64,000 bases of DNA, from NCBI RefSeq assembly GCF_028714775.1, contig NZ_JAQTLS010000002.1, positions 186,001-250,000 of the forward strand, in the 5' to 3' direction. How positions within the stretch are numbered: position 1 is the first letter of the stretch; every line of letters starts with the position of its first letter. This document shows positions 1 through 64,000 of the stretch, piece by piece. The stretch comes from Thiothrix sp. (GTDB taxonomy: Bacteria > Pseudomonadota > Gammaproteobacteria > Thiotrichales > Thiotrichaceae). A program made the translations under genes and the position numbers. A model generated the notes under the pieces. That model ran no database searches. It had not been told where the DNA came from and worked only from the letters and a program-made list of their open reading frames with translations.

Positions 1-2214
1 GTCTTTCGGCAGCTTGGCGTTGATCTTGCCTTGCTTGAGGAATGGCCCCCAGCGCCCTTTGATGACGTGCAAGCCATCACCGAAGTCACGCAGCAGCTTT
101 TCGGCATCTTTTTGCTTTTTCTCGGCAATCAGTTCCAGTGCGCGTTCCAGCGTGACGGTGTAAGGGTCGTCTTGCTTGCCCAGCGAGGCGTATTCACTGC
201 CGTATTTGACGTAAGGCCCGAAGCGCCCGACGTTGGTGCTGATGGCTTTGCCGTCTTCCGTTTCGCCCAACTGACGTGGCAGTTTGAACAGCTCCAACGC
301 TTGTTCGAGGGTGATGCTGTCCATTTTCATGCCGGAGCGTAAGCTGGCGAAAACGGGCTTTTCCTCATCGTCTTTGGAGCCGATTTGCACGAAAGGCCCG
401 AAACGCCCCATGCGTACTGACATCGGCTTGCTGGATTCGGGGTGGACGCCCAATTCGCGGGATTGCAACACGTCGCTGCGGTTGACGCTGCCCATTTTGT
501 CATCGACCAGCGTGTGGAATGGTTGCCAGAACGCATCCATTACCGGAACCCACGCCTTTTCCCCGCGTGAAATTTCATCCAATTGGTCTTCCAAATTGGC
601 GGTGAAATCGTAATCGACGTATTGGGTGAAATGTTCCGTCAAGAAACGGATCACGATGCGCCCAATGTCGGTGGGGGTGAAGCGGCGGTTTTCCAGCTCC
701 ACGTATTCACGCGCCAACAGGGTGGAAATGATGCTGGCGTAGGTGGACGGGCGACCGATGCCGAATTCTTCCAGTGCCTTGACCAAGGAGGCTTCCGAGT
801 AACGCGGTGGCGGTTCGGTGAAATGTTGTTCTGGCAGGATGTCGTGCAGGGTAACGGTTTCGCCTTCTTCCAGTGGCGGCAGCGGGCTTTCTTTTTCACT
901 GGCGCGGTCATCCAAGCCTTCCTCATAAACCATCAGGAAGCCGGGGTCACGGATGGTGGAGCCGGAAGCACGGAAGAAGCTGCCTGCGTCGGCATTCAAA
1001 TCCGCCGATACTGTATCGAGTGTGGCGTAAATCATTTGGCAAGCGACGGTACGCTTCCAAATCAGTTCGTAGAGTTTGAACTGTTCTTCGCTCAGGAAGG
1101 CTTTGACACTTTCCGGGGTGCGCAACGCAGACGTGGGACGCACGGCTTCATGCGCTTCCTGTGCGTTTTTGGATTTGGTTTTGTAGAAATTGGGGCTATC
1201 CGGCAACTTGTTTTGACCGTAACGCTGCCCGATCAGCTCGCGCAGTTCCGCAATCGCTTCATTTGCCAGAATCACCGAGTCGGTACGCATGTAGGTAATC
1301 AAACCTACCGTGCCGCCGCTACCGAGGTCGATCCCTTCGTACAATTGCTGGGCAATGCGCATGGCGCGTTGGGTGGAAAAGCGCAGTTTACGCACCGCTT
1401 CCTGTTGCAACGTAGACGTGGTGAACGGCGGAGCGGGGTAACGCTTGCGCTGTTTCTTTTCTACCTTGCTGACCAGCAGCTTGCCTTGCGCGGCTTGTAA
1501 CAGGCGGTTACGCACGCTGGCAGCTTGCGCTTCATTATTAATGTCGAATTGGTCGAGTTTGCGCTTATCCAAGGTGTGCAAGCGGGCAGTGAAGGCTTGC
1601 GCATCCTTTTCGGTTTGCGCCGTCATTGTCCAATATTCTTGAGTGACGAAGGCTTCGATTTCTTCTTCGCGTTCCACAATCAGGCGTAAAGCGGGGCTTT
1701 GTACACGCCCGGCAGACAAGCCTTGCTTGATCTTGCGCCATAGCAGCGGTGAAAGGTTAAAACCGACCAGATAATCCAGTGCGCGGCGGGCTTGCTGCGC
1801 ATCCACAAGGTCATAAGCCAAGTCGCGGGGATTTTGGATGGCCTCTTGAATCGCGCGTTTGGTGATTTCATGGAACACCACGCGGTGGACTGTCTTGTTT
1901 TTCAGCGCCCCACGTTCTTTCAGTAATTCGTGCAGATGCCATGAAATGGCTTCGCCTTCGCGATCCGGGTCGGTTGCCAGATAAAGGGTATCGGCCTTTT
2001 TCAGCGCACGGGCGATGGCATCGACGTGCTTCTGGTTGCGGTCGATGATTTCATAGCGCATGGCGTAGTTGTTGTTAGGGTCTACCGCGCCTTCCTTGGG
2101 TATCAGGTCACGCACGTGACCATACGAGGCAAGGACTTCAAAGCCCTTGCCCAGATACTTTTGGATTGTCTTTCCCTTCGCCGGAGATTCGACGATTACC
2201 AGATTTTCGCTCAT
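1..2214 (-). CDS. topA: DNA topoisomerase I (C-terminus outside the window)
   Basis: Type IA topoisomerase that relaxes negative supercoils by cutting and religating one DNA strand. The reading frame is open for 738 codons from the ATG at 2214 to the window edge, so the C-terminus is missing. The Toprim domain is at the N-terminus (IVESPAKGKT near residue 6, and DPDREGEAI). The active-site tyrosine is Y308 within GLITYMRTDS. The visible C-terminal part holds repeated FGPFV / FGPYVKYG / WGPFLKQG modules, the glycine-rich Topo_C repeat type. No four-cysteine zinc ribbons are visible in the part present. A long open frame on the opposite strand is a shadow. A small HTH gene lies upstream in the same orientation. 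Confidence 0.97.
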   Translation of the reverse strand, partial: MSENLVIVESPAKGKTIQKYLGKGFEVLASYGHVRDLIPKEGAVDPNNNYAMRYEIIDRNQKHVDAIARALKKADTLYLATDPDREGEAISWHLHELLKERGALKNKTVHRVVFHEITKRAIQEAIQNPRDLAYDLVDAQQARRALDYLVGFNLSPLLWRKIKQGLSAGRVQSPALRLIVEREEEIEAFVTQEYWTMTAQTEKDAQAFTARLHTLDKRKLDQFDINNEAQAASVRNRLLQAAQGKLLVSKVEKKQRKRYPAPPFTTSTLQQEAVRKLRFSTQRAMRIAQQLYEGIDLGSGGTVGLITYMRTDSVILANEAIAELRELIGQRYGQNKLPDSPNFYKTKSKNAQEAHEAVRPTSALRTPESVKAFLSEEQFKLYELIWKRTVACQMIYATLDTVSADLNADAGSFFRASGSTIRDPGFLMVYEEGLDDRASEKESPLPPLEEGETVTLHDILPEQHFTEPPPRYSEASLVKALEEFGIGRPSTYASIISTLLAREYVELENRRFTPTDIGRIVIRFLTEHFTQYVDYDFTANLEDQLDEISRGEKAWVPVMDAFWQPFHTLVDDKMGSVNRSDVLQSRELGVHPESSKPMSVRMGRFGPFVQIGSKDDEEKPVFASLRSGMKMDSITLEQALELFKLPRQLGETEDGKAISTNVGRFGPYVKYGSEYASLGKQDDPYTVTLERALELIAEKKQKDAEKLLRDFGDGLHVIKGRWGPFLKQGKINAKLPKD

Positions 2215-2331
2215 TATTTATATGTACAGGCCGTAGATGCCGCTGTCCTGATTGATCACAGGGCGCATTTTATGCTTGGAATCGAGGCAAAAGTAAAGCA
2301 CTGTGCACCGGATGTGGGGAAATTCATCCAG

Positions 2332-2601
2332 TTACCACAGATGAGCGGCATCATAATGCTGGTTGATGCGGTAAGGCGACCCGGTTGGACGGAAATAGAT
2401 GTCAACCAACTGTGGCGTTTTCATGTGCAAGGTTTCCGCTACTTTGATCAGGGTAGACAATTTGGCTTCCCTAATGTCTGCCTGCCTCAGCTTGTGCCAC
2501 GTTTGCCGCGAAATGCCGGACTGCTCTGCTGCCGAAGTGGTTGTAAGATTGAGCGTTTTCATGCGCTCCTGTATGTATTTTGCCAAATCTGTTGATGACA
2601 T
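2332..2601 (-). CDS. Small XRE/Cro-type helix-turn-helix protein
   Basis: An 89-residue protein that is almost entirely one helix-turn-helix domain (about residues 10-65, with SAAEQSGISRQTWHKL as the HTH core). This is typical of Cro/C1-type repressors or antitoxins. A good Shine-Dalgarno (GGGAGG) precedes the ATG. It lies upstream of topA in the same direction, with about 117 bases between them. No partner toxin is visible next to it. The DNA target and role are unknown; regulation of itself or of topA is only a guess. Confidence 0.8.
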   Translation of the reverse strand: MSSTDLAKYIQERMKTLNLTTTSAAEQSGISRQTWHKLRQADIREAKLSTLIKVAETLHMKTPQLVDIYFRPTGSPYRINQHYDAAHLW

Positions 2602-2785
2602 TTGCTGTAAGCCTCCCTCTCTGACACCTCAAACTAGGGGTAATTCTGCGCTTTTGCGGCTTTGCAACAAGGTGGAAAATTCCATATTGACAAAAGTTAT
2701 GGGTATCTGAATTTCAAGGGTGTTTCAGTGAAATCAATGGCTTGGTGATATTGGTGTGGGGCGGGCGATAAAGAAAATGTGGAAG

Positions 2786-2803
2786 TGTAAACCGCAGTTT
2801 ACA
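2786..2803. promoter_or_regulatory. Perfect palindrome matching the TyrR-box consensus
   Basis: The 18-base inverted repeat TGTAAAC-CGCA-GTTTACA has perfect 7-base arms. It also fits exactly the TyrR box pattern TGTAAA-N6-TTTACA. It is followed by a T-run and lies about 40 bases upstream of the structured-RNA candidate, so it could be an operator for that transcript. Because of the T-run it could instead be a weak terminator reading rightward. No TyrR gene is in the window. Confidence 0.45.
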
Positions 2804-2840
2804 TTTTTTCTGTTAGCGTTCGAGGCGTATGCAATTTTTC

Positions 2841-2977
2841 TATGGGAAGAGTCCTTGCCAAACAGGGGGGCAATACCCGGATTCTTCCCACCCTTTTGTG
2901 TATGCCAACCGAATCTCCCTCAACTAACACTTTGGTTGGTATGGGCAGCCGGTCTGTAGCAAGACCGGCTTTTTTTC
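2841..2977 (+). ncRNA. Candidate structured small RNA ending in a Rho-independent terminator
   Basis: There is no credible gene between 2602 and 2976, but there are three consecutive hairpins. The first pairs 2843-2854 with 2879-2890 (12 pairs, one G-U) with an inner 5-pair stem (2855-2859 with 2869-2873). The second pairs 2901-2910 with 2934-2943. The third is a perfect 9-pair terminator stem (2947-2955 with 2962-2970) followed by six T residues on the plus strand. The terminator orientation does not serve the flanking minus-strand genes, so a plus-strand transcript must end here. I do not recognise the family (not tmRNA, 6S or SRP RNA). The start is approximate and no convincing promoter was found. 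Confidence 0.5.
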
Positions 2978-3369
2978 TAACCCGCGCGGTTGCGCATGTG
3001 TTCCGCCACATTGGTGAACGAACGCTTGAGTTGCGTTCTGAATAGCTCGTCTTGTACCTGTTCGTCCAATGCCGTGTTCATGCACAGCATCCACTGGTCG
3101 CGCATTTGGGCATCCACCGGAAACGGCATGTGCCGCGCCCGCAAACGCGGATGCCCGTATTCCGCTTCATACAGCCCCGGCCCGCCGAGCCAGCCAGAGA
3201 GGAACTTGAACAGCTTGTCGCGTGCGCCTTGTAAGTCTTGCTGATGAATCTTGCGCAGTTCCCATGCTTCCGGCAAGGTGTCCATCAAATCGTAGAAGCG
3301 GGTCACCAGACGCAGTACGCCAGCTTCACCACCCAGCATGTCGTAATGGGTTCTGATCGGTAATTCCAT
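2977..3369 (-). CDS. Group II truncated haemoglobin
   Basis: A 130-residue 2-over-2 globin of the TrHbO type, which binds haem and O2/NO-type ligands in the cytoplasm. Diagnostic residues are Tyr26 (B10), the proximal His80 (F8) in RARHMPF, and Trp93 (G8) in RDQWM, the hallmark of group II. The ATG at 3369 is preferred because GGAG lies six bases upstream; a TTG one codon earlier is too close to it. The gene stands alone, and its 3' end touches the T-run of the small-RNA terminator. The likely role is NO or peroxide detoxification, or O2 sensing; the sequence does not decide. Confidence 0.88.
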   Translation of the reverse strand: MELPIRTHYDMLGGEAGVLRLVTRFYDLMDTLPEAWELRKIHQQDLQGARDKLFKFLSGWLGGPGLYEAEYGHPRLRARHMPFPVDAQMRDQWMLCMNTALDEQVQDELFRTQLKRSFTNVAEHMRNRAG

Positions 3370-3449
3370 CAATAACTCCGTCCGTTGCGGCGAAAAAACG
3401 CAAGTCTACGGCGATTTCAAGCCTATCCGCATGTAATTTCGCAAATACA

Positions 3450-3478
3450 TTAGAAAATTAACATATTGTAAGTATAAT
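3450..3478 (+). promoter_or_regulatory. Probable sigma70 promoter of typA
   Basis: A perfect -10 box TATAAT is at 3473-3478. A weak -35 (TTAGAA, 3450-3455) sits 17 bases upstream in an A/T-rich stretch. Transcription would start near 3485, just before the first possible ATG of typA at 3489 and about 28 bases before the GTG at 3513. Confidence 0.6.
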
Positions 3479-3512
3479 CGCGCCTTTCATGAATTCATTG
3501 AGTACTCTAGTT

Positions 3513-5360
3513 GTGATCCAGAACCTGCGAAATATCGCCATCATTGCCCACGTTGACCACGGCAAAACCACCCTTGTAGACAAACTCCTACAACAATCCG
3601 GTACTTTGGGCGAACGCGCCGATGTAACCGAACGCATGATGGACTCTAACGCGCTGGAGAAAGAGCGCGGCATCACCATTTTGGCGAAAAACACCGCTCT
3701 GCGCTGGACTAACCCAGAAAATGGTATCGAATACCGCATCAACATCGTCGACACCCCCGGACATGCTGACTTCGGTGGCGAAGTAGAACGTGTACTGTCC
3801 ATGGTTGACTCCGTACTGCTGCTGGTTGACGCGGTTGATGGCCCAATGCCACAAACCCGTTTCGTTACCCAAAAAGCTTTCGCGCACGGCCTGAAACCGA
3901 TTCTGGTCGTTAACAAAATCGACCGCCCTGGCGCAAACCCGCACCGGGTCATGGATCAGGTATTTGAACTGTTCGACAACCTCGGTGCGACTGACGAGCA
4001 ATTGGACTTCCCGGTTGTTTACGCTTCCGCCCTGAACGGCTTTGCCGGTTTGGAAGAAACCGTTAACAGCGGCGACATGACCCCCTTGTTCCAGACCATC
4101 ATCAATAGTGTAGCCGCACCAGATGTTGACCCTGATGCACCATTCCAGTTGCAAATCAGCCAATTGGACTACAACTCTTATCTGGGGATTATCGGTATCG
4201 GGCGTATCAAGCAAGGTCGCGTCAAAACCAATACCCAAGTTAAAGTCATCGACACCGAAGGCAAAATCCGTAACGGTCGCGTGCTGAAAATCCTCGGCTT
4301 CAACGGCTTGGATCGCGTCGAAGTCAACGAAGCGCAAGCAGGCGACATTATCGCGTTCTCCGGTATGGACGAGCTGCACATTTCCGACACCGTGTGTGAC
4401 CCGGATAACGTCGTTGCACTGCCAGCGTTGAGCATTGACGAACCGACCGTCACCATGACGTTCCAAGTCAACACCTCACCGTTTGCGGGCAAAGAAGTCA
4501 AAACCGGCACGTCTTCACGTCGCTTGAACGAGCGTTTGCATCAAGAATTGCTGCACAACGTTGCTTTGCGCGTTGAAGAAACGGCGGATGCGGAAAAATT
4601 CAAAGTTTCCGGTCGTGGCGAACTGCACTTGGGCATCCTGATCGAAAACATGCGCCGCGAAGGCTATGAACTCGCGGTTTCCCGCCCTGAAGTTATCATC
4701 CGTGAAATCGACGGCGTGAAAATGGAACCGTTTGAAAGCGTGACCGTTGACATCGAAGAGTCCAGCCAGGGCAAAGTCATGGAAGCACTCGGTGAACGCC
4801 GTGCTGAACTGAAAGACATGGCTCCCGATGGCAAAGGCCGCGTGCGTTTGGAATACCTGATGCCATCACGCGGCTTGATCGGCTTCCAAACCGATTTCAT
4901 GACCATGACTTCCGGTACTGGCTTGATTTACCACGTATTTGACAGCTACGCACCGTTCAAACCGGGCGCGATTGGCAACCGTCACAACGGCGTTTTGATT
5001 TCCAACGGTACGGGCAAAGCGTTGGCTTACGCACTGTTCAGCCTGCAAGAGCGTGGCAGACTGTTCGTCGGTCATACCGAAGAAGTCTACGAAGGTCAGG
5101 TCATTGGTATCCATACCCGCGACAACGACTTGGTGGTTAACCCGCTGAAAGCCAAACAGTTAACCAATATTCGTGCTTCTGGTACTGACGAAAACCTGAT
5201 CCTTGTCCCGGCGCTGCGCATGACGCTGGAACAGGCGATGGAATTCATCGACGATGACGAGCTGGTCGAAATCACCCCGAAAAGCATCCGTATCCGCAAG
5301 CGTTTCCTGATGGAAAACGACCGCAAGCGTGCTGGTGCAGCGAAGAAAGAAGAAGCCTAA
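3513..5360 (+). CDS. typA: Ribosome-associated GTPase TypA/BipA
   Basis: A translational GTPase of the EF-G/LepA class that acts in ribosome assembly and stress responses. The GTPase domain begins at once (AHVDHGKTT, then ERGITI and [12 protein letters not shown], with NKIDRPGA as the base-specificity motif). Domain II, two EF-G-like domains and the BipA-specific C-terminal domain follow. The GTG at 3513 (615 residues) is chosen because family members begin with a short I-x-N-L-R-N leader. An in-frame ATG at 3489 would add eight residues and lies only a few bases after the likely transcription start. It is monocistronic and ends in a strong terminator. Confidence 0.95.
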
Positions 5361-5379
5361 GTTTCTCTTTAGCCTAAAC

Positions 5380-5410
5380 AAAAAACCCGCCCTTCGTTGG
5401 CGGGTTTTTT
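5380..5410. terminator. Bidirectional Rho-independent terminator
   Basis: The stem CCCGCC (5386-5391) pairs with GGCGGG (5399-5404). A-run and T-run flanks on both sides let it end typA on the plus strand and the nfeD/stomatin operon on the minus strand. Confidence 0.9.
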
Positions 5411-5413
5411 GTG

Positions 5414-5863
5414 TCAGTCAGCTTGGGTGACGGTGAAAATCACCCCATCAACACCCGTGACACGCACCCGCGCTCCGGCGGGCATGTCATCATCACTTTG
5501 TACCCGCCACGCGGTATCACCCACCCGGATCGTGCCTCTCCCATTGATAATGGCATCGGTCAGCACGTATTCCTTGCCGATGTGGCTGAGCAAGCGGTTG
5601 TTGAGGTCGGGTGTGTCGGAGCGGATGTTTTCCTCACGGAAATGGGATTTACGCCAGCCGAATACACTCACCAATGACACTAGCGCAAACATCAGGATTT
5701 GTCCGGCAAACCCCAGTCCGGGGAACAGCCACAGTGCGATGCCAGTGACAATGGCACCGAAACCGAACCACATTAGCACCATCGCGGGCGCAAGTACTTC
5801 CAGCGCCATCAATAAGACACCGAAAATTAGCCAATGCCAGAATTCAAGGTGTTGGATGTCCAT
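5414..5863 (-). CDS. NfeD-family membrane protein (short form)
   Basis: A 149-residue protein of the short NfeD/YbbK class. It has an N-terminal block of two to three membrane helices (about residues 10-70), and a C-terminal soluble OB-fold (about 90-147, with the typical GKEYVLTDAI and GDTAWRVQSDDDMPAGARVRV pattern). It overlaps the upstream stomatin gene by one base (TGATG), so the two are translationally coupled. NfeD proteins are partners of SPFH/stomatin proteins in membrane quality control and membrane microdomains. No serine-protease domain (the long form) is present. Confidence 0.87.
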   Translation of the reverse strand: MDIQHLEFWHWLIFGVLLMALEVLAPAMVLMWFGFGAIVTGIALWLFPGLGFAGQILMFALVSLVSVFGWRKSHFREENIRSDTPDLNNRLLSHIGKEYVLTDAIINGRGTIRVGDTAWRVQSDDDMPAGARVRVTGVDGVIFTVTQAD

Positions 5864-6738
5864 CAGGTTTTATCCTTCATCGCTTTCCACAGTTCATTGA
5901 TGCTGCCGATGGAACCCATCAGGCCGCTGGTATCAAGTGGCATGAAAATGGTTTTTTGTTGGCTGGAGTCAGCAAACTTGCCCAGCGCTTCCACGTATTT
6001 TTGTGCCACGAAGTAGTTGAGCGCTTGCACGTCACCTTGGGCAACCGCTTGGGAAACCATTTGGGTGGCTTTGGCTTCCGCCAGTGCTTCCCGTTCGCGG
6101 GCTTCGGAGCGTAAGAAAGCGGCAGATTTCGCACCTTCGGCTTCGAGGATTTGTGATTGCTTCTTACCTTCGGCTTCGGTGATCTGGGCGCGTTTTTGGC
6201 GTTCGGCGGTCATTTGCAGGTTCATGGCGCGTACCAGTTCGGCGGGGGGTTCGATGTCCTTGATTTCGACCCGCAAGACTTTCACGCCCCACGCACTGGT
6301 GGCTTCGTCGACGATGGAGAGGATGCGTGTGCCGATTTCATCGCGTTTGCTCAGCAAATGGTCGAGTTCCAGTGCACCGCACACAGAACGCAGGTTGGTC
6401 ATGACTAAGTTGAGGATCGCAGTTTGCAGGTTGGTGATTTCATACGAGGCTTTGGCAGGGTCAAATACTTGGTAGAACACTACGCCATCGATATTGACGT
6501 TGGCGTTGTCGGCGGTGATGACTTGCTGCGGGAGAATGTCGAGCACCTGTTCCATCATGTTGACCTTGCGCCCGACCCGGTAAATGATCGGGATAATCAG
6601 GCCGAGGCCGGGTTGCAGGGTGTAGACGTAACGCCCAAAGCGCTCAACGGTGTAGTTATAGCCTTGTGGCACCATTTTGATGCCCATGAAAATGATTGTG
6701 CCGATAAAGACAAGGAAGGCAAGGGCAAAGGCAGTCAT
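5863..6738 (-). CDS. SPFH/stomatin-family protein (QmcA-like)
   Basis: A 291-residue membrane-anchored SPFH protein. It has an N-terminal transmembrane anchor (about residues 3-22), the SPFH domain (VPQGYNYTVERFGRY through VLRVEIKDIEPP), and a charged coiled-coil tail (QKRAQITEAEGKKQSQILEAEG and following). These proteins form large oligomeric rings at the inner membrane, often with FtsH-type proteases. A strong AAGGAG precedes the ATG. It is the first gene of a two-gene operon with nfeD. Confidence 0.92.
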   Translation of the reverse strand: MTAFALAFLVFIGTIIFMGIKMVPQGYNYTVERFGRYVYTLQPGLGLIIPIIYRVGRKVNMMEQVLDILPQQVITADNANVNIDGVVFYQVFDPAKASYEITNLQTAILNLVMTNLRSVCGALELDHLLSKRDEIGTRILSIVDEATSAWGVKVLRVEIKDIEPPAELVRAMNLQMTAERQKRAQITEAEGKKQSQILEAEGAKSAAFLRSEAREREALAEAKATQMVSQAVAQGDVQALNYFVAQKYVEALGKFADSSQQKTIFMPLDTSGLMGSIGSINELWKAMKDKT

Positions 6739-6905
6739 GGTATAAGCTCCTTTTGGGTCAGGTATTTATGGTTATGGATGCTTCCAAGTGTAGTCTTGCT
6801 GCGTTGGAATTGGCATATTTCCCGACGAAAAAACGTTATAGCTGGCAACTTGCCCAAACTGGTATAGTCAAGGGTCAATATCTTGGCATATTAAGGAGAA
6901 AACTT

Positions 6906-7145
6906 ATGGATCACGGCATGATGGGGGGCGCTAGCTTGAAGGGGCTTTCCCGTATCGCTGATAACCCTTCTAGGCATTTGCAACAAATTGCTGCTGACAT
7001 AGACAGTTACGATACCCGCGAGAAAATCGACCGCATTCTGGACGAATTAGACTTCATCCATGAGCTGGTTGACCCAGATGCGCAACCGAAAGTGACGGAA
7101 GTGACTAATGCGTTGATGGAACGTTACCGCGCTTTGGGCGGTTAA
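6906..7145 (+). CDS. Small hypothetical protein
   Basis: A 79-residue soluble protein I do not recognise. The start at 6906 is supported by AAGGAG seven bases upstream. The frame stays open to 6753, but that stretch has no ribosome-binding signal. The N-terminus is Met/Gly-rich (MDHGMMGGAS). The rest is predicted helical and acidic (residues 30-75, including EKIDRILDELDFIHELVDPD). It has no signal peptide or cysteine. It stands alone and is followed directly by a hairpin-rich stretch and a terminator. A small adaptor or nucleic-acid-associated protein is possible but not shown. Confidence 0.7.
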   Translation: MDHGMMGGASLKGLSRIADNPSRHLQQIAADIDSYDTREKIDRILDELDFIHELVDPDAQPKVTEVTNALMERYRALGG

Positions 7146-7154
7146 AAGAAATGA

Positions 7155-7307
7155 GGGCTGGCAGCGGTGTCATGGAGAGAAACCAGTGCCAGCCCAACCG
7201 CTAGGAGGAAGTCTTCACTATCCTCTTAGTGTGGTGCTTTGTACTTGATTTTCCGCAAACCGACCCGACCGATTATCAGAAATCCTGATAGGGTTAGGGT
7301 TTAACGC
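7155..7307 (+). ncRNA. Hairpin-rich 3' region or small RNA candidate
   Basis: There is no gene here, but there are three hairpins before the terminator. A perfect 9-base inverted repeat pairs 7155-7163 with 7187-7195. A 9-pair stem with one G-U pairs 7201-7209 with 7221-7229. TATCAG/CTGATA pairs 7274-7279 with 7285-7290. Together with the terminator this could be a structured 3' UTR of the preceding gene, or a processed or independent small RNA. The family is not recognised. Confidence 0.35.
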
Positions 7308-7338
7308 AAAAAGGCTCCCGCAGGAGCCTTTTTGTTTT
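7308..7338. terminator. Bidirectional Rho-independent terminator
   Basis: An 11-base stem, AAAAAGGCTCC (7308-7318) with GGAGCCTTTTT (7323-7333), and T-rich flanks in both directions. It separates the small plus-strand gene from the converging minus-strand sulfur-globule-like gene. Confidence 0.9.
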
Positions 7339-7357
7339 TCAGCGGAAAAAGCTGAAA

Positions 7358-7828
7358 TTACTTCGCAGGAGCCGCAGCAGGTGCTTGTGCAGGAGCAGCC
7401 GCAGGAACTTGTTGCATTTGCGGAGCAGCAGGCATCATCGGGTAGCCATTGTAGCCGTTCTGGGAAGATTGGCTGTAGCCGTAGCCTTGACCGTTGCCAT
7501 CGCCGTAGCCATAACCGTTGCCAGCAGCATACCAGTCGCCGTTGCCTTTACCGTTAGCAGCCATGTCAGTAGCCATGTCGGTTTTGCCTTTGCCTTTGAA
7601 GTTGATGGTGAATTCAACTTCGCCGTCAGCGTTGCCTTTACCACGACCCCAGCCGTTTGCGTCGCCATTACCGTTACCGTAGCCATTGCCGTTAGCAGCA
7701 GTGGAACCAGTGCCGTTGCTGTAGCCTTGACCAACGCCGTTACCGTTGTCAAAACCGTCAAAGAAGTTAGCAGAAGCAGCACCAGAAATGGCGATCAAAG
7801 CAGCGAATGCGATAGCTTGCAGTTTCAT
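7358..7828 (-). CDS. Gly/Asn/Tyr-rich exported protein, probable sulfur globule protein
   Basis: A 156-residue exported protein. It has a clear signal peptide (residues 1-20, cleavage after GAASA), and then low-complexity sequence dominated by Gly, Asn, Asp and Tyr (NGNGYGNGNG, GYGYGDGNGQGYGY). A central charged VEFTINFKGKGK segment and an Ala/Pro-rich tail complete it. This composition and layout match the sulfur globule proteins that coat periplasmic sulfur in purple and colourless sulfur bacteria, so that is the favoured role. A structural or adhesive glycine-rich envelope protein is the alternative. AGGAGA precedes the start. A near-consensus promoter lies about 60 bases upstream, suggesting strong expression. 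Confidence 0.72.
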   Translation of the reverse strand: MKLQAIAFAALIAISGAASANFFDGFDNGNGVGQGYSNGTGSTAANGNGYGNGNGDANGWGRGKGNADGEVEFTINFKGKGKTDMATDMAANGKGNGDWYAAGNGYGYGDGNGQGYGYSQSSQNGYNGYPMMPAAPQMQQVPAAAPAQAPAAAPAK

Positions 7829-7887
7829 AATTAATGTCTCCTAGCGATTCAATTTGTTGGATTCAGTGTTCTTGGAACATGTGGTTA

Positions 7888-7916
7888 ATAATAATATTAG
7901 AATGTACTAATGTAAA
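7888..7916 (-). promoter_or_regulatory. Near-consensus sigma70 promoter of the sulfur-globule-like gene
   Basis: On the minus strand TTTACA (7916-7911) is followed by exactly 17 bases and TATTAT (7893-7888). Five of six positions match the consensus at each box. The transcript would have a leader of roughly 50 bases before the ATG at 7828. The rest of 7829-8110 is the leader and promoter area shared with the divergent operon; no other gene is seen there. Confidence 0.75.
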
Positions 7917-8110
7917 GAGGTGTTCTGCAAAAAAAGCACACCATTTATCGGGCTGGCGGTTCAGGTGTTCCTGAAGCTTGCTGACAGGTGCTGCGAATTC
8001 TGCCTTGATACGGGTTGGGGGTGTGGGTGAAGCCTACCCATCCCCTATAAACCATTGTATCATCCGTGACTTGCACCCTTTTAAGCTCAACATAACAAGC
8101 ATTGGACTCT

Positions 8111-9607
8111 ATGGATCCTTTAACCCTGCTGTTGCTCCTGCCTGCTGCGGGCGCTGCTGTCGTCGCTTTGTTGCCCGGCAACCGTCCGTCATTGATCCGT
8201 AATACTGCCATCCTTGCGGCAGTGCTGACGCTGGCTTATGCCATCAGCCTGATTACACAGTTCTCCTTTATCGAACCCGGCATCCAGTTGCATGTACAAC
8301 ATGTGTGGAATGCGCAACTCGGCACATCCTTTGCTCTGGGGATCGACGGTTTTTCCTTCCCGCTAGTATTACTGACAGCTTTGCTGGTGTTGATGGCCTT
8401 GCTTGCCTCACACATGGTAACGCACCATGTTAAGGGCTATTACCTGCTGATGTTGTTGCTGGAAGCTGCCACGATGGGCGTGTTCATGGCGCAGGATTGG
8501 GGCTTGTTCTACGTGTTCTGGGAGTTGGTGCTGATCCCGCTGTTTTTCCTCATCGACCGTTGGGGCGGGAAAAACCGCCAGACTGCCGCGCTGAATTTCG
8601 TCCTTTACACCATGGGTGGCTCGATTTTCATGCTGTTGGCGTTGTTGATGTTGTTTGACGCGACTCCAGCGCACGCTTTCAGTTTCAGTGCGATGGCGGA
8701 AGGTGCGAAGCAGTTACCTGTGGGTGAACAGGTGCTGATTTTTACCGGCCTGCTGATTGGTTTCGGGGTGAAAATGCCGGTATTCCCGCTGCATGGTTGG
8801 TTGCCGCTGGCGCATGTGGAAGCACCTAGCCCGGTGAGTATTTTGCTTTCCGGTATCCTGCTGAAAATGGGTTCGTATGGGCTGATCCGTGCGATTGAAA
8901 TTTTGCCTGCTGCGGCGCAAGCGATGCAGGGAGTGTTGTTTGCACTAGGGCTGATCGGTTTGCTGTACGGTGGTTTGCTGGCTTGGCGGCAAAGCGACAT
9001 GAAAAAAATGATCGCGTATTCGTCGGTCAGCCACATGGGGGTGGTGCTGATTGGTATTTCGACCCTGAACATCTACGGCATGACGGGCGCAGTTTACCAG
9101 ATGGTGGCGCACGGATTGGTTGCGGGGGCAACTTTCATGTTGATCGGGTTGCTGTATGAACGCACCCATACGCGCGATATTAATGACTACGGCTCGCTGA
9201 TTAAGGTTACGCCGCGTTTTGCGTTCCTCATCATTTTGGCCTTTGTCGGCGGGGTGGGGTTGCCGAGTACCGCTGGATTTGTCGCGGAATTGCATGTGTT
9301 GATTGGCGGTTTCAATGTTTGGGGTTGGAGCATCGTGCTGCTGTCCTTGGGGGTGTTAGTTACTGCCACTTACAGCATCCGCACGGTTAAGCACTTGTAT
9401 ACCGGCCCGGTACGGCTGGATATGCAGCAGGTGGAAGATTTACGCCCGCTGGAAATGATGGCGGCAGGTACGCTGATTTTCGGCACGATGCTGCTGGGTT
9501 TCTACCCCACGCCGTTGCTGGACATGATGGATGTATCGGTACAGCATTTTGTTGCTGATCATGCGTTGGCAGTAGCCGCGCACCTGTCAGGAGATGTTAT
9601 GCCGTGA
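8111..9607 (+). CDS. NuoM/MrpD-like proton-conducting membrane subunit
   Basis: A 498-residue polytopic membrane protein of the complex I antiporter-like family, about 14 helices. The core proton-channel residues are present: Glu138 in FWELVLIPLFF and Lys221 in VKMPVFPLHGWLP, followed by the LLKMGSYGL segment. No other complex I subunits (NADH- or quinone-binding) are nearby. As the first gene of the DabA/DabB operon it most likely supplies a proton path for CO2 hydration rather than respiration. The ATG at 8111 is preferred over a TTG three codons upstream; no clear Shine-Dalgarno is seen. Its stop overlaps the next start. Confidence 0.88.
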   Translation: MDPLTLLLLLPAAGAAVVALLPGNRPSLIRNTAILAAVLTLAYAISLITQFSFIEPGIQLHVQHVWNAQLGTSFALGIDGFSFPLVLLTALLVLMALLASHMVTHHVKGYYLLMLLLEAATMGVFMAQDWGLFYVFWELVLIPLFFLIDRWGGKNRQTAALNFVLYTMGGSIFMLLALLMLFDATPAHAFSFSAMAEGAKQLPVGEQVLIFTGLLIGFGVKMPVFPLHGWLPLAHVEAPSPVSILLSGILLKMGSYGLIRAIEILPAAAQAMQGVLFALGLIGLLYGGLLAWRQSDMKKMIAYSSVSHMGVVLIGISTLNIYGMTGAVYQMVAHGLVAGATFMLIGLLYERTHTRDINDYGSLIKVTPRFAFLIILAFVGGVGLPSTAGFVAELHVLIGGFNVWGWSIVLLSLGVLVTATYSIRTVKHLYTGPVRLDMQQVEDLRPLEMMAAGTLIFGTMLLGFYPTPLLDMMDVSVQHFVADHALAVAAHLSGDVMP

Positions 9608-12600
9608 GTCACGCAGGGCAAGACCAACACGCTGACGCAGCATCCCATCGCTTCGGACACCTGTTGGAGCACTTGGGGCACGTTTTGCCCGGTCAAGCGC
9701 CACTGCGGGATTTTGTCCACCACAATACCTTGCACGGTTTCCAGCACCTGCCATTCCCACAAGCGCTGAAAGCGGCACATGACATCACGGGTTCACATGG
9801 CTATTTGCCCGTGGAGAAATTCCGCGAATATTTCCGTAAAGGACGCATCACGCAAGACGATTTGCAGGCGGTGTTGCAAGCAGATGCCCGTTTGGATAGC
9901 GCGGAAAGTGTTTTCAGCCATGCGCAAGGCACGGTGACACGCGGAGATATTTACCGCGCTGCAATGCTTGCCCCGATCAAGCCGATTACCCCCAGCCAAT
10001 TTGTCTGGCAAGTGGAAGAAGTCCACGCGCTGGAAACGCATGGTGAGTTGTGGGCGGCTTGCATGGAGGCATTGCAACTCGAACATTACCTGCTGCATTC
10101 CGAAGACCTGCTGAACTTTTCCCCCGAACGTGCTGCCCGTTTGTTTGCTGCCCAATTGGAAGGTGAGGCGGTCGACATCGACGAACGTTTGCGCCAAGAC
10201 GCCCAACACCAATTGCTGGAACTGACCCATCGGGTCGGCACAGACCTGACCTTGCGCGGTTTGCTGCTGGCAGTCACGGGTGAAGACATCATGCACGACA
10301 TCCGCCCGCTATTGCTGCGCCAAATGGCGGCATGGTTGGATCAGGGTATGGCAGCGTGGACGAATGGGCACGATGGAACCAGCCTGTATACGGCGTGGCG
10401 CGAGTCCAGTTTGAATGACCTTACGTCACTGCTGGAAGAGTTGCCCGATTGGCGCGAACACCTGAGTTCGCTGCCGGATGACCCGGTAGATGCAATTATT
10501 GCTGAGTTGCAGCGCATTGGTATCGCCAAAGAACAGTGGGAAAGCTATCTGGAACGGTTGGCGTTGGAACTTCCGGGCTGGTCGGGCATGTTCCTGTGGC
10601 GGCACGAACACCCCGGCTATGCAGGCATTATCCAGCCGCAGGTCGGGATGCTCGACTATCTGGCGATGCGTTTGAGTTTGGAACACTTGTTTGCCCGCCG
10701 CCTGTGCCGTCAGGTTTGGCTGATGGAAGCCAGCCTTAGCGATATTCGCGGGCGTTTCCGTCGTCACGGGGCTGAGTTTTTGGTGCGCTATTACACATTT
10801 AACCGCCGATTGCCGGAATACTTGCTCACGCCTGCGCAGCAAATGATCCAGCAGAGCCGCCCGCGTGTGTACGAAGACCAGCGCTGGAACCAGCTTGCCC
10901 ACCAGATTTGGACATGGGCGCAGGTGTTCACGGGCTGGGGTGAAGGCGCGGTTTACGATCAGGGTTGGCGCTTGTTTTCCCTTGCGCGGCAATTGCAATG
11001 GGATGCCTCCGCGATCCGCAACTTGCCCCCAGAACAGCTTGCCAAGGTGTTTGCCTGTCTGGAAACGCTGGATGAGGAACGCGCCGGTTTCCTGTGGTTG
11101 CAAGCTTACGAACGCCATTACCGCGAAGAAATTTTCAATGCGGTGGTTAACAACCACCAGCGTGGGGCGTGGGAACAGCGCGGGCAGCGTCCGCAGGCAC
11201 AGGTAGTGTTCTGCATGGATGACCGCGAAGAAGGCATCCGCCGCCATCTGGAAGAATTAAGCCCGCAAATTGAAACGTTGGGTGCTGCTGCTTTTTTCAA
11301 CCTGCCGATGAACTGGCAAGGGCTGGATGATAAGAGCGTCACCAAACTTTGCCCCGTGCCTGTGACGCCCGAACATCTGGTGCGCGAAGTGCCCGCAGAT
11401 GAGGCTGCTGAATTGCGGCGTGTACATGAGCGGCGCGTCACGTGGCGTAAACGTCTGTTCGCGGGTTTGCAACATGTTACCCGCCATAATTTGTTGTTGG
11501 GAACTCTCAGCCAGATGGTGCTGGCTCCTGCGTCATTGGGGATTATGCTAGGCAAATCCTACATGCCATTGGGTTTCGGTCAGTGGGTCAAAGGCTTGCG
11601 GCACAAGGCCGATATACCGATTCCCACCAAGCTGGAATACATTGCCTTGTCACCGGATGCGGAACGTTCCGGGCAGCAAAACCAGATGGGTTTCACCGAC
11701 ACTGAACAGGTGGAAAAGGTCGGTGATTTCCTGCGCATGATTGGCCTGACCGACGGCTTTGCTCCGCTGGTGGTGATCATGGGGCACGGTTCCACCAGCC
11801 AGAATAACCCGCACGCTGCTGCCTATGAATGCGGTGCGTGCAGCGGACGCCACAGCGGGCCGAATGCGCGGGTGTTTGCGTCGATGGCAAACCGCCCGGA
11901 AGTGCGGGCATTGTTGGTGGAGCGGGGGATTTGCATCCCTGACGATACGTGGTTCGTGGGGGCGGAACACGATACGTGCGACGAACAAATTCCGTGGTAC
12001 GACACAGACAAAGTGCCTGCTGTGTTGCGGGATAAGTTGCAAACCTTGCAGGAAGCCATCCGTGTAGCGGCGATGCATTCAGCGCATGAACGTTGCCGGA
12101 AGTTGGCTTCCGCCCCGCGTAACCCGACCTTGCAACAAGCCGCAGCGCACATTGCTAGCCGCGCCCTTGATTACAGCCAAGCTCGCCCGGAACTGGGGCA
12201 CGCCACCAACGCCAGCGCGTTTGTTGGGCGGCGCTCCATGACCCGTGGCAGTTTCCTCGACCGGCGTGGTTTCCTGATTTCCTACGATTGTACCCGCGAC
12301 CCGGATGGGAGTGTCCTCGAAGGTATCTTGCTGATGGCAGGGCCAGTGGGGGCGGGCATCAGCCTTGAATACTATTTTTCCACAGTGAACAACGAGCGTT
12401 ACGGCGCTGGCACAAAAGTGACCCACAACCTCACAGGGCTGTTTGGGGTCATGGAGGGCGTCTTTAGCGACTTGCGCACAGGTTTGCCTGCACAAATGAT
12501 CGAAATCCACGAAGCCATGCGCTTGCTGGTGGTGGTGGAAGCCAAAGCAGCTACGGTCGGGGAAATTTACGCACGCCAGCCGCCTTTACAGGAATTGATC

Positions 12601-12858
12601 GGTAATGGCTGGATTATCGTGGCGGTGAAAGACCCCGATTCGACGGCGATTGATGTGTTTGTGCCGGGAACGGGGTTTGTGCGTTGGACGGGGGAAACTC
12701 ATGCGCTGCCTGTGGTGGAGCACTCAGTAGATTGGTACAAAGGGCATTATGGGCATCTTTCTCCGGTGTTGGTGACGGCGGGAGCCACCCCTCACCCCCT
12801 AGCCCCCTCTCCCTCAAGGGGCGAGGGGGGACAAGAGAGGAGGGTGCAGCTTGTTTAA
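9604..12858 (+). CDS. dabA: DabA-type inorganic carbon transporter/hydratase subunit (first copy)
   Basis: A 1084-residue UPF0753/DUF2309 protein. DabA is the soluble zinc subunit of the DAB complex, which hydrates CO2 to bicarbonate vectorially and is powered by DabB. The beta-carbonic-anhydrase-like site is intact: Cys537 and Asp539 (FCMDDREE), His728 (MGHGS) and Cys743 (YECGACSG). The His-to-Cys spacing of 15 is as in characterised DabA. The protein is longer at the N-terminus than the Halothiobacillus protein. The GTG start overlaps the preceding stop. The C-terminal tail, from about residue 1062, is encoded by a GC-rich hairpin repeat and is unlike the tail of the second DabA, so it was probably rewritten by insertion. 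Confidence 0.93.
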   Translation: MSHAGQDQHADAASHRFGHLLEHLGHVLPGQAPLRDFVHHNTLHGFQHLPFPQALKAAHDITGSHGYLPVEKFREYFRKGRITQDDLQAVLQADARLDSAESVFSHAQGTVTRGDIYRAAMLAPIKPITPSQFVWQVEEVHALETHGELWAACMEALQLEHYLLHSEDLLNFSPERAARLFAAQLEGEAVDIDERLRQDAQHQLLELTHRVGTDLTLRGLLLAVTGEDIMHDIRPLLLRQMAAWLDQGMAAWTNGHDGTSLYTAWRESSLNDLTSLLEELPDWREHLSSLPDDPVDAIIAELQRIGIAKEQWESYLERLALELPGWSGMFLWRHEHPGYAGIIQPQVGMLDYLAMRLSLEHLFARRLCRQVWLMEASLSDIRGRFRRHGAEFLVRYYTFNRRLPEYLLTPAQQMIQQSRPRVYEDQRWNQLAHQIWTWAQVFTGWGEGAVYDQGWRLFSLARQLQWDASAIRNLPPEQLAKVFACLETLDEERAGFLWLQAYERHYREEIFNAVVNNHQRGAWEQRGQRPQAQVVFCMDDREEGIRRHLEELSPQIETLGAAAFFNLPMNWQGLDDKSVTKLCPVPVTPEHLVREVPADEAAELRRVHERRVTWRKRLFAGLQHVTRHNLLLGTLSQMVLAPASLGIMLGKSYMPLGFGQWVKGLRHKADIPIPTKLEYIALSPDAERSGQQNQMGFTDTEQVEKVGDFLRMIGLTDGFAPLVVIMGHGSTSQNNPHAAAYECGACSGRHSGPNARVFASMANRPEVRALLVERGICIPDDTWFVGAEHDTCDEQIPWYDTDKVPAVLRDKLQTLQEAIRVAAMHSAHERCRKLASAPRNPTLQQAAAHIASRALDYSQARPELGHATNASAFVGRRSMTRGSFLDRRGFLISYDCTRDPDGSVLEGILLMAGPVGAGISLEYYFSTVNNERYGAGTKVTHNLTGLFGVMEGVFSDLRTGLPAQMIEIHEAMRLLVVVEAKAATVGEIYARQPPLQELIGNGWIIVAVKDPDSTAIDVFVPGTGFVRWTGETHALPVVEHSVDWYKGHYGHLSPVLVTAGATPHPLAPSPSRGEGGQERRVQLV
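12788..12837 (+). repeat. GC-rich hairpin repeat, copy A
   Basis: A 50-base element beginning CCCCTCACC and ending GGGACAAGAG. Its reverse complement matches copy B at 49 of 50 positions. It lies inside the 3' end of the first dabA and supplies codons for TPHPLAPSPSRGEGG and the following residues. It is inverted relative to copies B and C. Confidence 0.93.
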
Positions 12859-13624
12859 TCGTGAGCGTTATCTGGAGTCTATTTTAAGTCAGTTGGGTAG
12901 TAAGGCTAGAGAAGATGATGATGTCTCTACACTGGCGGATGTCGTGCTACATGCTGAATTGGAAAGAGGACAGAGGAAAACTAAAGATAATAGTCAGGAT
13001 GGAAAACCTAATAGGGAAATAGTTGAGGTATTGGCTAGTTTACGTGCAAATGCAGCTAAAAATGACTTTGCCGACAAAATAAGAAAAGAAAACAAAATGA
13101 AGCACACACTTCGTGATGACAAAAACACTCCTGTCCCCCCTCGCCCCTTGAGGGAGAGGGGGCTAGGGGGTGAGGGGTTTCTTCGCCTTCCCATCAGCCC
13201 CGAACGCCACCTGCAAATGATGGAGTGCGCCCGCGACTTCCGTAAAATCCCCACGCCAAGTGAAGCCATTTTGTGGCAAGCTCTCCGTAACCGCCAAGTA
13301 GCGGGCTACAAATTCCGTCGCCAACAACCCATTGGAGCTTTTGTCGTGGACTTCTTCTGTGCCGAACACAATCTGATTGTCGAAGTAGACGGTGCAATCC
13401 ACGCAACCCAGATAGAACGCGACCAAGAACGCCAACACCTACTCGAATGCTGCGGCTACCAATTCCTACGCTTCACTGCCACCCAAGTAGAACAAAACCT
13501 AAAAACCGTTACCACCACTATTGAATCCACCCTCCTCTTGTCCCCCTCTCCCCTTGAGGGAGAGGGGCTAGGGGTGAGGGGTAAAGCGCAGCTTGAGGGA
13601 GAGGGGCGGATACACCATGCCTAA
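12851..13624 (+). CDS. DUF559 nuclease-like protein carrying hairpin repeats
   Basis: A 257-residue protein inserted between dabA and dabB. The start is a TTG with AGGAGGG seven bases upstream; the frame overlaps dabA by 8 bases. Residues 1-92 form an unrelated charged N-terminal part, A/T-rich at DNA level. Copy B then encodes a PPRPLRERGLGGEG linker. The DUF559 domain follows (about 115-225, a Vsr/PD-(D/E)XK-like fold), with Asp167 in VVDFFC and Glu178-Val-Asp180 in IVEVDG as likely catalytic residues. Copy C encodes the tail. DUF559 proteins are proposed nucleases; no function in CO2 transport is expected. The base use and repeat flanks suggest a mobile insertion. Confidence 0.85.
   Translation: MFNRERYLESILSQLGSKAREDDDVSTLADVVLHAELERGQRKTKDNSQDGKPNREIVEVLASLRANAAKNDFADKIRKENKMKHTLRDDKNTPVPPRPLRERGLGGEGFLRLPISPERHLQMMECARDFRKIPTPSEAILWQALRNRQVAGYKFRRQQPIGAFVVDFFCAEHNLIVEVDGAIHATQIERDQERQHLLECCGYQFLRFTATQVEQNLKTVTTTIESTLLLSPSPLEGEGLGVRGKAQLEGEGRIHHA
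13128..13177 (-). repeat. GC-rich hairpin repeat, copy B
   Basis: A 50-base copy, 49/50 identical to the reverse complement of copy A. It sits in frame just upstream of the DUF559 domain. The internal near-palindrome CCCCTCGCCC...GGGAGAGGGG can form a stable hairpin with a TTGA-type loop. Confidence 0.93.
13535..13581 (-). repeat. GC-rich hairpin repeat, copy C
   Basis: A 47-base copy in the same orientation as B, with single-base deletions in its C and G runs. It contains a perfect 10-base hairpin, 13543-13552 with 13558-13567. It encodes SPSPLEGEGLGVRG at the end of the DUF559 protein. A 15-base partial copy (CTTGAGGGAGAGGGG) follows at 13592-13606, just before dabB. Confidence 0.93.
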
Positions 13625-15173
13625 CGAATTGCTCCTCCTAATCCCCGGCCTCCCCTTCCTCTCCGCTGCGTGGATCGTCATCGGTTTCATTTTCGGTTGG
13701 AACCGGGGTGAAAAAGGTGAGCGCGAAACCGCTTTCGTCGCCGTTACTGCCAACACCTTGAGCCTGTTGGGGATGCTTACCCTTGCCATTTACGATGCTA
13801 TCGCAGGCGCACCCGGTCATGTGGTGCTGTTCCCGTGGCTGCACAGTGGCGAATACTACGCTTTCGTGAGTTTTACGCTGGATAAGCTCAGCTTGAGTTT
13901 CGGGGTGGTGATTGCCACCATCACCTTGTTGGTGACGCGCTTTTCGGTCAATTACTTGCACCGTGAGATCGGTTTCCAGCGCTTTTTCATCGTGCTGTCG
14001 CTGTTTTCGTGCGCGATGCTGCTGATTGTATTGTCGGGCAGTGCCTTGCTGGGCTTTATTGGTTGGGAAATGGCGGGGATCAGCTCCTACATGCTGATTG
14101 GTTACGCATGGCATCGGGAAACGGCAGCGGAAGGGGCAACCCGTGCCTTCGTCACCAACCGCTTCGGCGATACAGGCTATTTGTTTGGCATGTTCGTGGC
14201 GTTTGTGTGGCTGAAAAGTACCGAATGGGATGTGTTGCTGCAACGCCATGCGGAGATGCCGGGTTTGGTGGTTGGGATCATGGCGATGGGCTTCATGCTG
14301 GCAGCGCTGGTGAAGTCGGCGCAGTTCCCGTTTACGGCTTGGATTACCCGTGCGTTGGAAGGCCCCACTCCATCGAGTGCGGTATTTTACGGTTCGGTGA
14401 TGGTGCATGTGGGCATTTATTTGCTGTTGCGCATTGAGCCGCTGTTAGTACAAGCGCCTGCCTTGCAATACCTGTTGATACTGGTGGGGGCGATGACGGT
14501 GCTGTATGGCTGGTTGGGGGCGTTGGTGCAAACCGACATCAAAAGCTCGCTGATGTTTTCCACCCAACAGCAAACTGGCTTGATGCTGGTGGAAATTGGT
14601 TTAGGTTGGACGACTTTCGCTGCGGTACACATGATGCTGCACGCGATCTGGCGGGCGTACCAGTTCCTGCATTCGCCTTCGTTCCTGCAACAAACGGGCT
14701 GGGAACCGGCAAAACCTGTTCCAGCGTGGTTGCGTAAGCAAAAATGGTTGTATACTGCCGCCCTCCAACGTTTTTGGCTGGTTCCGCTGGAAAACTGGCT
14801 GCTGGTACGGCCTACGCAGGCGTTGGCACATGAAGCGCAGAATTTCGATAGCCGTTTCATCGACCGCCTGACCGGGACACCATCGCACAGCAATATGCTC
14901 GGCACTTTGGCGGAAATGCAGGCTTTCCAGCAAGGCAAATTACGGCTGGAAAGCGGCGTTGGTACGGCATCCGGTATTTTCGGCAGGCTGATGCAGTGGG
15001 TTGCGGAACAACTGGAGTGGCTGGAAGATCGGCTGTTGTTGCAAAAGGGCGGCGGAAAATTGGGGGAAAACCTGCGGCAAGTCGGCGGGTATCTGGATTT
15101 GATCGAGGAGTTGTTGGCGCAACCCCGTTATCTGGTCTTGTTAATAGCGGTCACGCTGGCCGTTATTTTGTAG
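13617..15173 (+). CDS. dabB: DabB-type proton-conducting membrane subunit (first copy)
   Basis: A 518-residue NuoL-family membrane protein. DabB is the membrane partner of DabA and is thought to couple cation flow to CO2 hydration. The conserved channel glutamate is Glu151 (GWEMAGISSYMLIGY), and VKSAQFPFTAWITRALEGPTPSSA carries the channel lysine. A long C-terminal soluble part (about residues 365-518) ends in a final hydrophobic helix. The ATG at 13617 is chosen; upstream codons belong to the repeat-derived sequence. It is separated from the next dabA by only 13 bases. Confidence 0.92.
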   Translation: MPNELLLLIPGLPFLSAAWIVIGFIFGWNRGEKGERETAFVAVTANTLSLLGMLTLAIYDAIAGAPGHVVLFPWLHSGEYYAFVSFTLDKLSLSFGVVIATITLLVTRFSVNYLHREIGFQRFFIVLSLFSCAMLLIVLSGSALLGFIGWEMAGISSYMLIGYAWHRETAAEGATRAFVTNRFGDTGYLFGMFVAFVWLKSTEWDVLLQRHAEMPGLVVGIMAMGFMLAALVKSAQFPFTAWITRALEGPTPSSAVFYGSVMVHVGIYLLLRIEPLLVQAPALQYLLILVGAMTVLYGWLGALVQTDIKSSLMFSTQQQTGLMLVEIGLGWTTFAAVHMMLHAIWRAYQFLHSPSFLQQTGWEPAKPVPAWLRKQKWLYTAALQRFWLVPLENWLLVRPTQALAHEAQNFDSRFIDRLTGTPSHSNMLGTLAEMQAFQQGKLRLESGVGTASGIFGRLMQWVAEQLEWLEDRLLLQKGGGKLGENLRQVGGYLDLIEELLAQPRYLVLLIAVTLAVIL

Positions 15174-15186
15174 GAATAATTACACC

Positions 15187-18100
15187 ATGAGTGACCACAG
15201 TCAGGCACATATTGAGCAGCGCGAGTTGCTACGGCAGGCAATTGCGGGCTTGGATGCTGTCCTGCCGATCCAAGCGCCTTTGCAGGATTTCGTCCACTTT
15301 AACCCGCTGATGAATTACGAGCATCTGCCGTTTGAGGAAGCCCTGCGCACCGTGTATGCGCAAACTGGCTCATTGGGTTATCTGCCTGCCAGTGAATACC
15401 GGCGTTTCTACCAGCAAGGGCGTATCAATCGCCTCGACATTTGCAGCATCCTTGATACCGAAGTTGATAAAGCCGACGACAAAGATATTTGGCTGACGGT
15501 GCTGGCGAATAACATCAAAGCCATTTCTTTCCAGCAAATGCGTTGGCAGGTGGAAGAAAACCGCGCATTGGAATGTTTCCAGTCGGATGTGCCGTTTGAA
15601 CAGCGCGAAAAACTGCTGGAAGCCGCAGGGCAAGATGAAGCCTGCGCAATCCGCAATCTGTGGGAAACCTGCCTGCAACGGCTGGAACTGAATTACGACC
15701 TGCCGCACCCGGAAGCCTTACTCAATTTACGTTTAGCTGACATCAATGAAATCTGGAGCCGGATCAAGCAGCAAGGCCAAATCGGTAAAGCTATCCCGGA
15801 TGCGGAAGCCCTGATCCATAGCGAAGGCCGCGAGCTGTTGCACAAGCTTGTGGATCAGGTCGGTAATGGCATTACCTTACGCACTTTGCTGAAGAAGCTG
15901 ACCGGCGTGGATGTGATGGAACAGGTATTGCCGCAACTGGGGCGTTATCTGGCAAGTTGGCTGGATCAGGGCGTGGCAGGGTTGAGGGCAGAGGGTGAAG
16001 GTTTCTACGCTTACTGGCGTGCCGCCGCATTGCAAGACATCACCCCGTGGCTGGAGGGGATGGATAACTGGGGCGATTACCTCGATTCCCTGCATGACGA
16101 CCCGTTGGAAATCATTCATCAGGAATTGATGCGCATCGGCATCGACAAGCAACACTGGGATGATTACCTACGTTCATTGGCGTTGGAACTGCCGGGTTGG
16201 TCGGGCATGTTCAACTGGCGGGCAAAAAATCCGGGCTATCTCGGCTTGCCTGCGGTCAATCAGATGGAAGATTATCTGGCGGTGCGGCTGGTGTTGGAAC
16301 ACTTGTATTGCCGCCGTTTGACCAGCGAATCGTGGCAGGTGGATGCCAGTACCATCGGTATCCGGGGCTACTTCCACCACAATGAGGACGAGTTTTTTGT
16401 CCGCTACCATGCCTATAACGCCACTTTGCCTGAATACCTGCAACAGCTTGCCCAGCAATTCCTTGAAAGCCAAGAAGACATCCAGCCGCTGGAATGGCAT
16501 CAGCTTGCCCACCAAATCCTGACGTGGAACCTTGCCCCAGAAACCGTGATTCCGGTCGGAACTGACATCTACCGGAAGGCATGGCGACTGTTCCACCTTG
16601 CCCAGCACATGGGAATGGATGCGCAGCGTTTCGCGCAACTGGAACGGGAGCGGATCGACCGCTTGTTGAGTGTTTTGGAAGCACTGGATGACCCCAATAC
16701 CAGCGGTTACTTGTGGTTACGGGCGTATGAACACCACTTTCAGGAAGAAATTTTCAGTGCGTTGCTGAATAAGCACATGACCCCTCACCCCCAAACCCCC
16801 GCACCCAGCCCCTTGCAGGGTCGTCCCTCAAGGGGCGAGGGGGCTTCACCCGTTGCCCAACTGATTTTCTGTATGGATGACCGCGAGGAAAGTGTGCGCC
16901 GCCATCTGGAAGAACTTGCCCCGGAACTGGAAACCTTGGGCGCGGCGGGCGTGTTTGGTTTGCCCAATAACTGGCGTTCGTTGGATGGTTGCAAGCCGAT
17001 CAAATTGGCGCAGCCGGTGGTGACGGCAGTGCATGAATTCCGCGAAGTGCCGACTGCCAGTGGGCAACAGCGCTTACCACTGCACCGGAAACGCCAGCGT
17101 GCCATCGAATGGCTCAAGCGCATGAAAAACCATTGGATGCGCCACGGGGTGCTGGAAACTGCGCTGGCATTGCCAGTACTTGCTCCGTTCGCCTTGCTGG
17201 AATTGCTGGGGCGCAGTTTGATGCCGTCGGCTTACCAGCGTTTCATGGCTAAGATGCAGCGTAAGGCCAGTTTGCCCGTGCAGGCGCGTGTTGATTACAC
17301 CGCCCGCGAAGCGTTGGAATGCCCGAGTGCCGCGCAAAACCAGATTGGACTGAGTGCTGAGGAAAAGGTGGCTAAGGTCGCGGCTTTCCTCAAACTGACG
17401 GGTTTTACCAGCGGCTTTTCCCCCTTGGTGGTGTTGATGGCGCACCGTTCGCGCCATTTGAATAACCCGCATATCCTTGGCTACGGTTGTGGGGCGTGCA
17501 GCGGGCGTTTCGGCGGGCCGAATGCGCGTGCTTTCGCCGGGATGGTGAACGAGTTGGAAGTGCGGGCGCAACTGGCTGCCCAGCATGGCATCAGTATTCC
17601 TGATGAATGCCGTTTCATTGCCAGCGAGCACGATACCACCAGCGATGATATTGACTGGTTTGATACGGATTTGATCCCCGCCAGCCATCAAGCGCTCTTC
17701 CAGCGGGTGCGGCAAGCAACGGAACAGGCGGTGCGCCAGTCTTCACACGAACGTTGCCGCAAGTTTGCTTCCGCCCCGACGAAATTATCCCCAGCACAGG
17801 CCAAACGCCATGTGCAAGCACGGGCGGCATCCCCCGACCAAGTGCGGGCGGAATTGGGGCATCAAGGCTGTGCGGTGGCTTTCATCGGCCCGCGTAGCTT
17901 GAGCAAAGGCATTTTCTGGGATCGGCGCTCCTTCCTGATTTCCTACAACCCGCACAATGACCCGGAAGGGCGGATGCTGGAAGCGCAATTGCAAGGCAAC
18001 GGCGTGGTCGGGGTCGGTATCCAGATGGATTACTATTTCTCGCGGATGCAAAGTGGTTACTTCGGTTCCGGCAGCAAGGCTACGCATAACCTGACGGGGC

Positions 18101-18459
18101 TGTTCGGGGTGATGGAAGGGGCTTCCAGCGATTTGCGCACCGGCCTTGCCCAACAAATGGTGGAATTGCACGAACCGATGCGCTTGCTGGTGGTGGTGGA
18201 AGCCGAACCCGAAACATTGGGGCTGATTTACCAGCGCCATGCTTATTTGCGGCAGTTGCTGGACAATGATTGGGTATTGTTGGCAGTGAAACCGCCCCAC
18301 AGCAATGAAATCCAGCAGTTCAAGCCGGGGGTAGGCTTTGTAAAGTGGCAGGGAATGTTGCATAAATTACCGCAAGCCAACAGTTCGGCGGAATGGTATA
18401 GCGGGCATCACGGGCATTTGTCGCCTGCACAAATTGGTGGGGAGGTGGCTTATGCCTGA
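15187..18459 (+). CDS. dabA: DabA-type inorganic carbon transporter/hydratase subunit (second copy)
   Basis: A 1090-residue paralogue of the first DabA in the same operon. Zinc-site residues are Cys562 and Asp564 (FCMDDREES), His753 and Cys768, with the same His-Cys spacing of 15. Residues about 532-553 are encoded by hairpin-repeat copy D, inserted in frame some ten residues before the catalytic Cys. The first DabA has a shorter, unrelated segment there. It follows dabB by 13 bases and overlaps the next dabB by 8 bases, so this DabA-DabB pair is tightly coupled. Confidence 0.93.
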   Translation: MSDHSQAHIEQRELLRQAIAGLDAVLPIQAPLQDFVHFNPLMNYEHLPFEEALRTVYAQTGSLGYLPASEYRRFYQQGRINRLDICSILDTEVDKADDKDIWLTVLANNIKAISFQQMRWQVEENRALECFQSDVPFEQREKLLEAAGQDEACAIRNLWETCLQRLELNYDLPHPEALLNLRLADINEIWSRIKQQGQIGKAIPDAEALIHSEGRELLHKLVDQVGNGITLRTLLKKLTGVDVMEQVLPQLGRYLASWLDQGVAGLRAEGEGFYAYWRAAALQDITPWLEGMDNWGDYLDSLHDDPLEIIHQELMRIGIDKQHWDDYLRSLALELPGWSGMFNWRAKNPGYLGLPAVNQMEDYLAVRLVLEHLYCRRLTSESWQVDASTIGIRGYFHHNEDEFFVRYHAYNATLPEYLQQLAQQFLESQEDIQPLEWHQLAHQILTWNLAPETVIPVGTDIYRKAWRLFHLAQHMGMDAQRFAQLERERIDRLLSVLEALDDPNTSGYLWLRAYEHHFQEEIFSALLNKHMTPHPQTPAPSPLQGRPSRGEGASPVAQLIFCMDDREESVRRHLEELAPELETLGAAGVFGLPNNWRSLDGCKPIKLAQPVVTAVHEFREVPTASGQQRLPLHRKRQRAIEWLKRMKNHWMRHGVLETALALPVLAPFALLELLGRSLMPSAYQRFMAKMQRKASLPVQARVDYTAREALECPSAAQNQIGLSAEEKVAKVAAFLKLTGFTSGFSPLVVLMAHRSRHLNNPHILGYGCGACSGRFGGPNARAFAGMVNELEVRAQLAAQHGISIPDECRFIASEHDTTSDDIDWFDTDLIPASHQALFQRVRQATEQAVRQSSHERCRKFASAPTKLSPAQAKRHVQARAASPDQVRAELGHQGCAVAFIGPRSLSKGIFWDRRSFLISYNPHNDPEGRMLEAQLQGNGVVGVGIQMDYYFSRMQSGYFGSGSKATHNLTGLFGVMEGASSDLRTGLAQQMVELHEPMRLLVVVEAEPETLGLIYQRHAYLRQLLDNDWVLLAVKPPHSNEIQQFKPGVGFVKWQGMLHKLPQANSSAEWYSGHHGHLSPAQIGGEVAYA
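16781..16843 (+). repeat. GC-rich hairpin repeat, copy D (within the second dabA)
   Basis: A 63-base variant in the same orientation as copy A. The left end CCCCTCACCCCC and right end TCCCTCAAGGGGCGAGGGGG match copy A, but the middle is replaced by about 30 other bases (including CCCCTTGCAGGG). It keeps the dabA reading frame and adds a Pro/Gly/Arg-rich segment close to the active-site cysteine. Confidence 0.88.
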
Positions 18460-20011
18460 TTGGATAGTCTTACTGGTTCCCGGTTTGCCGTTGCTTGCCG
18501 CTTGTTGGATTGCGTGCGGTACGCTGTTTGGCTGGAGCCGGGGTGAGGAAGGCGAACGGGGGACGGTATTTGCCGCGCAACTGGCGGGTTTCCTCAGCCT
18601 ATTGCTGCTGTTGGTGCTGGACGGGGTATTCGCTTTGGGTGACGGCGCGGCGCGGCAGCTTGTGCTGTTCCCGTGGCTGCACAGTGGAATGTATACGGCT
18701 TATATCAGTTTCACCCTCGATGCCTTGAGTTTGAGCGTGGCGACGGTCATCGCGCTGATTACCCTGCTGGTAACACGTTTTTCGGTCAATTACTTGCATC
18801 GGGAAGCGGGGTTTCAGCGGTTTTTCATGGTGCTGGCGCTGTTTGCGGCGGCGATGCAACTGATTACGTTGGCAGGCAGTGCGGTGCTGGCATTTGTCGG
18901 TTGGGAATTGGCGGGGGCGAGTTCTTACTTGCTGATCGGTTACAACTGGCAGAGCAAGACCGCGACCAATAATGCCACCCGTGCGTTCGTTACCAACCGG
19001 CTGGGGGATGCGGGCTTCATGCTGGGGATGTTCATGGCGTTTACGTGGTTTCGCAGTACTGAATGGAATGTCTTGCTAGCACCATCGTCGGGTGTTCCGA
19101 GCCTGATGATCGGGATTACCGCGCTGGGTTTTATGGCGGCGGCTTTGGTGAAATCGGCGCAATTTCCGTTTTCGGCGTGGATTACGCGGGCGTTGGAAGG
19201 GCCGACGCCTTCGAGTACTGTGTTTTATGGTGCGGTAATGGTACACGCGGGCATTTACCTGTTATTGCGCATCCACCCCTTGTTGGAACAAGTGCCTGCC
19301 TTACAATACCTGCTGATGTTGGTGGGTATTTTGACCATCTTGTATGGTTGGTTAGGCGGTATGGTGCAAACTGACATCAAGACTTCGCTGCTATTTTCTA
19401 CCTTGGGGCAAACCGGCTTGATGTTGGTGGAAATCAGCGTCGGCTGGTACACGCTGGCGCTGCTGCATCTGTTGTTCCACGCGGTGTGGCGGGCGTACCA
19501 ATTCCTGCATTCGCCATCCTTTGCCTTGCATGTGGATTGGCAGGCAGCACCCAAAGCCCCCGCATGGTTGGGGCGTTGCCATTGGTTACACGTTGCCGCG
19601 TTGCAACGTTTCTGGCTTGACCCGCTGACCGATTGGTTGCTGGTGAAACCGACCCAAGCCTTGTCGCAGGAAACCCAAGTATTCGACGGGCAAATTCTGG
19701 ATAAGCTCAGCGGTACGCCGATTTACCACAGCGGCATTTCCTCACTGGCAGAAATGCAGGCGCTCCAGCAAGGCACATTGCGTTTGGAAAGTAGTATCGG
19801 GGTGGGTTCCGGCTTATTCGGCAAGCTCATGCAGTGGGCGGCGGAACAACTGGAGTGGCTGGAACAACGCTTGTTGCTGCAACAAGATGGCGGTAAGGCC
19901 AAGGAAACCTTGGAGGTTTTGGGGCGTTATCTGGACAGGATTGACCGTTTGCTGACCCAACCGCGTTATTTGGTGCTGTTGGTGGCGGTAACGCTGGTGG
20001 TGATTTTCTAG
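18452..20011 (+). CDS. dabB: DabB-type proton-conducting membrane subunit (second copy)
   Basis: A 519-residue paralogue of the first DabB with the same layout: NuoL-like core, Glu152 in GWELAGASSYLLIGY, VKSAQFPFSAWITRALEGPTPSS, a long soluble C-terminal segment and a terminal hydrophobic helix. The ATG at 18452 has GGGGAGG upstream, within the end of dabA, and overlaps that gene by eight bases. It is predicted to form the membrane half of a second DAB unit together with the second DabA. Confidence 0.92.
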   Translation: MPDWIVLLVPGLPLLAACWIACGTLFGWSRGEEGERGTVFAAQLAGFLSLLLLLVLDGVFALGDGAARQLVLFPWLHSGMYTAYISFTLDALSLSVATVIALITLLVTRFSVNYLHREAGFQRFFMVLALFAAAMQLITLAGSAVLAFVGWELAGASSYLLIGYNWQSKTATNNATRAFVTNRLGDAGFMLGMFMAFTWFRSTEWNVLLAPSSGVPSLMIGITALGFMAAALVKSAQFPFSAWITRALEGPTPSSTVFYGAVMVHAGIYLLLRIHPLLEQVPALQYLLMLVGILTILYGWLGGMVQTDIKTSLLFSTLGQTGLMLVEISVGWYTLALLHLLFHAVWRAYQFLHSPSFALHVDWQAAPKAPAWLGRCHWLHVAALQRFWLDPLTDWLLVKPTQALSQETQVFDGQILDKLSGTPIYHSGISSLAEMQALQQGTLRLESSIGVGSGLFGKLMQWAAEQLEWLEQRLLLQQDGGKAKETLEVLGRYLDRIDRLLTQPRYLVLLVAVTLVVIF

Positions 20012-20024
20012 GAGTAGCTTAGCG

Positions 20025-21563
20025 ATGACGTTTACTGAAATTCCAAGTTCCACGCCGTTGTTGGCAACCTTGCAATTGCTACCGTTGCTGACCGGGCTGA
20101 TCCTGATCCGGGTTCGTGGGGAAGCGGCAATGGCGCTGGCGGGGATTGCTTCTGTTGCCGAAATGTTACTGGCGCTGAGCTTGTATGCCCGCTTTGACAT
20201 CCATCAGCCTGCTGGGGTGATGCAGTTTGGCGAACAGTTCCAACTTTTGGGGGCGCTCCACTACCATGTGGCGGTGGATGGCATCGGGGTGTTGTTCCTG
20301 TTGCTGACCAGTGTGTTGGGCTTGTTGAGCGTGGTGTTCATCCTGATCCGCAAGCTGCATGAAAGCGCGGTGTTGGCGGCGATGATGATGATCCAAGCAA
20401 CCTTGGTCAGCCAGTTTGTCACGGTGGATATGCTCTGGTTTACCTTGATGTCCTTGTTGGAAATCTTGCTGGTGGCGTACATCACCAAACGCTGGCCTAC
20501 TTTCCATGACATCCAACCGACTTTGGCGCGGTTCCTGCAATTCATGGCAGTGGGGCTGCTGCTGCTGGCATTTGGCACACTGTTGCTGGGTTGGAGCTAC
20601 GCTGACGCCAATCACGGGCAGTGGAGTTTCAGCCTGTACGATCTGGCGAACCTGCATTTCGGGCAAAAGAGCATGATCGGGACGTTGGTGTTCTTTTCAC
20701 TGTTCTATGGCTTGGGGGTGCGCATTCCGCTGTTCCCGCTGCACGGCTGGCTACCGAGTTTCATGATCCACGGCAATGTTGCGGTGGCACCGATTTACCT
20801 ACTGGGGCTGAAAGTGGGGGTCTACGGGCTGTTGCGCTTTGTGTTCCCGATTGTGCCGGAAGCGGTGCAGGAATGGCACGTTATTGCCACCATCTTTGCT
20901 GCCAGTGGGGTGTTTTACGCAGCGTTTTTGGCGATGCGCCAACAGACTTTGCGTGAAATGCTGGCGTTTGCGGTTATCAGTCATACCGGGATTTTGACCC
21001 TCGGCTTGTTCAGTTTGCACCCGATGGGCTTCCGGGGAAGTATCTTGCTGGCGCTGAACTTTGGGGTGGCGATTACCGGGCTGTCGTTGATGACGGGCAT
21101 GGTGTGGCAGCGTACCCGTACTACCCGTTTGAGTAAGCTGGGTGGTTTGCTGGATTACATTCCGATTGTGGGGCTGGCATTCTTGGTCGCGGGCTTGGCG
21201 ATTGTGGGGATGCCGGGAACGCCGGGTTTTGACGCGGTGCATTTCGTGTTGGAAGGCTCAATCAAAAGTTTCGGGGCATTGGCAACGATTGCCGCTGCAC
21301 TGGGGAACTTGGTGGCGGCGGGCTTCCTGTTGCGGGCATTCCAACAGGCGTTTTTGGGCAACGCGGCGGTGGATACGTCGCGTTGGGATACTTGCCCAAC
21401 GTATCCGGCGGAAATGTTCATGGCGGGTCTGGTGATGCTGGTGATTGTCGGCGTAGGGTTTTATTCCGCACCGTGGACGGCGTTGATTGCCGAGCCAGTG
21501 AACGGGTTGGCGGGGTTGTTTCCGGGTTTGAATCTTGAAGGCTTGCACGGGGAGGCACACTAA
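20025..21563 (+). CDS. Divergent NuoM/NuoN-like membrane subunit
   Basis: A 512-residue polytopic antiporter-like protein. It keeps the fold signature (IPLFPLHGWLPSFMIHGN, LGLKVGVYGLLRF) but differs at the two hallmark channel residues. The usual FWE motif is WFTLM here (residues 138-142), with a Glu only five positions later. The TM7 lysine before PLFPLH is Arg233. It may thus be a structural or modified-coupling subunit rather than a standard proton channel. It lies 13 bases after dabB and overlaps the next gene by one base (TAATG). Confidence 0.85.
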   Translation: MTFTEIPSSTPLLATLQLLPLLTGLILIRVRGEAAMALAGIASVAEMLLALSLYARFDIHQPAGVMQFGEQFQLLGALHYHVAVDGIGVLFLLLTSVLGLLSVVFILIRKLHESAVLAAMMMIQATLVSQFVTVDMLWFTLMSLLEILLVAYITKRWPTFHDIQPTLARFLQFMAVGLLLLAFGTLLLGWSYADANHGQWSFSLYDLANLHFGQKSMIGTLVFFSLFYGLGVRIPLFPLHGWLPSFMIHGNVAVAPIYLLGLKVGVYGLLRFVFPIVPEAVQEWHVIATIFAASGVFYAAFLAMRQQTLREMLAFAVISHTGILTLGLFSLHPMGFRGSILLALNFGVAITGLSLMTGMVWQRTRTTRLSKLGGLLDYIPIVGLAFLVAGLAIVGMPGTPGFDAVHFVLEGSIKSFGALATIAAALGNLVAAGFLLRAFQQAFLGNAAVDTSRWDTCPTYPAEMFMAGLVMLVIVGVGFYSAPWTALIAEPVNGLAGLFPGLNLEGLHGEAH

Positions 21564-23053
21564 TGACGCTATTAGGTATGGATTTTCCGTGGTTGAGCTT
21601 GCTGTTGCTGATTTTGCCACTGGGTGCGGTGCTGACAGGTATGATGCCGGGGCGTGAAGCACGTTGGGCGGCGTTAACAACGGCTGTCTTGGTGCTGGTC
21701 ATCAGCCTTCTCGTGGTCGTGCAGTTTGACCCCACGCAAACGGGGTTCCAGTTTATGGAAACCACCCCGTGGATGCCTGATTTGGGTATTGCTTACCGTC
21801 TGGGGGTGGATGGCCTGTCGGTGTTGTTCCTGCCGTTCACCGCGCTGCTGTTTATTGGGGTGATACTGGCGTCGTGGAATGCGATTCGCACCTTGCCGCG
21901 CATGTATTTCGCGCTGCTGTTGGTGCTGGAATGTACCATCCTAGGGATTTTCACCTCGCTGGATACCATCCTATTTTTCTTGTTCTGGGAAATGACCTTG
22001 TTGCCGCTGTTTTTCCTGATCAGCTTGTGGGGCAGTGGCGCGAACCGGCGTTATGCAGGGGTGAAATACAGCCTATTCATGCTCGCGGGCGGTTTGCCGA
22101 TCTTGGTTGGGTTTGTGGTGATGGCGATTAATAATCCGGGTGGGATGAGTTTCGCCTACACCGATTTGCTGCAAAACAGCCGTGAACACGGGGTGCAGGT
22201 GACGGTATTTTTCCTGTTGCTGGTGGGTTTTGGGGCAAAAGTGCCGCTGTTCCCGCTGCATACGTGGTTGCCAGTGGTGGCGCAGGAAGGCCCAGCGGGC
22301 GTGGTTGCGCTGCTGACAGGTTTGAAAGTGGGGGCGTATGGTTTGCTGCGTTTCGCTTTGCCCTTGGCTCCCGATGCGGCGCGTGAATTCCAGTGGGTGC
22401 TGGTAGGGCTAGGGATGATCGGGGTGCTGTATGGTGCGGTAGCCGCTTTGAGCCAAACCAGTTTGCGGCGCATGTTAGCGTTTTCCAGCTTGAGCCATGT
22501 CGGACTGGTGGTGCTGGGGATTGCCGCATTCAGCCCGCAGGGGATTCAGGGGGCGGTGTTCCAATTGCTGAATTTCACGCTGGTGGCGGGTGGTTTGTTC
22601 CTGATTACCGGCTTTTTGCACCAGCGTACCGGGTCGACCGAAATCCTCAGCTTGGGTGGTGTGGCGAAATCCATGCCTTTGCTGGCGTCATTCTTCTTCT
22701 TCCTTGGCTTGGCGGGGATTGGGATGCCTGCGACTAGCGGTTTCCCGGCAGAATTCTTGCTGATCGTGAGTATTCTGGAAGTGCATACCGGCGCGGGCCT
22801 GGTGGTACTATTCGTGGTGATCCTCGGAGCGGCGTATTTCCTCAATTTCTACCGCAAGGCATTTCTGGGCGAAGCGCAACACGACATCATCCGCGATGCC
22901 CCGGATTTGAAAAAACGTGAACTGGCAGTGCTGTTGGTGTTGGTGTTACTGGTGTTGGTGTTTGGTTTCTATCCGCAAGGAATCTTAGACATGACGCAAG
23001 CCAGCAGCCAGTACTGGGTAACGTTGATGTTGCCGCCGGGAACGACGCCATAA
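21563..23053 (+). CDS. NuoM-like proton-conducting membrane subunit
   Basis: A 496-residue NuoM-family protein and the last gene of the operon. Channel residues are intact: Glu143 in FWEMTLLPLFFLI, Lys226 in AKVPLFPLHTWLP, and the GLKVGAYGLLRF helix. It is translationally coupled to the preceding gene through TAATG. With the first gene and the divergent subunit it makes three single antiporter-like subunits beside two DabA/DabB pairs. No quinone- or NADH-binding subunit follows. Confidence 0.88.
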   Translation: MTLLGMDFPWLSLLLLILPLGAVLTGMMPGREARWAALTTAVLVLVISLLVVVQFDPTQTGFQFMETTPWMPDLGIAYRLGVDGLSVLFLPFTALLFIGVILASWNAIRTLPRMYFALLLVLECTILGIFTSLDTILFFLFWEMTLLPLFFLISLWGSGANRRYAGVKYSLFMLAGGLPILVGFVVMAINNPGGMSFAYTDLLQNSREHGVQVTVFFLLLVGFGAKVPLFPLHTWLPVVAQEGPAGVVALLTGLKVGAYGLLRFALPLAPDAAREFQWVLVGLGMIGVLYGAVAALSQTSLRRMLAFSSLSHVGLVVLGIAAFSPQGIQGAVFQLLNFTLVAGGLFLITGFLHQRTGSTEILSLGGVAKSMPLLASFFFFLGLAGIGMPATSGFPAEFLLIVSILEVHTGAGLVVLFVVILGAAYFLNFYRKAFLGEAQHDIIRDAPDLKKRELAVLLVLVLLVLVFGFYPQGILDMTQASSQYWVTLMLPPGTTP

Positions 23054-23068
23054 GGTGAGGCAATAAGA

Positions 23069-23135
23069 TACTGGCTACTGCTTCCAGCTTCTATCCACAG
23101 GGGAAGTGGGATATAACCGGAACCAGCAGCCAGTA
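23069..23135. repeat. Large imperfect inverted repeat after the carbon operon
   Basis: The 17-base arms at 23069-23085 and 23119-23135 (TACTGGCTACTGCTTCC / GGAACCAGCAGCCAGTA) match at 15 of 17 positions, with a 33-base spacer. There is no T-run, so it is not a classic terminator. It lies between the converging ends of the operon and the DUF1566 gene and may block read-through or mark a small mobile remnant. Confidence 0.55.
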
Positions 23136-23161
23136 GAGGGTTGGCCTGATGCGGTGGTGGA

Positions 23162-23686
23162 TTACCGCACGTCACGCACCAGACGGACATATTTTCCGCC
23201 AGCTTTGAATGATTGGAATGGCTGGCCTTTACTAAAGTCAACGCTCCATGCATTAGGATCGGATTGGTTACTCGTCCATACGCTCTGTGCTGGCATCAGT
23301 GGAAAAATGCTCAGGTTTACGGCTGGATTCTGGCATTGCCTTTCCACGATGCTGCTTAATTCTTTAACTGTAGGCAACCGCCATCCGCGTTGGCCTGCGA
23401 AGCGCGTCGTGTCAGCAACTTGCGCTTGCTGCATAGCGAACTCCCACGTCATGCGGCTGGCTTTGCCGTAGCAGCCTCTGCCTTCTTGGCCTTCAAGGCA
23501 TTGTTTCCATATCAGGCCAGTTTGTGTGTCTGTCACCGTGCCATCACGATGCTCGATAAAGCGTTGGGATGCTGCCGCCGCGTGCAAACTGGTGAGGCAC
23601 TCTTGCGCCATAACCGGATAAGCACTACAAAAAAACAGGATGCTGCCGCCCCACGCACGCAAGAATGCTTTTTTGGTCATTTTCAT
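23162..23686 (-). CDS. Exported DUF1566 (Lcl C-terminal-like) protein
   Basis: A 174-residue protein with a signal peptide (residues 5-27, ending PVMAQ), then a DUF1566 domain. Its typical elements are DTQTGLIWKQC, the WEFAMQQAQ helix, GWRLPTVKELSSIVE and VWTSNQSDPNAW near the end. Several cysteines (ECL, QC, GRGC, RQC) suggest disulfides in the periplasm. The ATG at 23686 is chosen because it places the signal peptide at the N-terminus; the open frame extends further upstream without signals. DUF1566 proteins are exported proteins of unknown function. Confidence 0.8.
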   Translation of the reverse strand: MKMTKKAFLRAWGGSILFFCSAYPVMAQECLTSLHAAAASQRFIEHRDGTVTDTQTGLIWKQCLEGQEGRGCYGKASRMTWEFAMQQAQVADTTRFAGQRGWRLPTVKELSSIVERQCQNPAVNLSIFPLMPAQSVWTSNQSDPNAWSVDFSKGQPFQSFKAGGKYVRLVRDVR

Positions 23687-23889
23687 AGTTGTTGTTACCA
23701 AGCAAGTTGAGAATCTATTGATTTTTTTAACGCTAGCCCAAGCGCTTACCATTTGTTGAGTAAGTCGCAAGCGGTATAAAATTGGTTCAAACGATTTTAT
23801 TAATAAGTTAAATTTATCACTGATCCGCGCCCGTCATAAGTATCAATTAGTAAGCGTGCGCTCAGGTGAGTTATCAGGAAGGCTTTATT

Positions 23890-24552
23890 TTGAGCAATAT
23901 CAACCCCCAATTGATGCAGTGGTTGGCGGCGACAGGCTTTGAGCGGTTGCCGGGTGTGTTTGTTACCGGCACAGATACTGGCGTGGGGAAAACGTGGGTA
24001 AGCACTAGACTTATCAAAGTGTTACGCGCTATCGGGCGGGATATTACGCCGCGCAAACCGGCAGAATCGGGCTGGTCAGATACGGATGTTACCTTGAGTG
24101 ATACCTGGCAACTCTCCCAGGTTGCTGGGGTTAACCCTGAAATGGTTTGTCAAAACCGCTTCCGCGCCCCACTTTCACCGCCACGGGCAGCGTTATTGGA
24201 GGGGAAGCACTTACAGATTGGGACGCTGGTGCAACAGTGCCGTGAGGGGCTGTCAGCGGGACAGTTTTTGTTAGTGGAAGGCGCAGGCGGGTTTTATTCC
24301 CCGCTTGCCGATGATGGTTTGAATGCTGACCTTGCCGTCGCACTGGGCTTGCCGCTGCTGGTTGTGGCGGAAGACCGTGTGGGCTGCATCAACCACATTT
24401 TGCTGGTGGTTGAAGCTGCCCAGCGGCGTAACTTGACGGTGGCGGGTATTGTTTTAAACCAGCGCCAGCCCGCCCCCGCAGGCATGGACAACGCCACTGA
24501 CTTGCGCGGGTATATCAGCATCCCAATCCTGCCTGCGCTAGCGCTGGGTTAA
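23890..24552 (+). CDS. bioD: Dethiobiotin synthetase
   Basis: ATP-dependent carboxylation of 7,8-diaminopelargonate to dethiobiotin, the penultimate step of biotin synthesis. The P-loop GTDTGVGKT is at residues 27-35, the substrate motif RKPAESG follows, and VEGAGGFYSPL is the second nucleotide/metal loop. A TTG start at 23890 is preferred because AGGAAGG lies seven bases upstream. A GTG at 23866 lacks such a site. The gene stands alone; no other bio genes are in the window. The protein is about 220 residues, normal for BioD. Confidence 0.92.
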   Translation: MSNINPQLMQWLAATGFERLPGVFVTGTDTGVGKTWVSTRLIKVLRAIGRDITPRKPAESGWSDTDVTLSDTWQLSQVAGVNPEMVCQNRFRAPLSPPRAALLEGKHLQIGTLVQQCREGLSAGQFLLVEGAGGFYSPLADDGLNADLAVALGLPLLVVAEDRVGCINHILLVVEAAQRRNLTVAGIVLNQRQPAPAGMDNATDLRGYISIPILPALALG

Positions 24553-24558
24553 TCACTT

Positions 24559-24960
24559 CTACGGTAAGTTTACCGTGGGACTTGCACCATTATCCGCACA
24601 GGTGAAGGTGGCAGATTCTTGGGTGCGGGCAGCGCTGTAAGGGTTAAGGTTAAAACCGCCGCTGAGCTTTGCTTTGTAGGTAATGCGTAACTTGCTCAAC
24701 GCGCCGCCGACGTGTTCGAGGTTACGGCTCCACTCCCACAGCACGCCGTCTTGCAGCACTTGCTCAATCCGTGCTTCGGTGCGCCATTGGTTAGCGGCGA
24801 AATCAAAATAATCGACTTGGGTTACTTTCGCGGTTGTGCCAGTCTGATTGGCAATTTTAATGTCGAAATTGTTGCAACGGTCGCCAGCAAAAGCCGCTAC
24901 ATTTCCGAGCAGCAGTCCCGCACCCCACACGCTTGTTGCCAGCGCTTGCCAATAGTTCAT
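24559..24960 (-). CDS. Hypothetical exported protein
   Basis: A 133-residue protein with a signal peptide (residues 1-25, ending NVAAFA) and a mature part rich in beta-type sequence. It has two cysteines, one near each end of the mature part (DRCNNFDI, ATFTCAD), that could form a disulfide. GGAG stands upstream of the chosen ATG. I do not recognise the family. It lies tail-to-tail with bioD (six bases apart) and upstream of nothing related. Confidence 0.72.
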   Translation of the reverse strand: MNYWQALATSVWGAGLLLGNVAAFAGDRCNNFDIKIANQTGTTAKVTQVDYFDFAANQWRTEARIEQVLQDGVLWEWSRNLEHVGGALSKLRITYKAKLSGGFNLNPYSAARTQESATFTCADNGASPTVNLP

Positions 24961-25102
24961 GGCGGCATCCTCCGTGAGCTGATGAATGAGGGACGGGAAA
25001 CAGCGTCCCTGCCATCCAGCCCGCATCCCTTGCGGATTGTTTCCCGACCCATAACGCTAATGTACGTGGATGGCGCGGCGGGAACAGTGAACTATTTCAC
25101 AC

Positions 25103-26236
25103 TTAGGCAATAATCGTGGGCATAGCGGTGGCGTTTGATTGGGTATTGGTGCTGGTGGCGGCAAAGTTGAGCTGCCATTCCATGTCATTACTGGAACTGG
25201 CGTATTCCAGCGCCCGTGCGCGGCTGATCTTGCTGTCTTTGTAAAGCTGGTAGAGCGATTGGTCGAAGGTTTGCATCCCATCCGTGGAGCCTTTGGCAAT
25301 GATGTCTTTCAAATCACCAAATTGCCCCTGCCGGATCAGCTCCGCCACGTAAGGGGTGTTTATCAGCACTTCCGCCGCCAGATGCAAGCCATCCTTGTCA
25401 TCGGGAATCAGCCGTTGGGCGACGATGCCGCGCAGGTTGAGTGATAAATCCATCAGTACCCGCCCCTTGTTTTCACTGGGGAACAGATAAAGTACGCGCT
25501 CTAGCGCCTGAATGACGTTAGTGGCGTGCAGGGTGGAAAGCACCAGATGCCCGGTGTCAGCAAACCCCAGCACCGCGTCGATGGTTTCGGTGTCACGCAC
25601 TTCCCCAACCATGATCATGTCGGGTGCTTCACGCATGGCTTCGCGCATGGCATTGGCGTAACTTAAGGTATCAAAACCCACCTCGCGCTGCCCGATGATC
25701 GACTTTTCATGGTGAAAGGTGTACTCAATCGGGTCTTCAATGGTCAGGATGTGCCCGCTGTGGCGTTCATTACGGTACTGGATCAGCGAGGCCATTGAGG
25801 TTGATTTGCCGGAACCCGTGGAGCCGACGAACAGGATCAGCCCTTCCTTACGCATCACCAGTTCTTTCAGTACTGGCGGCAGTTTGAGTTCTTCCGGCGA
25901 ACGGATGTCGGAACGGATATGGCGGATAACCATCGACACTTCCCCGCGCTGGAAGTAGAAATTCATGCGGAAACGCCCAACCCCGCGCAGTGAGAAACCC
26001 TTGTTCAACTCGCGGTCGTTAAAGAACGACTCAATTTCGGTAGCAGTCAATAATTCTTCGGCCAGTTGGCGGATATTGCCCGGTTTCATCGGTTCGCGGC
26101 TGATGTGCTTGAGTTTGCCGCGAATCTTGAGCGAGGCGTAAGCGCCGGTGGTCAGGTACAGGTCAGATGCGCCTTGTTTCACCATCATCATGAGTAAGGG
26201 ACTGATGCGTAGGTCGTTTTCGCTTAAAGTGTTCAT
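25103..26236 (-). CDS. PilT/PilU-family ATPase (third paralogue)
   Basis: A 377-residue type IV pilus retraction-type ATPase. Walker A is GSTGSGKST, the Asp-box is ILTIEDPIEY, Walker B is MIMVGEVRDTET, and the His-box is LVLSTLHATN. The last 25 residues are a Ser/Thr/Asn/Ala-rich tail. It is most like PilU-type accessory retraction ATPases. It is translationally coupled (TAATG) to the upstream pilU, and is the last of three consecutive ATPase genes. Most gammaproteobacteria have only two at this locus. Confidence 0.9.
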   Translation of the reverse strand: MNTLSENDLRISPLLMMMVKQGASDLYLTTGAYASLKIRGKLKHISREPMKPGNIRQLAEELLTATEIESFFNDRELNKGFSLRGVGRFRMNFYFQRGEVSMVIRHIRSDIRSPEELKLPPVLKELVMRKEGLILFVGSTGSGKSTSMASLIQYRNERHSGHILTIEDPIEYTFHHEKSIIGQREVGFDTLSYANAMREAMREAPDMIMVGEVRDTETIDAVLGFADTGHLVLSTLHATNVIQALERVLYLFPSENKGRVLMDLSLNLRGIVAQRLIPDDKDGLHLAAEVLINTPYVAELIRQGQFGDLKDIIAKGSTDGMQTFDQSLYQLYKDSKISRARALEYASSSNDMEWQLNFAATSTNTQSNATAMPTIIA

Positions 26237-27390
26237 TACGCTCTGTTCTCTAGTGGTTCGATGACCATGTTATCCAACCCCTTGAAGAAATCATTGTCTT
26301 TGGCAAAGCGGCTTTCCAGCTTGAGCCGCAGGCGTAAATCGTTTTGTGAATCGGCGTGGCGCATCCCTTCGTGGACGGTGATTTTACGGGCTTCAATCAA
26401 GTCGAACAGGGCTTGGTCGAACGTGCGCATCCCGTGCTCGCGGGATTTGGAAGTCAGGTCTTTCATCCCCGGTACATCGCCTTTCATGATCAGGTCAGCC
26501 ATCAGTGGGGTATTGATCACCACTTCCACCGCTGGCAAGCGCCCGTCTTCCTTGGCTTTGCGCACCAAGCGTTGGGAAACCACCGCTTTGAGGTTAAGCG
26601 ATAAATCCATCAGCAACTGGTTACGGCGCTCTTCGGGGAAAAAGTTGATGATGCGGTCAATCGCTTGGTTGGAGCTGTTGGCGTGCAAGGTGGAAAGGCA
26701 CAGATGCCCGGTTTCGGCGTAGGCAATGGCGTAGTCCATGGTCTCGCGGTCACGGATTTCCCCCAGCAAGATCACGTCCGGTGCTTGCCGCAGGGTATTT
26801 TTCATGGCGATTTCGTAACTGGCGGTGTCGATACCCACTTCGCGCTGGGTAATCAGGCAGCCCTTATGCGCGTGCACGAATTCAATCGGGTCTTCGATGG
26901 TGACGATATGTCCTTTGGAATTTTCATTGCGGTAATCGACCATTGACGCCAGCGTGGTGGATTTACCGGAGCCGGTCGCACCGACCATGATCACCAGCCC
27001 ACGTTTGGTCATGGCGATGTCACGCAGTACCGGCGGCAAGCCCAATTCCTTGAAGTCAGGGATACGGTTAGGGATGTGGCGCAACACCATGCCCGCGCAA
27101 CCGCGCTGGGTGAAGGTATTGACCCGGAACCGCGCTTTGCCGGGCAGGCTGATGGAAAAGTTGCATTCCATGTCCTCCTCGAACTGCTTGAGTTGGCGGT
27201 CGTTCATGATCGAACGCACCAGCATCCGCGCACTGCTTTCATTCAAAGTTTGGTTGGTCAGTGCCAGCAATTCGCTGTCAACCTTGATGGAAGGGGCGGC
27301 ATCGGCGGTGACGTAAAGGTCAGAACCGCGCTTTTCCAGCATGGTCGCTAGCAGCTTGTGTACGTAACTGACGGCAGAATCACGATCCAT
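26236..27390 (-). CDS. pilU: Type IV pilus retraction ATPase PilU
   Basis: A 384-residue hexameric AAA-type ATPase that assists PilT in pulling pili back. Motifs are GATGSGKST (Walker A), VTIEDPIEFVH (Asp-box), ILLGEIRDRET (Walker B) and LCLSTLHANSSNQAIDRIINFFPEE, the last typical of PilU. The C-terminal QNDLRLRLKL element also fits PilU. The gene follows pilT by 19 bases and overlaps the third ATPase by one base. Confidence 0.92.
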   Translation of the reverse strand: MDRDSAVSYVHKLLATMLEKRGSDLYVTADAAPSIKVDSELLALTNQTLNESSARMLVRSIMNDRQLKQFEEDMECNFSISLPGKARFRVNTFTQRGCAGMVLRHIPNRIPDFKELGLPPVLRDIAMTKRGLVIMVGATGSGKSTTLASMVDYRNENSKGHIVTIEDPIEFVHAHKGCLITQREVGIDTASYEIAMKNTLRQAPDVILLGEIRDRETMDYAIAYAETGHLCLSTLHANSSNQAIDRIINFFPEERRNQLLMDLSLNLKAVVSQRLVRKAKEDGRLPAVEVVINTPLMADLIMKGDVPGMKDLTSKSREHGMRTFDQALFDLIEARKITVHEGMRHADSQNDLRLRLKLESRFAKDNDFFKGLDNMVIEPLENRA

Positions 27391-27409
27391 ACATCACCTC
27401 CTGTGTGGC

Positions 27410-28444
27410 TCAAATAGCATCGGGGTTATCGGCTTTGCGGCGGGCATCATTGCGGTCAACCAGACCTTTCATCACCAAGGATTTCAGCGACTGGTCGAGG
27501 GTTTGCATCCCATCACCTTGCCCGGTTTGCATGGCGGAACGCATTTGCGCGATCTTGTTTTCACGGATCAGGTTGCGGATAGCGCGGGTTCCGATCAGGA
27601 TTTCATGCGCAGCGACCCGTCCACCGCCTTTTTTCTTCAGCAGGGTTTGGGAAATGACGGCTTGCAGCGATTCGGAAAGCATGGAGCGCACCATATCCTT
27701 TTCCGCTGCGGGGAATACGTCCACGATACGGTCGATGGTTTTGGGCGCGGAGGTAGTATGCAATGTGCCGAACACCAGATGCCCGGTTTCAGCAGCGGTC
27801 AGGGCAAGGCGGATGGTTTCCAAGTCACGCATTTCCCCGACCAGAATAGTGTCCGGGTCTTCCCGTAGTGCGGAACGCAGGGCATTTTCAAACCCCTTGG
27901 TATCACGGTGGACTTCGCGCTGGTTGACGAGGCTTTTCTTGCTCTGGTGCACGAATTCAATCGGGTCTTCGATGGTGAGGATGTGCCCGTAATCGGTGTC
28001 GTTTTTGTAATCGACCATCGCCGCCAGCGTGGTGGATTTCCCCGAACCTGTCGGCCCCGTGACCAGCACCAAGCCGCGCGGATTTTCGGAAATTTTACGG
28101 AAAATACCGGGTGCACCCAGTTGTTCCAGCGTCAACACCTTACTGGGGATGGTACGGAATACCGCGCCCGCGCCCCGGTTCTGGTTAAAGGCATTCACCC
28201 GGAACCGCGCCACGCCGGGGATTTCAAACGAAAAGTCGCATTCCCAATGTTCTTCGTAGGTTTTGCGCTGGTGGTCATTCATGATGTCGTAAACCAGCGC
28301 ATGAACTTCTTTGTGTTCTAGCACCGGCAGGTTGATCTTGCGCATTTCACCATCAACGCGGATCATGGGAGGCATCCCGCCCGATAAATGCAGGTCGGAA
28401 GCATTATTCTTCACGCTAAACGCGAGCAGTTGGGTAATGTCCAT
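27410..28444 (-). CDS. pilT: Type IV pilus retraction ATPase PilT
   Basis: A 344-residue protein that starts MDITQLLAFSVKNNASDLHLS and is PilT throughout. Walker A is GPTGSGKST, the Asp-box is ILTIEDPIEFVH, Walker B is TILVGEMRDLET, and the AIRNLIRE motif is also typical. It is the main motor for pilus depolymerisation and twitching. It is the first gene of a three-ATPase operon and is divergent from yggS, an arrangement common in gammaproteobacteria. Confidence 0.96.
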   Translation of the reverse strand: MDITQLLAFSVKNNASDLHLSGGMPPMIRVDGEMRKINLPVLEHKEVHALVYDIMNDHQRKTYEEHWECDFSFEIPGVARFRVNAFNQNRGAGAVFRTIPSKVLTLEQLGAPGIFRKISENPRGLVLVTGPTGSGKSTTLAAMVDYKNDTDYGHILTIEDPIEFVHQSKKSLVNQREVHRDTKGFENALRSALREDPDTILVGEMRDLETIRLALTAAETGHLVFGTLHTTSAPKTIDRIVDVFPAAEKDMVRSMLSESLQAVISQTLLKKKGGGRVAAHEILIGTRAIRNLIRENKIAQMRSAMQTGQGDGMQTLDQSLKSLVMKGLVDRNDARRKADNPDAI

Positions 28445-28506
28445 TGTTGTTATTATTCCCGGCTAGGATTTTCAGGGTTTACATTCGTAGGAAATTAACA
28501 TAAGCC

Positions 28507-29184
28507 ATGACCATAGGTGAAAATATCCAGACAATCGGCGAGCGCATCCGTGCTGCCGAACAGCGTTTCGGGCGCGAACCGGGCAGCGTGCATCTGCTCG
28601 CGGTGAGCAAGAAACACCCCGCTGATGCCATCCGCGAAGCTTTAGCGGTCGGGCAAACCCTATTCGGCGAAAATTACGTGCAAGAAATGACTGAAAAAGC
28701 CGCCGAATTAGCAGGAAGCGGTATCGAATGGCATTTCATCGGCCCGATCCAGTCCAACAAAACCCGCCTGATTGCACAAACCGCCCGCTGGGTGCATTCG
28801 GTAGACAGTTTCAAAGTTGCCCACCGCTTGAGCGAACAAAAGCCCGCCGATGCGCCCGCGATCAATATTTGCTTGCAAGTAAACATCAGCGACGAAGACA
28901 GCAAATCCGGCGTACAGCCAGCGGAATTGTCCGCACTCACTGCACAAATCGCTGAATTACCGGGACTGAAACTGCGCGGCTTGATGGCAATCCCTGCCCC
29001 GGAACACGATTTCGAGCGCCAACGCGCTGTTTTCGCCCAAGTGCGGGCGTTGCAGGAAAGCCTGAATGCGCAAGGTTTCGCCCTCGATACGCTGTCGATG
29101 GGCATGACGGATGATATGGAGGCCGCGATTGCCGAAGGCGCAACGATTGTGCGTATTGGTACGGCAATTTTTGGGGTGAGGTAG
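28507..29184 (+). CDS. yggS: PLP homeostasis protein (YggS family)
   Basis: A 225-residue single-domain alanine-racemase-fold protein that binds pyridoxal phosphate and keeps PLP and amino-acid pools balanced. The PLP lysine is in LAVSKKHP. Other family motifs are FGENYVQE, WHFIGPIQSNK, HSVDS and LSMGMTDDMEAAI. It lacks the C-terminal domain of alanine racemase and has no known enzymatic reaction. It is divergent from pilT, with 62 bases between them. Confidence 0.95.
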   Translation: MTIGENIQTIGERIRAAEQRFGREPGSVHLLAVSKKHPADAIREALAVGQTLFGENYVQEMTEKAAELAGSGIEWHFIGPIQSNKTRLIAQTARWVHSVDSFKVAHRLSEQKPADAPAINICLQVNISDEDSKSGVQPAELSALTAQIAELPGLKLRGLMAIPAPEHDFERQRAVFAQVRALQESLNAQGFALDTLSMGMTDDMEAAIAEGATIVRIGTAIFGVR

Positions 29185-29206
29185 GGCGCACCGATGTGTG
29201 CGCCCT
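29185..29206. terminator. Hairpin between converging yggS and speE
   Basis: A perfect 8-base stem, GGGCGCAC (29185-29192) with GTGCGCCC (29199-29206), sits directly after the yggS stop and before the end of speE. No T-run follows in either direction, so its strength as a terminator is uncertain. Confidence 0.5.
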
Positions 29207-29215
29207 CAATCGTAA

Positions 29216-30073
29216 TTAGGCGAGGATTTCCTTCAAAAACTGTGGCAACGCCGCGCTCCCGCGATGGATTTCCGCATTGTAATACTGGGTCGGGAAAGCC
29301 AATGCCTGTGCTGCCGCTTCGCGTGCAAATTCCACCTTGCCTGCTTTCGCCGCAATCGTGCAGCTCCACCAGCCCGTTGGATAGCAAACCTGTTGGAATT
29401 GGCGTAACTGGATGTCGCTGAAACCCGCTTTGCGCATGGTGTCGTGCATCGGTTTGATGATCTTTTCGGCGTGAACCAGTGGTGACTCGCTTTGTTGGAT
29501 CAGCAAACCGTTTTCGCCCAGCGCCCGCCAGCAACCTTGGAAGAATTCTTCGCTGTACAACACCGCACCGGGGCCTACCGGATCAGTGCTGTCCACGATC
29601 AGGATGTCGAGGGAACCGGGTTCAGCATTGTTGATCCACGCAATCCCGTCTTCAAACGCCAGTGTGGCGCGAGGGTCGTTGTTGGATTCGCACAGTTCGG
29701 GGAAGAACATTTCGCTGACGCGGGTCACGCGCTCGTCGATGTCAATCTGGATGGCGGATTCAACTTCCGGGTGTTTCAGCACTTCGCGCAAGGTTCCGCA
29801 GTCGCCGCCGCCGATGATGCACACGCGCTTGGGGGCAGGGTGGCTGAACAGCACTGGGTGCGACATCATTTCGTGGTAAACAAAATTGTCGCGGGTTGTC
29901 ACCATCGTGCAACCATCCAGCGTCATCAGTTTGCCGAAAGTGGTGGTGTCGTAGATTTCCAGCTTTTGGAAAGGGGTCTGTTCTTCGTGGATTTTCGCTG
30001 CTTCGGTCAATTCCAGCCCGAAAATCGTGCCGGAATCAGACAGTTCAGTAAACCAGTTTGGGTTGGATGTCAT
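29216..30073 (-). CDS. speE: Spermidine synthase (polyamine aminopropyltransferase)
   Basis: A 285-residue enzyme that transfers aminopropyl from decarboxylated S-adenosylmethionine to putrescine. The Rossmann-like core has CIIGGGDCGTLREVLKH (nucleotide loop). DSTDPVGPGAVLYSEEF carries the catalytic aspartate, and YHEMMSHPVLFSHP lies near the substrate site. No speD (S-adenosylmethionine decarboxylase) is adjacent, although the two are often paired. Confidence 0.95.
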   Translation of the reverse strand: MTSNPNWFTELSDSGTIFGLELTEAAKIHEEQTPFQKLEIYDTTTFGKLMTLDGCTMVTTRDNFVYHEMMSHPVLFSHPAPKRVCIIGGGDCGTLREVLKHPEVESAIQIDIDERVTRVSEMFFPELCESNNDPRATLAFEDGIAWINNAEPGSLDILIVDSTDPVGPGAVLYSEEFFQGCWRALGENGLLIQQSESPLVHAEKIIKPMHDTMRKAGFSDIQLRQFQQVCYPTGWWSCTIAAKAGKVEFAREAAAQALAFPTQYYNAEIHRGSAALPQFLKEILA

Positions 30074-30144
30074 GGCAGTGCCTTGCGCGTTGGTAATTCA
30101 AGGCCGCTATGATGCCACAAGCATCCGGTGGGGTGAATGTATGA

Positions 30145-30618
30145 TCAATGAAAGATCGGTGTGCCACCGTTTAGGTTCATACCTTCCGCCCAGAAAAAGC
30201 TGTTGCCTTCCTCAGGCCGGTTAATCAGCACCATCAATACCACCCATTTGAGGCGGTCTAGGTTAAAGTCTTCGTCCTGCAATTCCAGCACGCGGTCGAG
30301 GATTTGTTCGCGGGCTTCGGGGTTAATTACGCCTGCCTGCTCTAAAAACACGAGGTAGCCTTGGCATTCGGTGTTGAGCCAGTATTTTTCTTCGGGGGAA
30401 AACATACGGGTGGCGGAACAGCGGTAAGTCACTTCCACGCGGGCGGCTTCATCGCCGAGGCTTTCCAGCCAATCAAAGGCGCGGGTAATCTCGCTATTTA
30501 AAAAGCCCGCCTGCTGTAAATAACCGTGCATGGAATTACGGTCTTCCGGCAGGTTATCACCCATGTCGGGGTAGTTATCGAAAAGGTAGAAGAGGACATC
30601 CAGCGTGTTTTCTTTCAT
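30145..30618 (-). CDS. smg: Smg family protein (DUF494)
   Basis: A 157-residue soluble Smg protein of unknown function, typically encoded next to dprA. It begins MKENTLDVLFYLFDNY and has the family FDWLESL and FNLDRLKWVVLMVL segments. The start at 30618 overlaps the dprA stop by one base (TGATG), so translation is coupled. An extension of the frame upstream lies within dprA and is not used. Confidence 0.92.
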   Translation of the reverse strand: MKENTLDVLFYLFDNYPDMGDNLPEDRNSMHGYLQQAGFLNSEITRAFDWLESLGDEAARVEVTYRCSATRMFSPEEKYWLNTECQGYLVFLEQAGVINPEAREQILDRVLELQDEDFNLDRLKWVVLMVLINRPEEGNSFFWAEGMNLNGGTPIFH

Positions 30619-31790
30619 CAGTTCCCGTTTCCCGGCCCCATTCGCATGTAGTGCCCACCACCACATGCTGCTACAAAGCCCTGTAGTTCCAGCATAAGCA
30701 GGATGGATGAAACCGCTTCGGCGGTCAAGCCTGTGTTCAGGATAATCTGGTCAATCGGTAGCGCTTCATAGCCTAACGCATCTAAAACCTGAGCGTATTC
30801 AGGGTCAATCTCGTCCAGCGGCAGGCTTGCCACCGCGCCGAGTGCCAATTGCCCTTGCGCAGGCGGCGTGGCTTTATCCTGTTGTAGCCAGACGTTCAGT
30901 TGCGGGGCAATTTCTTCCAATATGTCCGTGGCGGTTTCCACCAGTTTCGCACCTTGCCTGATCAGGTGGTGGCAACCCCGTGCCAGCGGGTTATGGATCG
31001 AGCCGGGAATGGCGAAAACTTCGCGTCCTTGCTCCATCGCGTGACGGGCGGTGACTAACGTACCGCTTTGCAGTGCTGCTTCCACGATCAGTACCCCGAA
31101 ACTCATACCGCTGATGATGCGGTTGCGGCGCGGGAAATGCTGCGGGTGGGCTGCCGTGCCGATGGGGAATTCGGAAACGATAGCGCCTTGCGCGACGATG
31201 CGTGCCGCCAGCGAACGGTTACGCAAGGGATACATGATGTCCAGCCCATTGGCGACCACCGCAAAGGTATTGCCTCCGGCTTCCAGAGCGGCTTCGTGGC
31301 TGTGTGCGTCGATCCCAACCGCAAGGCCACTGGTGACGGTCAGGCCATTGGCAGCGAAATGCGCGGCGAAGGCGCGGGCGTTTTCTTTACCGCCTTGCGT
31401 GGGGTTACGGCTACCGACCATAGCGATTTGCGGGTCGTTGAGTAATTCAGGGTTGCCCAGCACGAACAGCAGCGGCGGCGCAGTGCGGATACGTTTGAGC
31501 AGTGCGGGATAATGCGGGTCTTCCGGCACGAGGATGTGGTGTTGGTCAGCAGCATTCAGCCAGTGCCAGTCCGGTGCGGCAGCATCGCGGGGTAATGCGC
31601 GGTAAGCAGCAATGCCTTCCGCTTTCAGTCCGGCTTCGCGCAAGGCATTGTCACTGGCTTGGCGGGCGTTTACGGCACTGCCGAAATGCTCCACGATGCG
31701 GCGCATACTGCCGGGGCCTATGCCTTTGGCTCGCCAGAAATGCAGGCGGGCACGTAGTTCTTCATCGGCAAGCGGGGTAGGGCTGCTCAT
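30618..31790 (-). CDS. dprA: DNA processing protein DprA (Smf)
   Basis: A 390-residue protein that binds incoming single-stranded DNA and loads RecA during natural transformation. It has an N-terminal helical (SAM-like) part, a central Rossmann-like domain (MVGSRNPTQGGKENA, TSGLAVGIDAHSHEAAL, FPRRNRIISG, IPGSIHNPLARG) and a C-terminal winged-helix domain (about residues 330-380). It is the first gene of the dprA-smg pair. With the PilT/U genes nearby it fits a competent organism, but no com genes are visible here. Confidence 0.95.
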   Translation of the reverse strand: MSSPTPLADEELRARLHFWRAKGIGPGSMRRIVEHFGSAVNARQASDNALREAGLKAEGIAAYRALPRDAAAPDWHWLNAADQHHILVPEDPHYPALLKRIRTAPPLLFVLGNPELLNDPQIAMVGSRNPTQGGKENARAFAAHFAANGLTVTSGLAVGIDAHSHEAALEAGGNTFAVVANGLDIMYPLRNRSLAARIVAQGAIVSEFPIGTAAHPQHFPRRNRIISGMSFGVLIVEAALQSGTLVTARHAMEQGREVFAIPGSIHNPLARGCHHLIRQGAKLVETATDILEEIAPQLNVWLQQDKATPPAQGQLALGAVASLPLDEIDPEYAQVLDALGYEALPIDQIILNTGLTAEAVSSILLMLELQGFVAACGGGHYMRMGPGNGN

Positions 31791-31892
31791 TATGGGGCTT
31801 ACGGCTCATGTGGTTAAGGATGCCACGATTGTGCGTGACGGGTATGTTGGGCGCAAACAAAACTGCTGAGCGGAAGTGCCAGCAGCTAACCT

Positions 31893-33005
31893 TTACCGCA
31901 GGTCAATAATATCCGCCAGCACGTCGGTTTCACCGCGTTTGCGGGATGCAGCGGCAGAATCGTAAACCACCAGTAACGTGGTTTTGCCGCCGTGTTGGAA
32001 CAAGGTAATGCCTTCGGCGTGGTCATCCCCCGCATCATCGCCCTGCCCGTAATGCACATCAAAAATGGCATCCAGTTGTTTGCTGGAAACGAGGCTTTCG
32101 GCGTCAGGTTGCGCCCCGCCTTGCCAGCGGTAAAGGGCGGTGGGGCCATCAATGCTCATGGTCGGCCCCGCCAGAATCAGCAAATCATCGCCTTGCACGC
32201 ACAAGTCACGCACCCCCAAACCGTCCAGTTTCAGGAAATGCTTGCGGTAAGGGCGGTTATCCGTGCCGATATTCACCAGTTTCAGGATGGACGGGTCATT
32301 GGCATCGGTGGTCACTTCCAGTTCAAGGATCGCCGCCCAACCGCGCAACACAGGCCCACGCAAACCAAGGAACAGGCGTTTCCCCGCGACTGCCAGCCCT
32401 TCGATGTCGAAGCCGTTATCCTTGCCGGGAATGTTGAGGAAGGCTTGTAAGTGCGGGTCGGAACGTAACGCGGTCATCAAGTCATTGCCGATGGCGTCAC
32501 CATGCAATTGCGCGGCAGTCAGCGTTTGCCCGTGGTATTGGGCGGTTTTTTGCAAAGTCCACGTTGCACCGTCGGCGACCAGCGGGATGCGTGCCAGCAA
32601 ATAACGGTTGCTAGCGCCGCTGACTTTTTCCAGTTGCTTGAACGCTTTGGCGGGCGGTTTGTCTGTTTCTGGCTTTTTGCGGACGAGGCTGTGGGAGCCA
32701 GTCAGCCATAAATAACCGTCTTGGTAAGCCAAACCTTCGGTGTCGATTTCCGCGCCACCATCTTCGGTTGCGGATGTGGATGCGGCAGGTAAGCGTAAGT
32801 AAGTTTCCAGCGCGAAACGGGTGTGGTTGGCGTAGTGCGGGCTACCGTCAGGGTTTTGCCCCTGTAAGGTGAGGCGTTCCAGATACGTGGTTTCATCGTT
32901 GACCACCCACAGGGTGTTGCCAACTTGTACGACAGCGGAAAGGGCATCCCGCAGCGCGGCATTGGGTGGGGCGAAGCTGAGGTGGGCGGAAGTGGCTTTT
33001 GACAT
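31893..33005 (-). CDS. DUF3616 domain protein
   Basis: A 370-residue protein with a beta-propeller-like sequence pattern. Segments such as DIEGLAVAGKRLFLGLRGPVL, LRDLCVQGDDLLILAGP-type blades and HAEGITLF recur along its length, as in DUF3616 proteins. No signal peptide or membrane segment is seen, so it is probably cytoplasmic. AGGGA precedes the ATG. It lies 16 bases downstream of a CbiC-like gene, so the two are probably co-transcribed. The function is unknown. Confidence 0.85.
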   Translation of the reverse strand: MSKATSAHLSFAPPNAALRDALSAVVQVGNTLWVVNDETTYLERLTLQGQNPDGSPHYANHTRFALETYLRLPAASTSATEDGGAEIDTEGLAYQDGYLWLTGSHSLVRKKPETDKPPAKAFKQLEKVSGASNRYLLARIPLVADGATWTLQKTAQYHGQTLTAAQLHGDAIGNDLMTALRSDPHLQAFLNIPGKDNGFDIEGLAVAGKRLFLGLRGPVLRGWAAILELEVTTDANDPSILKLVNIGTDNRPYRKHFLKLDGLGVRDLCVQGDDLLILAGPTMSIDGPTALYRWQGGAQPDAESLVSSKQLDAIFDVHYGQGDDAGDDHAEGITLFQHGGKTTLLVVYDSAAASRKRGETDVLADIIDLR

Positions 33006-33021
33006 GGGTTTCCCTACAGGT

Positions 33022-33651
33022 TTACGTGCTTTGTTGGATCGTCAGCAGGGCATTCATTGCCGCTGCCGCTAATGTACCGCCGCCGCGAGTGCCGTCGACC
33101 ACGATGCATTCAATGCCGAGGTCACGGTGCTGTTTCCACAACTGTTGCTTGGCAGGTTCGGCAAGGATGAACCCGCGTGCTGCCGCAATCACCAGCGCAG
33201 GCGTGGGCGCACCTTCCTTGAGGATTTCCAGCAAACGGAACAGGGCGGTGGCGGATTGCCCAATCAGGATGATGCTGCCCGCCATGTACGGCTTCCAGTA
33301 ATCCACAGCGGTCATGGCGCGGGTCTGCTTGCTGGCTTTGGCGTGGGAAATGACCGATGCCTTGCCGAGAAAACTCAGCGGTTCCTGATACATTAGCGCA
33401 TCATCCAGCGCGTGGCTGACCAATTCTTCGTCGTAAAGGATATTGTTGCGTATTTTGATGGCCTTACGTGCTGCTTCCATTGCGCGGTCGCTGAATTGGA
33501 TGTGTTGCGCCAATTCCGGGTCGCCGCAAGCATCCACCATCTGTATGACAACCTGCTGCTGGTCGGGGGTAAAACGTTCCAACGCCACCAATTCGCGTAT
33601 TTTGTCGTTGTTTTGTTGGCGGATGCGTTCAGGGTCGCGCAGGTATTGCAT
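33022..33651 (-). CDS. Precorrin-8X methylmutase (CbiC/CobH)-like protein lacking the catalytic His
   Basis: A 209-residue protein with the CbiC/CobH fold signatures, for example QSATALFRLLE, GAPTPALVIAAARGF and a GTRGGGTLAAAAMNALL ending. In true precorrin isomerases the N-terminal motif carries a catalytic histidine (VIHTT-type). The corresponding stretch here is QMVDACGD, with Asp40 in that position. No other cobalamin gene is nearby. The family assignment is firm, but the isomerase activity is doubtful. It forms a probable operon with the DUF3616 gene and the upstream lipoprotein gene. Confidence 0.82.
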   Translation of the reverse strand: MQYLRDPERIRQQNNDKIRELVALERFTPDQQQVVIQMVDACGDPELAQHIQFSDRAMEAARKAIKIRNNILYDEELVSHALDDALMYQEPLSFLGKASVISHAKASKQTRAMTAVDYWKPYMAGSIILIGQSATALFRLLEILKEGAPTPALVIAAARGFILAEPAKQQLWKQHRDLGIECIVVDGTRGGGTLAAAAMNALLTIQQST

Positions 33652-33665
33652 GGGGGATTCCGGGG

Positions 33666-34499
33666 TTATTGGATAACGGCTGCCAGCGGGCTATCCGCCG
33701 CGATCAGGTTACGGATGTCGCGATAAGGCACGGTAAATTCCGTCGGCCCCACGGCATTAGCGGCGATTTCATAGGGGTTGAAAGTGAATGTCAGCCCATC
33801 AGCCATGACGCCAAAATTGGTATTGATGTGGAAAGCGTTGTTCTCAAACGAAAAGCCTTCCTCTTCCAAGTTGGCGGTGGGGGCAATGTTCCGCGCTTTG
33901 CGGAAAGCACTTTCACCTGCGGTATTCAGCGCACCCTCGTAGCCCGTCGCCAGCAGGTCAGCCAAGGTCAGTTGTTCCCCGGTGTCGGTGCTAAGGACGA
34001 AATAATGTTGCCCACTGGAAGGGTGTGCGCCGCCAATGTAGCTCGTTTCGGTAACGTTGAGCGTCACCAGATTGCCTTTGCCAAAGACCAGTTCGGCATT
34101 GCGTTCCAGTAGCCAGTTGCCGATAGGGCTGGGGTTCTTTTTGTAATCTGCGATGAACATGGCGGCAAGCTCTTCCGGCGTGGTCGGTTGCTTGCCTGCG
34201 TCGTCACTGAATTCTAGCACTTGCGATTGGATGAATTGGTTGATGGCATCGACAGCTTTGGGGTTAACGGAATCGTTCAGTATTTTGGGATAGCTGACTT
34301 TTACGCTGACGCACTGGGCATTGTCGAGTGTGACATCGGGGGAACCGGGGCATTTCGGGCCGTCTTGATGCTGAAATTCGATCATTTCTGCGGAAAGGGA
34401 ACCCATTGAAACACTTTCATTGCCACTGGCGGGGAGTTCCAGTTTGCAACCCGCCAGCGCCAGTAACCCCGTTGCCAGCAATGTTGTTCGTAACTTCAT
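33666..34499 (-). CDS. DUF3298/RsiV-like lipoprotein
   Basis: A 277-residue exported lipoprotein with a signal and lipobox LALAGC (Cys at about residue 18). It has the PdaC/DUF4163-like N-terminal part (VSVKVSYPKILNDS), and a DUF3298 C-terminal part (SYIGGAHPSSGQHYFVLSTDTGEQLTLADLL, then FNPYEIAANAVGPTEFTVPY). Such domains occur in RsiV-type lysozyme-binding anti-sigma factors and in envelope proteins; no sigma-factor partner is nearby. A perfect AGGAGG precedes the ATG. Confidence 0.87.
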   Translation of the reverse strand: MKLRTTLLATGLLALAGCKLELPASGNESVSMGSLSAEMIEFQHQDGPKCPGSPDVTLDNAQCVSVKVSYPKILNDSVNPKAVDAINQFIQSQVLEFSDDAGKQPTTPEELAAMFIADYKKNPSPIGNWLLERNAELVFGKGNLVTLNVTETSYIGGAHPSSGQHYFVLSTDTGEQLTLADLLATGYEGALNTAGESAFRKARNIAPTANLEEEGFSFENNAFHINTNFGVMADGLTFTFNPYEIAANAVGPTEFTVPYRDIRNLIAADSPLAAVIQ

Positions 34500-34590
34500 C
34501 TGTATGCCTCCTAAAGCCAGCGCTTAACCCGCGTTTGGTACGCAAGATACGCGCTGGTAAACCTTTCTTCCAGCACTTTTTGCAGGCTGT

Positions 34591-35226
34591 TCAAGGCGCT
34601 AGCCGTGCAATTTCCCAGCCATCAGCGGTGCGCCGGTATTCAAAACGGTCATGCAAACGGCTTGGACGCCCCTGCCAGAATTCGATGGTATCCGGCACGA
34701 TGCGGTAGCCGCCCCAAAAGTCCGGTAAGGGAATTTCGCCTGCGCTGAATTTACGTTTCATTTCATCCAACTTCATTTCCAGCAATTTGCGCGAGGTAAT
34801 AATGGAGCTTTGCGCTGATACCCATGCCCCCAATTGGCTACCGCGTGGGCGTGAGGTGAAATAGCGCAGCGATTCGAGGGTGGGAACCTTTTCGGCACGT
34901 CCGGTGATTTCCACTTGCCGTTCCAGTTCCTTCCAAAACAGCAGCAGCGCGACTTGCGGGTTGGCGTTGATCTGTTGGGCTTTCTGGCTTTGGTAATTGG
35001 TGAAAAACACAAAGCCGTTGGCATCGTAGGATTTCAGCAATACGGTGCGCAGGGTGGGTTTGCCGCTGGTGGAAACCGTGGCGATTTGCATGGCGTTGGG
35101 TTCCATGACTTCTGCGTCGATGGCTTGTTTGAACCACAGGCTAAACTGTTGGTAAGGGTCAGGGTCTAGCGTGGTGCGGCTGAGACCCGCCTGCGTGTAT
35201 TCGCGCCGAAGTGCGCCGATGTCCAT
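34591..35226 (-). CDS. pdxH: Pyridoxamine 5'-phosphate oxidase
   Basis: A 211-residue FMN enzyme that oxidises pyridoxamine/pyridoxine phosphate to pyridoxal phosphate. Motifs are [18 protein letters not shown] (FMN binding), EVTGRAEKV-type strand, [14 protein letters not shown] and [17 protein letters not shown], ending WEIARLAP as in the family. GGGAAG precedes the start. With yggS in the same window, two genes of PLP supply are present but not adjacent. Confidence 0.96.
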
Positions 35227-35398
35227 AAGTAACTTCCCGTTGCTGCAATCAAGGCAGAGAGTTTACAACGAAAAAAAGCCAGACCCTAAAACAGAGTCCG
35301 GCTAAAAAGACACAAAGGAAGGGCTAAGACCTCTGTGTCGAAGTGGAACCCGTCAGGGTTCCAGGGGCTAACAATTCAATAGGGGCAACTGTTCCGTT

Positions 35399-35704
35399 TT
35401 ACAACCCGTAATAGCGGGCGACATATTGCTGCTCTGCCGGGGACGCGGGTGCAGAAACAGGTATCGCTTGGCTGATATAACCTTGTTGCGGCATATAGGT
35501 TAACGGGGCATTGTTGCTCGGATAATAGGGCATCGTTGCACTCATGTAAGGGTTGCTGGTCGGTGCGGGTGCTGGCATTCCATAAGCACTGTAAGCACGA
35601 TCCTGCCACGCCATATAGAGTGGGTTGTTTTGCACATTGGCACAGCCGGATAACAAAATTAAGGTAATTCCCGGCAATAACACGCTGTTTTTTATTATGT
35701 TCAT
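35399..35704 (-). CDS. Small Tyr/Pro-rich lipoprotein
   Basis: A 101-residue exported lipoprotein with signal peptide and lipobox LLSGC (Cys about residue 21). The short mature part is rich in Tyr, Pro, Ala and Met (YSAYGMPAPAP, YPSNNAPLTYMPQQGY) and lacks a recognisable domain. It is probably an outer-membrane-anchored structural protein. The 170 bases downstream hold only a perfect 7-base hairpin (35345-35362) without a T-run. Confidence 0.72.
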   Translation of the reverse strand: MNIIKNSVLLPGITLILLSGCANVQNNPLYMAWQDRAYSAYGMPAPAPTSNPYMSATMPYYPSNNAPLTYMPQQGYISQAIPVSAPASPAEQQYVARYYGL

Positions 35705-35831
35705 TGCGTTTATTCGTTGTTGTTGGGTTTGTCTATGGGATGTATCGTGACAAAAAACGCAGGCAATGTGCAGCGTTTGCTGGATAAACGGTGTGCAAGC
35801 GGATAGGAGGAATAAAAAGGGGGATTATCGG

Positions 35832-36905
35832 TTAATTTTTGCCCTTTCCGTGCTGCTGGATTGCCCAATCTATGTGCTCAAGCACCACCTCATTGCTGAT
35901 TTCTGCGCGGCGGGAGTGCAGCAAACGCAGCGTGGATGGATGAGCGGGCATATTGCCCAAAGCCACGGCGATATTCCGCAACCAGCGCTGATAACCGATG
36001 CGGCGGATCGCAGAACCTTCCAACTTGCGTAAGAATTCATTTTCAGTCCATTGGAACAAGTCACTGAGCAGGGCGCTGTCCAGTTGGTGGCGCACGGCAA
36101 AGTCGGCTTCGGTGGAGGTGTGGGCAAAGCGGTTCCACGGGCAAATCAGTTGGCAGTCATCGCAGCCGTAGATGCGGTTGCCCATCAAGGGGCGCAGTTC
36201 CAGCGGAATGATGCCCTGATGCTCAATGGTGAGGTAGGAAATGCAGCGTCGCGCATCCAGCGTGTAAGGCGCGATGATAGCGGCGGTGGGGCATACGTCG
36301 ATGCAGGCGCTACATTGCCCGCAATGGGCAGCAAGTTCGCCAGTTTCGGGTAAGGCTAAGTCGGTGTAGATTTCCCCCAAGAAAAACCACGAGCCTGCGT
36401 CGCGGCTGAGGATGTTGGTGTGTTTGCCCATCCAGCCCAGCCCGGCTTTTACCGCAATGGGTTTTTCCAGCACTGGGGCGCTGTCAGTGAAAACGCGGTA
36501 GCCGAATGTGCCGATCTCGGCTTGCAGGTGTTGCGCGAGTTTTTCCAAGCGTTGGCGGATCAGCTTGTGGTAATCACGCCCGAGTGCGTAGCGGGAAATG
36601 TAAGCGCGTTGCGGGTGGTTGAGCAGCATTTCCGCATCGGTGCTGTCAGGCGGGAAATAGTCCATGCGCACGCTGATGATGCTGATTGTGCCGGGAACCA
36701 GTTCGGCGGGGCGGCTGCGTTTCGTGCCGTGGCTTTGCATCCAGCCCATGTCGCCGTGATAGCCTTTTGCCAGCCAGTCGTGCAAGCGTTGTTCCGCGCT
36801 GGCAAGGTCGATATTGCTGATACCAAGGGCAGCGAAGCCCAGTTGTTTGCTGAATGACTGGAGCTTACGGAGAATATCAGTGCTGTTGGGGGGCGTGTTT
36901 ATCAT
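35832..36905 (-). CDS. queG: Epoxyqueuosine reductase
   Basis: A 357-residue cobalamin- and iron-sulfur-dependent enzyme that reduces epoxyqueuosine to queuosine in tRNA, the last step of the pathway. It has an N-terminal cobalamin-binding domain (GFAALGISNIDL, YHGDMGWM), then two 4Fe-4S motifs (CGQCSACIDVCP and CDDCQLICPWN). A C-terminal HEAT-like part ends in a Lys-rich tail. The queuosine precursor genes queC and queE lie about 17 kb away in the same window. It depends on cobalamin, which makes the nearby CbiC-like gene notable. Confidence 0.95.
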   Translation of the reverse strand: MINTPPNSTDILRKLQSFSKQLGFAALGISNIDLASAEQRLHDWLAKGYHGDMGWMQSHGTKRSRPAELVPGTISIISVRMDYFPPDSTDAEMLLNHPQRAYISRYALGRDYHKLIRQRLEKLAQHLQAEIGTFGYRVFTDSAPVLEKPIAVKAGLGWMGKHTNILSRDAGSWFFLGEIYTDLALPETGELAAHCGQCSACIDVCPTAAIIAPYTLDARRCISYLTIEHQGIIPLELRPLMGNRIYGCDDCQLICPWNRFAHTSTEADFAVRHQLDSALLSDLFQWTENEFLRKLEGSAIRRIGYQRWLRNIAVALGNMPAHPSTLRLLHSRRAEISNEVVLEHIDWAIQQHGKGKN

Positions 36906-37006
36906 TTCGGCATTCTGCCAGTTATCCTGAATTTTTTCGACAAATGGTCTATTTTAATGGGCAATCGGCATAATCTATTGCTGTGGGTTTTTCGGGGGCA
37001 ATCATC

Positions 37007-38422
37007 ATGGGCGATACCACATCAGACGTGCAGGGCAAGGCGCAAACTTTGCGTGCGCAAGTGCAGGAACTGCAACTCAAAGCAGCCAAAGCGCAGGAAT
37101 ACGTTGACCAGCAACAGGCGCGACGTACCAAGTTGTTGGCGGAGCGTGAGCAATACGTCAAACAGAACCCCTCGGCTGCGTCGCTGGTAACGCCTTCGGT
37201 CGAAGTTAGCCCCGCAGATGCGAAAGAACCCTCAGGTTGTATGTTCGCCGGAAAATCAAGTGCGGCGAAAACACCCGCCACCGCTCCTGCGGCTAATGCA
37301 TCGGCGCATCCCAAACTGGTTAGCCTCAATGCCCAAATTGCTGACTGCGATAACCTGTTGGCGGTGTGGAAAAAGCGCGTGGAAGAATACAGCAGCATGG
37401 CAAGTAAGCTCACTGCCGATGCTGATGCGCTGGATAAGCGTGGGCAAGCAACCCCAGCGGGGCAAACCCAGCAAACCACCCCTACTGCGGGTACTTACAG
37501 CGTCGTGCTGCACCGCACCGACATTGCCGCCCCGCCCGTCAATATGACCTTGGATCAGCCGTTTACTGCCGACGCTATCCACATCCGGCGCAACAACCAA
37601 ACGATCAGCGGCAACACCATCAGCGACACGATTTTGGATTTGCCTTACGGACAGGCGCAAAAGTTGGCGGATCAGGCGCACCGCGATGCCATCCAGTTGA
37701 TCCCTTCTGACCAGTTCGCGGGTGGGGAATTGGAAAATCTCACGATCAGCGGCAACCGCATCCATTCCAGCGGCAAGTTGCAGGGTATTTTCGGCTCAGA
37801 CGGCATCTTCCGTAACCTGACGATCATTTCCAACACCATCGACACCCAGTCAGACCACAAAATCACCATCAATGGTTTGGTCGGAAAAAATAACCGCATC
37901 CAAGCCAACCGCGACGCGCAAGGCAAATTGGTCGCGGTGCAGCTCAACCCCATCCGTTTGGGCGGTAATCTGGCAACGGGCAATGTCTGGATTTTGTCGG
38001 TAGTGGCAGAAGACCAAACGCAATACGGTTACAGCCCGTTGGATGTCGGTAATGACGGCAATCAGCACATTCAGGATAACCGCAGCGTGGCGCAAAACCG
38101 TGACCGGGCAAATGGCGATGCCAACCTGACGAATTTCCCGCTGAGCGAATTCAAGCGCCAATTACGCACCATGACCATCGGGCAATTGCTGCAATACAGC
38201 CCCTCCGTGGATGCGGCAGTGAATGCATGGTTGCTCAAAGTGGGGGAATTGCTGCCGGGTTCCGCGAACTTGCTGGCACGGGTGGAACAAGCGCGTGCGG
38301 CTTACGAGATGCAGCGCAATGTCCCGATTAGTGAACTGCTTGCCCACAGCCCGGATTTGCAGAATTTCTTCATTCAAGCCTTAGCGAAATGGGTGGCAAG
38401 CACAACGGCAGGGAAGGCTTAA
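37007..38422 (+). CDS. Hypothetical protein: coiled coil plus beta-helix-like repeats
   Basis: A 471-residue protein I do not recognise. Residues about 5-50 are a Gln/Lys/Ala-rich coiled coil, followed by a Pro/Ala-rich linker and a second helical stretch. The middle (about 185-320) has recurring N-x-T-I-x-x-N-x-I units (TISGNTI, LTISGNRI, LTIISNTI), typical of a right-handed parallel beta-helix. The C-terminal 100 residues are helical. There is no signal peptide or membrane helix. The ATG at 37007 is chosen over a GTG eight codons upstream. It is monocistronic and divergent from queG. Confidence 0.75.
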   Translation: MGDTTSDVQGKAQTLRAQVQELQLKAAKAQEYVDQQQARRTKLLAEREQYVKQNPSAASLVTPSVEVSPADAKEPSGCMFAGKSSAAKTPATAPAANASAHPKLVSLNAQIADCDNLLAVWKKRVEEYSSMASKLTADADALDKRGQATPAGQTQQTTPTAGTYSVVLHRTDIAAPPVNMTLDQPFTADAIHIRRNNQTISGNTISDTILDLPYGQAQKLADQAHRDAIQLIPSDQFAGGELENLTISGNRIHSSGKLQGIFGSDGIFRNLTIISNTIDTQSDHKITINGLVGKNNRIQANRDAQGKLVAVQLNPIRLGGNLATGNVWILSVVAEDQTQYGYSPLDVGNDGNQHIQDNRSVAQNRDRANGDANLTNFPLSEFKRQLRTMTIGQLLQYSPSVDAAVNAWLLKVGELLPGSANLLARVEQARAAYEMQRNVPISELLAHSPDLQNFFIQALAKWVASTTAGKA

Positions 38423-38443
38423 GCCCACGCCTGCCGCCGAGAT

Positions 38444-39127
38444 TTAGTGCTGTTGGTAACGGGTCAGGCGGGTTTCGATCACTTGCCCATCATCGTTGTG
38501 CTGCGCTTGGACAATGCCGTAACCCAGTTCTGGGGCAAGCCATACAGTGGTTTTACGCTCACCATCCGTATGCTGTACTTTTTCGCACTCGAAACGTCCC
38601 GCCGGGGTTTCCAGCGTTTCCTTACCGAGTTTACGGAAGCTGTACGTGTGTACCTTACCCCTATTGGCAGTGTGGTAGGTCAGCGGTTTATTGGCGGCAA
38701 GGTCGTCCATCAGGCGCAATTCCATCAGCGCGGGGTCGATCGTGCCATTGGGCGTTTGCAGTTGGAGGCTGCTGCCATCATAGGTTTCTTGCGCTTGGGT
38801 AGGGCTGCTGAAAGTGACTTCATCCCGGCGGTTTTTGCGTTTGCTTTTGTGCTGGAGTGAATAGCTTTTTGGCAGCAATTGTTCGCCCTGTCGTGCCCCG
38901 CTGCTGCGTTCGTTTAATACATCGCCACTCAAGATCGCGGCAAGCCCGTTGGCTTTGGTCAGCTTTTGGTAGGTATAGCTACCGCCATTGTAGCTCAGGC
39001 TGGCATCCATACCGCCGAGGGTGATGCCGTCCACATTGACCGAATAGCTGGCCTGAAAAGCGTCAGGGGCGGCTTGCGCCAGTGAGCTGGCAAGTAACAG
39101 GCTAAGGGCTGGTAGTGTGTATTTCAT
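38444..39127 (-). CDS. Exported DUF3108 protein
   Basis: A 227-residue protein with a signal peptide (cleavage after AQA, about residue 19) and a DUF3108 domain. The family pattern is visible in YSVNVDGITLGGMDASLSY, NRRDEVTFS, LELRLMDDLAANK-type helix and WLAPELGYGIVQAQHND near the C-terminus. It is probably a periplasmic beta-barrel or lipocalin-like protein of unknown function. It stands alone. Confidence 0.87.
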   Translation of the reverse strand: MKYTLPALSLLLASSLAQAAPDAFQASYSVNVDGITLGGMDASLSYNGGSYTYQKLTKANGLAAILSGDVLNERSSGARQGEQLLPKSYSLQHKSKRKNRRDEVTFSSPTQAQETYDGSSLQLQTPNGTIDPALMELRLMDDLAANKPLTYHTANRGKVHTYSFRKLGKETLETPAGRFECEKVQHTDGERKTTVWLAPELGYGIVQAQHNDDGQVIETRLTRYQQH

Positions 39128-39389
39128 GTTGTGTCGGTTCCTTGTTTTGGGTGTCCATTGCCGCGTTTGACCGCCAAATAGTGGGTCAGTTCAGGTGCTA
39201 ATCTTGAGGTTCGGCAACAAAGCAGTTGACCAGCCATCAAAAATACTACAAAGATGATCTAAAATATTGGAAAATCAGCCCAGCGAGCCAAGAATTGCTC
39301 TGCAACCTCGGTGATGTCTTGGCAGGTCAACGGTAGGTCGTTTAGGAATGACCGCCGCGATGCATTGAAAAATCAGGGAGAACCCTTCT

Positions 39390-39716
39390 GTGAGTAAAAA
39401 TATTCTTCAACTTTCCGATGCCACGTTTGGGCAGGAAGTACTGAAATCCCCAACGCCGGTACTGGTTGACTACTGGGCGGAATGGTGTGGGCCATGCAAA
39501 ATGATTGCGCCTCTGCTGGAAGAGCTGGCGGTTGAATTTGCGGGCAAGTTGACTATTGCCAAGCTGAATATTGACCATAACCAAGTAACGCCGCCGCGTT
39601 ACGGTATCCGTGGTATCCCAACCTTGATGCTGTTCAAAAATGGTGAAGTGGCTGCGACCAAAGTTGGGGCGCTGTCTAAATCCCAGTTGACGGCATTCCT
39701 TAACCAGAACCTGTAA
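39390..39716 (+). CDS. trxA: Thioredoxin
   Basis: A 108-residue thioredoxin 1 that reduces cytoplasmic disulfides. The active site is WCGPCK, with Cys33 and Cys36, and the cis-proline motif GIPTLMLF follows. The GTG start has AGGGAGA upstream. The 262 bases before it hold the promoter area; no gene is seen there. As in many gammaproteobacteria it sits directly upstream of rho. Confidence 0.96.
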
Positions 39717-39729
39717 GCACAATACGTCG

Positions 39730-39759
39730 CGCCATGAGGGGTTTTTTCCGCTCATGGCG
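39730..39759 (+). terminator. Hairpin after trxA
   Basis: A perfect 9-base stem, CGCCATGAG (39730-39738) with CTCATGGCG (39751-39759). Its loop carries the T-run. There is no T-run after the stem, so it may stabilise the trxA 3' end rather than terminate efficiently. Confidence 0.5.
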
Positions 39760-40013
39760 TGCCGGAGAGCACTATTTTACTAGACGCAACCTGATCTGCG
39801 TGCTAACTTAGCTTCACTTGAGTCTGCATCCAGATTCATTCCTGCGAATCCTGTCCCGTTTCTTTCGATGGAATCCTATTTAAGCCTCTATCCGTGCGCT
39901 TAGATTGCCTCTATGGGCTTTATACGTTATTCCAACGACATCTGCTGCTATTAAGGGACAGGGGCTACCTTATCAACTGGATTTGATAAAACACCTCACT
40001 CACACATACACAT
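39760..40013 (+). promoter_or_regulatory. Long untranslated leader/promoter region of rho
   Basis: About 250 bases without a credible gene precede rho. They are rich in C and T with few G (for example runs like CCTGTCCCGTTTCTTTC), the composition of a Rho loading region. In enterobacteria rho is autoregulated by termination in its leader; the same is inferred here. No specific promoter boxes are assigned. Confidence 0.45.
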
Positions 40014-41273
40014 ATGAACCTGTCTGAATTAAAGAAAAAATCGGTCACTGAAGTTTTCGAAATGGCGCAAGCCATGGGCATTGAAAGCATTTCGCGCACC
40101 CGCAAGCAAGACATTATGTTTGCCCTGTTGAAGGCACATGCGCAAAATGGCGATGACATTTACAGCGACGGCGTGTTGGAAATCCTGCAAGACGGCTTCG
40201 GCTTCTTGCGCTCGGAAGACTCCAGCTACCTCGCCGGGGCAGATGACATCTACGTTTCGCCCAGTCAGATACGCCGCTTCGGGCTGCGGACGGGGGATAC
40301 GGTCGCGGGGAAAATTCGTCCTCCCAAGGATAACGAACGTTATTTCGCCCTGCTGAAAGTCGATAGCATCAACTACGAGCCACCAGAAAGTGCGCGTAAC
40401 AAGATTGCCTTTGAAAACCTCACGCCTTTGCACGCCGATGAACGGATGCGCATGGAGCGTGGTAATGGTAGCCGTGAGGATATTACCGCCCGCGTTATCG
40501 ACATCGTAGCGCCTTTCGGTAAAGGCCAACGGGGTTTGATTATCGCGCCGCCAAAGGCCGGTAAAACCATCATGCTGCAAAACATTGCGCAGAGCATTGC
40601 CTCCAATTACCCAGACAGTTACCTAATCGTCTTGCTGATCGACGAACGCCCGGAAGAAGTAACGGAAATGTCGCGCATGGTGCAAGGCGAAGTGGTTTCT
40701 TCCACCTTCGACGAGCCTGCTGCCCGCCACGTTCAAGTTGCGGAAATGGTCATCGAAAAAGCCAAGCGTTTGGTCGAGCACAAGCGTGACGTGGTAATCC
40801 TGCTGGATTCCATCACCCGTTTGGCGCGTGCTTACAATACCGTCGTGCCATCCTCCGGTAAGGTGTTGACAGGTGGTGTGGATGCGAACGCATTGCATCG
40901 CCCGAAACGTTTCTTCGGTGCGGCACGTAATATCGAAGAAGGTGGCAGCTTGACCATCATTGCCACCGCGCTGATTGATACCGGCTCCAAAATGGACGAG
41001 GTTATCTACGAAGAATTCAAGGGTACGGGCAACATGGAAATCCATCTGGATCGCCGTATTTCCGAGAAGCGCGTATTCCCTGCGATCAACATCAACCGTT
41101 CCGGCACGCGCCGCGAAGAGTTGCTGACCACCCAAGACGAACTGCAAACCTTGTGGGTATTGCGCAAGTTCTTACACGGTATGGACGATCTGGAAGCGAT
41201 GGAACTGTTGTTCGACAAGCTCTCCAAAACCAAGACCAATAGCGAATTCTTCGATGTAATGCGTCGCGGGTAA
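40014..41273 (+). CDS. rho: Transcription termination factor Rho
   Basis: A 419-residue hexameric RNA helicase that ends transcription. It has an N-terminal RNA-binding helix bundle and cold-shock fold ([18 protein letters not shown], then [16 protein letters not shown]), and a RecA-type ATPase core (Walker A PPKAGKT, Walker [17 protein letters not shown]). The secondary RNA site and R-loop are near [25 protein letters not shown]. The length and order are as in E. coli. No strong Shine-Dalgarno precedes the ATG. Confidence 0.97.
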
Positions 41274-41331
41274 GTAACACACCCCATCCCTGCCATCCCA
41301 TCGCGCTTGGCAGGGCATCGGAGGATTTCCC

Positions 41332-42678
41332 TTGAGTCATATCCCCCAAACCCCTCCACCTGCTCCCACGTTTTGGGAAGCCTTCCTGTACTGGCTGAAA
41401 CTGGGTTTCATCAGCTTTGGTGGCCCTGCTGGGCAAATCGCCATGATGCACACCGATCTGGTGGAGCGCAAACGCTGGATTTCCGAACACCGTTTCCTGC
41501 ACGCACTGAATTTCTGCATGATCTTGCCGGGGCCGGAAGCTATCCAATTGGCGATTTACATCAGTTGGTTGATGCACGGCGTATGGGGCGCAATCGTGGC
41601 GGGAGTGCTATTTTTCCTGCCGTCATTTTTGCTGCTGTCGTTGTTGGCGGGGGTCTATCTGGCGTGGGGCGATGTGCCGCTGGTGCAAGGGTTGTTCTAC
41701 GGTATCAAGCCTGCGGTGGTGGCGGTGGTGTTGTTTGCCGCGTGGCGTATCGGTAGCCGTGCGCTGAAAAATGAAGTGCTGTGGGGTATAGCGGCGCTGG
41801 CGTTTGTTGCTATCTTCGTGTTTGGGGTGGGTTTCCCGTGGATTGTGTTGGCAGCGGCAGTGCTGGGGGCAATCGGCGGCAAACTGATGCCGGAAAAATT
41901 CAAAAGCGGCGGTGGGCACGGCGCAAGCAATAAGGTTTACGGTGCGGCGGTGATTGATGACGATACCCCGACACCTGCGCACGCCAAATTTTCTTGGGCA
42001 AAGCTGGCAATGACTGTGGTGGCTTGCACGCTGATTTGGTTGGTGGCGATGTTTGCCATCCGTGGTGAAACGGCGTTGACGGAAATGGCGACCTTTTTCA
42101 GTAAGGCCGCGTTTCTGACCATCGGTGGCGCGTATGCGGTGCTGCCTTACGTTTATCAGGGCGGGGTGGAACATTACACTTGGCTGACTGGGCCGCAAAT
42201 GATGGACGGTTTGGCGCTGGGTGAAACCACGCCGGGGCCGTTGATCATGGTGGTGACGTGGGTTGGCTACCTCGGTGGGGTTGCCAAAGGGGTTGCCGCT
42301 AATTCGGTGATGGCAGGTTTGGCAGGAGCTGCGGTGGCGACCTTTTTCACCTTCCTACCGTCGTTCCTGTTCATCCTCGTCGGTGCGCCAGTGGTGGAAT
42401 CGACACGGGGCGAATTGAAATTTACCGCGCCGCTGACTGGCGTGACCGCCGCCGTGGTCGGCGTGATCCTGAATCTGGCAGTATTCTTTGCATGGCACAC
42501 CTTCTGGCCTAAAGGCACGGGGAGTGCGCCGTTTGCGCAGCCGTTCGAGTGGTTTACAGTGCTGGTTGCGGTGGCTGCGTTCGTTGCCTTGTGGAAATAC
42601 AAGGTGGACATCATGAAAGTAATCGGCGCGTGTGCGCTGTTAGGTCTAGTTTACACTTACATTTTGGGGATCATGTAA
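41332..42678 (+). CDS. chrA: Chromate transporter-family protein (ChrA)
   Basis: A 448-residue inner-membrane protein built of two homologous CHR halves. The N-terminal half has FWEAFLYWLKLGFISFGGPAGQIAMM and MILPGPEAIQLAIYI. The C-terminal half has FFSKAAFLTIGGAYAVLPYV and LALGETTPGPLIMVVTWVGYLGG. It exports chromate or a related oxyanion. The TTG start at 41332 is supported by GGAGG seven bases upstream. It is followed after two bases by a rhodanese gene, making a probable operon. Confidence 0.92.
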   Translation: MSHIPQTPPPAPTFWEAFLYWLKLGFISFGGPAGQIAMMHTDLVERKRWISEHRFLHALNFCMILPGPEAIQLAIYISWLMHGVWGAIVAGVLFFLPSFLLLSLLAGVYLAWGDVPLVQGLFYGIKPAVVAVVLFAAWRIGSRALKNEVLWGIAALAFVAIFVFGVGFPWIVLAAAVLGAIGGKLMPEKFKSGGGHGASNKVYGAAVIDDDTPTPAHAKFSWAKLAMTVVACTLIWLVAMFAIRGETALTEMATFFSKAAFLTIGGAYAVLPYVYQGGVEHYTWLTGPQMMDGLALGETTPGPLIMVVTWVGYLGGVAKGVAANSVMAGLAGAAVATFFTFLPSFLFILVGAPVVESTRGELKFTAPLTGVTAAVVGVILNLAVFFAWHTFWPKGTGSAPFAQPFEWFTVLVAVAAFVALWKYKVDIMKVIGACALLGLVYTYILGIM

Positions 42679-42680
42679 CC

Positions 42681-42995
42681 ATGGAACGTACCATCAAACC
42701 TGAAGACTTTGCCGCCATTGCCGATACCGCCATTGTGCTGGATGTGCGCCGCAAGGAAGACCGCGATGCTTCCAATGAAACCCTTCCTTTTGCTTTATGG
42801 AAAGACCCCGCGCAAATTGACCAGTGGATTGGTGCACTGCCGCACAGCCACGAAGTCATCATCTATTGTGTGCGTGGCGGGGCTGTCAGCAACAGCGTGG
42901 TTGACCGCCTGCAAGCCGATGGCGTGAAAGCGCGGTTCATTGAGGGTGGGATTGAAGGGGTGAAAGCGGCTGGGGGCAAAGTAGGGCGTAAGTGA
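42681..42995 (+). CDS. Single-domain rhodanese
   Basis: A 104-residue rhodanese-fold protein with active-site Cys63 in IYCVRGGAVSN. It has the usual N-terminal LDVRRKEDRDA motif, and would transfer sulfane sulfur to thiophilic acceptors. Its ATG lies two bases after the chrA stop, so the pair is co-transcribed. Small rhodaneses are often linked to ChrA genes, where a role in oxyanion stress is inferred. Confidence 0.9.
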   Translation: MERTIKPEDFAAIADTAIVLDVRRKEDRDASNETLPFALWKDPAQIDQWIGALPHSHEVIIYCVRGGAVSNSVVDRLQADGVKARFIEGGIEGVKAAGGKVGRK

Positions 42996-43017
42996 TGCGT
43001 TACATCGGAACTATCCA

Positions 43018-43926
43018 ATGAGCAGCCACATCCAGTCACTCCAACAAAAAAAACTCCTGCCCAGCCCGCCGGATTTTCTCAGCAGTGCCGTGCAATACGA
43101 AGTCATCATGGGTTCGGTGGCGTATGGGGTCAGCAACGACAGTTCGGACATGGACATCTACGCTTTTGCGATTCCGCCCAAGACCATGATGTTTCCGCAT
43201 TTGCGCGGCGAAATTCCGGGTTTTGACAACTATTCGGTGCAATTCGAGCAGTACCAGCAGCATCATATCCGCGATACGGCGGCGTTGGGTGGCAAGGGGC
43301 GGGTGTATGACGTGACGGTGTTTGCGATTGCCAAGTATTTCCGCCTGCTGACCGAGAATAACCCCAACATTATCGACAGCCTGTATGTGCCGGAAAATTG
43401 CGTGCTGTATGCCTCGCCCATCGGCAAGCTGGTGCGCGAGCGGCGGCAACTGTTCCTGCACAAGGGCTGCTGGGCGAAGTTCAAGGGGTATGCCTACGGG
43501 CAGATGCACAAAATCCGTACCAAACAGCCGGAGGGCAAGCGCAAGGAATTAACGGAGCAATTCGGTTATGACGTGAAATTTGCCTACCATGTGGTGCGCT
43601 TGCTGGGCGAGGTTGAGCAATTGTTGATGCATCAGGACATGGATTTGCAGCGCGATGCCGAACAGATGAAAGCGATCCGCCGGGGTGAATGGACGCTGCC
43701 GCAACTCGAAGATTACTTTGCCCGCAAGGAAGCCGATCTGGAACGGGTGTATCTCGCCAGCCGCTTGCCGGATGCGCCGGATACGGATGCCATTCGCCAG
43801 TTGCTGACGGATTGTCTGGAACAGCATTTCGGCTCGATCAGCGAGGCGGTGAGCCGTCCGCACGCGGCTGAACGGGCGTTGGAGGAGATTGGGCAGGTGT
43901 TGCAACGTTATCAGGGGAAAATGTAA
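43018..43926 (+). CDS. Nucleotidyltransferase-fold protein (first of two)
   Basis: A 302-residue protein with the polymerase-beta/NTase core near its N-terminus: Gly32-Ser33 in the GSVAYG motif, and metal-binding Asp44 and Asp46 (SSDMDIYAF). The remainder is helical. The substrate is unknown; relatives are annotated only as predicted nucleotidyltransferases. It immediately precedes a second NTase gene (no gap) and starts 22 bases after the rhodanese gene. Base composition resembles the host genes. Confidence 0.85.
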   Translation: MSSHIQSLQQKKLLPSPPDFLSSAVQYEVIMGSVAYGVSNDSSDMDIYAFAIPPKTMMFPHLRGEIPGFDNYSVQFEQYQQHHIRDTAALGGKGRVYDVTVFAIAKYFRLLTENNPNIIDSLYVPENCVLYASPIGKLVRERRQLFLHKGCWAKFKGYAYGQMHKIRTKQPEGKRKELTEQFGYDVKFAYHVVRLLGEVEQLLMHQDMDLQRDAEQMKAIRRGEWTLPQLEDYFARKEADLERVYLASRLPDAPDTDAIRQLLTDCLEQHFGSISEAVSRPHAAERALEEIGQVLQRYQGKM

Positions 43927-44703
43927 ATGCAGGAACTGATTAATACCAGCATCCGCACGGAAGTGTTGAGCAAGCTGGAGGAGCTGGCTCGCCAGCATCA
44001 GGTGACGATTATTAGCGCGATTGAAAGCGGCAGCCGTTCGTGGGGATTTCCTTCGCCGGATAGTGATTACGACGTGCGCTTTGTGTATGCCCATGCGCCG
44101 GAGTGGTACATCCAGCTTGACCCGGAACGCGATGTGATCGAACTGCCCGTCAACGCGGTGCTGGATATTGGCGGCTGGGATGTGCGCAAAGCGATGACGC
44201 TCGCCAACAGCGGCAACAGCGTGATTCAGGAATGGCTGATTTCACCGCTGGTTTACCACGAAGACTCGCAACGGGCTGCGCTGCTGCGTGAGATGGTGGC
44301 GCGTACCTTCAACGCCAAGGCGACTTTCCACCATTACAGCGCGATGGCGCATAACATGATTGCCGCGCTGGATGCGCCGGACATCAAGCTGAAACGGTTC
44401 TTTTACATCAGCCGCGCCACCCTGAGCGCGTTGTGGGTGATGCGCGAACACACGATGCCTACCGTCGTGTTCCCGGATTTGTTGCAGGCATTGACGGATG
44501 ACGTGGCGGTGCTGGAGGCGTTTCAGCGGCAGATTCGGGATAAGGCGACGAAAACCGAGGCGGAAACGGGGGCGGTTGATCCGCTGTGTCTGGCGTTTGT
44601 GCGGGCGGCGTATCGGGAGGTGATGGCGGCGGATGTGGATAAGTTGCCGCCAAGGCAATATGCTCTGAGTAATGACGATTTGCGTAAGTACTTGATGGGT
44701 TAA
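43927..44703 (+). CDS. Nucleotidyltransferase of the YcgL/COG3541 type (second of two)
   Basis: A 258-residue NTase with the hallmark GSRSWGFPSPDSDYDVRF (Gly35-Ser36, Asp47 and Asp49). The rest is helical, with the family YFYISRATLSALWV-like helix (FFYISRATLSALWVMRE). It starts at the base following the stop of the first NTase and ends 17 bases before the large NTPase gene. The family is often found beside phage-defence and toxin genes, but its substrate is not established. Confidence 0.88.
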   Translation: MQELINTSIRTEVLSKLEELARQHQVTIISAIESGSRSWGFPSPDSDYDVRFVYAHAPEWYIQLDPERDVIELPVNAVLDIGGWDVRKAMTLANSGNSVIQEWLISPLVYHEDSQRAALLREMVARTFNAKATFHHYSAMAHNMIAALDAPDIKLKRFFYISRATLSALWVMREHTMPTVVFPDLLQALTDDVAVLEAFQRQIRDKATKTEAETGAVDPLCLAFVRAAYREVMAADVDKLPPRQYALSNDDLRKYLMG

Positions 44704-44720
44704 GTGGCTGTTGAAAACTG

Positions 44721-47700
44721 ATGGTTGAAAGAATTTTTCAAGATATTCCTGATGGCAAACTTGCAGAGGCTGATAGCCAACCTTTTTTAATCAGCTTGGG
44801 TTGGTCGAAAGGCGCAACATGGAACGATTTGCTGCAATCAAAGCGCGTGCTACTTATCTCCGAGGCAGGCGCGGGTAAAACGTATGAGTGCCGTACTCAG
44901 GTAAAGCATTTACGGGATAAAGGGGAATATGCTTTTTTCGTCGAGTTGGCGAGTCTGTCATTAAACGATCTTCGCAGTTCACTTGATTATGACGAAGAGA
45001 AAGATTTGGATGCATGGCTTTCCTCACAATCCGATATTGCAACATTCTTTCTCGACTCGATCGACGAGTTAAAATTGAGTCGTGGTTCATTTGAGCTGGC
45101 ATTGAAACGCTTGCAAAAGGGAATTGGCAATCAGCTTCATCGCGTTCGCATTGTAATAACGACTAGACCTATCCCATTTGACGAACAGCTAGTGCGTCGT
45201 ATTTTACCTGTTCCTGCTGCACCAGAGGCTGAATCCAAAGAAGAGATCTTCGCAAAAACTGCGATGAATGATCACCGAACAAGCCAAATTGAAAATAAGA
45301 AAAACAAGGAGGTCAGTGATTGGCGAACATCTGCACTGATGCCACTATCTGATGAGCAAATCGTTGAATTCGTAACAGGACAAGGTATTGATAATCCTAC
45401 AGACTTGATGGATGACTTACGTAAAAGAAATGCACAAGAATTTGCTCGTCGTCCCCAAGACTTAATCGAACTCTGCGCAGATTGGCGTGAATACAAGCGT
45501 ATACGGACACATCACGATCAAGTGGGGTCAAATGTACGGATCAAACTGCAAGCAAGAGACGACAGACCTGAGCCTGCTGAATTATCTGTCGATAAAGCTG
45601 TGGATGGTGCAAGCAGACTGGCGTTAGCGATGCTAGTCACACGCCGCTGGACAATTCGCCACAATGCGGCATCAGACGATATTGAGCAGGAAGCGGCTCT
45701 TAATCCAGCAATAATTCTGTCCGATTGGAATCCTGATGAACCTAAGGCACTGCTTGAAAGGCCATTGTTCGGCTTTGCCTCCTATGGAAGAGTGCGTTTT
45801 CACCATCGGTCAGTTTGGGAGTATTTAGCCGCAGAACGCCTAAAAACACTTCTTCGAGCGCATAAGATAACTTTCCGCGCTCTCAAACGACTTCTTTTCG
45901 CACAAACCAAGGGCAAGACCATTGTCCGTCCGTCGATGCGCCCAGTAGCTGGTTGGTTGGCACTCTCAGAAAATACGATTTTCGAGATGCTGCGTGATAA
46001 CGAACCCGCAGTACTCCTCGATGAAGGTGATCCCGAATCTTTAACTCCAACTCAGCGTATTCAGGCACTACGTGCTTATGTCGAGCGTTATGGTGTAGGT
46101 GGGTGGCGTGGATTGCGTGTTCCACATATTCAGGTTCACCGTTTTGCCTTCCCGGAATTGGCGGAAGAAATTACCCGATGCTGGAAGATTGGTGTTGAAA
46201 ATCCTGAAGTCCGGGAAATGTTACTTGCACTTATTGAGGCTGGAGGTATTGCTAACTGTGTTGAGATAGCCCGTGAGGTAGCCCGCAATAGAAACGCTTC
46301 CTACACAGAGAGAATGAATGCACTGGATGCGCTAATTTCACTCTCAGATCCATCACTAAAGGATATTAGTGCCGAAATTGCACATGATGAACAGCAATGG
46401 CCTGACAGCATCGCGCGTGGGGCTATTAGTCGACTGTTCCCTAATCACATTTCAATACAACAGCTTTGTTGGGTGCTTGGACGACTTGAAGAGAAAAAAC
46501 ATAATATTGGTGATCTAAGCTGGCAATTATCTTATTTGATTGCTGATGCTAAGCTTGATAAGCCAAGTTTGGTCGAATTCCGTGATGAATTGGTAAGATT
46601 AGTTTCTGATGGACTTCACTGGGATGAAGAATGGAAGCCTTTTTCTTGTGATAGACCCCATTTGAGCGGGGCATTAGCCGCAATTTGTCTTCGTGGACTC
46701 TCATTGGAAACGAGTAGTGCATGGTTATCTGCGAGTGTTCTAGCGCTTCGCTTGCAAGATCGTGAGTATGGTAGCGATGAAGTTCACCAAGAATTACATT
46801 CACGCCTGAGAGATTTGACTGCTGAGGACAATGAACGCCTGTTTTGGGCAGAAAATTCACTGCTGCAAGTACTTCAAGGTACTGATGATCCCAAGAAACG
46901 TTTCGTTGAAATCATACGCTACGGTGGAATTGTTGAACTCCGCGTTGAGCGTGATTTAACTTGGATAAAAGATGCACTTGGAGACACCACGCGCCCCTAT
47001 AATGACCGGGCTTTGGTGTTGGAGATTGCTCTTCGCCTTTCGCATGGTCAAGAAAAATGGCGAAGTCATCTCTCCACCTTAAATGCATTAGTCCGTGATC
47101 AGCCCACTCTTCTTGCTGTAATTGGCGAATGGTTGCAACCACCAAAACACAATACAGAGAATTTACATTGGGAAAAAGAACAGGCTAAACGAAAAGAACA
47201 ACGAGTAAGGAAAGAAGCAAAAAACCGAGCGAGTTGGATTCAGTTTCAACGTGAGATTGCTGGACACCCTGAGAGAGTTTTTTCTCCCGAACGCAGTTGG
47301 AATACTGCTTGGGATCTCTGGCGTGTGATGGGGCATGATAAAGAAGGCAGTAAAACATCAGGGTGGAATCGGCGTTTTATCGAAAAGCAATTTGGTAAAC
47401 AGACGGCTGATAGACTGCGACTCACGCTAATAGATATATGGCGAAAAGAGAATCCAACGCTTCCAAGTGAAAGACCCGAAAACGAGCGTAACACTTATCT
47501 CATTCGGTGGCGACTTGGGCTTGCTGCGATTTACGCTGAAGCTGAAGACCCGCAATGGGCTATCAAGCTAAGTGAAAAGGAAGCAGAACTTGCGGCACGA
47601 TATGTAGCTATGGGATTTAATGGCTTACCCCATTGGGTGGAACAACTTGTTATAGCTCATGAAAATGTGGTGGATAGAATTCTGGGTCAAGAATTAAGTT

Positions 47701-49019
47701 GGGAATTATCGCAGGGTTTCGAGGGACAAGCTTACTCGATGCTTTTGCAGGACATCTGCCATGCATCTGAGGCAGTTGCAAAAGTTTTCCTTCCCCGTCT
47801 CCGCAGATGGTTGGATTCACAAGAAAATACTTCGGATGATGAAACAGCCCTCAAAAATATTGCTTCCCGCATGAGAAAGGTTATTGATGTATTGATGAAG
47901 TATGGCGACGAAGAAATGCTCGCCCATGTGCGTACCCTCGCGCAACAGCACCTCAATAATGATCTGCCGAGAGAGTTGGTTTTCGTCTGGTTGCCGATTC
48001 TTATAAAGCTTAGCCCCGATCTTGGTATAGCCGCACTTGAAGAGCGGCTCCAGTCGGTCGAACCAGCGAAGCGCAGCGAGGCGGTTACATGGTTCAGCGT
48101 GCTTTTCGGGGATCGTCATGAACCAATCTCCCTCTCCGGTGCAGCATTTACACCACAGCTATTACTACGTCTTCTTCGTCTTGCATATTTTCATGTCAGA
48201 TATAACGACGATACGGAGCATGAGGGTAGTTATACACCAGATACTCGAGATCATGCCGAACGTGCTCGTGAATATATTCTGAATACATTACTTGGATTGA
48301 AAGGTGAAAATGGCTGGGCAGCAAAGCTAGAAATGGCTGCTGATCCACTTTTCGCACATTTCAAAGATCGTATCCTCGCTATCGCTGAGGAAAATTGGGC
48401 GCAGGAGATTGATTCGGAAGTACTCGACGAAATGCAAGCTGTCGCACTCGACAGAGCAGGAGAAGCACCACCATCTACGAATAGTGCAATGTTCGCCATT
48501 TTGAATGATCGCCTTTCTGATCTGGATGATCTTTTGCTGAGTGATATATCACCTAGAGAGGCTTGGGCAGGCATAACCGAAGAAAGGGTCATGCGTCGCG
48601 AGATAGCACGAGAGTTGAAACATGTTGCCAATAATCTTTACACCGTAGATCAAGAATCTGTTACCGCAGATGAAAAAGAAACGGATATTCGCCTGCGCTC
48701 CACCGCGTCAAACCATGAAGCCATTATCGAACTCAAGCTTGCGGATGGTCGTTATGGTCGTGATTTGCGCGACACTATTTATGATCAATTGGTCAAGAAA
48801 TATATGGCAGCCGAAGCGAGTCGGTCAGGGTGCTTGCTTATAACGTTGGCGAAGGATCGGCAGTGGGATCATCCTGATAATGGTCAGCGTATTGGGTTAA
48901 TCGAATTGGAAGCCTTGCTTCGTGCGGAAGCTAAGCGGGTTGAAGAGGCTATGGGTGGCTCTGTTGCACTTGTTGTTCATATTTTGGATTTACGCTCCAG
49001 ACTTTCTAAAGAGAAATAA
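44721..49019 (+). CDS. Large NACHT/STAND-like NTPase with C-terminal nuclease-like domain
   Basis: A 1432-residue protein, likely an antiphage or stress-response effector. The N-terminal P-loop NTPase has Walker A SEAGAGKT (residues 47-54), Walker B ATFFLDSIDEL (107-117), and a sensor strand RIVITTRP. A winged-helix-like region follows (FHHRSVWEYLAAERL, typical of NACHT-type NTPases). Next is a very long helical-repeat region (about 500-1250). At the end is a PD-(D/E)XK-like motif (Asp1322, and Glu1337-Leu-Lys1339) followed by CLLIT and LIELEALLR. The gene is visibly richer in A and T than its neighbours, a sign of horizontal transfer. No clear Shine-Dalgarno is seen. The domain calls are from motifs only. 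Confidence 0.82.
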   Translation: MVERIFQDIPDGKLAEADSQPFLISLGWSKGATWNDLLQSKRVLLISEAGAGKTYECRTQVKHLRDKGEYAFFVELASLSLNDLRSSLDYDEEKDLDAWLSSQSDIATFFLDSIDELKLSRGSFELALKRLQKGIGNQLHRVRIVITTRPIPFDEQLVRRILPVPAAPEAESKEEIFAKTAMNDHRTSQIENKKNKEVSDWRTSALMPLSDEQIVEFVTGQGIDNPTDLMDDLRKRNAQEFARRPQDLIELCADWREYKRIRTHHDQVGSNVRIKLQARDDRPEPAELSVDKAVDGASRLALAMLVTRRWTIRHNAASDDIEQEAALNPAIILSDWNPDEPKALLERPLFGFASYGRVRFHHRSVWEYLAAERLKTLLRAHKITFRALKRLLFAQTKGKTIVRPSMRPVAGWLALSENTIFEMLRDNEPAVLLDEGDPESLTPTQRIQALRAYVERYGVGGWRGLRVPHIQVHRFAFPELAEEITRCWKIGVENPEVREMLLALIEAGGIANCVEIAREVARNRNASYTERMNALDALISLSDPSLKDISAEIAHDEQQWPDSIARGAISRLFPNHISIQQLCWVLGRLEEKKHNIGDLSWQLSYLIADAKLDKPSLVEFRDELVRLVSDGLHWDEEWKPFSCDRPHLSGALAAICLRGLSLETSSAWLSASVLALRLQDREYGSDEVHQELHSRLRDLTAEDNERLFWAENSLLQVLQGTDDPKKRFVEIIRYGGIVELRVERDLTWIKDALGDTTRPYNDRALVLEIALRLSHGQEKWRSHLSTLNALVRDQPTLLAVIGEWLQPPKHNTENLHWEKEQAKRKEQRVRKEAKNRASWIQFQREIAGHPERVFSPERSWNTAWDLWRVMGHDKEGSKTSGWNRRFIEKQFGKQTADRLRLTLIDIWRKENPTLPSERPENERNTYLIRWRLGLAAIYAEAEDPQWAIKLSEKEAELAARYVAMGFNGLPHWVEQLVIAHENVVDRILGQELSWELSQGFEGQAYSMLLQDICHASEAVAKVFLPRLRRWLDSQENTSDDETALKNIASRMRKVIDVLMKYGDEEMLAHVRTLAQQHLNNDLPRELVFVWLPILIKLSPDLGIAALEERLQSVEPAKRSEAVTWFSVLFGDRHEPISLSGAAFTPQLLLRLLRLAYFHVRYNDDTEHEGSYTPDTRDHAERAREYILNTLLGLKGENGWAAKLEMAADPLFAHFKDRILAIAEENWAQEIDSEVLDEMQAVALDRAGEAPPSTNSAMFAILNDRLSDLDDLLLSDISPREAWAGITEERVMRREIARELKHVANNLYTVDQESVTADEKETDIRLRSTASNHEAIIELKLADGRYGRDLRDTIYDQLVKKYMAAEASRSGCLLITLAKDRQWDHPDNGQRIGLIELEALLRAEAKRVEEAMGGSVALVVHILDLRSRLSKEK

Positions 49020-49187
49020 AACTTCGCGCTGTATTTGTGCAGATTCTCACCGTAGCCAAGCTTTTGTTGGAGAAACTCACCCACTTTCTACCATAAGAAA
49101 ATTCATATGGTAATTTCAGCTAGCTTTTCGGGGATAAGCCCCATCTACAGTGCTTGGTAATACTGCACACACTGCATGAGTAGTCAT

Positions 49188-51494
<2,307 letters not shown>

Positions 51495-51644
51495 AGGGCT
51501 AAAACACAGTAAAAGATAAGGCATTGTAACAGGTTATTGAGCTTGAGCCTTTAGCCACATTTTCTCATTATCCATTCCATGAACTTTTTGGCGAGATAAC
51601 CCATCCAAGCCCAGAATACGTCAATAATTTACAGGAATGTAACC

Positions 51645-52436
51645 ATGAAAAAAATCGTCTTCCCCCTCACCGCTGCTGTGGCTTTACTGTGCAATGCCGC
51701 CTACGCGGTCGATGCCAAACTCAATAACACCGAATGGGCATTGCAATCCCTCTCAGGCTGGAATGGGCAATCACCCGCGAAATTGCCGCGCCCCGCGACG
51801 TTGGCGTTCAACGGCGATAACGTCAGCGGCAGCGATGGTTGCAACTCGTTTAACGGCATTTACACCCAAACAGGGAAGCCTAACAGCTTGCGCATCCCCA
51901 CTGACAAAATGATGTCCACCATGATGGCGTGCATCGACAATGTGGATAAACTTTCCCGCCAATACACACAAATCTTGAACCAAACGGCTACCTACCAATT
52001 GAATGGCAATAGCTTGACCCTGAAAGATGCGCGGGGGCGGAAACTGGCTTCATTCACTAAACCTGTCTCGACCTTGCCCGGCACAAGCTGGCAGGTGCGG
52101 GATTACAACAACGGTCGTGAAGCCATCGTTGGCAACGCCAATACCCCAAACATGAATGTCACCTTTGCCAAGGATGGGCGTGTCACGGGCAATGGGGGAT
52201 GCAACGGTTTTTTTGCCACCTACACCCACAACCCAAACGACAATAGCATCAAAATCAGTCAAATAGGCGCAACCAAAATGTTCTGCCACCGACCAGAAGG
52301 TGTGATGCAGGATGAAGCCGATTTCCTGAAAGCCTTGGCGAGTGCCAAAACCTTCCGCCGCTCAGGCTCGACGCTGGAGCTGTTTAACCAACAAGGCATC
52401 CTTGCAGTTGGGTTGGGTCTGAAAGCCGGGAAGTAA
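51645..52436 (+). CDS. Exported protein with two META domains (HslJ-like)
   Basis: A 263-residue protein with a signal peptide (residues 1-22, ending AAYA) and two META domains (about 28-135 and 140-258). Each has the W-x-L/W-Q-V start, the D/N-G-C-N core (SGSDGCNSFNG, TGNGGCNGFFATY) and the later MMAC / KMFC segment. META domains occur in HslJ and other periplasmic proteins of uncertain role in stress tolerance. It has its own promoter area of about 120 bases. Confidence 0.9.
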   Translation: MKKIVFPLTAAVALLCNAAYAVDAKLNNTEWALQSLSGWNGQSPAKLPRPATLAFNGDNVSGSDGCNSFNGIYTQTGKPNSLRIPTDKMMSTMMACIDNVDKLSRQYTQILNQTATYQLNGNSLTLKDARGRKLASFTKPVSTLPGTSWQVRDYNNGREAIVGNANTPNMNVTFAKDGRVTGNGGCNGFFATYTHNPNDNSIKISQIGATKMFCHRPEGVMQDEADFLKALASAKTFRRSGSTLELFNQQGILAVGLGLKAGK

Positions 52437-52469
52437 AGTTCCCGCCGTCGGGGTTACACCTGCAATTTT

Positions 52470-53156
52470 TTAGGGAGATATTCTGGCTGCGCTGTAACGG
52501 GTATTGTCCGCAATCCCTGCATCCTCAAACCCTTTCCGCCGCAACCGGCACGCATCGCATTCCCCGCAAGCCTGCCCTTCGCTATCCGCCGCGTAGCACG
52601 TAACCGTCCGGGCATAATCCACGCCCAAGCGCACACCTTCACGGATAATATCGGCCTTGGTTAAGTCGATCAGCGGGGTATGCAAGGTAATAAGCGCACC
52701 TTCCACCCCCATTTTGGTGGCAAGGTTTGCCATCGCTTGGAAGGCGGCAATGAATTCCGGGCGGCAATCCGGGTAGCCGGAATAATCCACGGCATTTACG
52801 CCGATGAAAATGGCTTGCGCACCCAATACTTCCGCCCAGCCGAGCGCAATCGACAGGAACACGGTATTGCGGGCAGGCACGTAAGTGACAGGAATGCCCA
52901 GTGTCGGGCTGGTGGGTACGTCGATGTTTTTGTCGGTCAGTGCCGAGCCACCGAAACGTGATAAATCGAGGTCGATGATTTCATGGCGGATTGCGCCTTG
53001 GACGTTGGCCTGTTCAATCGCCGCCTGTAACTCCGCCGTGTGGCGTTGCCCATAACGGAAACTTAAGGCATAACATTCATAGCCTTGCTCAAGCGCCATT
53101 GCCAATACGGTAGCGGAATCCATCCCGCCTGACAGTAATACCACTGCTTTTTTCAT
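52470..53156 (-). CDS. queC: 7-cyano-7-deazaguanine synthase
   Basis: A 228-residue ATP-dependent enzyme that converts 7-carboxy-7-deazaguanine to preQ0 in queuosine synthesis. The PP-loop motif is [12 protein letters not shown], with [11 protein letters not shown] and the zinc cysteines in [16 protein letters not shown]. The ATG at 53156 overlaps the stop of the upstream ATPase gene by one base. It normally follows queE in this cluster; here an unrelated gene lies between them. Confidence 0.95.
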
Positions 53157-54328
53157 CAATCATTCAGCCTGTTTAGCTCATCTAACAACGCCCGCACTCC
53201 CACCGCTTCCACACCATTGCCGATAGGATAACGATCATTCCCCGGACACACCATCAGACGCTTGCTAGGCTGTAAATCCTCACAAGCAGCATAGAATCCC
53301 TGCCTCGGTTTAGCAGCATTGGAGCGTTTAACCTCAATTGCCCATAGTCCTTGATTTGGCACATCCAGCAGCAAGTCAATTTCTGCCCCATTACTGCTGC
53401 GATAAAATCCAGCTACGGTATTGAAGGGAGCTGCGTTAATCAGGTTTTCAATCACGAAGCCTTCCCAACTATTGCCAACAACGGGATGCCCTAGCAGGTT
53501 GTCGAAGTCGGCAATGCCAAGCAGCGCGTGCACCAAACCGCTATCACGAATGTAAATTTTAGGTGATTTTACCAAGCGTTTGCCCACGTTACTGTGCCAA
53601 GGCAACAAACGCCGCACCAATAATAAATCGACTAGCAGATCCAGATAGCGGCTGACGGTCTTGGTGTCTATCATCAGATTTTTGCCGAGTTGGGATAGAT
53701 TTAACATACCGCCTTGGTTGTGGGCGAGCATTGTCCATAAGCGCCGCAGCGTTTCCGCCGGAATGCGCACCCCGTAAGATGGAATCTCTCGCTCAAGGTA
53801 AGTGCTGATGAGGTTTTGCCGCCACACTAAACTTTGTTTGTCCGTTTTTGCCAATAAACTATTGGGGAAACCACCACGTACCCAGAGTGTATTTTCCTGC
53901 TCTGCCGCTAATTCGGTGAGCTGAAAGGGAGGCAATTCTAAATAAGCGATACGTCCGGCAAGGCTTTCCCCTGATTGGCGTAATAAATCACCTGATGCGG
54001 AACCCAGTAATAAAAATCTTCCGCTGCTGATGCCTTTGCGCCGTCCCCGATCTATGAGGCTGCGTAATGGCTGGAACAACTCCGGCATTCGCTGGACTTC
54101 ATCCAGAATAACCAGCTTGTGTTCGTGTTGGGAAAGGTAAGCTTCCGGGTCGGTTAATTTGTGACGATCACTGGGACTTTCCAAATCGAGGTAAACGGAA
54201 GGCAGGTTTTGATGCATCAAGGTTTCAGCCAGCGTCGTCTTACCGGCCTGACGAGGCCCAAGCAGGGCAATAGCAGGGAATTGCTTTAGGTATTCAATCA
54301 ATTGTGCTTTCAGGTTACGCGCTATCAT
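53156..54328 (-). CDS. AAA_14/DUF4143 ATPase inserted in the que operon
   Basis: A 390-residue protein of the common AAA_14 plus DUF4143 type. Walker A is GPRQAGKT (residues 24-31), Walker B is [12 protein letters not shown], and a sensor segment is RFLLLGSAS. The C-terminal DUF4143 domain has a winged helix and a nuclease-like end ([21 protein letters not shown]), a D-x-D...E-V-K pattern. Such proteins are widely mobile and often suspected of stress or toxin roles; function is unknown. It is co-linear with queE and queC and overlaps queC by one base. Confidence 0.9.
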
Positions 54329-54390
54329 AATGTTAATTATACATTATACTCCATGATTTGCATGGTTATAGTGATGCTATCACGAAAAAA

Positions 54391-55038
54391 TCAATGTCCC
54401 GGTTCGTCGTTCCACAGGTATTTGTGTAATTGTAGCTGGAAGCGTACCGGCAGGCGGTCGCTGAGTATCCATTCCGCCAGTTCGCGTGCCTGAAATGCGC
54501 CGTGGGCAGGTGACAGCAACACTTCGCAGCGCCCGTACAGCGCGTGGGTATCTGCCATTGCGCGGAACCAATCGTAATCTTCGCGGCTGCCAATCACAGC
54601 TTTGAGTTGGTCTTTGCTGTCCAGCAGGTCGAGGTTTTCCCAGCGGTTTTTGTCCATTTCGCCGGAGGATGGGGTTTTGATGTCCATCACTTTGACTACA
54701 CGCGGGTCAATGCCTTCCAGCGTGATTGCGCCACTGGTTTCCAGCGATACTTCGTAGCCTTGGTCGCACAGGGCAGTGAGCAAAGGCCAGCAATTTTTCT
54801 GCGCCAGCGGTTCGCCGCCTGTAACGGTGACGTAATGCGGTTGGTAGCTGGCAACTTCCGCGAGGATGTCGTCCAGTTCCCAACTTTTACCGCCCGTAAA
54901 CGCATAGGCCGTGTCGCAGTAATGGCAGCGCAAGGGGCAACCCGTCAGACGCACAAAAACCGTCGGGAGGCCGACGGTTCGTGTTTCACCTTGCAGCGAA
55001 TAGAAGATTTCCGCAATGCGTAAGCTCGCCAAACTCAA
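54391..55038 (-). CDS. queE: 7-carboxy-7-deazaguanine synthase
   Basis: A 215-residue radical SAM enzyme that contracts the pterin ring to 7-carboxy-7-deazaguanine. The cluster cysteines are in GCPLRCHYCDT (Cx3Cx2C), with the typical IFYSLQGETR N-terminus and TVTGGEPLAQ. The start overlaps the cpoB stop by four bases (ATGA), so it is translationally coupled to the Tol-Pal operon, a common gammaproteobacterial arrangement. Confidence 0.96.
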   Translation of the reverse strand: MSLASLRIAEIFYSLQGETRTVGLPTVFVRLTGCPLRCHYCDTAYAFTGGKSWELDDILAEVASYQPHYVTVTGGEPLAQKNCWPLLTALCDQGYEVSLETSGAITLEGIDPRVVKVMDIKTPSSGEMDKNRWENLDLLDSKDQLKAVIGSREDYDWFRAMADTHALYGRCEVLLSPAHGAFQARELAEWILSDRLPVRFQLQLHKYLWNDEPGH

Positions 55039-56036
55039 TGCCCTTCGGCTTTCATTTTGTCGAGGCGCTCTTGGGCTTTCTGCTTGGTTTCGGTACTCTC
55101 AGGGAAGAAGCTGATCACGTCTTCGAGGGTTTTGCGGGCTTTGTCCCACTCTTTCAACTCGTAGAAGCTGTAACCCAGTTTCAACGCCGCGCCGGGGGCT
55201 TTGTCGCTGCCTTTGTAGTCTTTCAGTACTATCAAGAATTCGTCCGAAGCGCCTTTGTAGTCCTTTTCAGCATACAGGGCTTCACCGATCCAGTATTGGG
55301 CGCTGGAAGCCAGTGAACTGCTGGGGTAATCCTTGAGGAACTTGCGGAATGCCGGGATCGCGTCTTTCGGCGTTTTCAGCAGGGTATTGAAGGCTTCGTC
55401 GTAAACCGAGCGCTCTTCCTTTTCAGGCAGAGGTTTGTCATCTGCCTTGCTGCCAGCCGTGCTATCGGTGCTAGCTTTGTCAGTGCTGGTGGAGCTGCTT
55501 GCCAGCTTATCCGCGCTGCCCGTGGTATCCGCCGGTTTGTCGGTAGTGCTGCCAGTGCTGCTCGTGCCACTGGCGCTATCCGCTGACTTGGGCGGGTTCT
55601 TGTCATCGGGCACGCCCGTGCCATAGCTGTAATAGCTGTTCGGGTCAGTGCTCGTTGGCTTATCCGCGCTGATGCCTGACGGTAAGCTGTCCAGTTTGTT
55701 GGATGCGGTGCTGTCACTTGCCGTGCCGCTGGTTGTATCACTGGTTGGTTTATCCAGTGTTGCAGTGCCCGTGGTGTCGGTAGTATCTGGCTTGAGCTTA
55801 TCCATGCGCTCATCCACTTGCTGCAAGGTTTCGCTCTGTTTTTCCTGCACTTTTTTCAAGTCGTTGCGTAACTGTTCGTTTTCGCCACGTAATGTGCTGA
55901 CTTCCTTTTCCATGTCATTCAGCCGCTGCAATAATTGCACGGCTGCGTCATCGCTCAATGGTGCTGCGATGAGCGGCGCTGACAACAGCGCACTCACCAG
56001 CAAGGCCAAGGTACGATGGGTATCCTTGTTTCGCAT
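55035..56036 (-). CDS. cpoB: Tol-Pal associated periplasmic protein CpoB (YbgF)
   Basis: A 333-residue periplasmic protein that links Tol-Pal to peptidoglycan synthesis during division. It has a signal peptide (cleavage about residue 25), a trimerising coiled coil (about 30-80) and C-terminal TPR repeats (about 215-333: AFNTLLKTPKDAIPAFRKFL, SSAQYWIGEALYAEKDY). Between them lies an unusually long Ser/Thr/Asp/Lys-rich low-complexity linker (about 82-205). The ATG at 56036 has AAGGAC upstream and follows pal by four bases. Confidence 0.93.
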   Translation of the reverse strand: MRNKDTHRTLALLVSALLSAPLIAAPLSDDAAVQLLQRLNDMEKEVSTLRGENEQLRNDLKKVQEKQSETLQQVDERMDKLKPDTTDTTGTATLDKPTSDTTSGTASDSTASNKLDSLPSGISADKPTSTDPNSYYSYGTGVPDDKNPPKSADSASGTSSTGSTTDKPADTTGSADKLASSSTSTDKASTDSTAGSKADDKPLPEKEERSVYDEAFNTLLKTPKDAIPAFRKFLKDYPSSSLASSAQYWIGEALYAEKDYKGASDEFLIVLKDYKGSDKAPGAALKLGYSFYELKEWDKARKTLEDVISFFPESTETKQKAQERLDKMKAEGH

Positions 56037-56040
56037 GTCC

Positions 56041-56604
56041 TTATTCTCCGGCATATTTGATTTCGACGCGGCGGTTCTTGCCCCACGCGCTCTCATTATG
56101 CCCGAACACTGCCGGGATTTCTTCCCCGTAGCCGATCACTTCCATGCTATTGCTGCTCACGCCTTTGATTTGCATGTAATCCAGCACCGAGTAACCCCGG
56201 CGTTCTGACAGCGCCACGTTGTATTCACGGGAACCGCGCTCGTCCGCGTGGCCTTCCAAACGCACTTTCAGGTTGGGGTAGGCTGCCAGCAGCGAGGAAT
56301 GCGCATCCAGTACGCTTTGGTATTCCGGGCGGATGTTGGAGCTGTCGAGGTCGAAGTAAATGACCCGTTGCGCCAGCACGCTATTGGGGTTGCGCAAATC
56401 AGCCGGGGTGTATTGGCTGCTGCCATTGCCCGCGCCGTAATTGCCTCCATTACCGTAACCATAGCCGTTATTGCTGCCGTAACCACCCGCACCGCCTGCG
56501 CCACCGGCTCCGCCAGCGCCGTTGGGGTTGCCACCTTGTTGGGAGCAACCCGTGACCAAAAATGCGGATACCAGTAAGTAAGCCAATATTGTTTTCATGT
56601 TCAT
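56041..56604 (-). CDS. pal: Peptidoglycan-associated lipoprotein Pal
   Basis: A 187-residue outer-membrane lipoprotein with lipobox LVTGC. The OmpA-like peptidoglycan-binding domain has VIYFDLDSSNI, EGHADERGSREYNVALSERR and GYGEEIPA. Between them is a Gly/Asn/Tyr-rich linker (GGAGGAGGAGGYG, NNGYGYGNGG) resembling the sulfur-globule-like protein in composition. The start at 56604 is chosen for its spacing to a GAG-type site; a start two codons later is possible. Confidence 0.95.
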   Translation of the reverse strand: MNMKTILAYLLVSAFLVTGCSQQGGNPNGAGGAGGAGGAGGYGSNNGYGYGNGGNYGAGNGSSQYTPADLRNPNSVLAQRVIYFDLDSSNIRPEYQSVLDAHSSLLAAYPNLKVRLEGHADERGSREYNVALSERRGYSVLDYMQIKGVSSNSMEVIGYGEEIPAVFGHNESAWGKNRRVEIKYAGE

Positions 56605-56636
56605 AACACTCGTTCTCTCGCTATCGTGTTTAACTA

Positions 56637-57863
56637 TTAATCCAGATAAGGCGACCATGCAGGGTCACGCACATCGCCTGCTTGGGAATACAGGATTTGG
56701 TGTGCTTTGCCATTGTCGCTGGCAACCGCCAGTGAGCCACGGCTGCCGCCATCGGTGGCGTACAACACCATCGTGCCGTTAGGGGCAATCGCAGGGGAAT
56801 CATCCTGTGTGCCACGTGAGACTACGCGCTCTTCATGGGAGGCGGCGTTCATCACGGTGATGTTGGAAGAACCACCATTCTGGCGCACCATCGCTACGTT
56901 ATTCCCGGCAATGCTTGCCCCGGCATTGTAACTGCCATTAAAGGACATACGGCTTTCCCCACCACCGCTAGCTGTGGTTTGGTAAAGCTGTGGTTGCCCA
57001 CCCCGGTCGGAAGTAAACACGATGGTATTTGCACCCGCCCATTGCGGCTCGGTATCAATACCCCGGCTGTTGGTGATTTGGCGCATTCCACCGCCATTCG
57101 CCCCAACCACAAAAATGTCGTAATCGCCCCGGTTTGCCACGCTCACCGCCAGTGACCGCCCATCTGGCGACCATGCAGGAGACGTGGTGGATTTGCCCGG
57201 ATCGGAAACCGCGCGTTTGCCGCCAGAAGCTAAATCTTGCACGTAGACCATCGGACGCCCGGATTCATACGACACGTAAGCCAATTGACGCCCATCCGGC
57301 GACCAGCTTGGTGACATCACGGGCTGGCGGGAAGAGGCAATGGTACGTGGGTTAAAGCCATCCGCATCCGACACGATCAACTGGAAAGTTTGACCACGTG
57401 CCGGGCCACTGGCAGAAACATAGGCAATGCGCGTATCGAATGCGCCTTTTACCCCGGTGATTTTTTCAAACACCAAGTCGGCGGCTTTGTGTGCCATGCG
57501 GCGTTGGTTGGGGTGTGCAGGAATACGGAAAGAGCCAACGGGTTGCCCACTGCCTACGTCAATCAGTTGGAAATCCAGCGAACTGGATTGGGTTCCAACC
57601 ACCGCGTATTGCGCCCCGGCGGCACGTAATGCATCGGGGGACATACCTGCGGCACGGGCTGGGTCGATCAGGGCGAAGCGTCCGCTGCGTTGCAGGTCGG
57701 CTTCAATCACTTTTGCCAGTGGCCCGAAAGGGGCAACCACAATGCGAGTTCCATCGGCGGCGGCATCGCTGTCGATGCGGATGTGCAGTTCTTCTGCGGG
57801 TGTCACAGTCGGGAGCAACACGCAGGCAGAAAATAGAAGGGTAGCAAGGAGTTTCTTTTTCAT
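56637..57863 (-). CDS. tolB: Tol-Pal system protein TolB
   Basis: A 408-residue periplasmic protein that binds Pal and TolA. It has a signal peptide (about residues 1-22), an N-terminal alpha/beta domain (RIVVAPFGPLAKVIEADLQRSGRF), then a six-bladed beta-propeller with repeated SPSWSPDGRQLAYVS / SPAWSPDGRSLAVSV blades. It lies six bases after tolA. Confidence 0.96.
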   Translation of the reverse strand: MKKKLLATLLFSACVLLPTVTPAEELHIRIDSDAAADGTRIVVAPFGPLAKVIEADLQRSGRFALIDPARAAGMSPDALRAAGAQYAVVGTQSSSLDFQLIDVGSGQPVGSFRIPAHPNQRRMAHKAADLVFEKITGVKGAFDTRIAYVSASGPARGQTFQLIVSDADGFNPRTIASSRQPVMSPSWSPDGRQLAYVSYESGRPMVYVQDLASGGKRAVSDPGKSTTSPAWSPDGRSLAVSVANRGDYDIFVVGANGGGMRQITNSRGIDTEPQWAGANTIVFTSDRGGQPQLYQTTASGGGESRMSFNGSYNAGASIAGNNVAMVRQNGGSSNITVMNAASHEERVVSRGTQDDSPAIAPNGTMVLYATDGGSRGSLAVASDNGKAHQILYSQAGDVRDPAWSPYLD

Positions 57864-57868
57864 AGCTA

Positions 57869-59056
57869 TTACTCAAATGTAATTACAAGGGTGATGCCGT
57901 ACAATTCGTCATATTCCGGTTTTGGAAATTGCTCAGAACGGTGGATGGCGGATTTGAGTGATTCACAGAATGCCGGGCTACCGTTGCAATTGAGCGTGAA
58001 GCGCCCGATGTTACCGGGTGGGTTTAAGCTCAAGCGAGCAGTGCCGGACATGCCGAAGTGATCGGATGGTTGGTTCCAATTGCCTTTTACTTTGCGCTTG
58101 ATGGCGCTTGCCCACGCGGAACGGGCAGAACTTAAGTCACGGGAACTGACGCCACCGCCGCCGTGACCACCGCTATTCCCACCAGCCGCAGCGGCGCGGC
58201 GGGCTTCTTCTGCGGCTCTGCGTTTGGCTTCAGAGGCTTTCCAACGTTCACGGTCAGCCGCCAGTTCGCGGTCAGCGGCCTCTGCCGCACGGCGCTTGTC
58301 TTCAGCGGCTTGTTCGCGGGCAATGGCTTCAGATTTTTCCTTAGCATCGGCTTCCGCTTCGGCTTTGCGTTTGGCTTCGGCGCGGGCTTCTGCCAGCAGT
58401 TCGGATTTTGCTTTGGCGTCGGCTTCCGCTGCGGCTTTTTTCCGGGCTTCGGCTTTGGCGTCAGCGAGGGCTTCTGATTTTGCTTTGGCTTGTGCTTCGG
58501 CGGCTTTTTCCCGGCGTTTTTCTGCTGCTGCGGCTTCGCGGCGGGCTTCGGCTTTGGCGTCAGCAGCGCGGGCGGCGGCGGTCGCTTCGGCTTTACGTTC
58601 GGCTTCAGCTTTGGCGCGTTTATCCGCAGCGGCTTGTTCGCGTGCGCTTTCCTTTGCGGCTTCCCGTGCATTGTCGCGTGCGGCTTGTGCTGCTTCGGCT
58701 TTGCTTTCCGCTAAGGCTTGGCGTTTGGCTTCTGCTGCGGCTTGCTGGCGGGCTTTTTCCGCTGCCAGCGCTTGGGTGTCTTCCTGCTGCTTGCTTTCTT
58801 CAACAGGCGGCGGGGTATTCGCTTGCGTATCGTTGGCGTTGGTTTGCGGTTCCGCAGCACCTTGGGCGGGCTTGTCGTCGGCCCGTTCCGATGGGGTGCT
58901 TAGGTCTTCGGCGGTAATCACTTGTACTGGGGTAGCAGCTTCCGGTTCCGGTTTTTGGGAAAACTTGAAGCTCAGCACCAGCAGCAAAATGACCACAATG
59001 TGGAGAACCAGTGCCCAGAACAGTGCTTTCGGATTTTTCAGTAGCTCTTTAAACAT
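57869..59056 (-). CDS. tolA: Tol-Pal system protein TolA
   Basis: A 395-residue inner-membrane protein that spans the periplasm. It has one N-terminal membrane helix (about residues 13-34) and a very long Ala/Lys/Glu/Arg-rich helical domain (about 85-285, repeated AEAKRKAEAEADAK-like units). The C-terminal globular domain interacts with TolB and Pal and contains a cysteine pair (LNCNGSPAFCES). A Gly-rich hinge (GGNSGGHGGGG) precedes this domain. Antisense frames over the Ala-rich part are shadows. Confidence 0.95.
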   Translation of the reverse strand: MFKELLKNPKALFWALVLHIVVILLLVLSFKFSQKPEPEAATPVQVITAEDLSTPSERADDKPAQGAAEPQTNANDTQANTPPPVEESKQQEDTQALAAEKARQQAAAEAKRQALAESKAEAAQAARDNAREAAKESAREQAAADKRAKAEAERKAEATAAARAADAKAEARREAAAAEKRREKAAEAQAKAKSEALADAKAEARKKAAAEADAKAKSELLAEARAEAKRKAEAEADAKEKSEAIAREQAAEDKRRAAEAADRELAADRERWKASEAKRRAAEEARRAAAAGGNSGGHGGGGVSSRDLSSARSAWASAIKRKVKGNWNQPSDHFGMSGTARLSLNPPGNIGRFTLNCNGSPAFCESLKSAIHRSEQFPKPEYDELYGITLVITFE

Positions 59057-59080
59057 GGGTTAATCCACTCATTATCGCCA

Positions 59081-59509
59081 TTACGGTTTGTCTGGTGCGC
59101 TTGGGTCAGCCATCAGGCCGATCTTTTTCGCCCCTGCCTGTTGTGCCGCGACCATCGCGTTCATCAGGTAACGGTATTCCACGGTGCTGTCTGCCCGGAT
59201 GTAAACGGGGCGTTCGGCTTTGGGGTCTAGTTCTTGGGTGACATAGCGTTGCAGGCCAGTTGCGTCAACCTCATCACCGTTGTCCAACAGGAATGTCCCA
59301 GCTTTGTCCACGCCGATTTGTAAAGGTTCCAACTGATTGTCGGCGTGTAAGGCATCGGCTTGCGCATCGGGGGCATCCACATTCACCCCGGTCTGCATCA
59401 TCGGCGCTGTCACCATGAAAATGACCAGCAACACCAGCATCACGTCGATGTAAGGCACGACGTTCATCTGTGACATGGAACGGCGCTTGCGGCGGCAAGT
59501 GGTACTCAT
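59081..59509 (-). CDS. tolR: Tol-Pal system protein TolR
   Basis: A 142-residue ExbD/TolR proton-channel subunit with one membrane helix. The essential aspartate is in VVPYIDVMLVLLVIFMVTAPMM. The periplasmic part ends KKIGLMADP. It overlaps tolQ by four bases (ATGA) and precedes tolA. Confidence 0.95.
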   Translation of the reverse strand: MSTTCRRKRRSMSQMNVVPYIDVMLVLLVIFMVTAPMMQTGVNVDAPDAQADALHADNQLEPLQIGVDKAGTFLLDNGDEVDATGLQRYVTQELDPKAERPVYIRADSTVEYRYLMNAMVAAQQAGAKKIGLMADPSAPDKP

Positions 59510-60192
59510 GCCGGTTTCCTCTGCGCGGCGGCGTGGCGCTCCAACAGCGCGGTGAATTCTTCGCGGAAGTTGTCGTAACTGACCACCATGCGGTCAATCT
59601 TGTCGCTGAAACGGTTATAGGCAATAACCGCTGGAATCGCTGCAAACAAACCAATTGCGGTGGCGATCAATGCTTCTGCAATGCCGGGGGCAACCACGCC
59701 CAAGGTAGCTTGCTGCATTTGCCCAAGGGAAATAAAGGAGTTCATGATCCCCCATACCGTGCCAAACAGACCCACGTAAGGGCTGGTGGAACCGACAGTT
59801 GCCAGAAACGCCAAGTTTTGTTCCAACTCATCCACTTCTTTGGAAGCAGCAACCCGCATCGCCCGCTGCACGGAATCCGTCACCGACAAGCGTGCGGTGG
59901 GGTCGGTGGCAATCGCGCGTTTGTATTCGTGGAAGCCGTCGTAAAAGATGCGCTCCAAACCTGTGCGGTTGGTCGTTTGGGATAATTCTTCGTACAGGGA
60001 ATTCAGTGAAACACCGCTCCAGAAGCGTTCTTCAAAGCGGGTAACGTTGCTTTGGGTGGAACTGATCTTGCTGGATTTCGCCACAATGAGTGCCCACGAT
60101 AGCAACGACGCCATCATCAGCATCAGCATGACAATTTTAACGACCAGACTGGCGTCGGTAATCAGTTTCAAAATGGATAAATCGGTAGTCAC
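59506..60192 (-). CDS. tolQ: Tol-Pal system protein TolQ
   Basis: A 228-residue ExbB/TolQ proton-channel subunit with three membrane helices (about residues 15-38, 130-152 and 168-190). The core helices show SPYVGLFGTVWGIMNSF and VAPGIAEALIATAIGLFAAIPAVIAYN. It forms the TolQ-TolR motor that uses the proton gradient to energise TolA. It follows ybgC directly. Confidence 0.96.
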   Translation of the reverse strand: MTTDLSILKLITDASLVVKIVMLMLMMASLLSWALIVAKSSKISSTQSNVTRFEERFWSGVSLNSLYEELSQTTNRTGLERIFYDGFHEYKRAIATDPTARLSVTDSVQRAMRVAASKEVDELEQNLAFLATVGSTSPYVGLFGTVWGIMNSFISLGQMQQATLGVVAPGIAEALIATAIGLFAAIPAVIAYNRFSDKIDRMVVSYDNFREEFTALLERHAAAQRKPA

Positions 60193-60606
60193 TTAAATCA
60201 ATTCCCTTATGTCTGAAGGTATCGGCGTAGGACGCCATGCACGGTTCTCAACGCACACCACTTTGACTTCGCCGCTGGTCAACAGTTCACGGTTGCCGTT
60301 GTTATCTTGCCGCCAGATGGTTTGCTTAAACGTAATGCTGGCTTTTCCGACGTTATTTATAGCAGTTTTGACAAAAAGTTGCTCATTAAAACGGGCAGGT
60401 TTTCGGTAAGCAATGTCCAATGAACCGACAACGAAAACAATGCCTTGCGCTGCTAGCGTGTCCTGCTCAAAGCCTAAATGACGCAACCATTCAGTACGGG
60501 CGCGTTCCATAAACCGCAAATAATTCGCGTGATAAACGACGCCACCTGCGTCCGTGTCTTCGTAATAGACCCGCACGGGTAGCTCGAATTCATTCAAACA
60601 GGTCAA
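60193..60606 (-). CDS. ybgC: Acyl-CoA thioesterase YbgC (Tol-Pal associated)
   Basis: A hot-dog-fold thioesterase with the conserved [32 protein letters not shown] block, whose aspartate is catalytic in relatives. It is the first gene of the Tol-Pal operon. The start is uncertain: the TTG at 60606 has AAGAAGG eight bases upstream, giving 137 residues and overlapping the ruvB end. A TTG at 60597 also fits the family length; the ATG at 60654 lies deep in ruvB without a ribosome site. Confidence 0.9.
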
Positions 60607-61648
60607 AACTTGAACCTTCTTTACTGTTAGTGTTGTCCAGATGCGCCGGAACATTCAGCCCAAAATGTTGCCATGCCCGCCGGGTAGCCACCCGCCCGCG
60701 TGGTGTGCGCATCAAGTAGCCCTGCTGGATGAGGAAAGGTTCCAGCACATCTTCAATCGTACCGCGTTCTTCACCAATGGCTGCCGCAAGGCTATCAACC
60801 CCGACCGGGCCACCGTCGAATTTTTCCATTACCGCCAGCAGTAAGCGCCTGTCCATGTGGTCGAAACCTTGCCCATCCACATTCAGCATATTCAAGGCGC
60901 GGTCGGCGATTTCCGGGGTAATCAGCCCATCGTGTTTCACTTGCGCGTAATCCCGCACCCGGCGCAACAGGCGGTTGGCAATCCGGGGTGTGCCGCGTGA
61001 GCGCCGCGCAATTTCATACGCGCCACCCTCATCTACTTTCGCCCCGACGATGCCTCCAGCACGGCGCACGATGTAGGCCAAATCTTCCACATTGTAAAAT
61101 TCCAGCCGCTGCACAATGCCGAAACGGTCGCGCAAGGGCGAAGTCAGCAATCCCGCCCGCGTGGTTGCCCCAACCAGTGTGAACGGCGGCAAATCCAGCT
61201 TGATGGAACGCGCCGCTGGGCCATCGCCGATCATGATGTCGAGCTGGAAATCTTCCAAAGCCGGGTAGAGAATTTCTTCGACTACCGGACTCAGACGGTG
61301 GATTTCATCAATAAATAATACATCATGTGCTTCGAGATTGGTTAATAACGCCGCAAGATCACCTGCCTTTTCCAGCACTGGCCCCGATGTTTGGCGTAAA
61401 TTTGCCCCCATTTCATGGGCAATGATATGCGAAAGTGTGGTTTTGCCCAAGCCCGGCGGGCCAAAAATTAATACATGGTCGAGCGCTTCCTTACGCTGGC
61501 GGGCAGCACCAATGAAAATTTCCATTTGTTCGCGCACCACGGGTTGTCCGATGTAATCCTGCAAGCGGCGCGGGCGGATGTGTTCATCGGCGTGGTCTTC
61601 CTCACGGCTAGCGTGGGGGGAAAGGGTGCGGGTGGGTTGCTTTTCCAT
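60590..61648 (-). CDS. ruvB: Holliday junction branch migration helicase RuvB
   Basis: A 352-residue AAA+ motor that drives RuvA-bound Holliday junctions. Walker A is [12 protein letters not shown], Walker B is DEIHRLSP, and the region [18 protein letters not shown] carries sensor and arginine-finger residues. A C-terminal winged helix follows ([13 protein letters not shown]). It precedes the Tol-Pal operon in the usual order; ruvA and ruvC are not adjacent upstream, where an unrelated toxin-antitoxin pair diverges. Confidence 0.97.
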
Positions 61649-61741
61649 TGTTTGGTTTCATGTCATTGATTATGCGGTATTCTAACGGGTTGGTGTGGGT
61701 TGCACTAGATCACATCAATTGCTTGCTGATCAAACTGAATC

Positions 61742-61784
61742 AGGTCTACACTAAGTTACACTATTTGTTATTTGATGTAGACCT
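61742..61784. promoter_or_regulatory. Inverted-repeat operator upstream of abiEi
   Basis: Perfect 9-base arms AGGTCTACA (61742-61750) and TGTAGACCT (61776-61784) are separated by 25 bases and end eight bases before the abiEi start. AbiEi antitoxins are known to repress their own operon through inverted repeats in the promoter, so this is the probable binding site. Confidence 0.65.
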
Positions 61785-61792
61785 ATTCCACC

Positions 61793-62341
61793 ATGCAACC
61801 GAGCAAACAGCTTCTCAATACATTAAAAGCACTCGCTGATGCAGAGCATTTTCTGTTTACGTTAGATGATTTGCGAGGTGTTTTGCCGGAACAAACCTTG
61901 ACTGCGTTCAGGGCGATGTTGGCGCGTATCGAACAAACGGGCTTGCTTAAGCGGGTTTGTCGGGGCTTATACTTTTACCCGGAAGTCCATCCCGCCGATG
62001 GTTTGCTGTTATACCATGTGGCTGCCCGCCTGCGTGCCGATGAATTCAATTACATCAGCTTGGAATCTGCACTGAGTGATGCGGGTGTTATTTCCCAGAT
62101 TCCCCTGAGTTGGGTCACAATCATGTCATCCGGGCGCAGCCATATTGTGGATTGTGGGCGGTACGGCAAGATTGAATTTATTCATACTAAAAAACAGCCA
62201 AGTGATCTGCTTGGGCAACTTGGCTATGACTCACGTTGCCATTTATGGCGGGCGTCGGTTGCCTTGGCGCTCAAGGATATGCAACAAACTCGCCGTGACA
62301 CTACCTTGATTGATTGGGATACTGCTCATGAACTTGTTTGA
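61793..62341 (+). CDS. abiEi: AbiEi-type antitoxin
   Basis: A 182-residue transcriptional regulator and antitoxin of a type IV toxin-antitoxin (abortive infection) pair. It has an N-terminal winged-helix domain (about residues 15-65, including LLKRVCRGLYFYPE), and the C-terminal antitoxin domain (FNYISLESALSDAGVISQIPLSWVTIMSSGRS, typical of AbiEi_1/AbiEi_4). It overlaps the toxin gene by 14 bases. Confidence 0.9.
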   Translation: MQPSKQLLNTLKALADAEHFLFTLDDLRGVLPEQTLTAFRAMLARIEQTGLLKRVCRGLYFYPEVHPADGLLLYHVAARLRADEFNYISLESALSDAGVISQIPLSWVTIMSSGRSHIVDCGRYGKIEFIHTKKQPSDLLGQLGYDSRCHLWRASVALALKDMQQTRRDTTLIDWDTAHELV

Positions 62342-63227
62342 CCAACTGGTATCCCAAGCCCTCAAAAGCCAAGGTGAACTCGCCCCTTTACGTATCGTGG
62401 TGGAAAAGGAATTGTTGCACCACGATATTTTGCGGGAAATGTCAGCGGCGGGTCTGCTCAATCAACTGACGTTTATCGGTGGCACTTGCCTGCGTGCCTG
62501 TTATGGCTCCAACCGTTTGAGCGAAGACCTTGACTTTACGGGTGGGGCAGGCTTTCAGCGTGAAACCTTGCAGCAGCTTGGAAAGGTGTTGGTCGGATGC
62601 TTGCAAATAAAATACGGCCTAGCGGTTGAGGTCAGCGAACCGCGTCGGGAATCCGGCAATGTGGATACGTGGAAACTGAAACTGATTACTCACCCGGAAC
62701 AAAAAAATCTGCCAGCGCAGCGGATCAATATCGACATCTGTGCCATCCCCAGTTACGACAAACGCCCGATGGTCATTCGCAACCATTACGGGGTGGATAT
62801 GGGGACATCTGGCCTAATCCTGCAAGCAGAAAGTCGTGAGGAAATTTTTGCCGACAAACTGGTGGCTTTCGCGCTTCGCCCAAATCGGATCAAAAACCGT
62901 GACTTGTGGGACATTGGTTGGCTCAAACAGCAGGGTACCGTCGTACCGTTGGCATTGCTTGCCAAAAAGGTGGCAGACCATGGCTACATACCCGAAAACT
63001 TTATGCCATTAATGGCGCAGCGTTCACAACAGTTACGCGCTGACCCCGCAGTTAAAGCAGGCTTTATACAGGAAATGCGCCGCTTCTTACCCCCGGATGT
63101 AGTGGTTCGTACCGTAGAAGCACCTGCATTTTGGGATTATTTGGCAGGTGCGGTACAGGAAGAATGTGCGCGGGTGTTGGGCTTTTTGGCAGCGGGAGGG
63201 GAGGCCACCCCGGCATTCAGGATGTAG
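62328..63227 (+). CDS. abiEii: AbiEii-type nucleotidyltransferase toxin
   Basis: A 299-residue NTase-fold toxin that is bacteriostatic and counteracted by AbiEi. Core motifs are FIGGTCLRACYG (residues 49-60) and SEDLDFTGG with metal ligands Asp67 and Asp69. Later motifs are the ADKLVAFALRPNRIKNRDLWDI stretch. The ATG at 62328 is preferred; an upstream TTG would extend it by six codons. It converges on hrpA with two bases between the genes. Confidence 0.9.
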   Translation: MNLFDQLVSQALKSQGELAPLRIVVEKELLHHDILREMSAAGLLNQLTFIGGTCLRACYGSNRLSEDLDFTGGAGFQRETLQQLGKVLVGCLQIKYGLAVEVSEPRRESGNVDTWKLKLITHPEQKNLPAQRINIDICAIPSYDKRPMVIRNHYGVDMGTSGLILQAESREEIFADKLVAFALRPNRIKNRDLWDIGWLKQQGTVVPLALLAKKVADHGYIPENFMPLMAQRSQQLRADPAVKAGFIQEMRRFLPPDVVVRTVEAPAFWDYLAGAVQEECARVLGFLAAGGEATPAFRM

Positions 63228-63229
63228 GA

Positions 63230-64000
63230 TTAGCTGCATTCCCGCCACGCCGCTTCCAGCCGCTTTGCCGAAGTCGGTTTGGCAGTCCCCAATTCCTGCG
63301 CAAACAGTGAAATGCGGAATTCTTCCAGCATCCAACGGTATTCATGCAGTTTTTCGTTGGTTTTGCCTTGTTGCTGCTTGGCCTTCCATTGATCCCAGAA
63401 AGGTTGAACTTGTACCCGCAAGGCGCGGTCTTTGGTCGGGTTTTCCGCCAATTTCTGCAAACGCCGTTGGATGCCCTTGAAGTAGCGGGGAAAGTGGCGT
63501 AATTCGTCCGGGGATATATTTTCCAAAAAACCGACGTACACCAGATGGTTGGTTTGGTCGCTGATGTCGTTCATGGCTTCCAACCACGTCGGTTGCACTT
63601 TGCCTTTCAACTGCTTGCGGATGTCGTGGTATTGCGCCAAAGTCGGGGCAAGTAACCGCGCCGTTTCTTGTGCTTGGGCAAAAAGCTGTTTGCGGCATTC
63701 GCCCAGCGCGTGTTGGAAGCTGTCCTGCTTGCGGATGGTGAGGTAATCGGCAAACGCTTGGCGGAACACGTAGCGGGTGATGCTTTCCTTGAGTTCTTCG
63801 CACTTGCCGGTGGCGGCGTATTGCAGGCACATCGCCGCCATTGACGGCAGGTGTTTGGGGATGTCTCGCACTTCCGCTGGTAACGCTAGCCAATACAGGC
63901 GCAACACGCCTTGCCAGTGGTGTGCGCTTGCATCCGCTTCATTATCGAACAAACGGATTGCCACGCTGTTGACCTGATCCACCAGCGCAGGCCATGTGCG
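63230..64000 (-). CDS. hrpA: ATP-dependent RNA helicase HrpA (C-terminal part)
   Basis: Only the C-terminal 256 residues are in the window; the frame is open through the right edge (PALVDQVNSVAIRLFDNE). This region matches the DUF3418 domain of HrpA, a DEAH-box helicase that rescues stalled ribosomes on mRNA. It includes WQGVLRLYWLALPAEV, DYLTIRKQDSF, FVGFLENISPDELRHFPRYFKGIQRRLQKL-like and EYRWMLEEFRISLFAQELGT segments. The helicase core itself lies outside. Confidence 0.93.
   Translation of the reverse strand, partial: RTWPALVDQVNSVAIRLFDNEADASAHHWQGVLRLYWLALPAEVRDIPKHLPSMAAMCLQYAATGKCEELKESITRYVFRQAFADYLTIRKQDSFQHALGECRKQLFAQAQETARLLAPTLAQYHDIRKQLKGKVQPTWLEAMNDISDQTNHLVYVGFLENISPDELRHFPRYFKGIQRRLQKLAENPTKDRALRVQVQPFWDQWKAKQQQGKTNEKLHEYRWMLEEFRISLFAQELGTAKPTSAKRLEAAWRECS

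Follow-up and report, generated by a model that had tools for sequence, protein, structure and literature searches.

An association between stand-alone DUF559 nuclease genes and triplex-motif (TM, BoxC, PIT) repeats in Thiothrix and other bacteria

Stand-alone genes of the nuclease family DUF559 are associated, in many bacteria, with copies of a dispersed repeat, the intrastrand triplex motif (TM). When DUF559 loci were surveyed with a motif finder, TMs were detected within 400 bp on both sides of the gene at 85 of 125 testable loci, compared with none of 108 control positions, and on at least one side at 112 of the loci and nine of the control positions. The repeat and the gene family were each known separately; it is the tie between them that is new within the literature searched. 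No paper linking DUF559 or Vsr-like genes to TM repeats was found in the open-access literature that we searched, most subscription journals and bioRxiv preprints being outside its scope. The locus from which this work started lies in a 64,000-nucleotide stretch of a Thiothrix sp. genome (assembly GCF_028714775.1, contig NZ_JAQTLS010000002.1, positions 186,001 to 250,000), the whole of which is referred to here as the window. On balance, and by no wide margin, we favor the view that this locus is one copy of a widespread partnership in which a DUF559 nuclease travels with, and spreads, its cognate TM.

Repeats and nuclease domain between dabA and dabB

The features of the locus, in window coordinates, are as follows.

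12787-12837, - strand: TM copy A, with stem, loop, stem and third arm on the - strand
12851-13127, + strand: what internal deletion has left of a NACHT-type NTPase gene between A and B
12851-13624, + strand: 257-aa open reading frame containing the DUF559 domain, listed with a TTG start by the ORF program
13128-13178, + strand: TM copy B, consisting of CTCCTGT, C stem, loop, G stem, CTA and GGGGGTGAGGGGT
13220-13531, + strand: DUF559 nuclease domain, Vsr-like/homing-endonuclease-like (PF04480, E 2.3e-33, ORF residues 124-227)
13532-13582, + strand: TM copy C, same orientation as B, with a perfect 10-bp stem
13583-13612, + strand: truncated extra piece of copy C, seen by eye; the same stretch is tandemly repeated in genome G014
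about 16780-16846, - strand: fourth TM, partial and rearranged, in frame within the second dabA gene (15187-18459)

Copies A, B and C are all situated at the junction of two inorganic-carbon transporter genes, dabA (frame 9604-12858) and dabB (ATG at 13617), with the DUF559 domain between B and C. A repeat search of the window returned A and B as a 51-nt inverted pair that is 98% complementary, and the 26-nt core of copy C (13542-13567) as 96% identical to B in the same direction. Read 5' to 3', the element comprises a TCTTGT tag, a C-rich stem, a loop, a G-rich stem, CTA and a G-rich third arm; the foot of the stem is TCTTGT in copies A and C and TCCTGT in copy B, and the perfect 10-bp stem of copy C (locus L011) is CCCCTCTCCC/GGGAGAGGGG. 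Copy A is translated as the final residues of the dabA frame, and the ORF that carries the nuclease domain begins with the NTPase remnant and ends in a tail that is translated copy C. The immediate neighbors of the DUF559 gene are dab genes on both sides, with no methyltransferase adjacent, and neither an intron nor an intein was seen at the locus. The original prediction, made from the sequence alone, had described three copies of an element of about 50 nt around a DUF559 domain, A being inverted relative to B and C and nearly identical to B, with B and C directly bracketing the domain, a perfect 10-base hairpin in C and a fourth, rearranged copy elsewhere. All of this held, each of the three copies measuring 51 nt and the fourth being partial.

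The repeat belongs to a known class. A text search of the literature for the stem sequence led to Holder et al. (2015; PMC4666352), in which the TM, earlier named BoxC or PIT, is described as a hairpin with a third G-rich arm. The window copies meet this architecture, having a C-rich stem, a short loop, a G-rich stem, a short spacer and a mirror third arm, and the suggestion of a possible undescribed element in the original prediction is corrected in this respect. The same paper catalogs BoxC and related triplex repeats in E. coli and more than 260 genomes without a known agent. For E. coli MG1655 it lists 23 TM_ECO, which in five instances form inverted pairs of two subtypes, and it describes TM loci as unusually rearranged between E. 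coli strains. The authors found no association of TMs with mobile elements, and their main text makes no mention of endonuclease, Vsr, ycjD or DUF. Triplex formation by TM_ECO was reported from CD and NMR; that the window variant folds in this way is an inference, since those reports concern TM_ECO only.

What distinguishes the window copies is the third, mirror-symmetric G-rich arm rather than the energy of the hairpin: duplex-only folding of the four copies is ordinary relative to shuffles (z -0.96 to -1.72). Over 235 distinct elements, the third arm mirrors the G stem with a score of 0.907, compared with 0.804 for shuffled third arms (none of 1000 shuffles scoring as high) and 0.796 when the arm is read as a direct copy, the mirror reading being better than the direct one in 156 elements, worse in 5 and tied in 74. 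In this test, which is the one relied on, the register was optimized equally for the mirror, direct and shuffled readings, and the shuffles ignore relatedness. A register-blind test found practically no difference (96/289 mirror vs 92/289 direct). An earlier version, in which 171 of 257 stem A positions were mirrored by A/T (shuffled, 35.8%), was discarded because its breaking of ties by mirror score made it biased.

Comparison of filled and empty sites clarified the history of the locus. The dabA-dabB junction is empty in seven of the ten closest matches and filled in three (G000, G006 and G014). The inserts of G006 and G014 run in the order TM, long open frame, TM, DUF559, TM, the frames extending over 1230 and 1355 codons, respectively, from stop to stop; in G014 the second TM is interrupted by a gap in the assembly, and the long frame of this genome holds NACHT and HEAT domains. 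The N terminus of the window ORF resembles these long frames, of which only both gene ends remain between A and B. Copies A, B and C as the three ends of a single nuclease element was accordingly a candidate that had to be rejected, A and B bracketing a collapsed NACHT-type gene; the original prediction is corrected to the extent that the A-B stretch does not belong to the nuclease. Elsewhere, by eye, three of 16 genomes have a TM pair in the grx-gor gap, two of them with type iii and the third with type iv, and the other 13 have none, while the second dabA is filled in only one of 13 homologues, the fourth TM of the window being missing from all 12 others inspected. The existence of filled and empty versions of the same site shows that TMs insert, and different types have reached the same grx-gor gap. 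No clear target duplication was seen, by eye, when filled and empty grx-gor sites were compared with ends placed to about 10 nt. The rluA site of L009 was dropped as an empty-site comparison for want of sufficient synteny. At 53 loci, the TMs nearest to a DUF559 gene both have their third arms turned toward the gene, at 11 both turn them away from it, and 22 loci are mixed; the third arms of close TM pairs point outward in most cases (65/94). This non-uniform orientation around the gene is a poor fit to a single simple inverted-repeat transposon.

TMs and DUF559 genes across genomes

A blast search with the window stretch located the repeat at no fewer than 57 merged places in the 4.3-Mb genome, among which are 13 neighboring pairs less than 150 nt apart. 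Three DUF559 genes were found in this genome, and every one of them is bracketed by TMs, the variant differing from gene to gene. Only about 0.03 repeat places would be expected by chance within 400 bp of any of the three, so that their proximity to TMs is not fortuitous.

The wider survey comprised 133 loci, of which 125 were testable. Loci L031 and L050-L054 were left out (large protein, contig end, fragments), as was L075, which is the same place as L012. Within the genus, TMs were found on both sides at 28 of 33 loci and on at least one side at every one; outside it, the corresponding counts are 57 and 79 of 92, made up of 2 and 3 of 4 loci from other relatives, 43 and 61 of 71 named loci, and 12 and 15 of the 17 loci of a class sample. 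No TM was found at 13 of the 125 testable loci, nor at eight weak or large-protein DUF559 matches. The 108 control positions were drawn from the long named loci (L076-L154) alone, none coming from the genus loci. In the genus, four other gene families were examined, and none was bracketed by TMs (0/72 in total): Y1 transposase genes 0/17, the dabA end 0/24, rluA 0/15 and gor 0/16, with a TM on one or more sides in 2, 3, 1 and 3 cases, respectively (9/72). The original prediction would have been refuted by repeats spread genome-wide without enrichment at DUF559 genes or by related DUF559 genes lacking such flanks; neither was observed, the repeats being genome-wide and yet enriched at DUF559 genes over both sets of controls, and the genus loci being flanked as described above.

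Similarity between flanks, which was measured by comparing 600 bp upstream with 600 bp downstream, reached the threshold at 49 of 68 DUF559 loci, whereas just one of 115 control positions taken from these stretches did so. The 68 are the testable members of 80 named loci, themselves the best 80 of 233, whose titles give Pseudomonadota groups, Chloroflexi, Cyanobacteria, Desulfobulbaceae, Nitrospirae, Verrucomicrobia and others. In the evenly drawn class sample, 14 of 17 loci showed the same similarity; this sample is confined to 17 stand-alone loci retrieved by the search and does not take in every DUF559 match. Among 31 records of a plasmid collection with a DUF559 match, six were inspected by eye: those of Neisseria, Deinococcus and Picosynechococcus (another motif variant) have repeats on both sides, two from E. 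coli have them downstream only and one from Azospirillum upstream only.

The two also co-occur at the level of whole genomes. In 114 genomes of the class, the strict TM pattern was present in 17 of 22 with a stand-alone DUF559 gene and in 13 of 92 without (Fisher 2e-8), and five or more TM copies were present in 10 of 22 and 7 of 92, respectively (Fisher 8e-5). Stand-alone here means a DUF559 match of at least 65 bits; the split was sorted by eye, and the 22 include our own genome. In five of the 17 genomes that have both, there are only one or two TMs, possibly just those at the gene. Six of the 13 TM genomes lacking a stand-alone DUF559 gene were searched again with our own profile, five giving no match and one a match in a long frame only. 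The E. coli control genome gave no PF04480 match, although YcjD of MG1655 scores 167 bits, and apparent absences of DUF559 may therefore be misses; the domain-finding model also contained one wrong-strand seed (L030). Among relatives, the presence of the family is patchy, with a match of any kind in 24 of 40.

E. coli itself offers a case in point. The gene ycjD (b1289), reached through the two E. coli records of the plasmid collection, is a DUF559 gene (E 1.4e-49), and TM_ECO no. 9 (BoxC) lies some 170 nt beyond its end in MG1655, whereas 0.006 TMs would be expected by chance within 400 bp of ycjD, given the 23 listed. Decayed TM copies are visible by eye in the tail of ycjD and in the gap that follows it; none was seen, by eye, in the short gap upstream, so that the E. 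coli case is one-sided. At least 80% of a 601-base ycjD query is present in 3352 of 5426 E. coli genomes, and some part of it in 4595. A clean empty site was sought at ycjD and rejected: the two strains with a match to sapF alone carry efflux genes after sapF, and because of this the comparison defines no ends.

Types of TM, which we named by our own text rules, are matched to clades of the nuclease. In 21 of 24 comparisons, the upstream and downstream TMs of a DUF559 gene are more alike than they are to those of another DUF559 gene in the same genome (worse in two, tied in one). On a tree of the 33 nucleases of the genus, the ten TM types require nine changes, which is the minimum possible, compared with a mean of 20.8 after shuffling, types v and iii_b being the only ones that each fail to form one clade; the Mantel correlation is 0.78 for nucleases of the genus (n=33) and 0.35 for those beyond it (n=85). 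Outer flanks are common to four of five clade ii genes and three of four clade iii genes, and for these clades the tree and Mantel results are inflated by shared sites, that is, by common descent. Clade i has retained one TM type in 11 genes at about nine unrelated sites, and the two genes of clade vi have their own TM type at both of their sites. Of the four exact type-iv cores in G008, three lie at the DUF559 gene of that genome.

The tie is looser when repeats are counted over whole genomes, which was done for types i and iv only. A strict presence/absence relationship within the genus was rejected, type-i cores numbering 3-44 in ten genomes with the type-i gene and 0-27 in six without it, the 27 being in G014. 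Type iv is likewise loosely tied to its cognate gene, and its cores are plentiful in the absence of a type-iv gene in G013 (57) and G006 (59). These counts, together with TM genomes that lack the gene and DUF559 loci that lack TMs, could reflect the persistence of old copies after loss of the gene, draft assemblies or search misses; they would also fit a weaker link between TM and DUF559 than the one proposed here.

A proposed partnership and its rivals

DUF559 genes lie beside matching TMs in many bacteria, which suggests that the family is the partner so far lacking for these repeats, by which they are spread or maintained. TMs occur singly, as gene-less inverted pairs resembling REPINs, and around a nuclease gene. 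In the mechanism that we propose, the nuclease would recognize its own TM variant, probably when the strand folds during replication or transcription, and would nick or cut at the edge of the TM. Repair of the break by the host would then copy TM-bounded DNA into new or TM-bearing sites, this DNA being either a TM pair or TMs together with the nuclease gene and, in some cases, additional cargo, of which the NACHT gene is an example. To our knowledge, no strand-transfer chemistry has been described for a PD-(D/E)XK-type nuclease, which is able to cut, and for this reason insertion would have to depend on host repair. Recognition of the TM, cutting and the route of copying are all inferred, no cutting, binding or movement having been observed. 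Spread of a homing-like or REP-like kind is inferred from the fold matches given below, from the placing of a DUF559 gene in the EDxHD homing family by a Thermosynechococcus paper (PMC9403480), from the requirement for the DUF559 protein VsrA in the SOS response of methyltransferase-deficient Caulobacter (PMC12907096) and from recombination hotspots of Legionella pneumophila formed by segments with a transposase and DUF559 (PMC12308824). The suggestion in the original prediction that the nuclease recognizes or mobilizes the hairpin is thus supported, mobilization by the nuclease remaining an inference against which stand the TM-rich genomes without a DUF559 match, the abundance of repeat types without their cognate gene and the non-uniform orientation.

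Several other explanations would account for part of these data. DUF559 could be a Vsr-like repair factor that processes TM structures and sits among them for regulation or policing, without spreading anything. The Vsr-like fold (Foldseek match to 1vsr, E 0.044), the proposal that VsrA of C. crescentus is a DNA damage-induced mismatch-repair nuclease (PMC12907096) and the retention of most of ycjD in the majority of E. coli genomes noted above all speak for this, but it leaves unexplained both the clade-specific TM variants at unrelated sites and the patchy presence of the family, and we consider it unlikely. We are similarly disinclined to see TMs as recombination hotspots, created by fork stalling and short homology, at which cassettes including DUF559 pile up without any action of the nuclease. 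In its favor are the rearranged TM loci of E. coli (PMC4666352), the L. pneumophila hotspots (PMC12308824) and the NACHT-type gene between TMs in the dab-site element; against it is the absence of bracketing at every control position and control gene.

Two further rivals appear very improbable. If TMs were moved by a RAYT or IS transposase, the DUF559 gene would be a mere passenger between two copies, and it is true that Y1 transposase genes are found in ten of the 16 genus genomes and that TM pairs resemble REPINs. However, the six genomes without a Y1 match still have TMs, no Y1 locus is bracketed by them, and of three RAYT-like loci inspected by eye, two (L064 and L063) have GTAG-type REPs and the third (L061) neither kind of repeat; nor would co-variation with the repeat be expected of a passenger. 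Alternatively, TMs could be transcription terminators or stabilizers of mRNA that are simply common near short genes, and termination was indeed proposed for the same stem by the authors of the Enterobacter sp. 638 genome study (PMC2869309). Earlier tests found neither promoter nor terminator activity for PIT elements (PMC4666352), and this rival does not account for TMs that lie on both sides of the gene and are matched to the nuclease clade.

The partnership that we favor would supply a candidate origin for TM repeats and a candidate substrate for DUF559, and it is testable in E. coli K-12, where ycjD and the 23 listed repeats are present. If the nuclease reads the folded structure, it would represent a second, unrelated solution to the role that RAYT plays with REPs. 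A bolder reading is that bacterial TM/BoxC repeats are the offspring of a structure-guided selfish nuclease, a DUF559 enzyme of homing type, which reads the folded hairpin or triplex and copies TM-bounded DNA via host repair, YcjD being the resident cognate in E. coli. The evidence falls a little short of making this the better bet, and we advance it tentatively; if true, it would mean that a system parallel to REP/RAYT exists around an unrelated enzyme, and that the address of a nuclease can be a non-B DNA structure.

Comparison with known systems

The predicted structure of the window DUF559 domain (mean pLDDT 84.7) was matched by Foldseek to 3hrl of Neisseria gonorrhoeae (1.7e-7), to the homing endonuclease I-Bth0305I (3r3p; 3.2e-4) and, more weakly, to Vsr (1vsr). 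The first of these, the product of ngo0050, is a family member whose structure has been solved (phmmer E 1.4e-18) and for which no function is established in the sources used. An N. gonorrhoeae DUF559 gene (L242), which we take to be probably ngo0050, the 3hrl gene, has repeats of a related form on both sides, by eye. The Pfam entry for DUF559 still records its function as unknown.

With I-Bth0305I and the EDxHD family the window nuclease shares a Vsr-like catalytic-domain fold, and by analogy with EDxHD homing it may combine site-specific cutting with self-copying, an inference for which there are no assay data. The difference is that its DNA partner is a dispersed repeat, with no sign of an intron or intein. 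Vsr has a similar fold and C. crescentus VsrA contains a DUF559 domain; the window gene, in contrast, is linked to repeats and not to a neighboring methyltransferase. VsrA is itself unlinked to its partner methyltransferase in Caulobacter (PMC12907096).

The likeness to the REP/RAYT system, or REPtron (PMC3733652), which the original prediction had pointed out, holds for layout only: dispersed hairpin repeats, inverted pairs and the presence, on either side of the enzyme gene, of repeats of its own type. The enzyme differs, being a DUF559 nuclease and not an HUH tyrosine transposase, and so does the repeat: the TM has a mirror arm as its third arm, and its tag is AAGA/TCTT-like in place of GTAG/CGTC, which by eye is absent from the hairpin foot of the window copies. 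A RAYT-like gene with GTAG-type repeats on its flanks, seen by eye, coexists in the same genome, at its sole Y1 transposase match (L064). Since the pairing fails these two defining tests, HUH transposase and GTAG/CGTC tag, we class it as a kind of its own that is REP/RAYT-like in layout; stricter classing could make it a variant of the REP/RAYT kind.

Closest of all is the TM/BoxC/PIT class itself, with which the window repeat shares the same C stem, loop, G stem, 2-3-nt spacer and third G-rich arm, the inverted pairing of two subtypes and the scatter of its copies. The difference lies in the company that the repeat keeps: described without a link to mobile elements in PMC4666352, the motif is here tied to a family of nucleases.

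Genes within and around the dab operon

Between the intrastrand triplex motif (TM) copies of the dab operon, adjoining the DUF559 nuclease gene, lies an NACHT-type NTPase gene, seen in the window and at the filled sites of two relatives, G006 (L179) and G014 (L180). It is a long open frame in both relatives, and in the window a remnant is left. A further TM lies in frame within the second dabA.

12851-13127, NACHT-type NTPase remnant, collapsed to ~90 codons
16780-16846, TM in frame within the second dabA, translated as the protein loop MTPHPQTPAPSPLQGRPSRGEGASPV

The NTPase gene is possibly cargo, and it may be a defence gene; both readings are inferred. The TM-encoded loop of the second DabA occurs in only one of the 13 homologues compared, that of the Thiothrix sp. 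window genome.

Other repeats and draft assemblies

In the same genome, GTAG-type REPs flank a RAYT-like gene, L064 (G000:C3:33301), so that two unrelated repeat-enzyme systems seemingly coexist there. In G069, a TM-rich draft genome, several TMs are located at contig ends, and TM-flanked genes may therefore be missing from draft assemblies.

Similar repeats in other prokaryotes

In the stretch L246 of E. coli MG1655 (1350000-1354500), the DUF559 gene ycjD is followed downstream by a BoxC/TM copy as well as by decayed ones. In N. gonorrhoeae, a DUF559 gene (L242), probably the one whose product was solved as structure 3hrl, is flanked by motif variants of the GAGAG/CTCTC form that bear the tag ACAAG. 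On Picosynechococcus plasmid pAQ6 (L243), many CCCCCGATTCGGGGGCTAGGGGG-type repeats, conceivably another variant of the TM motif, surround a DUF559 gene. A recurrent G-rich motif of the archaeal Methanomicrobiaceae, seen in oligonucleotides of PMC8044849, resembles the TM in its design of third arm, stem, loop and stem, but the order is reversed.
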